Positions 1 to 48,264 of a DNA stretch of 48,264 nt are shown in pieces. This DNA is from an uncultured Chitinophagaceae bacterium (lineage in GTDB: Bacteria > Bacteroidota > Bacteroidia > Chitinophagales > Chitinophagaceae). Every line of letters begins with the position of its first letter. Positions within the stretch are counted from its first letter, which is position 1. The stretch spans positions 1-48,264 of the forward strand of contig CAIRTF010000205.1 in NCBI GenBank assembly GCA_903881425.1. Reading direction: 5' to 3'. A program made the translations under genes and the position numbers. The notes below the pieces were generated by a model, which saw only the letters and a program-made list of their open reading frames with translations, was not told the DNA's origin and searched no databases.

Positions 1-350
1 CGCATCTTCAATTACGCATAAATATTGTTATTAAGAAGTTTTTGGGCATTTTTCTTTTAGCACTTCTTTTTGTGCATAGAACATGAATAATTCGTAAATT
101 GTGGATAAGCGAATAAATTATATGAATAAGCATTTGAATAACTATGAATCTTCTGTTGATTAGATGTTCATTTGTTAGTTTCATGTGCATCGGATGGGAA
201 TAAATTTAACAAAAAGAAAAAAAAGTTTCTTGGATTGAATGCTCTTATATTCGCTCTCCTTATTCATCACGTAACAATTTCTTAATGTTGAAATTGTTTT
301 TGAAAAAGGATGCGATACAAGTTTTGCTAACCCTATAGTATTTAATTGGA
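1..350. other. AT-rich leader upstream of dnaB; DnaA-box-like site and GAATAA repeats
   Basis: No convincing gene lies here; the only ORF is a low-complexity minus-strand frame. A perfect match to the bacterial DnaA box (TTATCCACA) lies on the minus strand at 100-108. Two weaker relatives, TGTGCATAG and TGTGCATCG, lie near 71-79 and 184-192. GAATAA recurs at about 85, 111, 124 and 136, roughly 12-13 nt apart or multiples of that. The stretch also holds A-rich tracts at about 209-226. It probably includes the dnaB promoter, but I could not identify a clean -33/-7 pair. An origin-like role is speculative. Confidence 0.35.
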
Positions 351-1925
351 ATGGAATTAACCAACTTAAACAAAGACAGGAAAAGAAGAAAAAGCAGTAT
401 TGATTTAACTACCATGGTATATGGTAAAGTACCCCCACAGGCAAAAGAATTAGAAGAAGCGGTATTGGGAGCCATCATGCTGGAAAAAAGTGCATTCGAT
501 AGTTTAGTTGATACCAATTTAAAACCGGAATGTTTTTATGTAGAGTCGCATCAAACTATTTTTCGTGCGATGATGGATATGCAACAACGCGGTATCCCAA
601 TTGATATTTTAACCGTTGTTGAAGAATTAAAACGCAAAGAACAATTAGATGCAGTTGGCGGTCCTTATTATGTTACCAAATTAACCAATGCTGTTGTTAG
701 TACTGCAAATATTGATGCACATGCAAGAATTATTTTACAAAAATTTATTCAACGTGAATTGATACGCATTAGCGGAGAAATCATTGGTGATGCATATGAA
801 GACAGTACAGATGTTTTTGATTTATTAGATGATAGTGAAACAAAAATGTTCAACATCACCAATAATTATTTAAAAAAGAATTTTGAAGATATTGGTAATG
901 TACTGGCAAAAGCAATAACAAGAATTGATCATCTGCGTCAACAAGAAGATGATATTTCCGGCGTTACCAGTGGATTTGCTTCATTGGATAGAATTACTTA
1001 CGGATGGCAACCAACCGATTTAATTATTTTGGCAGCTCGTCCTTCCGTTGGTAAAACCGCATTTGCATTGAATTTGGCGCGTAACGCTGCATTGCATCCG
1101 GTTAAACCAACCGGAGTTGGTTTCTTTAGTCTGGAAATGAGTGCATCGCAATTAGTGCAACGTATATTAAGTGCAGAAAGTGAAATTATGTTGGAAAAAA
1201 TTTCACGTGGTAAATTAGAAGATTACGAATATCAACAGCTTCATACAAAAGGTATTAAAAGATTAGAAACTGCTCCTTTATATATTGATGATACTGCAGC
1301 ATTGAACATTTTTGAATTTCGTGCCAAAGCAAGAAGATTAGTAAACAAACATAATGTTGGATTGATCATCATCGATTATTTACAATTGATGAGCGGAACA
1401 GGCGACAGAGGTGCCAATCGTGAACAAGAGATCAGTAATATCTCCAGAAATTTAAAAGCACTGGCGAAAGAATTAAATATTCCCATCATTGCATTATCTC
1501 AATTAAGTCGTGCTGTTGAAACAAGAAAAGAAAGTAAGATGCCGCAATTGAGTGATTTGCGTGAATCGGGTGCCATTGAACAAGATGCGGATATGGTGAT
1601 GTTCATTTATCGTCCCGAATATTATGAGAATTTTCAAAATGAACATGGAGAAAGCACACAAGGTGAAACACATATTAAAATTGCCAAGCATCGTAATGGT
1701 GCATTAGATAATATTAAATTGAAAGCTTTATTGCATATTCAGAAATTTGAAGAATGGAGTAGTGATAATGGCATTAACGGATTAATGGGTGGCGGTAATT
1801 GGAAGCCTGTTGGGCCTGCACCCATACCAGGTGCACCATCAGAAGGTGGTAAATTCTTTGTACAAGGAAGTAAAATGAATACCGGAGATTTTGATGAAGG
1901 TATTGATGGAGATCCAGGGTTTTAA
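351..1925 (+). CDS. dnaB: Replicative DNA helicase DnaB
   Basis: This is the hexameric replicative helicase that unwinds the fork and contacts primase. The 524-residue protein has the DnaB N-terminal domain at about residues 27-130 (PPQAKELEEAVLGAIMLE). A RecA-like ATPase core follows, with Walker A ARPSVGKT near 229-236. The Walker B region IIIDYLQLMSG lies near 344-354, and QLSRAVETR and DLRESGAIEQDADMV follow. The C-terminal tail after about residue 480 is Gly/Pro-rich and probably disordered. The ATG at 351 leaves a basic, Ser/Thr-containing N-terminal extension, common in this phylum. The gene stands alone and is followed by a hairpin terminator. Family assignment is certain. Confidence 0.97.
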   Translation: MELTNLNKDRKRRKSSIDLTTMVYGKVPPQAKELEEAVLGAIMLEKSAFDSLVDTNLKPECFYVESHQTIFRAMMDMQQRGIPIDILTVVEELKRKEQLDAVGGPYYVTKLTNAVVSTANIDAHARIILQKFIQRELIRISGEIIGDAYEDSTDVFDLLDDSETKMFNITNNYLKKNFEDIGNVLAKAITRIDHLRQQEDDISGVTSGFASLDRITYGWQPTDLIILAARPSVGKTAFALNLARNAALHPVKPTGVGFFSLEMSASQLVQRILSAESEIMLEKISRGKLEDYEYQQLHTKGIKRLETAPLYIDDTAALNIFEFRAKARRLVNKHNVGLIIIDYLQLMSGTGDRGANREQEISNISRNLKALAKELNIPIIALSQLSRAVETRKESKMPQLSDLRESGAIEQDADMVMFIYRPEYYENFQNEHGESTQGETHIKIAKHRNGALDNIKLKALLHIQKFEEWSSDNGINGLMGGGNWKPVGPAPIPGAPSEGGKFFVQGSKMNTGDFDEGIDGDPGF

Positions 1926-1940
1926 AATATTGATCTAATA

Positions 1941-1976
1941 AAAAAACTCATCAAAAAAGATGAGGTTTTTATTTTT
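1941..1976. terminator. Bidirectional intrinsic terminator between dnaB and the barrel relic
   Basis: CTCATC at 1947-1952 and GATGAG at 1959-1964 form a stem around an A6 loop. An A-run precedes it and a T-run follows it, so it can terminate dnaB on the plus strand and the converging barrel gene on the minus strand. Confidence 0.75.
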
Positions 1977-1991
1977 ATAATGTCAATTTTT

Positions 1992-2650
1992 TTATTTCAA
2001 GTTCCATGCATATCCAACACTAACACCAAATGTTTGATGCTGATATTTTGTTGAACTGGTTGTTTCTACTTTAGAACTGCTTTTGCTATAATTTACTGCT
2101 ACGTCAAAATTCTTATATTCTACTCCTGCAAATGCATCTGTACCAAAATCAATCGGAGTAACAGAAGTATAATTAGCAGAATAATTGGAGCTAGTTGTGA
2201 ATTGAACATTTCTATTAATAGCATTGTTACCGGCAATGGTAACTTCTTGCCCTGTTTCCTTACCCGACATGCCTGCAGCAAAATATATTCCTGCACCCAC
2301 AAAACCTTTTACATTTTATTCAGTTTAAACTTATAATCTAAATTAAGTGGCAATTCCAAATAATTAATTTTTATACTAGTAGATCCTCCATTCACTGCAA
2401 TGATGGTTTTTGTTTTAACAGAGCCTTTTTGAATCCATCTCAGGCCACTTTCCAAATACAAATGATCTTTCAAATGAAATGAACCGGTAGCGCCAAATTC
2501 ATAGGCACTGATAGCAGAAGCATTTATATATTGATCACCTCCCGCTAAATAAGAAGCAGAAACATAACCGGCCTGCACCCCTGCTGTAAATTTTTGTCCG
2601 AAAGCACTAAATGAAATACCAATCAACAGTAGCGCCATTAATTTTCTCAT
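1992..2650 (-). pseudogene. PorT-like outer-membrane beta-barrel protein, split by a 1-nt frameshift
   Basis: Two minus-strand frames join into one small outer-membrane barrel of about 218 residues. The upstream part (2650 to 2309) starts with a signal peptide (MRKLMALLLIGISFSAFGQ) and repeated amphipathic strands, ending LDYKFKLNKM-stop. The downstream part (to 1992) resumes as NVKGFVGAGIYFAAG and ends with a typical last strand, GVSVGYAWNLK. The frame is restored by adding one A to the A-run that reads TTTT on the plus strand at 2314-2317. The sequence therefore looks like a homopolymer contraction, either a real mutation or a sequencing error. The composition fits outer membrane beta-barrel (PorT/OmpW-like) proteins of Bacteroidota. 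Its ligand or role cannot be read from the sequence. Confidence 0.75.
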
Positions 2651-2759
2651 AGTCTTTTCTTACAAAGAAAAGATATTGAACAAGAAAGCTGCATCAGTGA
2701 ATTGTTAAAGTGATTGATAAGTTTTAAAAATCGGTTAATGAATAATTATAAAGGATGAA

Positions 2760-2767
2760 TACATTTG
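2760..2767 (+). promoter_or_regulatory. -7 box TACATTTG immediately before rsmE
   Basis: This is an exact match to the Bacteroidota -7 consensus TAnnTTTG, ending 4 nt before the rsmE ATG. Transcription would then start at or within the start codon (a leaderless mRNA). A -33 TTG is not present; TTA at 2735-2737 is the nearest candidate. Confidence 0.5.
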
Positions 2768-2771
2768 TTCT

Positions 2772-3473
2772 ATGGCATTACCTTTTTTCTACGAAGAAAA
2801 TATCAGCACAAAGAATACTTCTTTCATTCTTAGTGAAGAAACAAGTAAACATTGTATTCAAGTATTGCGTATGAAGCAAGGTGAACAATTGCAAATAACC
2901 AATGGCAAAGGCAATGCATTTATTGCTTCAATTATTACAGAAGATAAAAAAGCTTGTGCTGTAAAAATTATAGAAACAAAATTTCATCCGGCACATACAA
3001 GAAAATTATCCATTGGTATTTCGTTGCTGAAGAACAGCCATCGCTTTGAATGGTTTTTGGAAAAAGTAACAGAGATTGGTGTAAATGAAATCATTCCACT
3101 TATTTGCAAAAGAACAGAAAGAGAACATTTTCGTTTCGACAGAATGAATGCTATTTTAATTGCTGCCATGTTACAAAGCCAGCAAACATGGTTGCCCAAA
3201 TTACACGAACCAATAGACGTAAAAACAATCATACAACAATCAACTGCTCAACAAAAATTAATCGCTCATTGTGAGGACCTTGTTAAACAAGAAATAAAAA
3301 ATCTCTCTGCCGAAAATAATGCACAAATACTTATTGGACCGGAAGGCGATTTTACCATTGATGAAATTCAGTTAGCTGCTCAAAACCAATACCAGCCAGT
3401 ATCTTTAGGCACTACTCGCTTACGTACTGAAACAGCCGGCGTAGTAGCAGCTGCACTTTTAATGAATTTCTAA
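2772..3473 (+). CDS. rsmE: 16S rRNA (uracil-1498-N3)-methyltransferase RsmE
   Basis: RsmE methylates U1498 of 16S rRNA at N3, using S-adenosylmethionine. The 233-residue length is normal for the family. After a PUA-like N-terminal domain (residues 1-70) comes a SPOUT knot domain. It carries the SAM-site motifs IGPEGDF (188-194) and LGTTRLRTETAGVVA (212-226), and QSQQTWLPKL at 135-144. The ATG at 2772 gives the expected short N-terminus before the SEETSKHCIQVLRMKQGE segment. A -7-like box ends 4 nt upstream. The L,D-transpeptidase gene starts 27 nt downstream on the same strand and may be cotranscribed. Confidence 0.95.
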   Translation: MALPFFYEENISTKNTSFILSEETSKHCIQVLRMKQGEQLQITNGKGNAFIASIITEDKKACAVKIIETKFHPAHTRKLSIGISLLKNSHRFEWFLEKVTEIGVNEIIPLICKRTEREHFRFDRMNAILIAAMLQSQQTWLPKLHEPIDVKTIIQQSTAQQKLIAHCEDLVKQEIKNLSAENNAQILIGPEGDFTIDEIQLAAQNQYQPVSLGTTRLRTETAGVVAAALLMNF

Positions 3474-3500
3474 TGTATATTCACGGAGAAGATTTTTTAC

Positions 3501-5102
3501 ATGAGAAAATATTATTGGCTTTTACTCAGTAGTTTTTTATATCTATATTCCTGCAAGAACGGATCATCTAAAGTAGTTAACAGAGACACTACTATCAATA
3601 CAAATACTTCTTTCAATAATTTGTTTTTTGATAGTGTTCAGGTAGAACATTTTTTGAATGAACATGCTGAATTCAAAAATTACGAACAACAGTTTTTAGA
3701 TTTCTATAAACAACGTAATTACGAATTTGCCTGATTTGATAGCAGTGGATTAGCGGAACAGGCTCACAATTTTATTAATTTATTGAATAATACTGTTGCA
3801 GAGCTTCAAGACAGCAGTTTGATTAATCCGGTTTTGAATGAGGCTTATCAAGCACATGCAAACGATTCATTGCATCATCTTAAAAAAGAAAATATTCTTC
3901 AAACGGAATTATTATTTACCGGTCAGTTTTTTTTCTATGCTGCCAAAGTATATAAAGGCAGCGATATTAATGCTGCTGAATTAGGCTGGTTCATCCCCAG
4001 AAAAAAAGTTGACTTAACTTCTTTGCTAGATTCAACATTAAAATCAAAAGTTATCGAAACAGATCAGTATGCCCCACTCAATTCACAATATAAAAAGTTA
4101 CAGGAATATTTAATTAAGTACGGAACACTTGAAAAGCAATGGCCAGGCGATACCATTACATTTGTTGCAAAGCCATTAAAAAAAGGAGATTCATCTTTCA
4201 ACATATCGCAAATAAAAAATCGTTTGATTTTATTGGGTGATTTAACCATCGCAGACAGTTCTAATACCTTCGACACTACTTTGGTATCGGCTGCAAAACG
4301 TTTTCAAAAAAGAATGGGTTTAAGTATCGATGGAGTGATCGGCAATAAAATGATTGATGAATTAAACATTACACCCAAACAAAGAGTGCGTCAATTACTT
4401 ATTAATATGGAACGAATGAGATGGATGCCTGAACAAAAAGACAGCAGTTATATTTTAGTAAACATTCCTGAATATAAAATGCATGTGTACGATAGCAGTA
4501 AATTAAGTTTTGATTTGAATGTGATTGTTGGAAAAGCAACGAATAGCACGGTTATTTTTAATGGCAATCTAAAATACATTGTGTTCAGTCCGTATTGGAA
4601 TGTACCAAAAAGTATTGTTGAAAAAGAGATCGTTCCTTCCATTAAAAAAGATAAAAACTACATTGCCAAGCAAAACATGGAAATTACAGGATACAGTGCA
4701 GGCCTGCCTTTGGTTCGACAAAAACCCGGCCTCAATAATTCATTGGGATTAGTGAAATTTTTATTTCCCAATAACTATGATATCTATTTTCACGATACAC
4801 CCAACAGAGAATTATTTAATTCATCTACCAGAAGTTTTAGTCATGGTTGTATCAGAGTGAGCAATCCTAAAAAATTAGCGCAGTTTTTATTACGCACCGA
4901 TACCGCAACTGTTTGGAAGAATAATGTAATAGATAGTTCTATGCATTTGCAAAAAGAAAGATGGGTAAGCTTAAAAAAAACTTTACCTGTTTTTATAGTG
5001 TACTTTACAGCATGGGTTGATAAAAGTGGTGTACTAAATTTTAGAAAAGATATTTACGGGCATGATGATAAAATGAGCAGCAAATTATTTGTACAGAAAT
5101 GA
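3501..5102 (+). pseudogene. YcbB/LdtD-like L,D-transpeptidase lipoprotein interrupted by an in-frame TGA
   Basis: A YkuD-fold enzyme that would form 3-3 peptidoglycan cross-links in the periplasm. It starts at ATG 3501 with a lipoprotein signal (LLSSFLYLYSC). After 77 codons it meets TGA at 3732-3734 and then continues in the same frame for 455 codons to a stop at 5102. The downstream part has a scaffold-like region. A peptidoglycan-binding domain follows (KNRLILLGDL to SIDGVIGNKMIDELN, full-frame residues about 239-289). The YkuD domain has HDTPN near 431 and the catalytic SHGCIR, with Cys near residue 450. The surrounding peptide FA-stop-FDSSGL fits a Trp (TGG) mutated to TGA. No other disruption is seen, so it may be a recent nonsense mutation, a base-call error or readthrough. 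Its stop codon overlaps the next gene's ATG (ATGA). Confidence 0.8.
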
Positions 5103-5494
5103 TAATTTTTGAAGATCATAAATTTAATTGGAAAGGCAAAATAATTGTATTCTTGGCAATTGTTATTGTAACAGGTATTCCATGGTGGATATCAACCTAC
5201 ACACAATACCTGAAAAACGGTTTATATAGTGGAGCATCAGTTATAATTTGTGCTGTTTGTGCCGGTGTTCTTGCCTACAATACGAAGCACAAAAAGAGAA
5301 TATGTATTCTTATTCCGATAGCAGCGCATCAGATTGCTTTTTTTATAAAAGCATATATAGATTGTTTACCGGATCCAACCAATCACAATCTTATCCCGTT
5401 TGAAATATTGGGGCATTTATTAGTTGATGGGGTTCTTTGCTTGATAATTGTAGTAATGGCTAAAGTTTTAAAATCAATCTCAATAAAAAAGTAA
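5099..5494 (+). CDS. Small multi-spanning membrane protein of unknown function
   Basis: A 131-residue protein I do not recognise. It begins with a short soluble lead (MIIFEDHKFNWKGK). Four probable membrane helices follow, at about 15-32, 44-59, 68-84 and 102-124, and it ends with a basic tail (SISIKK). Its ATG overlaps the L,D-transpeptidase stop codon as ATGA, so translation is probably coupled and a cell-wall-related role is possible. No catalytic motif is visible. Confidence 0.65.
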   Translation: MIIFEDHKFNWKGKIIVFLAIVIVTGIPWWISTYTQYLKNGLYSGASVIICAVCAGVLAYNTKHKKRICILIPIAAHQIAFFIKAYIDCLPDPTNHNLIPFEILGHLLVDGVLCLIIVVMAKVLKSISIKK

Positions 5495-5534
5495 TCATCA
5501 CATTTCTTACTTTCGTTTTATAGTAATAAATATT

Positions 5535-6710
5535 ATGAAAATAATTGAAGTAACAGATTCCAAGTCTGCAAAAGAATTTATTCTGGTAAATGTGTTGATG
5601 AACCAACACAACCCAAATTATATTCGTCCGTTGGATAATGAAGTGAATGATGTATTCAATCCCGAAAAAAATAAATTATTCAAATACGGAAATGTTAAAC
5701 GTTGGATATTAAAAGATGATACAGGTAAACTAATTGGAAGAATTGCAGCATTTACTAATTTAAAATATATTAATAAAGGAACAACATTTGCAACGGGTGG
5801 TGTTGGTTATTTTGATTGCATTGATGATCAAGCTGCAGCCAATTTATTATTAGATAAAGCAAAAAAATATTTGCAAGAGCAGGGAATGGATGCAATGGAT
5901 GGTCCTATCAATTTCGGCGATCGCGATAAAAACTGGGGATTGATGGTGGAAGGTTTTGATAAAGAACCGGTGTATGGCATGAGTTTTAATCCCGATTATT
6001 ATCAAAAATTGTTTGAAACTTATGGTTTTAAAAATTACTACAATCAGTATTTCTATGCAATGAATGTAGATGATGAATTGCCTGCACGCTTTCCTGAACG
6101 ACATGCAAAGTTTAAATCAAAACCCGATTATCAGGCAAGACATTGCGAAATAAAAAATTTAGAAAAATATGCTAATGATTTTGCAACAGTATACAATGCC
6201 GCATGGGCACAACATGGAGAGAATAAAGAAATAACCAAAGAACAAGTAATGAAATTATTCAACACCATGAAACCCATCATGGATGAAAGAATGATCTGGT
6301 TTGCTTATTATAAAGAAGAACCCATTGCTATGTTTATTAATATTCCTGATGTAAATCAATACTTCAAATATTTTAATGGGAAAATGGGTTTATTACAAAA
6401 ACTGCATTTGTTATGGATGAAAAAAACAGGACAATGTAAAAAGCTTACCGGGCTTGCATTTGGCGTAGTTCCTAAATATCAGGCATTGGGCATTGATAGT
6501 TTTATGATCTATGAATGTGCTTTATTAATTCAGGGAAAAGGCTGGTACGAAAGTTATGAAATGGGCTGGGCTGGAGATTGGAATCCAAAGATGATTAATA
6601 TTTATAAAAGTCTGGGTGGCACACAAAGCAGAAGAATGGTAACGTACAGATATATCTTCGATGAAAATAAATATCCGTTTGAAAGACATCCGGAAATGGA
6701 GTATAAGTAG
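5535..6710 (+). CDS. GNAT-like acyltransferase-fold protein (conserved Bacteroidota hypothetical)
   Basis: A 391-residue cytosolic protein. The N-terminal half has a GNAT-like strand pattern (WILKDDTGKLIGRIAAF, then TFATGGVGYFDCIDD). The C-terminal half has a second such pattern: MIWFAYYKEEPIAMFINIPD, then GVVPKYQALGIDSFMIYE, which resembles the V-x-P-x-x-Q-x-x-G acetyl-CoA-binding turn. It looks like a tandem GNAT fold with an active C-terminal module. The substrate is unknown. The ATG at 5535 follows a TTACTTTCG sequence that may be a diverged -7 box. It converges on the DUF1501 gene, with a repeat-containing spacer of 68 nt. Confidence 0.7.
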   Translation: MKIIEVTDSKSAKEFILVNVLMNQHNPNYIRPLDNEVNDVFNPEKNKLFKYGNVKRWILKDDTGKLIGRIAAFTNLKYINKGTTFATGGVGYFDCIDDQAAANLLLDKAKKYLQEQGMDAMDGPINFGDRDKNWGLMVEGFDKEPVYGMSFNPDYYQKLFETYGFKNYYNQYFYAMNVDDELPARFPERHAKFKSKPDYQARHCEIKNLEKYANDFATVYNAAWAQHGENKEITKEQVMKLFNTMKPIMDERMIWFAYYKEEPIAMFINIPDVNQYFKYFNGKMGLLQKLHLLWMKKTGQCKKLTGLAFGVVPKYQALGIDSFMIYECALLIQGKGWYESYEMGWAGDWNPKMINIYKSLGGTQSRRMVTYRYIFDENKYPFERHPEMEYK

Positions 6711-6715
6711 AGTTA

Positions 6716-6777
6716 ACTGTTTCAGGTTGCTAGTTACAGGTTATCTTCATTGACTTTTTCCCAGCAACCCGCAACCT
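6716..6777. repeat. Intergenic 7-bp quasi-repeats forming an inverted repeat
   Basis: Units AACTGTT, CAGGTTG, CTAGTTA and CAGGTTA run in register at 6716-6743. CAGCAAC and CCGCAAC follow at 6762-6775. AGGTTGC (6724-6730) is the reverse complement of GCAACCT (6771-6777), so the two half-arrays can pair. The element lies between the stops of two converging genes and may serve as a transcription end point. Confidence 0.55.
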
Positions 6778-6778
6778 A

Positions 6779-8035
6779 TCACGCTTTCATCATCTTCAAC
6801 TTATTTCCATCCCATTCAGGAAATAATTTTTTATCATCATTCAATTTTAAATGCGCATCAGCCACTGCACTGAATACGGTTCTGAAATCTGTACTCACCG
6901 GCAGATCTCTTCCATCTTCTAAATTTTCTTTGCTCATTGTTTTCATGTTGTGATATACTTTACCACCCTGCACATTATTACCCAACACAAATAAACAACT
7001 TGCACGTCCGTGATCTGTTCCGCCTGTTCCGTTTTGATGAACGGTTCTTCCAAATTCAGTCATCGTCATTACTGTTACCTCATCCTGATAGGCATCCATA
7101 TCTTTCCAAAATGCCGCAATGCTATCACTAAAATCTTTTAAGTTTCTTGCCAATATTCCATTCGTTGTTCCCTGATTAAAATGTGTATCCCATCCACCGC
7201 TTTCTGCAAATGCTACTTCTAATCCAACATCCATTTTAATCAACATCGCAATTTGTTTCAATGAATTGGCCAAAGGCGAATTTGGATACACCACACCATT
7301 CGCCGGTTGATAATTTTTGATGTTGTTTACATTCAACATCTTCATCGCATCAAAACTTTCTTTGCCTGTTTTATTTAATAATTCGGATGATGTTTGATCG
7401 TATAATTCTTCAAACGATTTCGCTGCAAGGTTTGCTCCCATTGGGTTTCCACGCATTTGAATGGCAAAGTCCTGCAAATTATTAATAGCAATCGCTTCAT
7501 TATCGCCGTATAAACTTCTTGGCAAAGCACTCGTAACACTTACAGCACGAAACGGTGTTCCATCATGTCTCAATAAACCCACTGCTCTGTTTAACCAACC
7601 ACTTGCTGTTCCTTTATTAAAAGGTGTGCCGCTTTCCATATAATCTTGCGCATCAAAATGACTGCGTGTATTATTCGGACTTCCAACACCATGTACAATG
7701 GCCATTCTTCCTTCTTTAAATAATGGATTAAAAGATGCCAATCCGGGATGTAAAGAAAAATATCCATCCAGATCAATGGATGCACCTTCTGTTTGTGCCG
7801 GACTCATGTATAAAGTGGGTCGCATAAATTTTAAATTCGGATCTGCATACGGACTAACCGCCATCAACCCATCCATTGCACCGCGTTGAAAAATACATAC
7901 CAACACTTTATTTTTTTTATAAGGCATTAATATTTTTTTGTTGTTGGCAGCATGTGCAACAAAACTTGGTACGCCACCAATGGTTGCTGCAAACATGGCC
8001 AATGCTCCGTTGCGCATAAATAGTCTTCTATCCAT
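6779..8035 (-). CDS. DUF1501 family exported protein
   Basis: A 418-residue protein of the DUF1501 family (sulfatase/alkaline-phosphatase-like fold), almost always paired with DUF1800, as here. The N-terminus is a probable Tat signal, with RRLFMR at residues 3-8 and a hydrophobic stretch ending FVAHA. Family-like segments include VCIFQRGAMDGLMAVSPYAD (about 47-66), LHPGLASFNPLFKEGRMAIV and the C-terminal TEFGRTVHQNGTGGTDHGRA. The TDHGRA motif probably contributes metal or active-site residues. The ATG at 8035 is chosen because it begins the signal. It lies 110 nt downstream of the DUF1800 gene, probably in one operon. The physiological substrate is not established. Confidence 0.88.
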   Translation of the reverse strand: MDRRLFMRNGALAMFAATIGGVPSFVAHAANNKKILMPYKKNKVLVCIFQRGAMDGLMAVSPYADPNLKFMRPTLYMSPAQTEGASIDLDGYFSLHPGLASFNPLFKEGRMAIVHGVGSPNNTRSHFDAQDYMESGTPFNKGTASGWLNRAVGLLRHDGTPFRAVSVTSALPRSLYGDNEAIAINNLQDFAIQMRGNPMGANLAAKSFEELYDQTSSELLNKTGKESFDAMKMLNVNNIKNYQPANGVVYPNSPLANSLKQIAMLIKMDVGLEVAFAESGGWDTHFNQGTTNGILARNLKDFSDSIAAFWKDMDAYQDEVTVMTMTEFGRTVHQNGTGGTDHGRASCLFVLGNNVQGGKVYHNMKTMSKENLEDGRDLPVSTDFRTVFSAVADAHLKLNDDKKLFPEWDGNKLKMMKA

Positions 8036-8145
8036 AATTTATTTTTTAAATATTTTTTATCAGCTTCTGATATTCTTCTCAACTATGTTGTGTCACTCAC
8101 TTGTACGTTCTGTTCTTTATTCAAAAAAAACTTACAACTTGCTCT

Positions 8146-10119
8146 TTACTTTCTTTGAAACTCAGGCGATCCGATGATTACACCGGTTACCTGTGCCACA
8201 ACAGTATTATTACCCGCTGTATAATTAATATTGAATGACTTATTGCCTTTATTCAATGCTGCTTTATCTGATCGTTGAATAGCTTTTGCATTCATCATAT
8301 TATCATCTGTAGAATTATCTGCAGTTTGATTTTTAGAAGCTGCATCACTTATTTTTTGTTCAACATTATTATCATGGATCAATTGTTGCAAACGTTTAAT
8401 GTTTTGTTCATTATTTCTTTGAGGCAATAATAAATTGCTATAAATAGTTAATGCGGCGTCTGCACTTTCGGGTTCATGATTATTATTTAATGCCGTTAAA
8501 TTCAAATGAATACCCGGAATTTTTTCTGTTGCAAATGCTAAACCAAAATTCATTCTGTTTAATAAAGAACCGGTATTAATCCAATAAGAAGCTTTATCGG
8601 GAAAGCCTGTTGGTGCTTGATAATAATAAAATTTTTGTCCCATTTTAGTACACCAATTAAATATTTGAAATGGCATCTGCACATCGGCATTGGTGGCACG
8701 GATTGCACTGATAGCAAATTCAAAAGGTGATTTTACTTTTTCGCGTAATGCATCAGCTTTCCAAAATTCATCGCTGTTCACCATCGCAATCATTACTGAT
8801 TTTATATTTCCTTTAGATTGTAAGAACACATTGGCTAATCTGTTCACCAATTCATCGGAAGGATTATCGCTCACAAAACGAACTGCTAACTTTTTACAAA
8901 TAAATTTTGCAGTAGAAGGATGTGTTGCCAAGATATCCAATACTTTCAAGCCCTCAGCATATCCACCTTCCGCCGAAAAATTCTTTCCTAAAATTATTTT
9001 AGCATTTTCATCATGTTTATCTGCACGATATACAAAATCTCCTTCCCGCACAAAACCATTTTTTTCTAATTTTTCCCATTGTGCCGGATCCATATATCTT
9101 TTCAATGCATTATCATTATTTAATGGAATTACACTCCAACCTGTTAATGCTCTTGCTACTTCGGTTACATCTTTTTGAGTATAACCACCATCCACACCTA
9201 ATGTGTGCAACTCCATAATTTCACGAGCATAGTTTTCATTCAATCCCTGATTTTTTCTTGCCTGCAAAGCTTGTTTAACAAGCGGAGCAGTTTTATCATC
9301 ATTCATCATGTCTTCCATTTTCTGCTCTGCCATTCTTCCTGCAATACTATTTTTTTTTTTTATCGATAAAGCATTATCTGTGCTTACACTACTTGCATTA
9401 TCCAAATACTCTAACATGGCAGGATGTTTGGCAGTAGCTTCTAATAATTTTTCAAAATTGCCCAACACATTCGGACGAATTGCATCTCTTTCATAGGTTA
9501 GAATATATTGCGCACATTGATTTTTAGTAAGTGATACATTAAAATGATTGAACCAAAAATCTGTCATCACCTCATGCAGTTGATTATTACCATATGCTGC
9601 ACGAATAATTTTTTGATTGATGATTTGTCTGTCTAATTCCTGAAATGGCTTGTATCCATTGGCATCCATGAATTGCTTTATCTGTGCACGATATTGCTGT
9701 TTATCAGGATTGGCAACAATTGCTGCCAAAGTATCTTTCGGAATAATATTTTTTTTAGCTGCAATTCTTAATAATTCAGCCGGACGTAAAAAGATATTTA
9801 CAATTTTTTCATTGTCCATCGTTAATGCATCATAACCTGCCAATCTTTTATTTACTTCATCATCACTCAAATTACCATCCAATTGTTGCTGAAACCATTT
9901 CTCTAAACCCATGTTCACCACTTCATTAATTTGATTGGGCGTTGCACCAAAAGTAAAACGACTCAATAAATGAGCGGCTGCTTGTTTCTCTGTTAAGCCG
10001 GCTTTTTTAAAAGGAAATCGAATAAGTTCATTGCCGGAATGTTTGATCTGAACAAATGCAGATAAAATAAATAAAACTGTGCCGGCAGAACAACACATGA
10101 ACATTCTTTTCAATTTCAT
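8146..10119 (-). CDS. DUF1800 family exported protein
   Basis: A 657-residue protein of the DUF1800 family. Landmarks from the N-terminus are AAAHLLSRFTFGATPNQINE, DFWFNHFNVS, REIMELHTLGVDGGYTQKDV with ARALTGW, and FICKKLAVRFVSDNPSDELV. The terminal SPEFQRK is also typical. I prefer ATG 10119 (MKLKRMFMCCSAGTVLFILS), which starts a hydrophobic export signal; an upstream GTG at 10146 would add nine unneeded residues. The region between about residues 540 and 640 contains a family-variable Asn-rich stretch. It is the first gene of a pair with DUF1501 and is divergent from dnaX. The molecular function is unknown. Confidence 0.87.
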   Translation of the reverse strand: MKLKRMFMCCSAGTVLFILSAFVQIKHSGNELIRFPFKKAGLTEKQAAAHLLSRFTFGATPNQINEVVNMGLEKWFQQQLDGNLSDDEVNKRLAGYDALTMDNEKIVNIFLRPAELLRIAAKKNIIPKDTLAAIVANPDKQQYRAQIKQFMDANGYKPFQELDRQIINQKIIRAAYGNNQLHEVMTDFWFNHFNVSLTKNQCAQYILTYERDAIRPNVLGNFEKLLEATAKHPAMLEYLDNASSVSTDNALSIKKKNSIAGRMAEQKMEDMMNDDKTAPLVKQALQARKNQGLNENYAREIMELHTLGVDGGYTQKDVTEVARALTGWSVIPLNNDNALKRYMDPAQWEKLEKNGFVREGDFVYRADKHDENAKIILGKNFSAEGGYAEGLKVLDILATHPSTAKFICKKLAVRFVSDNPSDELVNRLANVFLQSKGNIKSVMIAMVNSDEFWKADALREKVKSPFEFAISAIRATNADVQMPFQIFNWCTKMGQKFYYYQAPTGFPDKASYWINTGSLLNRMNFGLAFATEKIPGIHLNLTALNNNHEPESADAALTIYSNLLLPQRNNEQNIKRLQQLIHDNNVEQKISDAASKNQTADNSTDDNMMNAKAIQRSDKAALNKGNKSFNINYTAGNNTVVAQVTGVIIGSPEFQRK

Positions 10120-10182
10120 GACAGGAGGTTTTGTTATAAGATACACAATTGCAATAAGGGTTTAATCAAGATAATTATTTAA

Positions 10183-10213
10183 TTGTGAAAAACTATGCCG
10201 AATCTAATATTTG
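10183..10213 (+). promoter_or_regulatory. Probable dnaX promoter (TTG-N19-TA-N3-TTTG)
   Basis: TTG at 10183-10185 is followed 19 nt later by TAATATTTG (10205-10213). This matches the Bacteroidota -33/-7 layout, except that the -7 box has one extra base between TA and TTTG. A start about 5 nt later leaves a leader of roughly 28 nt before the dnaX ATG. Confidence 0.45.
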
Positions 10214-10246
10214 CAGATAGCCTGTTCTCATTATCTTGCAACTGTC

Positions 10247-12028
10247 ATGGATAAATTCATTGTTTCTGCCAGAAAATATCGTCCGCAAACTTTTGATACG
10301 GTTGTGGGTCAGGCACATATTACAACTACCTTAAAAAATGCGATCAAAAATAATCAACTCGCACATGCATTTTTATTTTGCGGTCCGCGTGGTGTAGGTA
10401 AAACAACTTGTGCCAGAATTTTAGCAAAAACAATCAACTGCGAAAATTTACAAGCCGATGGTGAAGCCTGTAATAAATGTAATAGCTGCAAAAGTTTTAA
10501 TGATGGCGCTTCATTAAATATTCATGAATTGGATGCGGCGAGTAATAATAGTGTAGACGATATCAGAACATTGGTTGAACAAGTTCGCTTTGCACCGCAA
10601 GCCGGCAAATACAAAGTATACATTGTTGATGAAGTTCACATGTTAAGTGCCAGTGCATTCAATGCATTTTTAAAAACTTTGGAAGAACCGCCACCTTACG
10701 CCATCTTTATTCTAGCAACAACAGAAAAACATAAAATTCTTCCCACCATTTTATCACGCTGTCAGATTTTTGATTTTAAACGTATCACTACCAACGATAC
10801 GGTTGAGCATTTACAAGAGATCGTGGACAAAGAAGAAATAAAAGCTGATAAAGCTTCTCTGCAAGTCATCGCACAAAAAAGCGAAGGTTGTATGCGTGAT
10901 GCATTAAGCATCTTAGATAAAATTGTAAGCTTTACCAATGGCGAAGTAACGTATCAAAACACCATTGATAATTTAAACATATTAGATGAAGATTATTATT
11001 TTAAATTGATAGAATCCTTGCTGCAACAGGATTTAGCATCAGCCATGTTATTGTATGATGAGATCAATCGAAAAGGTTTTGAAGGCGATCTGGTATTGAA
11101 TGGTTTTGCAGAATTTATCAGAAACATATTGGTTTGCAAAGATGCCAAAGCAGCAAGTTTATTAGACGTAATGGAAGGAATGCAGGAAAAATATAACGCT
11201 ACCGCTAAAAAAGTACACACTGCTTATTTAGTAAGTGCATTGAATATTTTGAATGAAGCTGAGATCAATTTTAAAATGGCACGCAATAAAAGATTGCATG
11301 TTGAATTAACATTAATCAAATTGAATTTTCTGCAACAAGCCATTGAGTTATCTGTTAGCGACGGAGCAGTAGTTAAAAAAAAACGAATTGACGGACCGAT
11401 TGCTTATAAAATAAAAAATATTCAACCGCTGCAAGTGAAGCAGGCAGAGGGCTTGCCAAAAGTAGCGAAGTTGTTGATTGAAGAAGATCAATCAATAGTT
11501 AATAGACAGCAGTCAACAGTTCAAAAACCGGTAACAATAAATAAGCAACCTGAAACTATTGGCAATACAGGCACGAAAAAAAATCTATTAGATATTCTTC
11601 GAGAAAAAGCGGGTAACAAATACAGTGTTATTCCGGTAGAAGATGCAGAAACCTTATCCATCGAAAAATTACAACAATGCTGGAATGAGTACACCACACA
11701 ATTAGAGCAACAACAAAAACATTCTTCAGCTGCTACTTTTAAAATTGCCAAACTGAATATTGAAGATGATATTAAATTTACCGCAACCGTATTTGCAATT
11801 ACTGCACAAAAATTTATTGAGCAGGAAAAAATGATGCTGACAGATTTCATTCAGCAAGAATTTAAAAACAGAAGTATTACTTTTTCTGTATTGGTAGAGC
11901 AAGGAGAAAAAGAAGAAGTGCCTCAGCACATGACACTCAATGCCCGTCAGCGTTTTGAAAGAATTGCAGAACAATATCCGCTTATCAAAGAATTAAAAGA
12001 TAAATTAAAATTGGAGATCGATTATTAA
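10247..12028 (+). CDS. dnaX: DNA polymerase III subunit gamma/tau
   Basis: This is the AAA+ clamp-loader subunit that loads the beta clamp and links the polymerases at the fork. It has 593 residues from ATG 10247 (MDKFIVSARKYRPQTF); an in-frame TTG at 10211 would add 12 residues not expected in the family. It has Walker A GPRGVGKTTCAR near 45-56, a Zn finger with Cys in CENLQADGEACNKCNSC (about 63-80), Walker B VDEVHMLS and sensor/arginine-finger segment ILSRCQ. The C-terminal half after about residue 365 is the variable tau region. Inside it (11493-11520) sits an array of four 7-bp quasi-repeats. The stop lies 5 nt from that of the converging SUI1-like gene. No frameshift signal for a separate gamma form was recognised. 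Confidence 0.96.
   Translation: MDKFIVSARKYRPQTFDTVVGQAHITTTLKNAIKNNQLAHAFLFCGPRGVGKTTCARILAKTINCENLQADGEACNKCNSCKSFNDGASLNIHELDAASNNSVDDIRTLVEQVRFAPQAGKYKVYIVDEVHMLSASAFNAFLKTLEEPPPYAIFILATTEKHKILPTILSRCQIFDFKRITTNDTVEHLQEIVDKEEIKADKASLQVIAQKSEGCMRDALSILDKIVSFTNGEVTYQNTIDNLNILDEDYYFKLIESLLQQDLASAMLLYDEINRKGFEGDLVLNGFAEFIRNILVCKDAKAASLLDVMEGMQEKYNATAKKVHTAYLVSALNILNEAEINFKMARNKRLHVELTLIKLNFLQQAIELSVSDGAVVKKKRIDGPIAYKIKNIQPLQVKQAEGLPKVAKLLIEEDQSIVNRQQSTVQKPVTINKQPETIGNTGTKKNLLDILREKAGNKYSVIPVEDAETLSIEKLQQCWNEYTTQLEQQQKHSSAATFKIAKLNIEDDIKFTATVFAITAQKFIEQEKMMLTDFIQQEFKNRSITFSVLVEQGEKEEVPQHMTLNARQRFERIAEQYPLIKELKDKLKLEIDY
11493..11520. repeat. Four 7-bp quasi-repeats inside dnaX
   Basis: CAATAGT, TAATAGA, CAGCAGT and CAACAGT follow one another without gaps (consensus YARYAGW with variation). 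They encode part of the unstructured linker IVNRQQSTV between the clamp-loader core and the tau tail. The period of 7 is not a codon multiple, so this is a DNA-level pattern. Confidence 0.6.
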
Positions 12029-12033
12029 ATAAA

Positions 12034-12378
12034 TCACCCGGCTTTTTTTGAATTTTTATACTCATTCTTCAAGAGCCATTGCAACACTTTATCACGCTGA
12101 TCTCCCTGAATAATTATTTCATGGTCTTTTGCACTTCCACCTGTACCGCAAAAATTTTTTAATTGTTTGCCAAGTTGTTGCAGGTCATCATCCGTACCAA
12201 TAAATCCTTCAATTAAAGTAACTGCTTTACCGGCACGATGTTTAGTGTCTAATCGAATTCTTAATTTTTGTTGTGCAGGTAATAAAGTTTGCTGAAGCTC
12301 ATTATCTTCTTCAAAACGAAAATTAGGATTGGTGCTAAAAACAAATCCTCGATTGTCTGCTTTATTTTTTTTACTCAT
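12034..12378 (-). CDS. SUI1/YciH family translation initiation factor-like protein
   Basis: A 114-residue protein with an unstructured basic N-terminus and a SUI1 domain at about 37-108. The core includes LRIRLDTKHRAGKAVTLIEG, then LGKQLKNFCGTGGSAKDHEI and IIIQGDQRDKVLQWL. This matches bacterial YciH, a relative of eukaryotic eIF1, which influences start-site fidelity. It lies 31 nt downstream of the DUF4783 gene on the same strand and ends 5 nt from dnaX. Confidence 0.93.
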   Translation of the reverse strand: MSKKNKADNRGFVFSTNPNFRFEEDNELQQTLLPAQQKLRIRLDTKHRAGKAVTLIEGFIGTDDDLQQLGKQLKNFCGTGGSAKDHEIIIQGDQRDKVLQWLLKNEYKNSKKAG

Positions 12379-12409
12379 GAATAAACAAACTAGATTGATC
12401 CAAACTTAA

Positions 12410-12799
12410 TTATTGAGCAGTATTAATTCGTAATGTGCTGATGAAATGTTTTCCTTCTTTTTCATTCAACCATACGGTTACATTGTACGATTTATTTTTA
12501 CCAACCATCTTACCGGCCATATACATTGCAGAACCGGCTTCACGTTGGGATAAAATTTCCATTCCTTTAATACCGTTTTCTTCAAAAAAGGTTTTCAAAG
12601 CAATACTAGCCTGATTTTTACCCATATTTTTAATTTCTTCTTTTCCGGGTAATACCAAATCAATCAAACTATTAAAATGATTCGAAACTTGTTCTGAATT
12701 AGCCGTTTTAAATGCCCTGATCAATTCATCCACATCGCTTTGTACAACAAAGGAAAACAGCAGTACACTCATTCCCAAAATCAAGAAAATCTTTTTCAT
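12410..12799 (-). CDS. DUF4783 exported protein
   Basis: A 129-residue protein with a signal peptide (MKKIFLILGMSVLLFSFVVQ) and an NTF2-like alpha/beta pattern: VDELIRAFKTANSEQVSNHF, LKTFFEENG, then the strand GKHFISTLRIN. This corresponds to DUF4783, a small Bacteroidota family of periplasmic or secreted proteins with no assigned function. It is followed at 31 nt by the SUI1-like gene and is divergent from gpmI. Confidence 0.82.
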   Translation of the reverse strand: MKKIFLILGMSVLLFSFVVQSDVDELIRAFKTANSEQVSNHFNSLIDLVLPGKEEIKNMGKNQASIALKTFFEENGIKGMEILSQREAGSAMYMAGKMVGKNKSYNVTVWLNEKEGKHFISTLRINTAQ

Positions 12800-12894
12800 A
12801 ATTCACTATTAATATAAACATGGCTAAAAACATGCCAGAAAGCTATTTGGTTATTTGTTAAAATTAATGTGTTCTGCCGAATTATCAAATGATG

Positions 12895-12902
12895 TAGTTT
12901 TA
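12895..12902 (+). promoter_or_regulatory. -7-like box TAGTTTTA 4 nt before the gpmI ATG
   Basis: The sequence fits TAnnTTTN and ends 4 nt before ATG 12907, the same spacing as at rsmE, the phosphoesterase gene and pyrD. A possible -33 element is TTC at 12872-12874, with a 20-nt spacer. Confidence 0.4.
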
Positions 12903-12906
12903 CCGT

Positions 12907-14430
12907 ATGAGCAAAAAAGTTATTTTAATAGTGATGGATGGCTGGGGATTAGGCAAAATAAAATCCGCTGATGCCATCCAAAATGCAAATGTTCCATTTG
13001 TAACATCCTTGTATAAAAAATATCCAAACACCACATTGGTTACTTGCGGCGAAGCGGTTGGCTTACCTGACGAACAAATGGGCAACAGCGAAGTTGGTCA
13101 TTTGAATTTAGGTGCAGGCAGAATTGTGTATCAGGAATTGCAACGGATTAACGTAGCTATAAAAAATGGCGAGTTAGCAACAAATAAAGAAATGTTATCA
13201 TCTATCAAATATGCAAAAGATAATAATAAGCCTTTGCATTTATTAGGATTAGTGAGCGATGGTGGTGTGCATTCGCATATTGATCATGTAAAAGCTATTG
13301 TATCAATTTGTAAAGAACATAATTTGACTGAACTATTTGTTCATGCATTTACAGACGGAAGAGATTGTGATCCTAAAAGCGGATTGGGTTTTATTAAAGA
13401 ATTACAAGATCATTTAGATAAAACTGTTGGAAGCATTGCAACCATTACCGGAAGATATTATGCAATGGATAGAGATAAACGCTGGGAACGTGTGAAATTA
13501 GCATACGATGCAATCATAAATGGTGTTGGTGAACAAAGTAATGATCTATTAACATCGATTGAAACATCTTATACAAATGGTATTACGGATGAATTTATTA
13601 AGCCTATCATCAATGCCAAATTACAAGGCAATGCACATAAAATAAAAGATGGTGATGCCGTAATTTGTTTCAACTTCAGAACAGATCGTTGCAGAGAAAT
13701 AACACATGTATTAACGCAAGAAGATCATCCTGATCAAAATATGCACGCATTGAAATTGCATTACACCACAATGACGGATTATGATAAAACATTTAAAGAT
13801 GTGCATGTCATTTTTGACAATGATAATTTAAATAATACATTGGGTGAAGTATTGGCCAATAATGGAAAAAAACAAATTCGTATTGCGGAAACAGAAAAAT
13901 ATCCGCATGTGACTTTCTTTTTCAGCGGTGGGAGAGAAAAAGAATTTGATGGCGAAACCCGCATCATGGCTGCATCTCCAAAAGTTGCCACTTATGATCT
14001 GCAACCTGAAATGAGTGCGAATGAATTGGCTGACAAATTGGTTCCTGAAATTGAAAAGGAATACGCAGATTTTATTTGCTTGAATTTTGCCAATGCAGAT
14101 ATGGTAGGACATACAGGCGTTTTCAGCGCTGTAGTAAAAGCAGTTGAAACTGTTGACAAATGTGTGGAACGCATTGTTACTGCTGCATTACAACATGGTT
14201 ATACTATTTTCTTAACAGCAGATCATGGCAATGCAGATTACATGATTAATGAAGACGGCACGCCGAATACACAACATTCAATGAACTTAGTGCCATTGTT
14301 TGTGATTGATAAAGATTGGCATGGAACTTTGAAATCAGGAAAATTAGGAGACATTGCTCCATCCATTTTAACCATGATGGGATTACCTATTCCAAAAGAA
14401 ATGACGGGTAATGTTTTAATCAGTAATTAA
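12907..14430 (+). CDS. gpmI: 2,3-bisphosphoglycerate-independent phosphoglycerate mutase
   Basis: It interconverts 3- and 2-phosphoglycerate in glycolysis and gluconeogenesis, using two Mn2+ ions and a phosphoserine intermediate. The 507 residues match the family length. Landmarks are MDGWG (10-14) and GNSEVGHLNLGAGR with the phosphorylated Ser near 61. VSDGGVHSH, HAFTDGRDCDPKSG, GRYYAMDRDKRWER and NFRTDR follow. The C-terminal metal sites are NFANADMVGHTG and TADHGNAD. The ATG at 12907 has a -7-like box 4 nt upstream. It is followed after 1 nt by the DinB-fold gene. Confidence 0.97.
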   Translation: MSKKVILIVMDGWGLGKIKSADAIQNANVPFVTSLYKKYPNTTLVTCGEAVGLPDEQMGNSEVGHLNLGAGRIVYQELQRINVAIKNGELATNKEMLSSIKYAKDNNKPLHLLGLVSDGGVHSHIDHVKAIVSICKEHNLTELFVHAFTDGRDCDPKSGLGFIKELQDHLDKTVGSIATITGRYYAMDRDKRWERVKLAYDAIINGVGEQSNDLLTSIETSYTNGITDEFIKPIINAKLQGNAHKIKDGDAVICFNFRTDRCREITHVLTQEDHPDQNMHALKLHYTTMTDYDKTFKDVHVIFDNDNLNNTLGEVLANNGKKQIRIAETEKYPHVTFFFSGGREKEFDGETRIMAASPKVATYDLQPEMSANELADKLVPEIEKEYADFICLNFANADMVGHTGVFSAVVKAVETVDKCVERIVTAALQHGYTIFLTADHGNADYMINEDGTPNTQHSMNLVPLFVIDKDWHGTLKSGKLGDIAPSILTMMGLPIPKEMTGNVLISN

Positions 14431-14431
14431 A

Positions 14432-14956
14432 ATGAATAAAGCTGAAATCATAACATTCATGCAAAAAAATCATTCAGATTTTATTGCATTGATTGCTTCC
14501 TTAGATGAAAATGATTTTTGCAAACAGGTAGCAGACAAATGGACACCGGCTCAACAAGCCAAGCATATTTATAAATCTGTTCATCCTGTCAATCTTGCTT
14601 TATCATTACCATTATTTGTTCCGGCATTATTATTTGGAAAAGCCAATCGTTCTTCCAAAACTTATCAGGCATTGGTAGAAAAATATCATGCCAAATTAGC
14701 GACAGGATATAAGGCTGGAAAGGCTTTCACGCCGAAAGAAGTTTTGTTTGATGAACAAAAAGAAATAGCAAAACAATTACAACAATTAATCGATGCCTTG
14801 TGTAAAAAAATTAATCGATTGAGTGAAGAAGAATTAGATCAATACATTTTACCTCATCCATTATTAGGTAAATTAACTTATCGGGAGATGTTGTACTTTA
14901 TAGCTTATCACGTGCAACATCATCAATTCAATGTTGAAAAAATACTTAGCTCATAA
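14432..14956 (+). CDS. DinB-like four-helix-bundle protein
   Basis: A 174-residue protein with a DinB/YfiT-type pattern. The first helix is IITFMQKNHSDFIALIASL, the lead-in to the second is DKWTPAQQAKHIYKSVHPV, and the last helix is HPLLGKLTYREMLYFIAYHVQHHQFNVEKIL. Histidines at WTPAQQAKH and in YHVQHHQ are placed as in metal-binding DinB proteins. Some members are thiol-dependent transferases, but no substrate can be assigned. The ATG is 1 nt after the gpmI stop, so the two are cotranscribed. Confidence 0.8.
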   Translation: MNKAEIITFMQKNHSDFIALIASLDENDFCKQVADKWTPAQQAKHIYKSVHPVNLALSLPLFVPALLFGKANRSSKTYQALVEKYHAKLATGYKAGKAFTPKEVLFDEQKEIAKQLQQLIDALCKKINRLSEEELDQYILPHPLLGKLTYREMLYFIAYHVQHHQFNVEKILSS

Positions 14957-14965
14957 ATCGTCATT

Positions 14966-15463
14966 ATGAAAATCATAAAAAAAATACTTTGGGTATTATT
15001 AGCAGCATTCATCATCATTCAATTCTTTCATCCCACAAAAAATCAATCGATAGAAGTATTGCCAACTGATATTTCCAGAAACTACCAAGTACCTGCTGAT
15101 GTACAAACCATTTTGGCTAAAGCTTGTAATGATTGCCATAGCAACAATACCCATTATCCCTGGTATAATAATTTTCAACCGGTTGCCTGGTGGTTAAACA
15201 ATCATGTGCTGGATGGCAAGCGCCACCTGAATTTCAGCGAATTCACCACCATGCGTGTTGCCAAACAATATAAAAGAATGAACGATTGTATTGAAACGAT
15301 CAAGAAGAATGAAATGCCATTGGAATCTTACACCTGGATACATAAAGATGCCATATTGAATGATTCGGAAAAGCAAACATTATACGCCTGGTGCAATACG
15401 GTAAGAGATTCCATTAAAGCAAAATATCCGGCAGATAGTTTAGTGATGCCGAAGAAAAAATAG
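14966..15463 (+). CDS. Haem-binding domain protein with a CxxCH motif
   Basis: A 165-residue protein with an N-terminal membrane anchor or signal (KILWVLLAAFIIIQFF). The single c-type haem motif CNDCH (about 50-54) is followed by SNNTHYPWYNNFQPVAWWLNNHV and DGKRHLNFSEF. This is the pattern of the Bacteroidota haem-binding domain family (Haem_bd). It probably acts at the periplasmic side in electron transfer or haem binding. It lies 9 nt behind the DinB-fold gene, and a nested inverted repeat follows its stop. Confidence 0.85.
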   Translation: MKIIKKILWVLLAAFIIIQFFHPTKNQSIEVLPTDISRNYQVPADVQTILAKACNDCHSNNTHYPWYNNFQPVAWWLNNHVLDGKRHLNFSEFTTMRVAKQYKRMNDCIETIKKNEMPLESYTWIHKDAILNDSEKQTLYAWCNTVRDSIKAKYPADSLVMPKKK

Positions 15464-15470
15464 TTTTTTT

Positions 15471-15554
15471 ATTACACGAATTCAAACTAATTACACGAAT
15501 TCGTTTTATGTTTATAATTTTACCATTCGTGTAATTCGATAAAATTCGTGTAAT
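15471..15554. repeat. Nested inverted repeat (ATTACACGAAT / ATTCGTGTAAT) upstream of engB
   Basis: ATTACACGAATTC occurs at 15471-15483 and 15490-15502. Its reverse complement occurs at 15525-15535 (11 bp) and 15543-15554 (12 bp). The outer arms 15471-15482 and 15543-15554 pair perfectly, as do the inner arms 15490-15500 and 15525-15535. The outer arm ends 4 nt before the engB ATG. The element could act as a terminator for the upstream gene or a hairpin affecting engB translation. Confidence 0.8.
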
Positions 15555-15558
15555 CATC

Positions 15559-16197
15559 ATGCAAATTAAATCAGCCAAGTATATTATTTCATCGCCATCA
15601 TTTGATAAATGTCCTAAACCCGATAAGCCGGAATATGCATTTATCGGGAGAAGCAATGTGGGCAAATCATCACTTATTAATATGTTGGTGAAACAAAAGA
15701 ATCTGGCAAAAATTTCTGCAACGCCTGGTAAAACACAACTCATCAATCATTTTGAAATAGAAAGTTCGGCAGCAGAAAAATCACCCAAGGAAAGATGGTA
15801 CTTAGTAGATCTTCCCGGATATGGTTATGCAAAAAGATCGCAAAGCGACAGGAGAAGATGGGAACAAATGATTGATGGTTATTTGCGTAAACGCGAAAAC
15901 CTAATTAAAGTATTTGTATTGATTGATGCAAGACATGAGCCGCAAAAAAATGATTTAGAATTCGTAAATCAATTAGATAAATGGCAAGTGCCATTTGTAT
16001 TGGTGTTCACAAAATCGGATAAAGAAAAACCTGCTGTGGTGGAAAGAAATGTAAAAGCATTTTTAGATACACTTAGAGAGACTTGGCAATTTCTGCCACA
16101 AACATTTGTTTCCAGTGCAGAAAAAATTATAGGTCGAGAAGAAATACTAAATCATATACAGCAATGTAATAATGGAATAAATAGTCAATTCAAATAA
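15559..16197 (+). CDS. engB: Ribosome biogenesis GTPase YsxC/EngB
   Basis: An essential-type GTPase that assists late assembly of the large ribosomal subunit. The 212-residue protein has G1 GRSNVGKSSLIN (about 31-42), the G2 region SATPGKTQLINHF, G3 DLPGYGYA and G4 TKSD. The G5-like SSAEK is near the C-terminus. The linker IESSAAEKSPKERWYLV is slightly longer than usual. The ATG at 15559 directly follows the nested inverted repeat. It converges on the YkuK-like gene. Confidence 0.96.
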   Translation: MQIKSAKYIISSPSFDKCPKPDKPEYAFIGRSNVGKSSLINMLVKQKNLAKISATPGKTQLINHFEIESSAAEKSPKERWYLVDLPGYGYAKRSQSDRRRWEQMIDGYLRKRENLIKVFVLIDARHEPQKNDLEFVNQLDKWQVPFVLVFTKSDKEKPAVVERNVKAFLDTLRETWQFLPQTFVSSAEKIIGREEILNHIQQCNNGINSQFK

Positions 16198-16227
16198 TTA
16201 TTTATTGCAGGAGTATTATCACTATTG

Positions 16228-16701
16228 CTAATTCACTACTTTATCTGCGCAACAACTGCTGGCAAAGGCTTCCGGTTTGGCTTTAAACGCAAAGCCCATA
16301 CCTAAAATATAACCCATTGCTTCTTTTAAAGCATCATTACTTTTAAAATGAGGATTGGTATTAATATCGGCATGTACTTCCATCTCTACATGATATTTGA
16401 TAAACAAGTTGCACAACTCGTAAGCAATTTCAATACTCTTGGCAACTTCAACCAACATTCTTTCTTTAATGTGATACTTGGTTTTTGTTTTTTCGTTGTG
16501 GATATACATGAAGCCACCATTGTGCTCCCGTAAAAAAACAATGACTGTTGCAAACTCTGTGTCTTCTCCCTTTACCTGACTATCGGTACCAATACACACT
16601 TTTAATTTAGTGCCATGTTCGGTTTCGCGTTTAATGGCTTCTTCAACTGCATCTTTAATAGGAAGATTAATGTTTTCGCCGTTAAATTTTCTCCAACGCA
16701 T
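16228..16701 (-). CDS. RNase H-fold protein of the YkuK/DUF458 family
   Basis: A 157-residue protein. The core VCIGTDSQVKGEDTEFATVIVFL (about 35-57) has the first RNase-H-like strands with an acidic residue. It continues with ERMLVEVAKSIEIAYELC and VEVHADINTNPHFKSNDALKEAMGYILGMGF. These features match DUF458 (YkuK), a ribonuclease H-like family of unknown substrate. The tail FASSCCADKVVN carries two Cys. The ATG at 16701 begins MRWRKFNGE. Confidence 0.85.
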   Translation of the reverse strand: MRWRKFNGENINLPIKDAVEEAIKRETEHGTKLKVCIGTDSQVKGEDTEFATVIVFLREHNGGFMYIHNEKTKTKYHIKERMLVEVAKSIEIAYELCNLFIKYHVEMEVHADINTNPHFKSNDALKEAMGYILGMGFAFKAKPEAFASSCCADKVVN

Positions 16702-16796
16702 AGTATAAGGTTTTCTGAATGTACGCAGTAAACACTATACAATATACAAAAACTGGTTACGATATTATTAACAAGCGTGCATAACAATGAAATAAT

Positions 16797-17165
16797 TCAA
16801 TATTGTCCGGTACTCAACATCACTAATGTACAGGCTTCCAAAGGCCTGATACCATTGGCTTTAGCTATATCAAACAATTCTTCATTCTCTGCACCCGGAT
16901 TAAAAATAATGCGTTTTGGATGTAACGATAGAATATAATCGTAATAAGCTTTTTGGTTTTGTGCGCTTAAATACAAAGTAATTGTATCAACATTTTCAAT
17001 AGCAGGTTGTTCAGTAATAATATTGATAGTACCTATCGTTGTAGCTTTTCTTCCGATGGCAATTACAGGATATCGTTTCGCTGCTAATTTTTGAACAGCC
17101 AAGTAACTTGTTCGTTCAGGATTATCTGATGCACCTAATACTACTGTTTTCTTTTGTTCATTCAT
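16797..17165 (-). CDS. CoA-binding domain protein
   Basis: A 122-residue single-domain Rossmann protein of the CoA-binding family. It has the nucleotide loop VVLGASDNPERTSYLAVQKL near residues 8-27, then PVIAIGRKATTIG. The strand-turn RIIFNPGAENEELFDIAKANGI is near the end and is followed by EACTLVML. Such proteins are usually standalone versions of the succinyl-CoA synthetase-like domain, and their role is unclear. It is divergent from the phosphoesterase gene (64 nt). Confidence 0.88.
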   Translation of the reverse strand: MNEQKKTVVLGASDNPERTSYLAVQKLAAKRYPVIAIGRKATTIGTINIITEQPAIENVDTITLYLSAQNQKAYYDYILSLHPKRIIFNPGAENEELFDIAKANGIRPLEACTLVMLSTGQY

Positions 17166-17217
17166 TTTATAAAATTATGAATTAAATAAAATACTACCTG
17201 CTTATTCAATCGTTTAC

Positions 17218-17225
17218 TAACTTTC
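17218..17225 (+). promoter_or_regulatory. -7-like box TAACTTTC 4 nt before the phosphoesterase ATG
   Basis: TAnnTTTN ends 4 nt before ATG 17230, repeating the spacing at rsmE, gpmI and pyrD. The same TAACTTTCG string occurs at 19121-19129, upstream of the lysine-rich gene. No clear -33 TTG is seen. Confidence 0.4.
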
Positions 17226-17229
17226 GATT

Positions 17230-19080
17230 ATGAAAAAAAATTCCTGTCTTATAATACTCCTTTTTGCATGTATGATTGCTCATACACAAATCAAACCTTT
17301 CAAGTTTGCTTTTATCAGCGATACACATATTGGTTCTCCGAATGGTGGCGCAGAAGAGGATCTGCGCAGAACAGTGGCAGATATTAATCAAATGAAAGAT
17401 ATTGCTTTTGTGGTGATCACCGGCGATATTACTGAGCTGGGCATGAACGAAGAAATTAAATTGGCTAAAAAAATATTAGATAGTCTGCACATCAAATATT
17501 ATATCATTCCCGGCAATCATGATACCGGCTGGAGTGAAAGTGGTGCAGTAACTTTTGGCGAAGTATTTGGTAATGATAAATTTTTATTCAACTATAATGG
17601 CATTGTTTTCATGGGATGTGCATCAGGACCATATTTGAGAATGAGTGACGGACATATTCCTCGTGATGCCATCAATTGGATGAAAGATGAGTTAAAAAAA
17701 ATTAATCCTGATCAACCCATTATTTTTTTGAACCATTATCCTATTGACAACAGTTTAGATAATTGGTACGAAGCCATTGATGCATTAAAATCCCGCAATA
17801 CCATTGCAATTCTTTGCGGACATGGTCATTCCAACCATGCCTATAGTTTTGAAGATATCCCTGCAACAATGGGTCGTTCCAATCTTCGTGCAAAAGAAAA
17901 TATTGGTGGCTATAATATTGTTGAAGTGACGAGCGATTCTATTATTTTTTCTGAAAGAAAACCCGGATTAAAAACTTTATCAGCCTGGAGAAAAATAAAA
18001 ATTGAAAATCATCACTATCAAACAATTAATAAAAAATATGAGCGACCATCTTATGCAGTGAATGACACATTCTCTGTTGCAAAAACAAAATGGTCGTTCA
18101 GCAGCGATGCTAATATTATCTCCACTCCTGCTGCCAATGAGCATTCAGTTATTTTCGGAAACAGCAAAGGCATTATTCAGGCAGTAGATATTACAACCGG
18201 GAAAAAACAATGGAGTTATACAACCGGCGCAGCCATTTATTCTTCTCCTGCCATTCAAAAAGAGAAACTGATTGTTGGTTCTGGCGATGGTAATGTTTAT
18301 TGTTTAGATGCTGTATCAGGAAAATTGATTTGGCAATTCGCTGCAAATGCAGCAGTACTGGGCTCTCCATTGATTGAAACCAATATGGTATATATTGGAA
18401 CAGGCGATCATCATTTTTATGCTTTGAATGTAAATGATGGAAAAATGATTTGGATTTTTGACGGATTGAATGGCCCAGTCATGAGTACTCCTGTAATTGA
18501 TCATGAGAAAATTATTTTCGGTGCATGGGACACTTATTTATATGCGTTAAATAAAGTAACCGGGCAATTGATATGGAAATGGAACAATGGTTCACCCATC
18601 AGAAATTATTCACCTGCATCCTGCATTCCGGTTATTAAAGACAGTGTTGTTTTTGTGGTAGCGCCTGACCGTTATATCACTGCCCTCAATATCTATAATG
18701 GCAATACTTTATGGAGAAGTAATGAAGCAACTGTTCGAGAATCCATCGGTATCTCAGAAGATCGAAATTGGATTTATGGCAAAACGATGAATGATACCAT
18801 TGTTGCTTTTTTGGCATCAGCCAATAAACAAAAAGCAGCATGGAAAATGAATGCAGGCTTTGGTTACGAACATGTACCAAGCATGTTGATTGAGAAGAGT
18901 GGCGTTGTTTTTTTCGGCACCAAAAACGGAAAAGTATATGCCATCGATCCAAAAAAACAGTCCATTATTTGGATACACAAAGTTGATAATTCTATGATCA
19001 ACACAGTTAAAGTAATTGATCAACATCATATCATCGCATCAACAATGGATGGTAAAGTTGAAATGATAGAAACAAAATAA
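17230..19080 (+). CDS. Exported calcineurin-like metallophosphoesterase fused to a PQQ-type beta-propeller
   Basis: A 616-residue protein with a signal peptide (LIILLFACMIAHTQ). The metallophosphoesterase domain carries all five blocks: SDTHIG (about 30-35), TGDITELG, PGNHD, LNHYPID and CGHGHSNHA (about 196-204). From about residue 275 to the end come PQQ-like WD-type repeats, for example WSYTTGAAIYSSPAIQ, GSGDGNVYCLDAVSGKLIWQ and FGAWDTYLYALNKVTGQLIW. The repeats suggest a closed propeller, more likely a binding or scaffold module than a PQQ enzyme. It probably acts in the periplasm on an unknown phosphoester. A -7-like box lies 4 nt before the ATG. Confidence 0.9.
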   Translation: MKKNSCLIILLFACMIAHTQIKPFKFAFISDTHIGSPNGGAEEDLRRTVADINQMKDIAFVVITGDITELGMNEEIKLAKKILDSLHIKYYIIPGNHDTGWSESGAVTFGEVFGNDKFLFNYNGIVFMGCASGPYLRMSDGHIPRDAINWMKDELKKINPDQPIIFLNHYPIDNSLDNWYEAIDALKSRNTIAILCGHGHSNHAYSFEDIPATMGRSNLRAKENIGGYNIVEVTSDSIIFSERKPGLKTLSAWRKIKIENHHYQTINKKYERPSYAVNDTFSVAKTKWSFSSDANIISTPAANEHSVIFGNSKGIIQAVDITTGKKQWSYTTGAAIYSSPAIQKEKLIVGSGDGNVYCLDAVSGKLIWQFAANAAVLGSPLIETNMVYIGTGDHHFYALNVNDGKMIWIFDGLNGPVMSTPVIDHEKIIFGAWDTYLYALNKVTGQLIWKWNNGSPIRNYSPASCIPVIKDSVVFVVAPDRYITALNIYNGNTLWRSNEATVRESIGISEDRNWIYGKTMNDTIVAFLASANKQKAAWKMNAGFGYEHVPSMLIEKSGVVFFGTKNGKVYAIDPKKQSIIWIHKVDNSMINTVKVIDQHHIIASTMDGKVEMIETK

Positions 19081-19167
19081 AAAAATTGTGAATGATGTAA
19101 CGAATACAAAAGATAATATCTAACTTTCGTTTCTTATCTTTTCACTATTATTCAAATAATACATTTT

Positions 19168-19563
19168 ATGGCAAAGTCAAAGAAAAAAACTGCTCCCAAA
19201 AAAGCAGTAAAGAAGGCAGCGAAAAAACCTGTAAAGAAAGCTGCAAAAAAAGCTCCCGCTAAAAAATCTACAAAAAAAATTGCTAAGAAAAAAGCAGCTC
19301 CTAAAAAAAAGGTAGTAAAAAAAGCAGCAAAGAAATTTGTTAAAAAAGCACCGGTAAAAAAACCTGCTGCAAAGAAAAAAGTAGTTGCAAAAAAAGTGGT
19401 AAAGAAAGCAGCTACTAAGAAAGTTGCTAAAAAAGCACCGGTAAAAAAAGCTACCCCTAAAAAAGTAGTTGCTCCTAAACCTGCTCCAGTAGCCACTCCT
19501 GTGGCAGAAGCTACACCTGCACCGGTTGCTGAAAGTACTACTACTATTGTAAATGGTAATTAA
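19168..19563 (+). CDS. Lysine/alanine-rich histone H1-like protein
   Basis: A 131-residue, extremely basic protein made of AKK/VKK/APKK repeats from residue 2 to about 106, with a short Ala/Pro/Thr tail. KKAPVKK appears twice. The composition matches bacterial H1-like (Hc1/AlgP-type C-terminal) proteins that bind DNA or RNA non-specifically. The ATG at 19168 follows a TAACTTTCG box at 19121-19129, leaving a leader of about 35 nt. A strong terminator follows at 19602, so this is a single-gene unit. A long antisense frame is a by-product of the repetitive codons. Confidence 0.85.
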   Translation: MAKSKKKTAPKKAVKKAAKKPVKKAAKKAPAKKSTKKIAKKKAAPKKKVVKKAAKKFVKKAPVKKPAAKKKVVAKKVVKKAATKKVAKKAPVKKATPKKVVAPKPAPVATPVAEATPAPVAESTTTIVNGN

Positions 19564-19601
19564 GCTGTTTAAAGGGGCTTTCGATTATTTTAAAAACATT
19601 C

Positions 19602-19638
19602 AACGCTTGCTTCGTTCATACAAAAGCAAGCGTTTTTT
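19602..19638 (+). terminator. Strong intrinsic terminator after the lysine-rich gene
   Basis: An 11-bp perfect stem pairs AACGCTTGCTT (19602-19612) with AAGCAAGCGTT (19624-19634). It has an 11-nt loop and is followed by a T-run to 19638. Confidence 0.9.
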
Positions 19639-19680
19639 ATTTTTTGTAACGTACATTTAATCATCAACAAAATTCTGCTT

Positions 19681-22095
19681 ATGCGATCAATCATTTTATC
19701 ATTGCTATGCATTATTACACTTTCCTTGCAAGCACAAACATCTTCTCGTATTACTGAAAAGACAAAAAATTTTAAACGATACGATGGTTATTTTACTTTT
19801 TGGTGGGATGCCAATAACGGAAAGATCTGGTTACAGGTTGATAAGTTTGATCAGGAATTTTTATATGTGAATTCTTTACCTGCCGGTCTGGGCTCTAATG
19901 ATATTGGTTTGGATAGAGGTTTGATAGGCGGAACCAAAATTGTTTATTTTAATAAAGTTGGGAAAAAACTATTCTTGGTTCAACCAAATTATAATTATCG
20001 AGCAATTAGTAATGACGCTAATGAAAGAAAATCAGTAAAGGAATCTTTTGCACAATCAACCATTGCAAGTTTTGTAATTGATGAAGATGAAGGTGATAAA
20101 GTTTTAGTAGATGCCACAGCTTTCTTTTTGCGAGATGCATCGAATGTAGCAGATAGAATTCGTCAAATGCGTCAAGGCACTTATGTTTTGAACGAAAGTC
20201 GCTCTGCGATTTATTTGCCCAACACAAAAAATTTTCCATTGAACAGCGAGTTTGAAGCAAGCATCACTTTTACCGGTGGTAATGATGCGGGCAGATTTGT
20301 TACCACTGTAACACCCAGTGCTGAAGCCATTACTGTTCGCATGCATCATTCCTTTGTTCAATTGCCAGATAATAATTACAAACCTCGCCGTTATGATATT
20401 CGCAGTGGTTATTTCGGTATTTCGTATTTTGATTACAGCACACCATTTACCGAACAAATTCAGCAAATGTTTATTGCCCGTCATCGTTTACAAAAGAAAT
20501 ATCCTACGGCTGCATTGAGCGAACCTGTTAAACCCATTGTTTATTATTTAGATAATGGAACACCCGAACCTATTCGTTCTGCATTATTGGATGGTGCAGG
20601 TTGGTGGAATCAGGCATTTACTGCTGCAGGTTATAAAAATGCATTCATTGTAAAAGTTTTACCCGATAGTGCTGACCCAATGGATATTCGTTATAATATG
20701 ATCAATTGGGTGCATCGTTCAACTCGTGGTTGGAGTTATGGTGCAAGTGTTGAAGATCCAAGAACGGGAGAAATTATTAAAGGACAGGTAACATTAGGCT
20801 CGCTGAGAGTTAGACAAGATTATTTAATTTTCACCGGACTGCTTGCTCCTTTTGAAACTGGCAAACCTGTTCCCGAAACCATGAAACAAGCAGCCATTCA
20901 GCGTTTGCGCCAATTAGCTGCACATGAAGTGGGACATACATTGGGATTACAACATAATTATGCATCGAGTTATAATGACAGAGCATCTGTAATGGATTAT
21001 CCGCATCCGAATATTTTTGTTAATGCAAAAGGCGAGATTGATTTCTCCAAAATATATACAACAGAAATTGGTGAATGGGATAAACGTGCCATCATGTATG
21101 GTTATTCCGATTTTAATGGCACTGATGAAAATGCAGCTTTAAATAAATTACTCGAAGAGAATTCAAAGAGTGGATTATTATTTATTGCAGATGCGGATGC
21201 ACGTGCTGCTAATGGTTTACATCCTTATGCACATTTGTGGGATAACGGAACAGATGCAAGCGATGAATTAAAAAATGTATTGGCTGTTCGCGAAAAAGCA
21301 TTGGAACATTTTTCTGAAAATAATATCACACCCAATACACCACTCACCAAATTAGAAGATGTATTAGTACCCGTATATAATTATCATCGTTATCAATTAG
21401 AAGCTGTTTGTAAATTAATTGGTGGAATGAATTACAGTTACAGTGTTCGGGGTGATGTTAATCAAATTAAACCAACCATTCTTTCAAAACCCATACAGGA
21501 TAAGGCTTTGCAGGCTGCCTTAAGTTGTTTAAACGCAGATGTATTGACATTGCCCGGTAGAATTGTACGACTTATTCCACCTCGTCCGCCATTGTATTAT
21601 GGTGTTGGTGAATTATTCCAAAAAAGAATGGGAATGAATTTCGATGCATTGGCTGCTGCTGAAGCATTGACAAATTATGAATTAGAATTTTTATTCAATG
21701 CAGAAAGAGCCAATCGATTGGTACAATTTAAAGCAGAAGCCAACACGTTGGGTTGGGATGATGTATTAGATGCCATCATTAATAAAACATGGAAAACAAA
21801 TTTGCAAACAGGATTAAAAAAAGAAGTGCAATTACAAACACAACAAATGGTATTGAGTTGGATATTAAGTTTAAGCATGAACGACAATGCAAACTTATTA
21901 GTCAAATCTATTTGTTATGATCGCTTGCAATCATTAAAAAATTATTGTGAAGCGCAAATAAAAATAAATCCATTATTGAAAGCACATTATGCATATGCCA
22001 TCGAACGCATCAATAAACCAAAAGATATTGCCATTCCGCAATTCAAAGAAATTCCACCGGGTGCACCAATCGGTTGTGATTTTGATGAGTTGTAA
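19681..22095 (+). CDS. Exported zinc-dependent metalloprotease (DUF5117/DUF4953 type)
   Basis: An 804-residue protein with a signal peptide (MRSIILSLLCIITLSLQAQ). The N-terminal DUF5117-like region includes FTFWWDANNGKIWLQVDKFDQEFLYVNSL-type segments and GLDRGLIGG. The catalytic site is AAHEVGHTLGLQHNYASSYND near residues 418-438, an HExxHxxGxxH metzincin-like motif, followed by MDYPHPN (Met-turn-like). The order and length match large Bacteroidota zinc metalloproteases of this family, which act outside the cytoplasm on unknown substrates. The gene is monocistronic, ending at a bidirectional terminator. Confidence 0.92.
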   Translation: MRSIILSLLCIITLSLQAQTSSRITEKTKNFKRYDGYFTFWWDANNGKIWLQVDKFDQEFLYVNSLPAGLGSNDIGLDRGLIGGTKIVYFNKVGKKLFLVQPNYNYRAISNDANERKSVKESFAQSTIASFVIDEDEGDKVLVDATAFFLRDASNVADRIRQMRQGTYVLNESRSAIYLPNTKNFPLNSEFEASITFTGGNDAGRFVTTVTPSAEAITVRMHHSFVQLPDNNYKPRRYDIRSGYFGISYFDYSTPFTEQIQQMFIARHRLQKKYPTAALSEPVKPIVYYLDNGTPEPIRSALLDGAGWWNQAFTAAGYKNAFIVKVLPDSADPMDIRYNMINWVHRSTRGWSYGASVEDPRTGEIIKGQVTLGSLRVRQDYLIFTGLLAPFETGKPVPETMKQAAIQRLRQLAAHEVGHTLGLQHNYASSYNDRASVMDYPHPNIFVNAKGEIDFSKIYTTEIGEWDKRAIMYGYSDFNGTDENAALNKLLEENSKSGLLFIADADARAANGLHPYAHLWDNGTDASDELKNVLAVREKALEHFSENNITPNTPLTKLEDVLVPVYNYHRYQLEAVCKLIGGMNYSYSVRGDVNQIKPTILSKPIQDKALQAALSCLNADVLTLPGRIVRLIPPRPPLYYGVGELFQKRMGMNFDALAAAEALTNYELEFLFNAERANRLVQFKAEANTLGWDDVLDAIINKTWKTNLQTGLKKEVQLQTQQMVLSWILSLSMNDNANLLVKSICYDRLQSLKNYCEAQIKINPLLKAHYAYAIERINKPKDIAIPQFKEIPPGAPIGCDFDEL

Positions 22096-22122
22096 AAGTG
22101 AATAGGGGATAATATTTTAAAT

Positions 22123-22157
22123 AAAAAAGAGGCAGTTAATTAACTGTCTCTTTTTTT
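22123..22157. terminator. Bidirectional terminator between the metalloprotease gene and pdhC
   Basis: A near-perfect palindrome centred on TTAATTAA (22136-22143), with arms containing GAGGCAG and CTGTCTC (one G-T pair). It is flanked by A- and T-runs and serves the two converging genes. Confidence 0.85.
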
Positions 22158-22181
22158 ATTTACTATTAACTATTCATCTCA

Positions 22182-23822
22182 CTAAATCATCATTCGCAAA
22201 GGCTCTTCCAGTAAGCTTTTCAGCGTTTGCAAAAATGCTGAGCCGGTTGCACCATCTACAACTCTATGATCGCAACTCAATGTTACTTTCATAATATTAC
22301 CAACAACAATTTGTCCATTCTTTACCACAGGTTCTTGAGATATTCCACCTACTGCCAAAATACATGCATCAGGTGGATTAATGATGGCAGTAAATTGATC
22401 GATACCAAACATGCCTAAATTAGAAATGGTAAATGTGCTTCCTTCCCAATCGCTGGGTTGTAATTTTTTATCTTTTGCTTTTTGTGCGTAATCTTTTACT
22501 TGCAATGCAATCTGACTTAAACTTAATCCATCTGCAAATCTTACCACAGGAACTAATAATCCTTCATCTACTGCAACAGCAACACCAATATTAACATGAT
22601 GATTGTAACGAATTTTATCTCCCAACCAACTACTATTTACTTTCGGATGTTGTTTCAATGCAACAGCAGCCGCTTTCAATACTAAATCGTTAAAACTTAT
22701 TTTTACTTTACTTGTTTCATTGAGCTTAACACGTGCAGCAACAGCAGCATCCATATTAATACTCATAGTCAAATAAAAATGCGGCGCAGTAAATAAACTT
22801 TCGCTTAATCTGCGTGCAATAGTTTTACGCATTTGAGAAACAGGAACTTCATCAAATGAAACTACTCCAGTTGATTGATTGATTGGTTGATTGGTGGATA
22901 GAGTTGAAATAGTACTTGTAACTTGCGACTTATTACTTGCAACTTCAGGAGTATAATTTTCAACGTCTGTTTTAGTAATTCTTCCACCATCACCTGTCCC
23001 TTTCACATATTTAAGATCAACCCCCTTTTCTTGAGCTAACTTTCTAGCTAAGGGAGATGCAAAAATTCTTCCTTCATTGATAACAGTTGCAGGTTGCAGG
23101 TTGCTTATTGCTGGTGTTGAAATAATTTCTTGCTTTGCTTCTTCTGCTTTCGGACTTTCAGTTTTGCCAACTCCGGATTTCACTGCAGCAACAATAGCAT
23201 TTACATCCAATCCTTGCTTACCAATAATGCATAACAAATCATTCACTTGAATCTTCTCTCCTGCTTTTGCCCCTTGATACAATAAAACACCATCTTTATA
23301 ACTTTCTAATTCCATGGTAGCTTTATCGGTTTCAATATCTGCCAACACTTCGCCTTTTTTAACAGTATCACCTATATTTTTTTGCCATGATGCAATCACT
23401 CCCTCCGTCATCGTATCACTTAATCTTGGCATCAACACCACTTCTTCCATTGTTGATGGATCGATTGTTTTTGCTGCTGAATTTGTATTAATTGATGGTG
23501 CAGTTACTTCTACTTTTCGTTCAGCTACTTTTGGTTCAGGTGCAGCACCATTATGTTGTGCAAGAATGGAACTAATATCTTCTCCTGCTTTTCCAACTAC
23601 TGCTAATAAATCATTTACTTGTAATTTACCACCTTTCGCAGTTCCTATATGTAACAACACACCATTTTGATAACTCTCCAATTCCATGGTGGCTTTATCG
23701 GTCTCTATTTCTGCGAGTAAATCACCTTTCTTTATTGCATCACCCACATTTTTATGCCATGCAGCTATTACGCCTTCAGTCATGGTATCACTTAAACGGG
23801 GCATTAAGATTACTTCAGCCAT
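22182..23822 (-). CDS. pdhC: Pyruvate dehydrogenase complex E2, dihydrolipoamide acetyltransferase (two lipoyl domains)
   Basis: The E2 core passes the acetyl group from lipoamide to CoA. The 546 residues contain lipoyl domain 1 with ETDKATMELES (Lys near 43) and lipoyl domain 2 with the same motif (Lys near 167). A subunit-binding domain lies at about 253-290 (FASPLARKLAQEKGVDL, GTGDGGRITKTDVENY). The catalytic domain from about 320 ends with SCDHRVVDGATG (His near 519). Both linkers around the subunit-binding domain are encoded by 7-bp quasi-repeat arrays (23084-23111 and 22914-22948), and a TTGA-type run follows at 22871-22898. It lies 91 nt downstream of isocitrate dehydrogenase. A 2-oxoglutarate or branched-chain E2 is possible but less likely with two lipoyl domains. 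Confidence 0.9.
   Translation of the reverse strand: MAEVILMPRLSDTMTEGVIAAWHKNVGDAIKKGDLLAEIETDKATMELESYQNGVLLHIGTAKGGKLQVNDLLAVVGKAGEDISSILAQHNGAAPEPKVAERKVEVTAPSINTNSAAKTIDPSTMEEVVLMPRLSDTMTEGVIASWQKNIGDTVKKGEVLADIETDKATMELESYKDGVLLYQGAKAGEKIQVNDLLCIIGKQGLDVNAIVAAVKSGVGKTESPKAEEAKQEIISTPAISNLQPATVINEGRIFASPLARKLAQEKGVDLKYVKGTGDGGRITKTDVENYTPEVASNKSQVTSTISTLSTNQPINQSTGVVSFDEVPVSQMRKTIARRLSESLFTAPHFYLTMSINMDAAVAARVKLNETSKVKISFNDLVLKAAAVALKQHPKVNSSWLGDKIRYNHHVNIGVAVAVDEGLLVPVVRFADGLSLSQIALQVKDYAQKAKDKKLQPSDWEGSTFTISNLGMFGIDQFTAIINPPDACILAVGGISQEPVVKNGQIVVGNIMKVTLSCDHRVVDGATGSAFLQTLKSLLEEPLRMMI
22914..22948. repeat. Five ACTTNNN 7-bp quasi-repeats inside pdhC
   Basis: ACTTGTA, ACTTGCG, ACTTATT, ACTTGCA and ACTTCAG are contiguous. 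They encode part of the linker after the subunit-binding domain (EVASNKSQVTST). Just beside them (22871-22898) is a run of TTGA/TTGG tetranucleotides. Confidence 0.65.
23084..23111. repeat. Four NNNTTGC 7-bp quasi-repeats inside pdhC
   Basis: CAGTTGC, AGGTTGC, AGGTTGC and TTATTGC are contiguous. They encode ISNLQPATV, in the linker before the subunit-binding domain. Confidence 0.6.
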
Positions 23823-23913
23823 AAGTAAATTGCTCTTTAAAATTGAGCCGTGAAATTAAGGCAAAAAAATAGAACAGACATTGAAGTTCTGTAAAAAGAA
23901 AAAAAGCAGCCGA

Positions 23914-25365
23914 TTATTGCCCTTGTGCCAATGAATAGGCTTTCTTGTCGCCTAACATCAATAATAATTCTGAGGAACAGATCTTAAAGTTACCGCTCAG
24001 GCTAACATACAATCCCAGAACATCTTGTTGATTCAATGGAAAATCATCAATACTTTCAAAACGAACATTGTATTGATTTACCAAATTAGTATAAACAGAG
24101 CCGGTTGGCCAAACCTGTGTTCCACGGTTACTGATATTAATTAATTTAAATTTTACGCCGGCATGACGCAAACATTTGGTGGCAATAGCAACCGGTTGTT
24201 CATTGCTTTCAATAAAGAAGTCTACACCTACAATTTTTTCCTTTTGCGTTTCTTCACTTTCCATCATTGCATTTTTTTCTAACTTAAACATAGTTGGTGT
24301 AGTAGGCATATCGGGCAATGATGGTTTCGCACCTAAACGAGGCTGTTTGCCAAAATTTGCAATGATAGCATCTGAGTATTGTATAGTATTTAATGATGGT
24401 ATGGATTTATCTCCGAAATCGCCTGTATGCTTTCCTTCTTCTAAAGTAAACAACAATGCATTTTCGATCATGGCAGCACTTTTCATTAATCCTACATGAC
24501 GAAGCATCGCAATACCGCTTAATAATAAAGCAGTTGGATTGGCGATATTTTTTCCGGCAATATCCGGTGCTGTTCCATGTACCGCTTCAAAAATGCAAAT
24601 ATGGTCTCCAATATTTGCAGATGGCGCAAATCCAAGCCCACCAACCAATCCGGCGCAAAGATCAGAAACAATATCTCCTTGCAAATTGGTTAATACTACA
24701 ACATCAAATAAATCCGGACGCGTAACTAATTTCATGCACAAATCATCCACTATTACATCATCTGCCTTTAATTCCGGGTATTCTTTTGCTACTTCATAAA
24801 ACACTTCCAAAAATAATCCATCTGTTAATTTCATGATGTTGGACTTGTGTCCGCAGGTAATTCTCTTTGTTCCTTTTTTCTTCGCCATTTCAAAAGCATA
24901 CCGAATTACTTGTTCACTTCCGGGACGTGTAATAAAACGACGGCTCAAGGAAACATCATGCGTTAACATATGTTCAATACCGCCATAAGTATCTTCAATA
25001 TTTTCACGAACAATGGTAATATCAATAGGAATACCGGCTTTACTAAAAACGGTATCTACACCATGCAATGTTTGGAATACTCGGTTATTGGCATAAGTAT
25101 TCCATGTTTTGCGAGCTGTAACATTTACACTCTTCACGCCTTTGCCTTTGGGTGTTTCCATCGGACCTTTAAATAAAATACCTAAAGATTCGATGGCCTC
25201 TTGTGCTTCAGGTGTCATACCATTGCTGAAACCCTTATCAAATACCCATTTGCCCATATCCACAAACTGATATTCTAAAGGAACTTTAGCCGCAGTAAAA
25301 ATTTTTAATACAGCATCCATTATTTCCGGACCAATACCATCTCCTTTTGCAACAGCGATCTTCAT
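23914..25365 (-). CDS. icd: Isocitrate dehydrogenase (NADP-type, with C-terminal extension)
   Basis: It decarboxylates isocitrate to 2-oxoglutarate in the TCA cycle. The 483 residues begin MKIAVAKGDGIGPEIMDAVL. Substrate-site segments are KSVNVTARKTWNTYANNR (about 78-95), RENIEDTYGGIEH (about 120-132) and CGHKSNIMKLTDGLF. The cofactor region is EAVHGTAPDIAGKNIANPTA. About 130 residues after the core form an extra domain (VGVDFFIESNEQPVAIATK onward). This resembles the longer Thermus/Rickettsia-type enzymes rather than the E. coli form. The TACTTTTG on the minus strand (25402-25409) is a good -7 box. It precedes pdhC on the same strand. Confidence 0.92.
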   Translation of the reverse strand: MKIAVAKGDGIGPEIMDAVLKIFTAAKVPLEYQFVDMGKWVFDKGFSNGMTPEAQEAIESLGILFKGPMETPKGKGVKSVNVTARKTWNTYANNRVFQTLHGVDTVFSKAGIPIDITIVRENIEDTYGGIEHMLTHDVSLSRRFITRPGSEQVIRYAFEMAKKKGTKRITCGHKSNIMKLTDGLFLEVFYEVAKEYPELKADDVIVDDLCMKLVTRPDLFDVVVLTNLQGDIVSDLCAGLVGGLGFAPSANIGDHICIFEAVHGTAPDIAGKNIANPTALLLSGIAMLRHVGLMKSAAMIENALLFTLEEGKHTGDFGDKSIPSLNTIQYSDAIIANFGKQPRLGAKPSLPDMPTTPTMFKLEKNAMMESEETQKEKIVGVDFFIESNEQPVAIATKCLRHAGVKFKLINISNRGTQVWPTGSVYTNLVNQYNVRFESIDDFPLNQQDVLGLYVSLSGNFKICSSELLLMLGDKKAYSLAQGQ

Positions 25366-25401
25366 ATATAATAATTTAGTATAAATTAAAATCAGATGTT
25401 A

Positions 25402-25409
25402 CAAAAGTA
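25402..25409 (-). promoter_or_regulatory. -7 box TACTTTTG upstream of icd
   Basis: Exact TAnnTTTG on the minus strand, 36 nt before the icd ATG. The -33 TTG is not at the ideal distance. Confidence 0.45.
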
Positions 25410-25549
25410 AGTGATGTGAGAAGAATGACCATGATGAAAATAAAGATTGAAATAAAAGCAATATTAAAGTTTCAACCACTAATTACAAGGTGTTGTATGC
25501 AGATTGTTTAATTACACAAAAGAATTATCTTTACTGAAACAGTTATTAG

Positions 25550-25936
25550 ATGGTATCTAAAATTTCGGAGGGTGTAGAAATAAGCGTAGAAACATTTTAT
25601 CAATCTGATTACAGTAACCCTGTAAACAATGAATATATGTTTGCCTACCGGATTACCATTGAGAATCATAATTCATTTTCTGTAAAATTATTAAAGCGCC
25701 AATGGTTCATCTTCGATAGTAATGGAGAACACAGAGAAGTAGATGGTGAAGGTGTGGTGGGAGTTCAACCAATCATTAAACCCAATGAACAGTTTCAATA
25801 TGTGAGTGGTTGTAATTTAAGAACTGAAATGGGGAAAATGCAAGGATATTACACCATGGAAAATCAACACCGCAAAGAAACATTTACTGTAAAAATTCCT
25901 CCGTTTGAATTGATCGTTCCTTCAAAGATGAATTGA
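25550..25936 (+). CDS. apaG: ApaG domain protein
   Basis: A 128-residue single-domain protein with a fibronectin-III-like ApaG fold. Landmarks are FAYRITIENHNSFSVKLLKRQWFIFDSNGEHREVDGEGVVGVQP (residues about 31-74), then FQYVSGCNLRTEMGKMQGYY and FTVKIPPFELIVP. The family is linked to Co2+/Mg2+ resistance in enterobacteria, and its biochemical role is unsettled. A TATCTTTA box at 25526-25533 lies 16 nt before the ATG. Its TGA shares one base with the ATG of a short downstream frame. Confidence 0.94.
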   Translation: MVSKISEGVEISVETFYQSDYSNPVNNEYMFAYRITIENHNSFSVKLLKRQWFIFDSNGEHREVDGEGVVGVQPIIKPNEQFQYVSGCNLRTEMGKMQGYYTMENQHRKETFTVKIPPFELIVPSKMN

Positions 25937-26066
25937 TGAAATTTTTTCTCTCCATATTTTTTATTTGCATTTGCCTATTTACAAAAATCAAGAAGCAATA
26001 AAAAAACACGGTAAAAAAGCAAAAAACGGCGCAATTCTCATTACTACTAAAAAGCATAAAAGCTAA
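25936..26066 (+). pseudogene. Short gene relic: signal-peptide-like start and plug-like tail in different frames
   Basis: An ATG at 25936 overlaps the apaG stop (TGATG). It opens a 21-residue hydrophobic frame, MKFFLSIFFICICLFTKIKKQ, ending at 26001. In another frame, 25992-26066 reads EAIKKHGKKAKNGAILITTK plus KHKS and a stop. The KYG-x-K-(G/A)-KNG-x-I-x-I-TTKK tail is typical of the end of TonB-plug-like domains in Bacteroidota envelope proteins. One base added in the A-run at 25983-25987 joins the two. The whole is much too short for a functional family member, so I read it as a remnant. It ends exactly at the gldB stop. Confidence 0.4.
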
Positions 26067-27071
26067 TCAGGGTTTGTATTTTGCTTCATCAAAAATTTGT
26101 TTGGCCGGTGTTTTCATTAATTCATCCAATGTTTTCTGCTCATTTTTATTCATCCATTTTTTTACAATTTGCCAACCGGTAAATTGCCCGATATTTCCAG
26201 GAGATATTTCTCCAAACTCAGGTGTGCTGGGGCCATCATTTACATAAGAACCAATTAAATTAGGTTCTGTTTCGTACAATAAATTATTCTCAATAAAAAA
26301 AGTCCATATTTTTTTTTCATTACTAAAACAGAAATCTAACTGTTGTTGAGTATAACCTGTTTTTAAACTATCGGCTGTTGTTGCTAATAATGCATCCAAT
26401 ACATACAAACGTTTGCCTGCTTCAATCATTTGCTCCATCAATGGTTTGCCCGTTGTTTTTAACGGATACATATCATCTAAAATATTCCGCATGGAATTGA
26501 CAACAATATATGGCGTTTCAAATCTTCTTGATTTATAAGCGGGATACACATTACTCACATATTCAGATTGATACACCGAAAAGCTTTTACCAAGATAAGA
26601 TTGTAATCCAATGGCAAAACTATGCTGCGTTAATCCGTTGGCTGTTCCTTCAATGGGACCAACAAATGTAGTGATGCGATCAGGTAATATATAATGAGGA
26701 AAATAATATTTTACAAATCGGCAAGCCTGCTCCATTTGTTTTTTTATTTCATCAACATTTTGAATTTTCAACTGCGCTGTATCATACACAAAATGATAAT
26801 CTCTGATAAAAGACTTTACATATTTCAAAACCGTATCGGGCTTCGGTTCCAGCACCAATATATTGTATAAATAATTTTTCAGGAAGTCAGGATATTTCGA
26901 TTGAAGTGTATCCAATGCAGCAGATAAATGATTAGTATCAATTGCAAAAAAATCTTTTTCAAATCTCTCCACTTTTAAACTCACTGTAATGCCCGAAACA
27001 TCAGGAATATTTTTTTTGCTGCTACAGGCAACCACAAAAAACATCGATGCAATACAGGCTATTCTTTTCAT
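26067..27071 (-). CDS. gldB: GldB-like lipoprotein
   Basis: A 334-residue lipoprotein with the signal MKRIACIASMFFVVACSSKK (lipobox VVAC, Cys 16). The body matches the gliding motility protein GldB: VSLKVERFEKDFFAIDT near residue 30, then SKYPDFLKNYLYNIL. ITTFVGPIEGTANGLTQHSFAIGLQSYLG, a DUF2268-like segment, and the C-terminal EPNLIGSYVNDGPSTPEF and SPGNIGQFTGWQIVKKWM follow. In gliding flavobacteria GldB is needed for motility and type IX secretion, but homologues occur in non-gliders, so motility is not proven here. gldC is not adjacent. The gene is divergent from nadE across a palindromic spacer. Confidence 0.88.
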   Translation of the reverse strand: MKRIACIASMFFVVACSSKKNIPDVSGITVSLKVERFEKDFFAIDTNHLSAALDTLQSKYPDFLKNYLYNILVLEPKPDTVLKYVKSFIRDYHFVYDTAQLKIQNVDEIKKQMEQACRFVKYYFPHYILPDRITTFVGPIEGTANGLTQHSFAIGLQSYLGKSFSVYQSEYVSNVYPAYKSRRFETPYIVVNSMRNILDDMYPLKTTGKPLMEQMIEAGKRLYVLDALLATTADSLKTGYTQQQLDFCFSNEKKIWTFFIENNLLYETEPNLIGSYVNDGPSTPEFGEISPGNIGQFTGWQIVKKWMNKNEQKTLDELMKTPAKQIFDEAKYKP

Positions 27072-27177
27072 AACACGAATTAAAGCGAATTCAATGAATT
27101 AGCGTAAACGATTTTGTTAATAATTGTTGCTAAAATTACAATTCGTAAAATTCAGTACAAATCGTGAAATTTGTGTT
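27072..27177. repeat. Imperfect palindrome filling the gldB-nadE divergent spacer
   Basis: CATAACAC at 27069-27076 (including the gldB start codon) mirrors GTGTTATG at 27173-27180 (including the nadE start codon). Inside, the left arm (ACGAATT, GCGAATTC, TGAATTAGCG, TAA) is an imperfect reverse complement of the right arm. The sequence shares the ACACGAATT core with the 15471-15554 element. Both promoters must lie here, but I could not place them. Confidence 0.55.
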
Positions 27178-28860
27178 ATGAAGATTTTTCTGGCACAACA
27201 AAATTATCATGTAGGAAATTTTGAAAGCAATACCCATAAAATTATTGCAGCTATTGAAGAAGCCAAAGCAAAAGGCGGCGATTTGATTTTATTCAGTGAA
27301 ATGAGTGTTTGCGGTTATCCTGCAAGAGATTTTGTTGAGTTCAATGATTTTATTGATCATTGTTATCAATGCATTGATATTATTAAACAACATGCAGATA
27401 CCATTGGTGTGCTGATTGGTTCGCCTGCCAGAAATAAAAATTTAAAAGGCAAAAATCTTTTCAATGCTGCTTTCTTTTTATACGAAAAAGAAATTAAAGC
27501 AGAGATTCATAAAACCTGTTTACCTACTTATGATGTGTTTGATGAATACAGGTATTTTGAACCGGCTTATGATTGGAAGGTTATCCCATTCAAAGGAAAA
27601 AAATTAGCCGTTACTATCTGTGAAGACATCTGGAATTTGGGCGACAATCCATTATACAGAATTTGTCCGATGGATGAATTAATGAAACAATCACCCGATG
27701 TGATGTTGAACTTAAGTGCATCACCATTTGATTATACACATGATGAAGACAGAAAAGCGGTGATCAAATCGAATGTTACAAAATATCATTTACCACTATT
27801 TTATTGTAATGCGGTGGGCAGTCAGACAGAGATTGTGTTTGATGGTGCATCATTGATATTTGATAAACATGCTAATCTCTGCAAAGCATTACCCATGTTT
27901 GAAGAAGCGATGGAATATGTGCTATTAAATGATGATGGAACCATTGATGCTTCAATTGTTGAACCTGCATCAAGAGTGCCTGATAAAGAATTAACACCGA
28001 TTGGTTTAGAAGAAAATTTAAATATCGATCAGATCTATGATGCATTGATACTCGGCATCAAAGATTATTTTTCAAAAATGAATTTTACCAAAGCCATCAT
28101 TGGTTCTTCTGGTGGCATTGACAGTGCAGTTACTTTGGCATTGGCATGTGAAGCATTGGGAAAAGAAAATGTCAGAGCCGTATTGATGCCATCACCTTAC
28201 TCAACAGATCATTCTGTTGATGATGCGGTTGAACTAAGTAAGAATATAGATAACCCTTACGATATTGTTCGAATTAATGATGTGTATGAAAGTTTTCTAT
28301 CCACATTAAAACCAATATTCAACAATTTACCCTTTGGCTTAGCCGAAGAAAATTTACAAAGCAGAACACGTGGTAATATTTTAATGAGTATAGCCAATAA
28401 GTTCGGTTATATTTTATTGAATACTTCCAATAAAAGCGAATTGGCAACAGGCTATGGAACGTTATATGGAGACATGGCCGGCGGTTTAGGCGTGTTAGGC
28501 GATTGTTATAAGTTGCAAGTATATGCTTTGGCAAAATATATCAATAGAGATAAAGAGATCATACCCGTTAATATCATAGAAAAGGCGCCCAGTGCGGAAT
28601 TGAGACCCAATCAAAAAGATAGTGACAGTTTACCTGATTATAGTATTCTGGACAAAATATTGTATCAATACATTGAAAGAAGAATGGGACCTGATGAAAT
28701 AAAAGCACAAGGTTTTGATGCAGCATTAGTTGACAGAATATTAAAAATGGTGAACAACAATGAATACAAACGCAATCAGTTCTGTCCTATTATACGAATC
28801 TCTCCCAAAGCCTTCGGCGTAGGAAGAAGAGTGCCAATTGTTGGAAAGTATTTGAGTTGA
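27178..28860 (+). CDS. nadE: Glutamine-hydrolysing NAD+ synthase
   Basis: The last step of NAD biosynthesis, amidation of nicotinate adenine dinucleotide. The 560 residues start at ATG 27178 (MKIFLAQQNYHVGNF); a TTG 54 nt upstream would add a non-homologous lead. The nitrilase-type glutaminase domain has its triad at Glu41 (LILFSEM), Lys112 (HKTCLP) and Cys148 (VTICEDIWN). The synthetase domain has the P-loop SSGGIDSAVTLALA near 309-322. NLQSRTRGNILMSIANKFG, LLNTSNKSELATGYGTLYGD and GVLGD follow. It ends at a long palindromic terminator shared with the stress protein gene. Confidence 0.97.
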   Translation: MKIFLAQQNYHVGNFESNTHKIIAAIEEAKAKGGDLILFSEMSVCGYPARDFVEFNDFIDHCYQCIDIIKQHADTIGVLIGSPARNKNLKGKNLFNAAFFLYEKEIKAEIHKTCLPTYDVFDEYRYFEPAYDWKVIPFKGKKLAVTICEDIWNLGDNPLYRICPMDELMKQSPDVMLNLSASPFDYTHDEDRKAVIKSNVTKYHLPLFYCNAVGSQTEIVFDGASLIFDKHANLCKALPMFEEAMEYVLLNDDGTIDASIVEPASRVPDKELTPIGLEENLNIDQIYDALILGIKDYFSKMNFTKAIIGSSGGIDSAVTLALACEALGKENVRAVLMPSPYSTDHSVDDAVELSKNIDNPYDIVRINDVYESFLSTLKPIFNNLPFGLAEENLQSRTRGNILMSIANKFGYILLNTSNKSELATGYGTLYGDMAGGLGVLGDCYKLQVYALAKYINRDKEIIPVNIIEKAPSAELRPNQKDSDSLPDYSILDKILYQYIERRMGPDEIKAQGFDAALVDRILKMVNNNEYKRNQFCPIIRISPKAFGVGRRVPIVGKYLS

Positions 28861-28866
28861 TGACTT

Positions 28867-28908
28867 AATAAAAGAAATCCCTTACAATTGTAAGGGGTTT
28901 CTTTTATT
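28867..28908. terminator. 21-bp-arm palindromic bidirectional terminator
   Basis: Arms of 21 bp (28867-28887 and 28888-28908), with a single G-T pair, meet at CAATTG. The core is CCCTTACAATTGTAAGGGG and the flanks are AAAGAAA/TTTCTTT. It ends nadE and the converging universal stress protein gene, whose stop codon (28904-28906) lies inside it. Confidence 0.9.
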
Positions 28909-29740
28909 CATGCACCACCATCAAGGGTATATTACTGTGAAATGCCAAATGTTTCGTATGACTTTTTTTGAACATTGTTTCAAACAATCCATGTTTTTTT
29001 GGAATGATGATCACAAGATCAATCTGTTGTTCAAAAACAAAATCATTAATGGCATCTGCAAAATCTTGATTGTGTATGAAATGATATTTCGGTTCAAAGC
29101 CGGTAAATAATTTATCCATTTCTATACTTTCAAAAGTATTGTTGTTAGTATAGTTTCCGCTTTTTTCTACATGTAGAATATTTAATTCTGCTCCGGTAGA
29201 ACGCAATATCTTTTTAATAGGTTCTACAGGAATAGAAGTACTCACTTTTTCAAAATCTGTGACTAATGCAATTTTATCAACAGAAGTATAATTGGCTTTT
29301 GCCGGAACAATAATCACAGGCACTTTAATGCTGCGAGCTACTTTAATAGTGTTACTTCCAAAAACAGTTTCTTCCACAGCACCGCCACCGGTAATACCCA
29401 TTACAATTAAATCAATGTCCATTCTGCCGCAAATTTCCTCAACACCCTGTTCCAACATATTGAATTCGCATAAGGTATCTATCACAATATCTTTATCACA
29501 AAAAGCCAAAAACTTAAATTTCAATAATTGTAAATTTTCTTCGTTTGCTTTTTTAACAGTTTCCAGATCAAAAACTTCCAATACCGGAACCATTGGATCG
29601 GGTCCAACAGAAACCGGTGCCTGATAAGTATTGTATAGAATGATTTTTTTTGCTTTTACCTGTTTAGCAAAATCAATAGCATACAATGAAGCATTCTTTG
29701 CAGTTTCAGAAAAATCGGTTGGAACTAATATCGTTTTCAT
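28904..29740 (-). CDS. Universal stress protein with two UspA domains
   Basis: A 278-residue protein of two tandem Usp folds. The first has MKTILVPTDFSETAKNASLYAIDFA, with the ATP-type loop GITGGGAVEETVFGSNT (about 117-133) and VPVIIVPA. The second (about 155-278) is more degenerate, starting KIALVTDFEKVS and ending LAFHSNIPLMVVHE without a clear G-x2-G-x9-G loop. Such proteins support survival under stress by unclear means. Minus-strand TAATTTTA upstream may be its -7 box. Confidence 0.93.
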   Translation of the reverse strand: MKTILVPTDFSETAKNASLYAIDFAKQVKAKKIILYNTYQAPVSVGPDPMVPVLEVFDLETVKKANEENLQLLKFKFLAFCDKDIVIDTLCEFNMLEQGVEEICGRMDIDLIVMGITGGGAVEETVFGSNTIKVARSIKVPVIIVPAKANYTSVDKIALVTDFEKVSTSIPVEPIKKILRSTGAELNILHVEKSGNYTNNNTFESIEMDKLFTGFEPKYHFIHNQDFADAINDFVFEQQIDLVIIIPKKHGLFETMFKKSHTKHLAFHSNIPLMVVHE

Positions 29741-29821
29741 GGCAAATCATTTTCTGTTCTAAAATTAGAATGATGATAAGCCATAAAACATGAGGGAAGT
29801 CAGAGAATGACATGATTGATG

Positions 29822-31000
29822 TTATGCAATATTCTCAATAATACCTGCAATGCCCTGCCCGCCGCCAACACAAGCAGAAACAATTCCGTATTTTTTATTC
29901 AATCTTTTCATATCATTTAAAAGCTGAACAGTCAATTTACACCCGGTGCAACCCAAGGGATGACCTAATGCAATAGCACCGCCATTAATATTCACAATGT
30001 CTTTATTCAATCCCAATTCACGAATCACTGCCAATGATTGAGAAGCGAAGGCTTCATTCAATTCAATCAAATCAATATCATTCAAACTCATACTCGCTTG
30101 CTTCAATACTTTTGGAATAGCAGCTACAGGACCAATACCCATAATACGTGGGTGCACACCTGCACTGGCACAATTCACTAATCTGCCAATAGGTTTAAGG
30201 TTCAATTCATTCACCATTCTTTCACTCATCACCACTACAAATGCAGCGCCATCACTCGTTTGAGAAGAATTGCCTGCAGTGACACTTCCACCCAAAGCAA
30301 AAGCAGGCTTTAATTTTGCCAATGCTTCAACTGTTGTATCGGCACGCACCCCTTCGTCCGTATCAACAATATAATTTTTTGTTGCTTTCTTTCCTTTTTC
30401 ATTCACATACACTTGCTCCACATTGATTGGAAGAATACCGGATTTAAAATAACCATTATCAATAGCTTGTTTTGCTTTTGCATGAGAGTTATATGCAAAC
30501 AAATCCTGATCTTCTCTGTTCACTTTAAATTCTTTGGCAACCGCTTCGGCAGTCAACCCCATACTTAAATAATAATCCGGTTCTTCTTTTGTAATAGAAT
30601 ATGCAGGAACAGTTTTCCATCCGGTGGTTGGAACCAAACTCATACTTTCTGTTCCACCGGCAATAATACAATCTGCCATACCTGTTCTGATCTTTGCAGT
30701 TGCCATAGCAATACTTTCCAATCCGCTTGCACAATATCTGTTAATGGTAATGCCTGCTGCATCCAATCCAACGGCACGTGCTGCAATAATTCGACCGAAC
30801 TGTAATCCTTGCTCAGCTTCAGGTACAGCGTTTCCTACAATTACATCATCCACACGTTTGGCTTCTAATTGAGGTAAACTTGCCATCAATCCTTTGATTA
30901 CTTCAACAGCTAAATCATCGGGACGAAAAAAACGTAATCCGCCTTTTTTACTTTTGGCAACTGCGGTTCTGTAACCCGCAACGATATATGCTTCCTGCAT
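29822..31000 (-). CDS. Acetyl-CoA acyltransferase (thiolase)
   Basis: A thiolase that cleaves or forms 3-ketoacyl-CoA in beta-oxidation or acetoacetyl-CoA metabolism. There are 392 residues from ATG 31000 (MQEAYIVAGYRTAVAKS); an upstream TTG would add three residues. The nucleophile Cys lies in INRYCASGLESIA (about 87-99). The C-terminal motifs are ALGHPLGCTG (His) and SACVGGGQGIAGI (second Cys), with NEAFASQSLAV before them. The sequence cannot separate FadA-like from AtoB-like activity. A near-ideal promoter lies 20 nt upstream. Confidence 0.94.
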   Translation of the reverse strand: MQEAYIVAGYRTAVAKSKKGGLRFFRPDDLAVEVIKGLMASLPQLEAKRVDDVIVGNAVPEAEQGLQFGRIIAARAVGLDAAGITINRYCASGLESIAMATAKIRTGMADCIIAGGTESMSLVPTTGWKTVPAYSITKEEPDYYLSMGLTAEAVAKEFKVNREDQDLFAYNSHAKAKQAIDNGYFKSGILPINVEQVYVNEKGKKATKNYIVDTDEGVRADTTVEALAKLKPAFALGGSVTAGNSSQTSDGAAFVVVMSERMVNELNLKPIGRLVNCASAGVHPRIMGIGPVAAIPKVLKQASMSLNDIDLIELNEAFASQSLAVIRELGLNKDIVNINGGAIALGHPLGCTGCKLTVQLLNDMKRLNKKYGIVSACVGGGQGIAGIIENIA

Positions 31001-31020
31001 GACAAACAAATTTTGAATAC

Positions 31021-31050
31021 CAAAAATAATAAAATAAGTTGTTTATGCAA
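31021..31050 (-). promoter_or_regulatory. Thiolase promoter, TTG-N19-TATTTTTG
   Basis: Read on the minus strand, TTG (31050-31048) is followed by exactly 19 nt and then TATTTTTG (31028-31021). This is the complete Bacteroidota -33/-7 arrangement. The start would lie about 15 nt before the thiolase ATG. A small inverted repeat AGTTG/CAACT (31038-31053) overlaps the spacer. Confidence 0.7.
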
Positions 31051-31109
31051 CTAATTGTTGAAATTAAGTTTTTCAAATAGTTGCCGGCAGGAAACTTTTA
31101 GCTTTCAGT

Positions 31110-31117
31110 TATCTTTA
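31110..31117 (+). promoter_or_regulatory. -7-like box TATCTTTA 4 nt before the pyrD ATG
   Basis: TAnnTTTN ending 4 nt before ATG 31122, as at rsmE, gpmI and 17230. The nearest TTG (31081-31083) is 26 nt upstream, longer than usual. Confidence 0.4.
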
Positions 31118-31121
31118 CCGC

Positions 31122-32177
31122 ATGTTTTATTCTTTGCTGCGCAATTTTTTATTTCAATTCGATCCGGAAAAAGTGCATCACTTTTCGATGAATGCGCTGC
31201 ACAATGCTTGCAATATCCCTTTTGCAAAAAACATTATTCAACAACAATTTTCTATAAAGCATCCATCATTAGAAAGAAATGTTTTTGGATTACATTTTAA
31301 AAACCCTGTTGGTTTAGGTGCCGGTTTCGATAAAAATGCTTTGTATCTGACCGAATTGGAATCATTGGGTTTTGGTTTTGTAGAAATTGGAACAGTAACA
31401 CCCAAACCACAAAACGGCAATGATAAACCAAGATTATTTCGTTTGCCCGAAGATAAAGCACTCATTAACCGAATGGGGTTTAATAATGATGGAGTTGAAT
31501 TGATAAAGCATCGTTTACAAAAATGGAATCACTCCCGACTCCCGACTCATGACTCCGGTCTCGTTATCGGTGGTAACATCGGTAAAAATAAAATGACAGC
31601 CAATGAAGATGCCTGGAAAGATTATGAAATTTGTTTTTCAGCATTATTTGATATGGTTGATTATTTTGTTGTGAATGTGAGCAGTCCGAATACACCGGGT
31701 TTACGTGAATTACAAGAAAAAGATTCTTTGAAAAAAATATTGAGCAACCTGCAAAATATTAATCAGGGCAAACCAAAAGCCAAACCTTTATTATTAAAAA
31801 TTGCACCCGATTTATCGAAAGAACAATTAGATGATATCATTGAATTATCCTTAGAAATAAAGTTAGATGGATTGGTTGCAACCAATACAACAATTAGTCG
31901 CTTCGCACTCCAAACTCCCCACCTCAGACTCCAGACCATCGGCGCAGGTGGATTAAGCGGAAAGCCTTTACAGCAAAGAAGTTTGGAAGTAGTACAATAT
32001 TTGTCTCGGCAAACCAACCATCAAATTCCTATCATCGCCAGCGGTGGAATTTTTACCGGAACAGATGCTCAACAACAATTCAATGCTGGTGCTTCATTAG
32101 TTCAAGTATGGACAGGTTTTGTTTATGAAGGGCCGGGCATTGTAAAAAACATTTGTAAAGCATTGATCATAGATTAA
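31122..32177 (+). CDS. pyrD: Dihydroorotate dehydrogenase (quinone), class 2
   Basis: It oxidises dihydroorotate to orotate at the membrane, with FMN and quinone, for pyrimidine synthesis. The 351 residues include the class 2 N-terminal helices (RNFLFQFDPEKVHHFSM). FMN/substrate motifs are NPVGLGAGFDKNA (about 64-76), INRMGFNNDGV, GGNIGKNK, the catalytic Ser region VNVSSPNTPGLRE (about 184-196), VATNTTIS, GAGGLSGKPL and the phosphate loop SGGIFTGTDA. Two loops, HSRLPTHDSG before the GGNIGKNK strand and RFALQTPHLRLQ before GAGGLSG, are encoded by 7-bp quasi-repeat arrays. Family assignment is certain. Confidence 0.96.
   Translation: MFYSLLRNFLFQFDPEKVHHFSMNALHNACNIPFAKNIIQQQFSIKHPSLERNVFGLHFKNPVGLGAGFDKNALYLTELESLGFGFVEIGTVTPKPQNGNDKPRLFRLPEDKALINRMGFNNDGVELIKHRLQKWNHSRLPTHDSGLVIGGNIGKNKMTANEDAWKDYEICFSALFDMVDYFVVNVSSPNTPGLRELQEKDSLKKILSNLQNINQGKPKAKPLLLKIAPDLSKEQLDDIIELSLEIKLDGLVATNTTISRFALQTPHLRLQTIGAGGLSGKPLQQRSLEVVQYLSRQTNHQIPIIASGGIFTGTDAQQQFNAGASLVQVWTGFVYEGPGIVKNICKALIID
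31531..31558. repeat. Four ACTCNNG 7-bp quasi-repeats inside pyrD
   Basis: ACTCCCG occurs twice, followed by ACTCATG and ACTCCGG, contiguous and in register. They encode the loop HSRLPTHDSG. The C-rich sequence stands out from the AT-rich gene around it. Confidence 0.7.
31906..31940. repeat. Second 7-bp quasi-repeat array inside pyrD
   Basis: CACTCCA, AACTCCC, CACCTCA, GACTCCA and GACCATC are contiguous. They share the ACTCC core with the array 350 nt upstream and encode the loop ALQTPHLRLQT. Confidence 0.6.
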
Positions 32178-32229
32178 CAATAAAAGCTTACAAGATTCCT
32201 CAATCATCTTTTACCTTTAAGAAAAAAAG

Positions 32230-32595
32230 ATGAGTCAACGTCAACATATTTTCAAAGCATTTGCAAATGCCTTCAAAGGAATCGCCCAATTCTTTTTACA
32301 TGAACGCAATGGAAAAATTCAATTGTTAGTTGCTGTTGCCGTAATTGTTTGCGGATATTATTTTACAATATCTGCTACAGAATGGATTATCGTATTATTA
32401 TGTATCGGTGCAGTCATCAGCGCAGAAATGATGAACAGTGCTTTGGAAAAATTATGCGACCTTGTTCACAAAGAATATCATCCAACCATTAAAATCATTA
32501 AAGATCTTGCTGCTGCTGCAGTATTGTGGTTAGCTATAATAAGTGTTATCATCGGCATAATTATTTTCTTACCAAAGCTTATTGCATTAATATGA
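32230..32595 (+). CDS. dgkA: Diacylglycerol/undecaprenol kinase, DgkA family
   Basis: A 121-residue membrane kinase with three helices (about 29-47, 52-70 and 97-118). The family signature AEMMNSALEKLCDLV (about 65-79) and the basic amphipathic N-terminus (FKAFANAFKGIAQFFLHERNGKIQ) are present. Members phosphorylate diacylglycerol or undecaprenol in the inner membrane, and which applies here is not determined. TACCTTTA at 32212-32219, 10 nt before the ATG, may be its -7 box. Its stop overlaps the DUF1361 ATG (ATGA). Confidence 0.93.
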   Translation: MSQRQHIFKAFANAFKGIAQFFLHERNGKIQLLVAVAVIVCGYYFTISATEWIIVLLCIGAVISAEMMNSALEKLCDLVHKEYHPTIKIIKDLAAAAVLWLAIISVIIGIIIFLPKLIALI

Positions 32596-33245
32596 AACAT
32601 AAAAATACGTCTATCAATATTGCATTAACGCTATCAGTTTTATTCACGATGGTCTTGTTAGCAGTTCGCATTGTAAAAACAAATGAATGGTTTTATATTT
32701 TTTATGTGTGGAATACATTTTTAGCCATTGTTCCTTTATTATTCAGCAGACAATTATTAAAACAAAATTCTTTAAATGGTAAAGCGATCTTTTATATCAT
32801 TGGATGGATATTATTTTTCCCCAATGCACCATATATCATTACCGATTTAATTCATTTTGATAATACTATTGGTCCATTGCGTTGGTATGATCTTTTATTG
32901 GTGATGAGTGCTACATGGAACGGATTGATATTAGGATTGATATCATTAATGGAAGTAGAAAAATTCATGTCTAAATTTTTACAAACTATTTGGTTGAATT
33001 TATTTGTCTTTATTGGATTATTACTTTGTGGATTTGGCATTTATCTGGGAAGGTTTTTACGTTTTAATAGTTGGGATATTCTTACCAAACCTTACGAGTT
33101 GATGCATGCTTCAGCGCATCAGGCATTGCATCCGGTAGAAAATTTTAAAACATGGGGCTTTTCATTTTTATTCTCTATCATGCTTTGTATTATTTATTAT
33201 ACCCTAAAAAAAATGCCTCACTTTTTCAAGCGAGGCAATGAATAA
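32592..33245 (+). CDS. DUF1361 membrane protein
   Basis: A 217-residue polytopic protein. ATG 32592 overlaps the dgkA stop; in-frame upstream starts would lie within dgkA and are not used. About six helices are visible. The DUF1361 signature ILFFPNAPYIITDLIHF (about 76-92) is followed by RWYDLLLVMSATWNGLILGLISL and GIYLGRFLRFNSWD. The function is unknown. Coupling to dgkA suggests a role in lipid or envelope metabolism. Its last codons also encode a terminator for the converging gene. Confidence 0.85.
   Translation: MKHKNTSINIALTLSVLFTMVLLAVRIVKTNEWFYIFYVWNTFLAIVPLLFSRQLLKQNSLNGKAIFYIIGWILFFPNAPYIITDLIHFDNTIGPLRWYDLLLVMSATWNGLILGLISLMEVEKFMSKFLQTIWLNLFVFIGLLLCGFGIYLGRFLRFNSWDILTKPYELMHASAHQALHPVENFKTWGFSFLFSIMLCIIYYTLKKMPHFFKRGNE
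33206..33237 (-). terminator. Terminator for the BamA-like gene, inside the DUF1361 coding end
   Basis: On the minus strand, TGCCTCGCTT and AAGTGAGGCA form a 10-bp stem (one G-T pair) closed by a GAAA tetraloop. A run of eight T follows. It lies 25 nt past the BamA-like stop and within the last codons of DUF1361. Confidence 0.85.
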
Positions 33246-33261
33246 ATATATTTCCCTAATC

Positions 33262-36200
33262 TTAAAAATCCAATCCCAATGCAAAATAAAATAAAGGCGA
33301 TCCTCTGAATATGCCTTTCATTGGCCACCCCAGATCTGCCTTAATAAAATATCCCAACAATGTACTTCTTGCACCAAAACCATAACCCGCAGCAAACGGA
33401 CCTAAGCCACCTGCATCTATTTTAACCAATATCGGATTATTTCCATTCTGTGTTCCATACACTTCAGTTGGACGATGAATACCATTATACTTACCATTCC
33501 ATGCAGTTCCCAGATCAAAGAATTGTGTTAATTGAAAATTTCTTAAAAAGGCATTGTTGATAGGTTTATTGAACAATGTGGTGAACACCGGAAAACGGAA
33601 TTCGCTATTAATAACAAAAGCATTATTACCATTGGCAATATTTTGATTGTATCCACGCATGTTCACTGCCAAAGATTGGAACGCATAAGATTGATCATAG
33701 GCAGGCTGATTGATAGTATTGAACCGTGGATTGATCCATCCATCTACACCACCCAAATAGTAAATAATTTTTTGTGTACCCCAACTAAAATCAGCAGCAG
33801 CTCTTGTTGCCCAAATAAAATTGCGATAGATTTTTTGATAATGTCTTGCATCAAATCCAAAATTATAAGTAGTACTGCTTGTTTTAGCAAGCGGTGTATT
33901 TAAATCAATATAAACTTTCCATCGCGTGCCATTCCAAATATTCTGTGCAGGATTGATAGTATTATCATACACATATTCTAATCTCCCCACATTATACCAT
34001 ACACTACTGTCTTTTTGAGCAAGGCCTGTTGGATCAGGAACACCTGTTCCGTTATTAAATGCACGCACTACACCTTTATCTTGTCTGAGTCCGAGTGTTA
34101 AACGAAGACTTCTTGCTTCATCAAACGGATAAGAAAAATTTAATTGATACAAATTAGTGATCAATGCAGAATTATAATTGGCTAAGTTGCCGGTAAAGAA
34201 TCCGTAATAATTAGACACTTTACTTCTGTAATAAGTTACACCCCAATCCAATCTTTTTCTAAAATTATGAAGAGAGAAGAAAACATCTTTATCATTCAGA
34301 TCAGAACCAAACCGAACACCGCCTACAAATTTAATATCTTCAAACAGATCACTAACACCGGCACGGAAACTCCAATTGAAATCACTTCCGTTATTTAATT
34401 GAATAGGGCCTTGTCCGCCACCATAAGGTTGATAACGATTTACTAAAATATTATTGGTAATACCTGCTAACACATAATCGGCACTGTATTTCATTTTATA
34501 ATTAAACAATTTCATTTTGCTTAACTCGCTGATCTTTGCTTTTTGTGCCGAATTATTAATAGCTTTTATTTTACTGCTGTCTATTTTCTCATCTGCAAAT
34601 TCTGATTGAAAGAAATCTTTTTGTTTATTCTTCAACGAATCCAATGCTGCTTGTTTATACACCGTTGCTTTTCCTGCAGCCGCTTTTTGCTGATCCATGA
34701 TCTTCTTCATGTATTCGGTAGGTCTTGCATTCACATTGCGTTTATTCAATGCCTCCTCATTTACTTTTAATTTATACAAGAACTTGTAATCACCTTCCTG
34801 TCTTGTTTCACTCACTTGTCCGTTATTACCGGCAATTCTTGTTTCTAATAATGATGTTTGATAATTAGTGATCGGGAATGTATAAGTAGAATCGTTATAT
34901 ACTTGAAAATAACTAACACTATCGGGTTCTTGTTTTCGCCAAGCTGCTAAAGTTGAATCTAATTCTTTAGGAACAGGATTGCGTAATACTTCATCGCCAA
35001 TTTGATAAACCGTATCTAATCCGGTTCTCTTCGTGGCAAAGAAACCTGCCCAACGATTGGCCACACCATTTTCATCTGCCACAAATGTGAAGTGATTGGT
35101 ATTGTATTGCATCGGATTAGTGGCATTACCAAACTTCATGTTAGTGAGTTGTGTAATTTGTTTATCCTTTCCTTTATTTAAAATATCTACCAAGAAAATA
35201 TTGAAACGATATTTGCTTGGTAATACGGTATCGTTGTTGGGCGCATTATTACCCGGTCGATTGGAAGAAAAAATAATACCTGAACGATTAGGGAATGAAA
35301 CAAAAGTTGGATTGAGATCATCATAAATATCATTGGTGATCTGCTCTGTTTTTTGTTCTTCAATTTTATAAGAATAAATATCAGAATGTCCATTCTTCAC
35401 TGCACTCATCACCAGTGTATTGGCATCTAACATAAATGATGCATCGAGTATTTGATCGAACCCGGTAATCTCTTGTTTAAATCTTTTGTATTTCGCAATC
35501 GCATCATACACAAACATTTTTGTATGACCCGCCTCCCAATAAATAACCAATAAACGAGTTCCTTTTACATCCCATGCCAGTATCGGATAATTTGGATTAA
35601 TATCACCCTGATGTGTTCTCACCCCTTTATCCAATAGCACTTTCGTGTCGTAAAAATTTTCTACATATTTAACGCGATACACCCCTTTACTGAATTCAAC
35701 TACTGCATAATTATTATTTCTCGGATTAGGGTTTGCCTGAAAACGGAAATAATCATTTTTGGTAACATCTTCACTTACACTCAACGTTCCTTTTGGTGCA
35801 TTCTTACGCTGACGAATATCTTTATAATATTTGTCTTGCTCATAAGTCATAAAATCTGCCAGCACTTCTTTAAATTTCTTTTTACAAATTTTCAAAGAAG
35901 CATTATTCAAATTTTTGTATATGCGTGCCAGGTATAAAAAATAAGTGGTGTTCTCTTTTTTGTATTTCTCTCCGAAATAAAACCAAAATGCATGTCCGGC
36001 TAATGTGGGTTTGGCAAAAGCAAATTGATAAAAATTAGTATAGTCGGCACTGAGCATGGCATTCTTCAATGCATCATCATATTCTGTGCTCCAGTTTTCT
36101 GCGGCATATTCAATATACCCATCGGTTAACCATTTAGGAAGATCTAATAATGCAGAGTTACTGGCCACTTCACCAATATCATCACCAAACAATAAATTAT

Positions 36201-36639
36201 CCGTTAATACTTTGGCAATACCCTGGCGAATTTGCATGCGCAAGTGCTCGTGATTGCCATCAAAAAAAACAACAATCTTATTATTCACCAATTTTGTTAA
36301 ACCACCTGCATTTTGCCAATCAATTCCTAAACCGATATTACTTTGTTTGTAATCGTCGTAAGAATTATACACCACAATATTGGCTCTGCGTTGTAAAGAA
36401 TATTCAATGAATGTTTCAATGCCTTTCAATTCTTCTTCTGCTACTTGTGCTGCAAATTTTCCCAACTCGGTTCCACCCTGCGAAACATAGGTATTGAAAT
36501 TGGGTGATTGATAAAATTTCCAATTGAATTTTTTGAACTGTAATCTGTTCTTTCCATACTCTACCGTATTCACCTGTGCCATTGAAATCAATGGCAATAA
36601 AAACAGTAGGGCCAAAAAATATTTTTTTATTCTGTTCAT
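33262..36639 (-). CDS. Large outer-membrane protein: peptidase-MA-like N-terminus, TolB-like propeller, BamA/D15-type barrel
   Basis: A protein of 1125 residues from ATG 36639 (MNRIKKYFLALLFLLPLISMAQ signal). Residues about 30-260 look like a gluzincin-type domain (FNTYVSQGGTELGKFAAQVAEEELKGIE and LPKWLTDGYIEYAAENW). HEHLRMQIRQGIAKVL stands where HExxH would be expected, so catalysis is unlikely. About 280-480 contains TolB/WD40-like blades (GIIFSSNRPG). From about 700 to the end is a barrel, with FPVFTTLFNKPINNAFLRNFQLTQFFDLGTAW and a final strand ending in Phe (FYFALGLDF), as for BamA substrates. It may act in surface protein assembly or export; this is inferred. Confidence 0.8.
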   Translation of the reverse strand: MNRIKKYFLALLFLLPLISMAQVNTVEYGKNRLQFKKFNWKFYQSPNFNTYVSQGGTELGKFAAQVAEEELKGIETFIEYSLQRRANIVVYNSYDDYKQSNIGLGIDWQNAGGLTKLVNNKIVVFFDGNHEHLRMQIRQGIAKVLTDNLLFGDDIGEVASNSALLDLPKWLTDGYIEYAAENWSTEYDDALKNAMLSADYTNFYQFAFAKPTLAGHAFWFYFGEKYKKENTTYFLYLARIYKNLNNASLKICKKKFKEVLADFMTYEQDKYYKDIRQRKNAPKGTLSVSEDVTKNDYFRFQANPNPRNNNYAVVEFSKGVYRVKYVENFYDTKVLLDKGVRTHQGDINPNYPILAWDVKGTRLLVIYWEAGHTKMFVYDAIAKYKRFKQEITGFDQILDASFMLDANTLVMSAVKNGHSDIYSYKIEEQKTEQITNDIYDDLNPTFVSFPNRSGIIFSSNRPGNNAPNNDTVLPSKYRFNIFLVDILNKGKDKQITQLTNMKFGNATNPMQYNTNHFTFVADENGVANRWAGFFATKRTGLDTVYQIGDEVLRNPVPKELDSTLAAWRKQEPDSVSYFQVYNDSTYTFPITNYQTSLLETRIAGNNGQVSETRQEGDYKFLYKLKVNEEALNKRNVNARPTEYMKKIMDQQKAAAGKATVYKQAALDSLKNKQKDFFQSEFADEKIDSSKIKAINNSAQKAKISELSKMKLFNYKMKYSADYVLAGITNNILVNRYQPYGGGQGPIQLNNGSDFNWSFRAGVSDLFEDIKFVGGVRFGSDLNDKDVFFSLHNFRKRLDWGVTYYRSKVSNYYGFFTGNLANYNSALITNLYQLNFSYPFDEARSLRLTLGLRQDKGVVRAFNNGTGVPDPTGLAQKDSSVWYNVGRLEYVYDNTINPAQNIWNGTRWKVYIDLNTPLAKTSSTTYNFGFDARHYQKIYRNFIWATRAAADFSWGTQKIIYYLGGVDGWINPRFNTINQPAYDQSYAFQSLAVNMRGYNQNIANGNNAFVINSEFRFPVFTTLFNKPINNAFLRNFQLTQFFDLGTAWNGKYNGIHRPTEVYGTQNGNNPILVKIDAGGLGPFAAGYGFGARSTLLGYFIKADLGWPMKGIFRGSPLFYFALGLDF

Positions 36640-36789
36640 TTGCATAACCTCGCTAAATTTAGATACCGATTGAACAATTGAAATAACCATTCACAATTAA
36701 AAGATGAAGTTATTGTTGAAATGGTTTCCATACATTCAATCTCTGTTAAAATTAGGTAATTACTATTAACCAATCAGAAAAATACGTGT

Positions 36790-37425
36790 ATGCTTCAGGT
36801 AAAGTTTTTTTCGTTTAGTCCTGTTCAGGAAAATACCTATGTTTTATTTAACCAATCGGGTAATGCCATCATTATTGATCCCGGTTGCTACTTTGGTGCT
36901 GAGCAGGAAATGTTAAAAGAGTTCCTTAAAAGTAAAAACCTTAGTCCTGTTCAATTAATGAATACACATTGCCATTTAGACCATGTATTCGGACTTAAAT
37001 GGGTTAACGAGGAATTTGGATTAGAACTATATATTCATCCCAACGAAGAAATAATGTTGCAGTTTGCCCCCGAATCAGGTAAAAAATGGGGATTGCCTTT
37101 TGAAAATTACACCGGACCCTTGCATTTTTTACATGAGGGAGATATTATAAAATTAGATGAAGATGAATTAAAAGTAATTGAAGCTCCCGGACATTCACCG
37201 GGCAGTATTTGTTTTTATTGCGAAGCACAAAATTTTATAATCAGCGGCGATGTGTTGTTTAGAGAAAGTATCGGAAGAACAGATTTGCCGGGTGGCAATC
37301 ATGAACAACTGATTAAAAACATCAAAGAAAAATTATTGATATTGCCCGATGAAACTGTTGTGTATTCAGGACATGGTATGCCAACAACCATTGGACATGA
37401 GAAAATGAATAACCCGTTTTTATAA
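36790..37425 (+). CDS. Metallo-beta-lactamase-fold hydrolase (glyoxalase II-like)
   Basis: A 211-residue cytosolic hydrolase. It has the metal motif THCHLDHVFG (about 58-67), a downstream His in APGHSPGSICFYCE (about 135-148), the Asp in ISGDVLFRESIGRTDLPGG, and the final YSGHGMPTTIGHE. This set matches the YcbL-like MBL branch of the glyoxalase II superfamily. The thioester substrate is unknown. No signal peptide is present. A 152-nt spacer with a perfect palindrome separates it from the next gene. Confidence 0.92.
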   Translation: MLQVKFFSFSPVQENTYVLFNQSGNAIIIDPGCYFGAEQEMLKEFLKSKNLSPVQLMNTHCHLDHVFGLKWVNEEFGLELYIHPNEEIMLQFAPESGKKWGLPFENYTGPLHFLHEGDIIKLDEDELKVIEAPGHSPGSICFYCEAQNFIISGDVLFRESIGRTDLPGGNHEQLIKNIKEKLLILPDETVVYSGHGMPTTIGHEKMNNPFL

Positions 37426-37483
37426 CATCGATTAATAACAATTGGTTAATTCGTTCTTCATCTTAGAGATAAATTACAACCCG

Positions 37484-37515
37484 ACCTTTTCATAAAATGA
37501 ATTTTATGAAAAGGT
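37484..37515. repeat. Perfect 32-bp palindrome
   Basis: The arms, ACCTTTTCATAAAAT (37484-37498) and its exact reverse complement (37501-37515), flank the central GA. No T-run follows on either strand, so it is not a usual intrinsic terminator. It lies 62 nt upstream of the small acidic ORF and could be an operator or a cruciform-forming site. Confidence 0.85.
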
Positions 37516-37577
37516 ATGCAGATTTAGAGATCAATCACTTTTATTTGATTATTTAAAACGAAGGTGAAAACATTGTT

Positions 37578-37781
37578 TTGGTTCAACCTATTTTGGAAAC
37601 CAATGAATGTATCTTATTAGAACATCATGATGATTTTGAAACCAGCTACTGGCGTAAAAAAGCGGATGCTATTTTTGAAGTAGTGGAAGAATTGAATAAT
37701 GAGCAATTAGCAATGTATGAAGACTTATTCGAGGACGAGGAAGAAGTGTTGGAAGTTGATGAAATGAAAGAAGAAGATTAA
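37578..37781 (+). CDS. Small acidic protein of unknown function (non-ATG start)
   Basis: A 67-residue frame with no ATG near its beginning. TTG at 37578 is the assumed start; ATT at 37572 is also in frame, after a stop at 37554-37556. It contains a mixed segment (CILLEHHDDFETSYWRKKADAIFEVVEELNNEQLAMYEDLF), predicted helical, and a strongly acidic tail (EDEEEVLEVDEMKEED). I do not recognise the family. A perfect-stem terminator follows on the same strand, which supports a real transcription unit. Confidence 0.5.
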   Translation: MVQPILETNECILLEHHDDFETSYWRKKADAIFEVVEELNNEQLAMYEDLFEDEEEVLEVDEMKEED

Positions 37782-37820
37782 TAATCCGCAGATTTAAGAA
37801 TCGTTTTGATTAGCATGAGC

Positions 37821-37860
37821 AAGTGTAGAACTATGAATAATTAATTGTTCTACACTTTTT
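37821..37860 (+). terminator. Intrinsic terminator after the small acidic gene
   Basis: An 11-bp perfect stem, AAGTGTAGAAC (37821-37831) with GTTCTACACTT (37847-37857), with a 15-nt loop and a T-run to 37860. Confidence 0.85.
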
Positions 37861-37861
37861 A

Positions 37862-40039
37862 TCACTCCTTCTCCATCGCCTTTTTATATGCCATAATGAA
37901 AATAGCGCCTAAGTTTTTATACGGCGGTACATAATCATCAAATTTTTCTTTGTATTGTGCCGTAAATTTATTTTCTAAACTCTTCCACATCAAAGGCCAG
38001 TTCAAATCTTTTCCCAAACGCAAACTTTCTGCAATAGCATTAATCAATGCAATATTTACAATGCCCGTGCCCACTTGCTTGGATGCAATGATATGAGCCT
38101 GCGGACAAATATTCAACACTTCATCCAATGCATGATAGCCGCCACAACTGCCCAGCAGCACTACTTTTGAAGAATAAGGCAATTGTTTAATCGTTTGATT
38201 CACATAATAACTATGTCCGCGATGAATAACCACTGTTGGATTCTCTCCAATAGAATCTAAATAATAACCGAGATCATCCTGCGCTTGCTGATCGAGGTCT
38301 TGTTTGGTATCAAATGGTCGGTTGGCATAAATAGTAATCTTGGTTCCTTTTACAGAAGATACTTCGATCCATTCGGGCTTGTTCACAATCTTCCATAAAC
38401 CATTTCTGTAATTCGCCATAAAGGAATTAAATACCGCCAATCCATCTTTATCACCATAAAAAAATTGTTGAATGATAATTTTACCCGATGAATCCTGCAA
38501 TAGTTTTTTGGGCATGATGTACACCGGCGGAATACCCAATGTGGCTGATACATCAATTTTATTAGTGGAATCTTCCGATAAAAAAATGGTATTCAATAAA
38601 TGATAAATAACCGATGCCCTTGCATTTTTTTCTTGTTCAAATAAGTTCAAATTCTTTTTCACTTCGGCCAATATCAATTTCTTAATGGCTTTATCTTCAA
38701 TGCTGGCGTAAGAATCGGCAACATCTACCGCTTCTTCCAATGTATTATCTTTTTCCAAACCATTGGCAAAATTTTTCATCAATTCCACCGCCTCGGGTTG
38801 ATTCATCTTCTTTAAAAAATCATCCAGCACGTTATAGGCTGCTGCCATTTTAATGAACTTCTTATAAAAATCATAATGCACCCAGTTCAATAAAGTATCC
38901 GAACGCTCCACACCCATTCGTTGAAAAATTCTTTTATACACACCCAAATAACTGCTGGTATAAATTTCATCTTCTGCCACCACACATAAGTAATACAATT
39001 CAGTAGCAGTAAGACTATCCAAACATTTGAACCGTACCGCATCTGATTTTTCGTCATGCAATGCATTGATCTGGTCAATATAAATTTCAACGGCTTTGCG
39101 TTTTAATTTTTCAGTAAGCACATGCATCACTATCGGGGTATCGCCATTCTTTGCTCTGGCGGCATAATCAATTTCTGTTCTCACCAATAATTTATAATAC
39201 GCATTGCTGTCTGCTGAAATTTTTTCAATAGAATCGATAGAAATTTTATGATGATAGATATTATCCAAAAAAGGAAAATACACTCTGCCCGTTTTCATGC
39301 CCGCCATTTGACTGATGGTTTTTACCAATGGCTCATTCACTGTTTGAATTCTTTTGCCCAATGAATCGGGTGCAGATGCATAATCATAAAATTTATCCGG
39401 ATTGCGATGTGCCATCACTATGATCAAACTATCTGCAAAAGAAACATTCGGATACTGACTTAATATTTTTAAAATGTTTTGCTGATTTCGCTGACACAGT
39501 TTTAACACCAACACTTCTTTGGAAGCAGGAATACCGATATTATTTTGCAGTGCAAAATTTCTAATCAAAATATTACCCACTTCCATTTCATTTTGCTGAA
39601 CAATGGGAAAGATGGATTGATGATGCAATTCTGCCTGCATGGCTTCTTCAAATGCAATGATCAAATCGCTTAATAAAATTCCTTTGATGAGTTTTGATTG
39701 ATACCCATTCTTAAAATCGGTTAGCATATCATCAATACCTCGCAACCATTTATATTTTCCGCTTACATCAATCGTGCTATCCATTTCTATTTCAGCTCGC
39801 ATATTATTGATGCGTACTTTCAACATTTGATGGATTTGCAGATTTACATCCAAATCATTCGAAGCAGTAAAAATGGTGTCCTTTTTATTATTGAGTTGAA
39901 TGATGGCTTTTTGCGAAGCGATGATCTTGTCATGAAACAATTGCCGCATTTGCGGAATGGGCGGAATGGTAATGGCCGTTTGCGTGATACCGCAAGCGCA
40001 GATCAATAACCCTATGAGTAAAAAGTATAATTTCTTCAT
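37862..40039 (-). CDS. Exported protein with a C-terminal caspase/CHAT-like His-Cys pattern
   Basis: A 725-residue protein from ATG 40039 (MKKLYFLLIGLLICACGITQ, a signal with a possible lipobox ICAC). Most of it is helical and unrecognised. The last 130 residues have hydrophobic strand + HRGHS (TVVIHRGHSYYV, His near 606/609). A second strand + Cys follows 25 residues later (KVVLLGSCGGYHALDEVL, Cys near 632). This is the clan CD arrangement seen in caspases and CHAT peptidases (strand-H-x-G-H, then strand-x-x-C-x-x-G). I infer a possible cysteine peptidase or an inactive relative at the cell envelope. The gene is divergent from the response regulator gene. Confidence 0.65.
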   Translation of the reverse strand: MKKLYFLLIGLLICACGITQTAITIPPIPQMRQLFHDKIIASQKAIIQLNNKKDTIFTASNDLDVNLQIHQMLKVRINNMRAEIEMDSTIDVSGKYKWLRGIDDMLTDFKNGYQSKLIKGILLSDLIIAFEEAMQAELHHQSIFPIVQQNEMEVGNILIRNFALQNNIGIPASKEVLVLKLCQRNQQNILKILSQYPNVSFADSLIIVMAHRNPDKFYDYASAPDSLGKRIQTVNEPLVKTISQMAGMKTGRVYFPFLDNIYHHKISIDSIEKISADSNAYYKLLVRTEIDYAARAKNGDTPIVMHVLTEKLKRKAVEIYIDQINALHDEKSDAVRFKCLDSLTATELYYLCVVAEDEIYTSSYLGVYKRIFQRMGVERSDTLLNWVHYDFYKKFIKMAAAYNVLDDFLKKMNQPEAVELMKNFANGLEKDNTLEEAVDVADSYASIEDKAIKKLILAEVKKNLNLFEQEKNARASVIYHLLNTIFLSEDSTNKIDVSATLGIPPVYIMPKKLLQDSSGKIIIQQFFYGDKDGLAVFNSFMANYRNGLWKIVNKPEWIEVSSVKGTKITIYANRPFDTKQDLDQQAQDDLGYYLDSIGENPTVVIHRGHSYYVNQTIKQLPYSSKVVLLGSCGGYHALDEVLNICPQAHIIASKQVGTGIVNIALINAIAESLRLGKDLNWPLMWKSLENKFTAQYKEKFDDYVPPYKNLGAIFIMAYKKAMEKE

Positions 40040-40143
40040 CAATTTGCTTCTTGGACAAAAATACTGTCATTCTCCTTACCCTAAACGAATGAGTTAACAA
40101 TTAGATAATAATTACAAATACCGTTTTTGCAAGAACAGAAAGT

Positions 40144-40151
40144 TAATTTTG
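40144..40151 (+). promoter_or_regulatory. -7 box TAATTTTG upstream of the response regulator
   Basis: Exact TAnnTTTG, 18 nt before ATG 40170. A TTG at 40127-40129 is only 14 nt upstream, shorter than the usual spacer. Confidence 0.5.
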
Positions 40152-40169
40152 TGTAAATACAACGTTACC

Positions 40170-40847
40170 ATGGAAGTTAGACCCAAAAGAATTTTGATTG
40201 CTGACGATGAACCGGATATTTTAGAGATCATAAATTACAACCTTTCCAAAGAAGGATACGAAGTATACACCGCCAAAGATGGTAATGAAGCCATTGAAAG
40301 AGCCAAACAACTAAACCCCGACCTGATTATTTTAGACGTAATGATGCCGAAGAAAACAGGCGTAGAAGTTTGTCAGATTCTTCGTTCTCAATCCATGTTT
40401 CAAGATACACTCATTATTTTCTTAACGGCATTGAGTGATGAAGCCTCACATATTAAAGGATTGGAAACCGGTGCCGATGATTATGTAAGTAAACCCATCA
40501 GTCCGAAAATTTTATCGAGCAGAGTGAATGCCTTATTCAGAAGAGTAAACAAAGATGAAGGCAAAACATTAAGAATAGGCAATATTAATATCGATCCGGT
40601 AAAATTTGTAGTGAGCATCGATAACAATGAAGTAGTATTAGCCAAAAAGGAATTTGAATTATTATACTTACTTGCCTCTAAACCGGGCAGGGTTTTTTTA
40701 CGCAACGAAATACTCTCTCAAGTTTGGGGAACAGATGTAATTGTTGGCGACAGAACCATTGATGTACATATAAGAAAGATACGCCAGAAGTTAGGCGTGG
40801 ATTGCATTACAACCGTTAAAGGTGTAGGTTATAAATTTGAAATGTAA
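40170..40847 (+). CDS. PhoB/OmpR-family response regulator
   Basis: A 225-residue regulator. The receiver domain has the acidic pocket ADDEPD (11-16), the phospho-acceptor Asp56 (LIILDVMMP) and Lys in VSKPISPK near 108. The OmpR-type winged helix (about 130-222) has RNEILSQVWG and DRTIDVHIRKIRQKLG. ATG 40170 is chosen; a TTG 21 nt upstream overlaps the -7 box. The cognate kinase starts 80 nt downstream, so the pair is PhoB/PhoR-like. Targets cannot be inferred. Confidence 0.94.
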   Translation: MEVRPKRILIADDEPDILEIINYNLSKEGYEVYTAKDGNEAIERAKQLNPDLIILDVMMPKKTGVEVCQILRSQSMFQDTLIIFLTALSDEASHIKGLETGADDYVSKPISPKILSSRVNALFRRVNKDEGKTLRIGNINIDPVKFVVSIDNNEVVLAKKEFELLYLLASKPGRVFLRNEILSQVWGTDVIVGDRTIDVHIRKIRQKLGVDCITTVKGVGYKFEM

Positions 40848-40848
40848 A

Positions 40849-40927
40849 ACCCCGGCCCCTAAAGGGGTGTAAGGAATATTAATAAAAACTATCTTCGATA
40901 AAATAATTACCCTTTAGGGTTAGGGGT
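40849..40927. repeat. Inverted repeat between the response regulator and kinase genes
   Basis: The left arm (40849-40872), containing CCCCTAAAGGGG, is an imperfect reverse complement of the right arm (40907-40927), containing CCCTTTAGGGTTAGGGG. Each arm also holds its own short palindrome around TAAA or TTTA. It is much more G+C-rich than its surroundings and directly abuts the kinase ATG. Confidence 0.7.
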
Positions 40928-41977
40928 ATGTTCAACACCAAAAATCTTTCTCCCAAACAATTATCTGCATTAACAGCAATGTTCTTGGCCATTCCTATCG
41001 GCATTGCATTTTATATCATTGAAAATATCTGGTGGATCGGTGTAGCTGCATTGATCATCACATTCATTGGCAGTTATTATCTCATCAGTTTTGTATTGGA
41101 ATGGTTTATCTATCGAAAAATAAAACTTATTTATAAATTCATCTATCAAACAAAAGCCAGTAAAAGAGAAGAGACTTATTATAAATATATTTTACCGCAG
41201 AAAGGTATTGATGAAGTAAGAGAAGATGTAGAAAAATGGGCAGAACAAAGAAGTGCAGAAATAGAATTATTAAAAAGCAATGAAGCTTACAGAAAAGAAT
41301 TTTTACAAAATCTGGCGCATGAATTTAAGACACCCATCTTCGCCATTCAGGGTTATGTAGATACGCTATTGGATGGCGCCATAAACAATCCGCAAGTGAG
41401 TAAAAAGTTTTTAGAGAATGCTGCACGCAATGTAGAGCGCATGGTGAACTTGGTGGAAGACTTAGACGAAATATCTAAATTAGAAAGCGGAGAACAACCT
41501 TTGTATAAAGAGAGTTTTATTATTCAGGATTTAATTAAAGAAGTGTTTGAAACATTATCTATTAAAATGACGAGCAGAAATATTAAATGCAGTATTAAAA
41601 AAGGTTGCGAAAGTCCGATCACTGTTTTTGCAGATAAAGAAAAGATTCATCAGGTATTAAATAATTTGGTAGAGAATGCCACCAAATACGGCAAAGAGAA
41701 TGGCAGCATTACTGCCAGCATTTATAAAACCGATGGTAAACATGTGTTAATAGAAATCAGTGATGATGGTATTGGTATTGCAGAAGAACATTTATCGAGA
41801 GTGTTTGAACGTTTTTACAGAACCGATCGCGGACGCAGCAGAAATGTGGGAGGTACAGGATTGGGATTAGCCATTTGCAAACATATCATTGAAGCACATC
41901 ATCAAACCATACATGTGCGCAGCAAATTGGAAGTAGGCACTACCATTGGGTTTACATTGGATACAAAGAAGGATTGA
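40928..41977 (+). CDS. PhoR-like sensor histidine kinase
   Basis: A 349-residue inner-membrane kinase. Two membrane helices (about 13-32 and 34-60) leave almost no periplasmic domain, so sensing is probably through the membrane or cytoplasm. The HisKA box is FLQNLAHEFKTP (His131). Then come the N box NNLVENATKYG, G1 DDGIGI, F box VFERFYRTD and G2 GGTGLGLAI. It forms a two-component pair with the upstream regulator. The start codon abuts a G+C-rich inverted repeat. It ends 4 nt from the converging MG2-type gene. Confidence 0.94.
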   Translation: MFNTKNLSPKQLSALTAMFLAIPIGIAFYIIENIWWIGVAALIITFIGSYYLISFVLEWFIYRKIKLIYKFIYQTKASKREETYYKYILPQKGIDEVREDVEKWAEQRSAEIELLKSNEAYRKEFLQNLAHEFKTPIFAIQGYVDTLLDGAINNPQVSKKFLENAARNVERMVNLVEDLDEISKLESGEQPLYKESFIIQDLIKEVFETLSIKMTSRNIKCSIKKGCESPITVFADKEKIHQVLNNLVENATKYGKENGSITASIYKTDGKHVLIEISDDGIGIAEEHLSRVFERFYRTDRGRSRNVGGTGLGLAICKHIIEAHHQTIHVRSKLEVGTTIGFTLDTKKD

Positions 41978-41981
41978 TGAT

Positions 41982-44402
41982 TTATTTCGCCTCTGCTATT
42001 TTATTTACATACAACAACTTTCCATCCGCACTCATTCCCTGTACTATTAACCTTGCTTCTTTTACTTGATTGAGGTTATACAATTTCAAGTCTATATCTT
42101 TCTGTTCGCTGTTCCAATATAAAAACGGACTCCAATAAAATGTAACCAAGAGATTTTTTTTGTGGATATAGGGCAAATATTGTTTTTCCGGATTCATAAA
42201 AATTAAACCGGAATTGTAACCGGATAATTTTAATACTTGCAAGTTGGTACCTGCAATAATTTTATCTTCCGGATGTCTTGTAAATACAGCAATAGCCGGA
42301 CCATTTTCATCTGCCAAAACAAAATTGGTATACACTTTTATCAATGCCACATTGCTTATATCAATCACATCCAGATCAGAAAAATCAACTCTTCCGCCAT
42401 CAATAAAAATAGTATACGGTTTAGGATGCCACAATACCGGCCATTGAATAATATTGGTAGTAGCTAAATCATCGCCCTGCACTTGCATTCTTCTTCCAAA
42501 CAGTTTTAAATATTGCGATACACTTTTTGTACCCACTTTGTATGGACTGTTAACCAAATCAAACATTTGCCCAGCTTCTCTTCTAAACAAATCTTCGCCA
42601 TATCGGTCACTTACGTCCATGGCTTTTTGTCGCCATGTTTTATAAGAAGTAACCGTTACCGGTGGTAAACTTTTTTGTGCAGTGAGTATTTCATCGGATA
42701 AATTTTTATACACCAATTCTTTTTTATCGGCATCCGGGTTATTCGGTTTATTATTTCTCACTAAATGTTGTGGCGAATAAAAAGACAAAAAGCTGCGATC
42801 ATTCTTATTTTCTTTGGTGAACAAATGATCGGGATCTAAAGGTTCGAGTTCTAATTTTACCGATTGATAATTTTTATCGTTCAATTTATAATGCAGGGTA
42901 AGGGTATCATAAAATATCAATCCTTTTAAAGCAATGCTTCCTTTTTTATCATTGATCAAAACAGGGGTATTGATAAAATCTTTTGTTGAATCTTTCGATT
43001 CAAAAATTAAATTCAGCGTAGCATCTTTCGGAAATTTTTTAAACCCATCCGGTTTTACAGCGCCGATGATCTTGATATAATCAGCCGTATCGCCGGCGTT
43101 ACTGTTTTCTTTGGCAGCAAGCATTTCATTCCAGGATGGTTTTAATAATGTATGGGTTGCCAAAATATTATTCAACACAGAAACATCTGCTTTTGATACA
43201 TTTTCTATCAACCCGTTGTATGCAGAATATTCTCCCTGCAAATGAGCAGTGAGTAAAAAACGATTGATGATATTTTCCTGCTGATTATTTTTAGCAAAAT
43301 CAAATTCGCTATCTGTTAAACTCAGGGAGACTGTGGTATTGATGGTATCTGCGGCTTGCAGATGAACAGAACTTGTTGCCGTATCGCTGATATGAATATT
43401 CGCAGAAATATCTTTTACTGGAATGATATTTCTCTCATTCGTTGAAAATAAAAATCGCTCTGTGATAAATGTATTGTTTTCATCTGTCAGTACAATTCTA
43501 AAAATGCCGGTAGGCAATTCTGCTGTTGGAATTTTAATTCTTTGTCCATTCACCGCATTTACTTCAAACAAAACTCGATTGGATGATTCGCCAATCAAAT
43601 GAAAATTTTTATTTGCTGCTATAGTGGAAAGAATGGTAATGGTATAATTTTCTTTATCATAATCATCAATCATGACTGTTCCATTGGCAAGAATTGGTAA
43701 ACTGATATTTGTTTCTGTTTTATTATCTGCCAGTTTAATTTTATAAGAAGTAGTGTTATTGGGAATGAAACGAAGAGCTGCGCTTCCCGAAATATCTGTA
43801 ATAAAAGTTGTGATGGTATCATTCTCGCCGTTGATCAGCCAGCCATTTGTTTGAACGGGCTGATGAAATTGATCTTTTATGGAAACAAAACTTTGATTGA
43901 TCAATCCATTCACTAAATAATTGGCAGCATGAAATTGAATATGGGGAACAGGTTGATAAGAAAAAGATGTTTCACTGATTTTTTCTAATGAAGCAGGATT
44001 GTAAATTAATATTGGCGCAATAAAATCTTTCGCATATTTTTTTTGTGATGCAGTATTGGTAAATACCCTCAAAAAATATCTTCCTTCTTTTACAGCAATT
44101 GGCAAACTGATATTGCCCGTTGCAATACTATTCACAACCGGATAAACTTTTTCTGCAACAAGCGAACTATCATTACTTATAAGCTGAACTTTGATGCTGC
44201 TGTTATCTGTTGACGGCAAATCATCATTCATCAGATACATTTTCATCCAGATGGTTTCTCCGGCGAGATAATTGGCTTTATCGCAATGCACAAAAATTTG
44301 TTCTGCAGAAAAAATGGTCTTTGCTTTTTTTAAAAGATCGTTTGTTTGAGCAAAAGAGAACCGAATAAAAAATACAAGCAACAAAAAAATGGCTTTCCTC
44401 AT
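41982..44402 (-). CDS. Exported MG2-domain/plug-like envelope protein
   Basis: There are 806 residues from ATG 44402 (MRKAIFLLLVFFIRFSFAQ signal); a TTG upstream would add 11 residues. An MG2-like N-terminal domain shows the Bacteroidota pattern IFVHCDKANYLAGETIWMKMYL (about 34-55), with GRYFLRVFTN. Several beta-sandwich repeats follow. A plug-like region near 620-730 has SVSQYLKLFGRRMQV, PYTIFIDGGRV and DISNVALIKVY. It resembles proteins linked to TonB-dependent receptors or alpha-2-macroglobulin-type scaffolds. Its role is inferred only from the TonB receptor gene upstream on the same strand. Confidence 0.75.
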   Translation of the reverse strand: MRKAIFLLLVFFIRFSFAQTNDLLKKAKTIFSAEQIFVHCDKANYLAGETIWMKMYLMNDDLPSTDNSSIKVQLISNDSSLVAEKVYPVVNSIATGNISLPIAVKEGRYFLRVFTNTASQKKYAKDFIAPILIYNPASLEKISETSFSYQPVPHIQFHAANYLVNGLINQSFVSIKDQFHQPVQTNGWLINGENDTITTFITDISGSAALRFIPNNTTSYKIKLADNKTETNISLPILANGTVMIDDYDKENYTITILSTIAANKNFHLIGESSNRVLFEVNAVNGQRIKIPTAELPTGIFRIVLTDENNTFITERFLFSTNERNIIPVKDISANIHISDTATSSVHLQAADTINTTVSLSLTDSEFDFAKNNQQENIINRFLLTAHLQGEYSAYNGLIENVSKADVSVLNNILATHTLLKPSWNEMLAAKENSNAGDTADYIKIIGAVKPDGFKKFPKDATLNLIFESKDSTKDFINTPVLINDKKGSIALKGLIFYDTLTLHYKLNDKNYQSVKLELEPLDPDHLFTKENKNDRSFLSFYSPQHLVRNNKPNNPDADKKELVYKNLSDEILTAQKSLPPVTVTSYKTWRQKAMDVSDRYGEDLFRREAGQMFDLVNSPYKVGTKSVSQYLKLFGRRMQVQGDDLATTNIIQWPVLWHPKPYTIFIDGGRVDFSDLDVIDISNVALIKVYTNFVLADENGPAIAVFTRHPEDKIIAGTNLQVLKLSGYNSGLIFMNPEKQYLPYIHKKNLLVTFYWSPFLYWNSEQKDIDLKLYNLNQVKEARLIVQGMSADGKLLYVNKIAEAK

Positions 44403-44458
44403 AGCAGATAAATATATGATATACTTGACAAGCAATTACTATTCCAAATGCTAAAATT

Positions 44459-44483
44459 AAAAAGCCCCTATAAAAATAGAGGC
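44459..44483 (-). terminator. Possible minus-strand terminator downstream of the TonB-dependent receptor gene
   Basis: GCCCCTAT (44464-44471) and ATAGAGGC (44476-44483) form an 8-bp stem with one mismatch. On the minus strand, T5 follows. Confidence 0.5.
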
Positions 44484-44600
44484 CGATTTACTTTGAGAAA
44501 ACCTAACTGTTCCGTTTGCTATGAACTAATAAGCTGCTAAAACAAATATCTGCAATCAATATTATCGGAATATGAATTATGTGCAATGATTGTATGAATG

Positions 44601-44632
44601 ATAAGCGCCTTACATTTCTGCAAGGCGCTTAT
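44601..44632. repeat. 11-bp inverted repeat after the TonB-dependent receptor gene
   Basis: ATAAGCGCCTT (44601-44611) pairs perfectly with AAGGCGCTTAT (44622-44632) around a 10-nt loop, 36 nt past the receptor stop. It lacks a T-run on the minus strand and may be a 3'-end stabilising or processing hairpin. Confidence 0.6.
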
Positions 44633-44667
44633 TCTTACCTATTATATGAAAACAAAGCTCTGAGCAA

Positions 44668-47600
44668 TTAGAAAATATATTTTACACCAACTTGTCCTTG
44701 CCAACGAGAGTTAATAGGGTCAACAGTATAATAATGACCATCTAAACCTGCCGGTTTAATAAAGTTAAATGTTGGTGTATAACCTGAACTTGGTTTACCA
44801 ATGGCTTTACCATTTGCATCCGGAACAAAGGCCAACATGTTAACAGTATAATTGTTTACGTTGGTAACAAAAGTAATATGACCTAAAGTGTTATCCAATA
44901 AATTCAACAAATTGAATACATCGAAACTGATTTGCAATGCTTTTGATTTATCCGTTCTGCTTAATTTGAATTCGTGCATGATCTTCATATCTAAATCATG
45001 ATTCCATGGTGTATGCAAACCATTTCTTTCAGCATATTGTCCTTTTCTCGTTCTTAAATATTTATCACCATTGATGAAATTGTCTAAATCTTGTCTTTGC
45101 TGCGCAGCAGTATAAGTAACATTTCCGTTTGCATCTTTTACATCAGCTAAAATAATATCTCCTGAACCGTTTGGAATATAAGGCAATGCTGCATTCGATT
45201 TGTTACTGAATGGTGTATTTCCGGATTGTAAATACTGAAGACTTCCCGAGAATGCATAAGTAACGCTATACGGACTTCCTGATTGGCCGCTATAGAAGAA
45301 ACTTACAGAAGTTGAATTGGTACTGTTCCAGTTAACATTAAATCCTGCAGTTGCAACAATGCGATGACGCAAATCGAAATTAGAATAAGCCAATTGCGGA
45401 TTATTTGGAACAACAGAAGGATTTAATTCAAAGTTTGATTGAAATGAATTTCTGATTCCATTGCTTAAATCTTTACTTTCTCCATATGTATATGCCGCAC
45501 TCCAGTTAATGCTCATATCATGTGTACCAAATTTTAAGCCGTTTGTTACTTTACTTATTTGTGCAGTTAAATTATATCTGTATCCTTCTGTAGTATTGGT
45601 TAATAAGAATACATTGGTATATTGATTAACAGTAGCTGCATTGGTTCCATTCCATCCGTTCTGATTACCACCCACATATACCGGTGTTAAATTAGGTGCA
45701 CCCACAGAGCTTTGATTTCCGCCTTGTGTATAACCTGGTGTAAAATATTCTGTTTGATCTTTAACATTGATCTGTTGGAATTTTACATCATACAATGTTT
45801 TAGTGTACATCGCATCCAATGTTAATTTGTATCCTTTGCCAAATTTGAAATCAGCAGCAATATTGCTTCTTATAATACTTGGTAATTTGAAGTTATTATC
45901 AACGATATCTACTTCTCTTCCTTTACCACTGGTAATAGTAGTAGGTAAATTAGTTGGATTGGTAACCAAAGGAACAACTGTTCCTGAAGCAGGCTTCCAG
46001 TCGATGTTTCCATAAGTACCACCACTTAATGTATATGCATAACCTAACCATGCGAAAGGAATACGTCCAACAAAAATTCCCGATCCACCGCGTAATACAA
46101 CAGATTGATCTCCATTAATATCCCAATTAAATCCAATTCTTGGAGAAAGATTTACTTTACCCAACCATTGATTGTTCAACTGTGCAAATGGCGTATTGGA
46201 ATAAGTGGTTGGATTTGTGGTTGGAACATATGCCGGTGTATTCGTTGTTTTTAAAGCAGTATCTGTGTATGGTTGATTCCCTACATAAGAATAATCAACA
46301 CGCAAACCTACCGTCAATTTGAATCTTTTAGTCAACGATAATTCATCTTGCCCGTATGCACTTAACAATGCAACCGTAAATGGATTGGGTGTATTATTAT
46401 AAATAGTATTTCTGTCATTAGGTATTTTAGGATCCGTTGAGAAACCCGCACGAATACGGCTTGGCTTATCATTCAGGAAATTACCCAAGTTGCTGTACTC
46501 CCAACGGCCATTCCATGAATTGATGAAACCATAATTTAAATTATAGAACTCATTATGTGTACCGAAAGTAATTTTATTGATGCCTTTTGTAATAGTTACA
46601 TTATCGCTGATCTCAAAAGTTTGTTGCTTCATGTTATAGATAGAAGCTTCTCTCCAAGTACCACCCCAAATAGCACCACTACCAATATCCATAAACGGAG
46701 CTGCACTGATACCCAAAGGTTGACCTGTTGAATTTAAAGGTGTTGGGAAATCTCTGTATTCATGAACATTGATATAACTTACATTGAATTGGTTGTTGAC
46801 ATCTTTAGAAATCTTCGTTTTCAATTCAGCGACTAAATTCAAGTTTTGTGTGTGTTGTGTAAAGTCGGTAGAAGAAAATTGAAAGTTAGAAGTTGTTCTT
46901 TCCAAATTATTTCCCCAACCATTGGTATAAATCATGCGAAACATCAACGTGTTCTTTGGATCTAGATTAAAATCCAAACGCGCAAATAATTTATCACTAT
47001 TGGTAAATATTTTTCCTTGATTATAAGACCCGATATCATAGTTGTATTTGTTCAATAAATTATTTCTGATGGATTGAGCTGTTGCAACATCCACTGCTGC
47101 ACCGGGATCTCCTGCATTATAAAAAGTGGGTTCTTGTCTGCGTGTCTGTTCAAAATTTACAATGAAGAATGCTTTATTCTTCATGATGGGGCCGCTTACG
47201 GTAGCGCCATATTGATAATCATAAAAATCGGAACCGATAGATTTTTTTTGTCCGTCAACACTCTTACCCATTAAAGTTTGATTTCTGCCAAAAGCATATA
47301 CCGACCCATGAAAATTATTAGTCCCGCTTTTAGTAACCGCATTTACACTACCGCCTGTAAAATTTCCCAGCTTAGCATCATACGGAGCTATCTGAACTTG
47401 CACTTCTTGTATAACATCTAAACTATAAGGATTGGTTCTGGTGCCTGCACCCGCAGCACCACTTTGTCCGCCACCACTTACTCCACCAAATGAATTACTG
47501 AAACCAATAGCATCATTATTAATAGCGCCATCAACAGTTAAGTTATTATAACGGAAATTACTTCCGGCAAAACTGTTGTTATTTGATTGAGGAGTTAATC

Positions 47601-48066
47601 TTGTAAAGTCTGATAAACTTCTTCCAATGGAAGGCAAAGTATTTAATTGTCTTCCGCCCACTACAGTTGCACCGGCAATAGTTTTTTTACCTGCAGCTGT
47701 TACCACCACTTCTTTTAATTCTGTTGAAGTTGTTAGCAGTGTAACATCTACATCAGGGTTAGTTCCCAATACTAAATTAATATCAGTATAAGTAATTGCC
47801 TTAAACCCCAAAGAAGAAATTTTAATAGTATAAGGCCCGCCCGGTTTTAAATTCGGCAATACAAAAATTCCTTTATTATTGGATTGTGTATTGGACGTAA
47901 AGCCGGTTGGCTCATGTTTAACACTGATAATGGCACCGGGTAAAATAGCACCTTTACTGTCAGAAACCCGACCTGTTAATGTAGAAGTTGTTTCTTGTGC
48001 TGAAACTGTTGTTAAGAAACAGGTAATAAGCATGGCCTGTATAAGTACAAATAGCTTTTTCATCAT
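44668..48066 (-). CDS. TonB-dependent receptor (Oar/carboxypeptidase-regulatory type)
   Basis: A 1132-residue outer-membrane receptor. It has a signal peptide (KLFVLIQAMLITCFLTTVSAQ) and a carboxypeptidase-regulatory-like domain (STLTGRVSDSKGAILPGAII to about 110). The plug contains VVVTAAGKKTIAGATVVGGRQLNTLP, FRYNNLTVDGAINND and GGSVNAVTKSGTNNFHGSVY. A barrel of about 850 residues ends in Phe (VGVKYIF). Gly/Asn/Thr-rich loops are typical. The family imports large or scarce ligands with TonB energy. No SusD partner is adjacent, so the substrate is open. Four TTACC/GGTAA repeats lie just upstream. Confidence 0.93.
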   Translation of the reverse strand: MMKKLFVLIQAMLITCFLTTVSAQETTSTLTGRVSDSKGAILPGAIISVKHEPTGFTSNTQSNNKGIFVLPNLKPGGPYTIKISSLGFKAITYTDINLVLGTNPDVDVTLLTTSTELKEVVVTAAGKKTIAGATVVGGRQLNTLPSIGRSLSDFTRLTPQSNNNSFAGSNFRYNNLTVDGAINNDAIGFSNSFGGVSGGGQSGAAGAGTRTNPYSLDVIQEVQVQIAPYDAKLGNFTGGSVNAVTKSGTNNFHGSVYAFGRNQTLMGKSVDGQKKSIGSDFYDYQYGATVSGPIMKNKAFFIVNFEQTRRQEPTFYNAGDPGAAVDVATAQSIRNNLLNKYNYDIGSYNQGKIFTNSDKLFARLDFNLDPKNTLMFRMIYTNGWGNNLERTTSNFQFSSTDFTQHTQNLNLVAELKTKISKDVNNQFNVSYINVHEYRDFPTPLNSTGQPLGISAAPFMDIGSGAIWGGTWREASIYNMKQQTFEISDNVTITKGINKITFGTHNEFYNLNYGFINSWNGRWEYSNLGNFLNDKPSRIRAGFSTDPKIPNDRNTIYNNTPNPFTVALLSAYGQDELSLTKRFKLTVGLRVDYSYVGNQPYTDTALKTTNTPAYVPTTNPTTYSNTPFAQLNNQWLGKVNLSPRIGFNWDINGDQSVVLRGGSGIFVGRIPFAWLGYAYTLSGGTYGNIDWKPASGTVVPLVTNPTNLPTTITSGKGREVDIVDNNFKLPSIIRSNIAADFKFGKGYKLTLDAMYTKTLYDVKFQQINVKDQTEYFTPGYTQGGNQSSVGAPNLTPVYVGGNQNGWNGTNAATVNQYTNVFLLTNTTEGYRYNLTAQISKVTNGLKFGTHDMSINWSAAYTYGESKDLSNGIRNSFQSNFELNPSVVPNNPQLAYSNFDLRHRIVATAGFNVNWNSTNSTSVSFFYSGQSGSPYSVTYAFSGSLQYLQSGNTPFSNKSNAALPYIPNGSGDIILADVKDANGNVTYTAAQQRQDLDNFINGDKYLRTRKGQYAERNGLHTPWNHDLDMKIMHEFKLSRTDKSKALQISFDVFNLLNLLDNTLGHITFVTNVNNYTVNMLAFVPDANGKAIGKPSSGYTPTFNFIKPAGLDGHYYTVDPINSRWQGQVGVKYIF

Positions 48067-48095
48067 AAAATTAGTTTTTGCTTTCGCTGCAAAGG

Positions 48096-48135
48096 TTACC
48101 GCACTATGTTACCGAATTGTTACCCGAATATTACC
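48096..48135. promoter_or_regulatory. Four helically spaced TTACC repeats upstream of the receptor gene
   Basis: TTACC starts at 48096, 48109, 48120 and 48131 (spacings 13, 11 and 11). Two copies extend to TTACCG. The first overlaps a minus-strand TAACCTTTG (48091-48099), a -7-like box for the receptor gene. The layout fits an operator for a multimeric regulator. Confidence 0.5.
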
Positions 48136-48219
48136 TGGTTGTTAATAATAGATGCCTGGGTGGCTATATTAATTAATTATTAATTCTTGGTCGTTCACAA
48201 GCCTTTGGTTCCATACCTT

Positions 48220-48227
48220 TACTTTTG
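48220..48227 (+). promoter_or_regulatory. -7 box TACTTTTG near the right edge
   Basis: Exact TAnnTTTG, 14 nt before an ATG at 48242. It supports a plus-strand gene starting at the window edge. No -33 TTG was seen at the expected distance. Confidence 0.4.
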
Positions 48228-48241
48228 ATAAAATTTTACAC

Positions 48242-48264
48242 ATGGGTATTAATACGATCGGCAG
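48242..48264 (+). CDS. Possible start of a gene running off the window
   Basis: ATG at 48242 opens MGINTIG before the sequence ends. The call rests only on the -7 box upstream. The product cannot be recognised from seven residues. Confidence 0.25.

Follow-up and report, generated by a model that had tools for sequence, protein, structure and literature searches.

The window, by which is meant the whole stretch of DNA analysed here, covers 48,264 nucleotides of contig CAIRTF010000205.1 from an uncultured Chitinophagaceae bacterium, and on its reverse strand it carries a gene for an exported caspase-like protein, with the genes of a two-component system on the forward strand (Table 1). The start codon of the caspase-like gene is more likely the ATG at 40039 than the TTG at 40042, whilst residue numbers (His607, His610, Cys633) follow the TTG numbering throughout. 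Eighty loci were compared, several of which end at contig ends. A 1142-residue protein (33262-36690, reverse strand), with no Pfam match at E ≤ 0.01, is found beside the caspase-like gene in 41/80 loci, and a metallo-beta-lactamase-fold hydrolase (36790-37425), present in 43/80 loci, usually lies between the two.

Table 1. Features of the caspase-like gene and its neighbours, in window coordinates.
Feature	Position	Strand	Basis
Exported caspase-like protein	37862..40042	-	Open reading frame; 725 aa from ATG 40039, 726 from TTG 40042
Signal peptide	39965..40039	-	Hydropathy rule; boundary approximate
Helical N-terminal region, about residues 27-504, no recognised family	38531..39964	-	DSSP on AlphaFold2 model; no Pfam over cut-off
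C-terminal caspase/CHAT/separase-like domain, about residues 505-718	37889..38530	-	AlphaFold2; VIA-align
D531-K-D533-G534 loop after first strand	38441..38452	-	D531, D533 and G534 in 51/51 relatives
H607-R-G-H610 (His607 38222-38224; putative catalytic His610 38213-38215)	38213..38224	-	105/105 rows identical; DSSP
Putative catalytic Cys633	38144..38146	-	105/105 rows; 51/51 other-family relatives
TATTTTTG, Bacteroidota-type -7 element of caspase-like gene	40056..40063	-	Sequence
Conserved intergenic box TTAACAATTAnATAATA, probable operator	40094..40110	+	66/69 intergenic regions
TAATTTTG, probable -7 element of response-regulator gene	40144..40151	+	Sequence; 33 bp from box
OmpR-type response regulator (likely ATG 40170)	40149..40847	+	Pfam Response_reg, Trans_reg_C
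Histidine kinase, membrane part, no room for external sensor domain	40928..41977	+	Pfam HisKA, HATPase_c; hydropathy

The protein begins with a signal-peptide-like N-terminus, which the same hydropathy rule recognises in 101 of 105 full-length rows and in 42 of the 56 frames from loci fetched for other families and second copies, bearing out the proposal of an earlier sequence-only reading that the protein is exported. The 105 rows were obtained by dropping 8 short frames from 112 homologous ones, include the query and its own locus, and comprise 86 distinct rows over the last 600 residues. The sequence-only reading had also described the remainder of the protein as helical and unrecognised, which agrees with both the AlphaFold2 model, where, ahead of residue 522, DSSP assigns no strand as long as three residues, and the family searches, where no match reached the cut-offs shown. 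No internal repeats were found in the helical region by profile self-comparison, and no C-terminal membrane helix by hydropathy. Export as a Type IX secretion substrate was rejected, as the model ends with the caspase-like domain and a helix (711-725) and has no C-terminal beta-sandwich secretion domain.

AlphaFold2 models were built for the whole protein, from a 61-row alignment (the window protein and 60 of the 80 loci, leaving out near-copies, fragments and locus L077), and for the C-terminal domain alone, from 60 rows; pLDDT was 91 for both, with a pTM of 0.79 for the whole protein and 0.89 for the domain. The elements of the domain follow one another as strand, helix, three strands, helix, the strand leading to His610, helix, the strand leading to Cys633, helix, strand and helix. 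Seven strands of at least three residues were counted by DSSP, in an order that fits the clan CD sheet when judged without strand directions. Candidates supplied by Foldseek were then compared using VIA-align, with rows within one Z unit counted as tied. For the domain model the top five rows were SAVED-CHAT (Z 10.5, 158 residues, 3.2 Å), separase (5fby, Z 9.2, 162 residues, 3.7 Å) and C11 (8.9, 8.8 and 8.2), and for the whole model the top six were SAVED-CHAT (10.3), separase (10.0 and 9.1), DdvA (9.1 and 8.9) and TPR-CHAT (8.9). The TPR-CHAT and DdvA rows are absent from the domain-model list, which is not evidence against them. The structural check that the sequence-only reading had proposed, a comparison with CHAT and caspase folds, returned clan CD rows at the head of both VIA-align runs. 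SAVED-CHAT is the top row with both models, and a CHAT-type fold is unconfirmed by Foldseek at E ≤ 0.001, since neither model gave a PDB match at that threshold and the best rows were mostly GTPases (E 2.9e-2 and 1.5e-3).

The motifs TVVIHRGHS and VVLLGSCGG, in which the earlier reading had seen a strand-His and strand-Cys layout, are both present within 37862-38240, and His610 and Cys633 are spaced 23 residues apart. The invariant Gly609 stands before His610 and a serine after it (GHS), a different order from the His-Gly usually seen at the catalytic histidine of clan CD enzymes. All 105 full-length rows share His607, Arg608, Gly609, His610, Ser611, Tyr612, Gly631, Cys633 and Gly634, and the 51 relatives from other families all retain Cys633 and the His607 of HRG, with His610 present in 47 of them, so that the expected conservation of histidine and cysteine among homologues is indeed seen. 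A loose strand-His...strand-Cys pattern, composed after the motif had been seen, matches 104/112 homologous open frames vs 4/3840 other frames of the same loci. In clan CD, sheet strands 3 and 4 each bear one residue of the dyad at the C-terminal end (PMC4357240), and in the model His610 likewise follows directly after strand 604-608 and Cys633 directly after strand 627-630. The call of a clan CD fold rests on the structural match and the invariant dyad together, and the predicted fold appears closest to clan CD by structure comparison. Since this is the closest fold and both residues are conserved, neither a fold unlike that of caspases nor a loss of the dyad speaks against the sequence-only reading.

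The loop D531-K-D533-G534, which is also well conserved, was considered as a calcium-binding site, a reading that was dropped as the first position of the familiar EF-hand layout is missing. PMC4357240 places S1-pocket residues of clan CD enzymes near the loop after the first strand, and from this we infer that the loop, which is close to that position in the model, may have a comparable role.

No link to any clan CD family was seen at the sequence level. The window protein and ten further members gave no Pfam score above a family's cut-off, no NCBIfam family passed its cut-off in three members, and the Pfam rows at E ≤ 0.1 for seven other-family relatives all lay below cut-off. DUF7923 was rejected, having weak rows in 26/61 members at E ≤ 1 (best 0.0038) that fall in the helical region and reach ≤15 bits vs a cut-off of 24.5 where a cut-off was shown; 6PF2K, whose row in one member has the lowest E of all (6.2e-4), was likewise rejected, being still under cut-off. 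PF12770, the CHAT family, is not among the 25 of 44 weak Pfam families listed for the 61 members and matched neither the window protein nor ten further members nor anything else in the window's genome, whilst the PF12770 search did find CHAT proteins in 17/39 relatives. Comparison of the family profile by hhalign with CHAT domains from the relatives' genomes gave a probability of 0.05%, or 0.7% with a more diverse query, the latter being a short and insignificant alignment that pairs Cys633 with the CHAT cysteine. With no PF12770 match and an insignificant profile comparison, CHAT membership by sequence was rejected. When PDB sequences were searched with the 61-member profile, seven matched at E ≤ 10, none convincingly; no separase or C11 chain was among these seven, nor was there a Pfam match to either, meaning that the likeness to separase (C50) and to C11 clostripain is structural only. 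A role in anti-phage defence was rejected, as PADLOC returned no match for three members. No paper on the caspase-like family was found in the literature searched, by title or abstract start.

Of the known systems, CHAT proteins (SAVED-CHAT, the TPR-CHAT of Craspase and same-order PF12770 proteins) provide the best structural match, and they too have another domain preceding the C-terminal caspase-like domain. They differ in that neither the window protein nor any of ten further members has a TPR score above the cut-off, in that the CHAT sequences compared mostly read [TS]H[GA] at the position where the caspase-like family has GHS, and in that hydropathy shows no membrane helix at the C-terminus of the caspase-like protein. 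Many same-order TPR-CHAT proteins look exported: when 20 CHAT proteins (L164-L183) were extended upstream, an N-terminal hydrophobic segment was seen by eye in 14, and 11 had a strongly hydrophobic stretch (hydropathy ≥2.0) close to the C-terminus. The 14/20 figure suggests that exported helices joined to a CHAT-type domain are common in the order, and a secreted Bacteroides C11 protease is also among the structural matches, as judged from entry titles. The view of the sequence-only reading that an exported enzyme of such a fold with a large helical region would be unusual was therefore not upheld. One same-order genome contains 16 PF12770 matches.

Separase, the second structural match, also has a long helical region ahead of its catalytic domain, as the caspase-like family does; it differs in giving no match in the PDB sequence search, and PMC4357240 gives it as absent from bacteria. 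The Bacteroidota C11 proteases iotapain and fragipain (Z 8.9 and 8.8) are secreted clan CD cysteine proteases from the same phylum, but these show no sequence match, and their solved chains, of about 350 residues, lack the 480-residue helical region. DdvA (PDB 8rw5 and 8rot) matches the C-terminal domain with Z 9.1 (rmsd 10.3 Å) and 8.9 (rmsd 3.4 Å). By its entry title it is a transmembrane anti-sigma factor, and it differs in being one membrane-spanning protein that targets a sigma factor. This match may be a further link between a caspase-like fold and membrane signalling; no papers naming DdvA were found in the literature search.

Matches to the caspase-like protein were found in 283 of 294 sampled genomes of the window's family, Chitinophagaceae. 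In phylum-wide samples the whole protein matched 11/296 genomes, with a single sequence and a profile alike, and the C-terminal domain profile 12/345, all in the window's family. A sample of the order Chitinophagales gave 104/248 genomes with the domain profile, including members of seven other families; none of the genomes sampled beyond the order had a match. The caspase-like family has the look of a distinct clan CD lineage, found in these samples in a single order.

To follow the relatives in other families 34 loci were fetched, of which 4 proved to be from the window's family, the remaining 30 coming from 28 genomes. A tandem pair is present in 20/30, with a long member (a frame of about 930-1160 codons) directly upstream of a short one (about 680-780 codons) and the frames touching or overlapping; in one further locus long and short are divergent, and nine have a single member. 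The helical-region profile gave a second weak match in 4/8 long members checked (domain E ≤ 0.0015). A tree built from 72 C-terminal domains places the long members together (support 100/97) and separates them from the window's family (99/95). Cys633 is kept in 27/27 short and 24/24 long members, whilst His610 is kept in 27/27 short and 20/24 long members, being replaced by Leu in three and by Tyr in one. The long members in question, at L205, L223, L224 and L211, may be pseudoenzyme partners of the intact short member. Two short members in tandem also occur within the window's family (L215, 6358-11086; G086; G259), apparently through a separate duplication.

The two-component neighbour, mentioned only in passing by the sequence-only reading as a divergent regulator, proved to be the strongest clue: an OmpR-type response regulator followed by a histidine kinase. 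The regulator adjoins the caspase-like gene, divergently, in 71/80 loci, and the kinase is present in 64/80. A regulator, a kinase or both are adjacent in 9 of the 30 other-family loci (L209, L211, L220, L221, L222, L225, L226, L231 and L237), where they run in the same direction as the caspase-like gene; the order is regulator-kinase-long-short in L220 and L221, and in L237 the kinase and caspase-like open frames overlap by 4 bp. L232, with a kinase-like frame nearby, was left out of this count, and at 21/30 loci neither a regulator nor a kinase ortholog was recognised beside the gene. This recurrence in a different orientation argues for a functional tie to the two-component system.

The kinase has, by rough hydropathy, no external sensing domain between its membrane helices, as in intramembrane-sensing kinases. 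Of 97 kinases examined in the same way, 82 have at least two segments with ≤13 residues between the last two, and 15 have a single segment. Kinases of this type depend on membrane changes and accessory proteins (PMC7492735). In LiaFSR, too, a kinase without an external sensing domain stands beside a conserved extra gene. The caspase-like locus differs from LiaFSR in that its regulator is OmpR-type, and an accessory role for the caspase-like protein is putative. LiaF, moreover, is not known to be caspase-like.

The search for the kinase covered 34 genomes. In 7/7 same-class genomes outside the order it was found near full-length at 38-46% identity, and the same seven had no match to the caspase-like protein. 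Among 11 family members without a caspase-like match, the kinase is full-length at 51-61% identity in 4, split in one and weak in 6; four of these six genomes are 60-81% complete and the others 93 and 95%. As judged from these sequences, the kinase is not dependent on the caspase-like protein.

The region between the divergent genes contains a conserved box, TTAACAATTAnATAATA, which is found in 66 of 69 intergenic regions (71 loci minus two omitted for length), or in 65/69 with a stricter core. We take TAnnTTTG to be the Bacteroidota-type -7 consensus, and applied it on the side of the caspase-like gene to TATTTTTG; the probable -7 element of the regulator gene is TAATTTTG. On the regulator side, TAnnTTTG lies 30-34 bp from the box in 65 of the 66 loci with a box. 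On the caspase-gene side, 44 loci have a first TAnnTTTG no more than 60 bp away, and the spacings gather around 13, 23, 31 and 42 bp. Compared with uniform spacing, 0, 0, 1 and 0 of 5000 null sets did as well after thinning at 95, 75, 65 and 60% identity, whilst thinning at 55%, to 11 loci, left 410/5000 null sets as good, which is not significant. The best period is 9.2-9.6 bp, not 10.5. The spacings resemble helical phasing, which is suggestive of a face-dependent action on the promoter of the caspase-like gene too.

A perfect copy of TTAACAATTAnATAATA is unique in the window's genome. Allowing ≤2 mismatches, 26 genome matches were found vs 23 in a reversed control, and as this hardly exceeds the control no regulon can be named. 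Next to the genes of other families, and next to four extra copies within the family, no box was seen; two-mismatch matches there lay at least 1.8 kb from the gene, one of them about 1.8 kb off in L236.

The reading that we favour, and hold to be moderately probable as a whole, is that of an exported clan CD peptidase-like protein tied to the neighbouring two-component system and acting in envelope proteolysis. The protein would belong to a clan CD lineage of cysteine peptidase-like proteins, exported through Sec and probably residing in the periplasm, and its helical N-terminal part would probably bind a ligand or partner and control the peptidase. The C-terminal domain, with its His610/Cys633 dyad, would probably then cleave a few envelope proteins, much as CHAT and separase domains cut when the other parts of their proteins direct them. 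Most likely, the intergenic box is the binding site through which the response regulator governs its own operon, and probably the caspase-like gene as well, whilst the exported protein may feed back on the kinase as an accessory sensor, a role suggested by the kinase being without an external sensor domain. Such an arrangement would suggest a proteolytic branch of cell-envelope signalling.

The main rival to this reading keeps the clan CD fold but takes the protein to bind or scaffold, with the histidine and cysteine serving a structural or ligand-binding purpose and no proteolysis taking place. The four of 24 long relatives that have Leu or Tyr for His610 retain Cys633 and the GSCG motif, and His607 within HRG is better kept than His610 among the 51 relatives, both of which would fit a scaffold; none of the 105 full-length rows, however, and none of the 27 short relatives from other families lacks His610, and we regard this rival as doubtful. 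A GTPase-like or other Rossmann-type fold with a superficial resemblance to caspases appears very unlikely, even with small GTPases placed first by Foldseek (best E 1.5e-3) and reaching, in VIA-align, the level of the weaker clan CD rows. With the domain model GTPases have Z 8.0 or less, and a second separase entry, at 7.5, falls in the same range; with the whole model a GTPase at 8.4 outranks other rows of TPR-CHAT and C11 (8.2 and 8.0). Given ties within one Z unit, only SAVED-CHAT and separase are clear of the GTPases, and C11 is tied with the best of them. Nevertheless, clan CD heads both VIA-align runs, the invariant dyad is found at the expected strand ends, and a P-loop pattern is found neither in the window protein nor within the final 235 residues of any of the 105 rows.

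It could also be that an ordinary periplasmic protease lies near the two-component system by chance, without a functional link. The presence of the kinase in 7/7 same-class genomes outside the order, all without a caspase-like match, means that the two-component system appears older and independent, and this together with the 21/30 other-family loci in which the system is unrecognised beside the gene would agree with a chance neighbour. Against this, adjacency holds in 71/80 loci and arises again in other families in another orientation, as in L220 and L221, which makes a chance neighbour rather improbable in our view. A bolder form of the favoured envelope-proteolysis reading, which we consider speculative and unlikely to hold in full, is that the periplasmic module supplies the extracytoplasmic sensing which an intramembrane-type two-component system lacks, so that kinase signalling is set by proteolysis of the caspase type within the envelope; in many families this module would be a tandem of a short enzyme that is still intact and a longer partner whose histidine has been lost in some lineages.

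These findings add a clan CD-like lineage that is near universal in one bacterial family and nameless in the libraries searched. If the link to the two-component system is real, caspase-type proteolysis would be tied to envelope signalling through a kinase without an external sensor of its own, and the tandem pairs would show an enzyme and a partly decayed partner arising inside one bacterial order.
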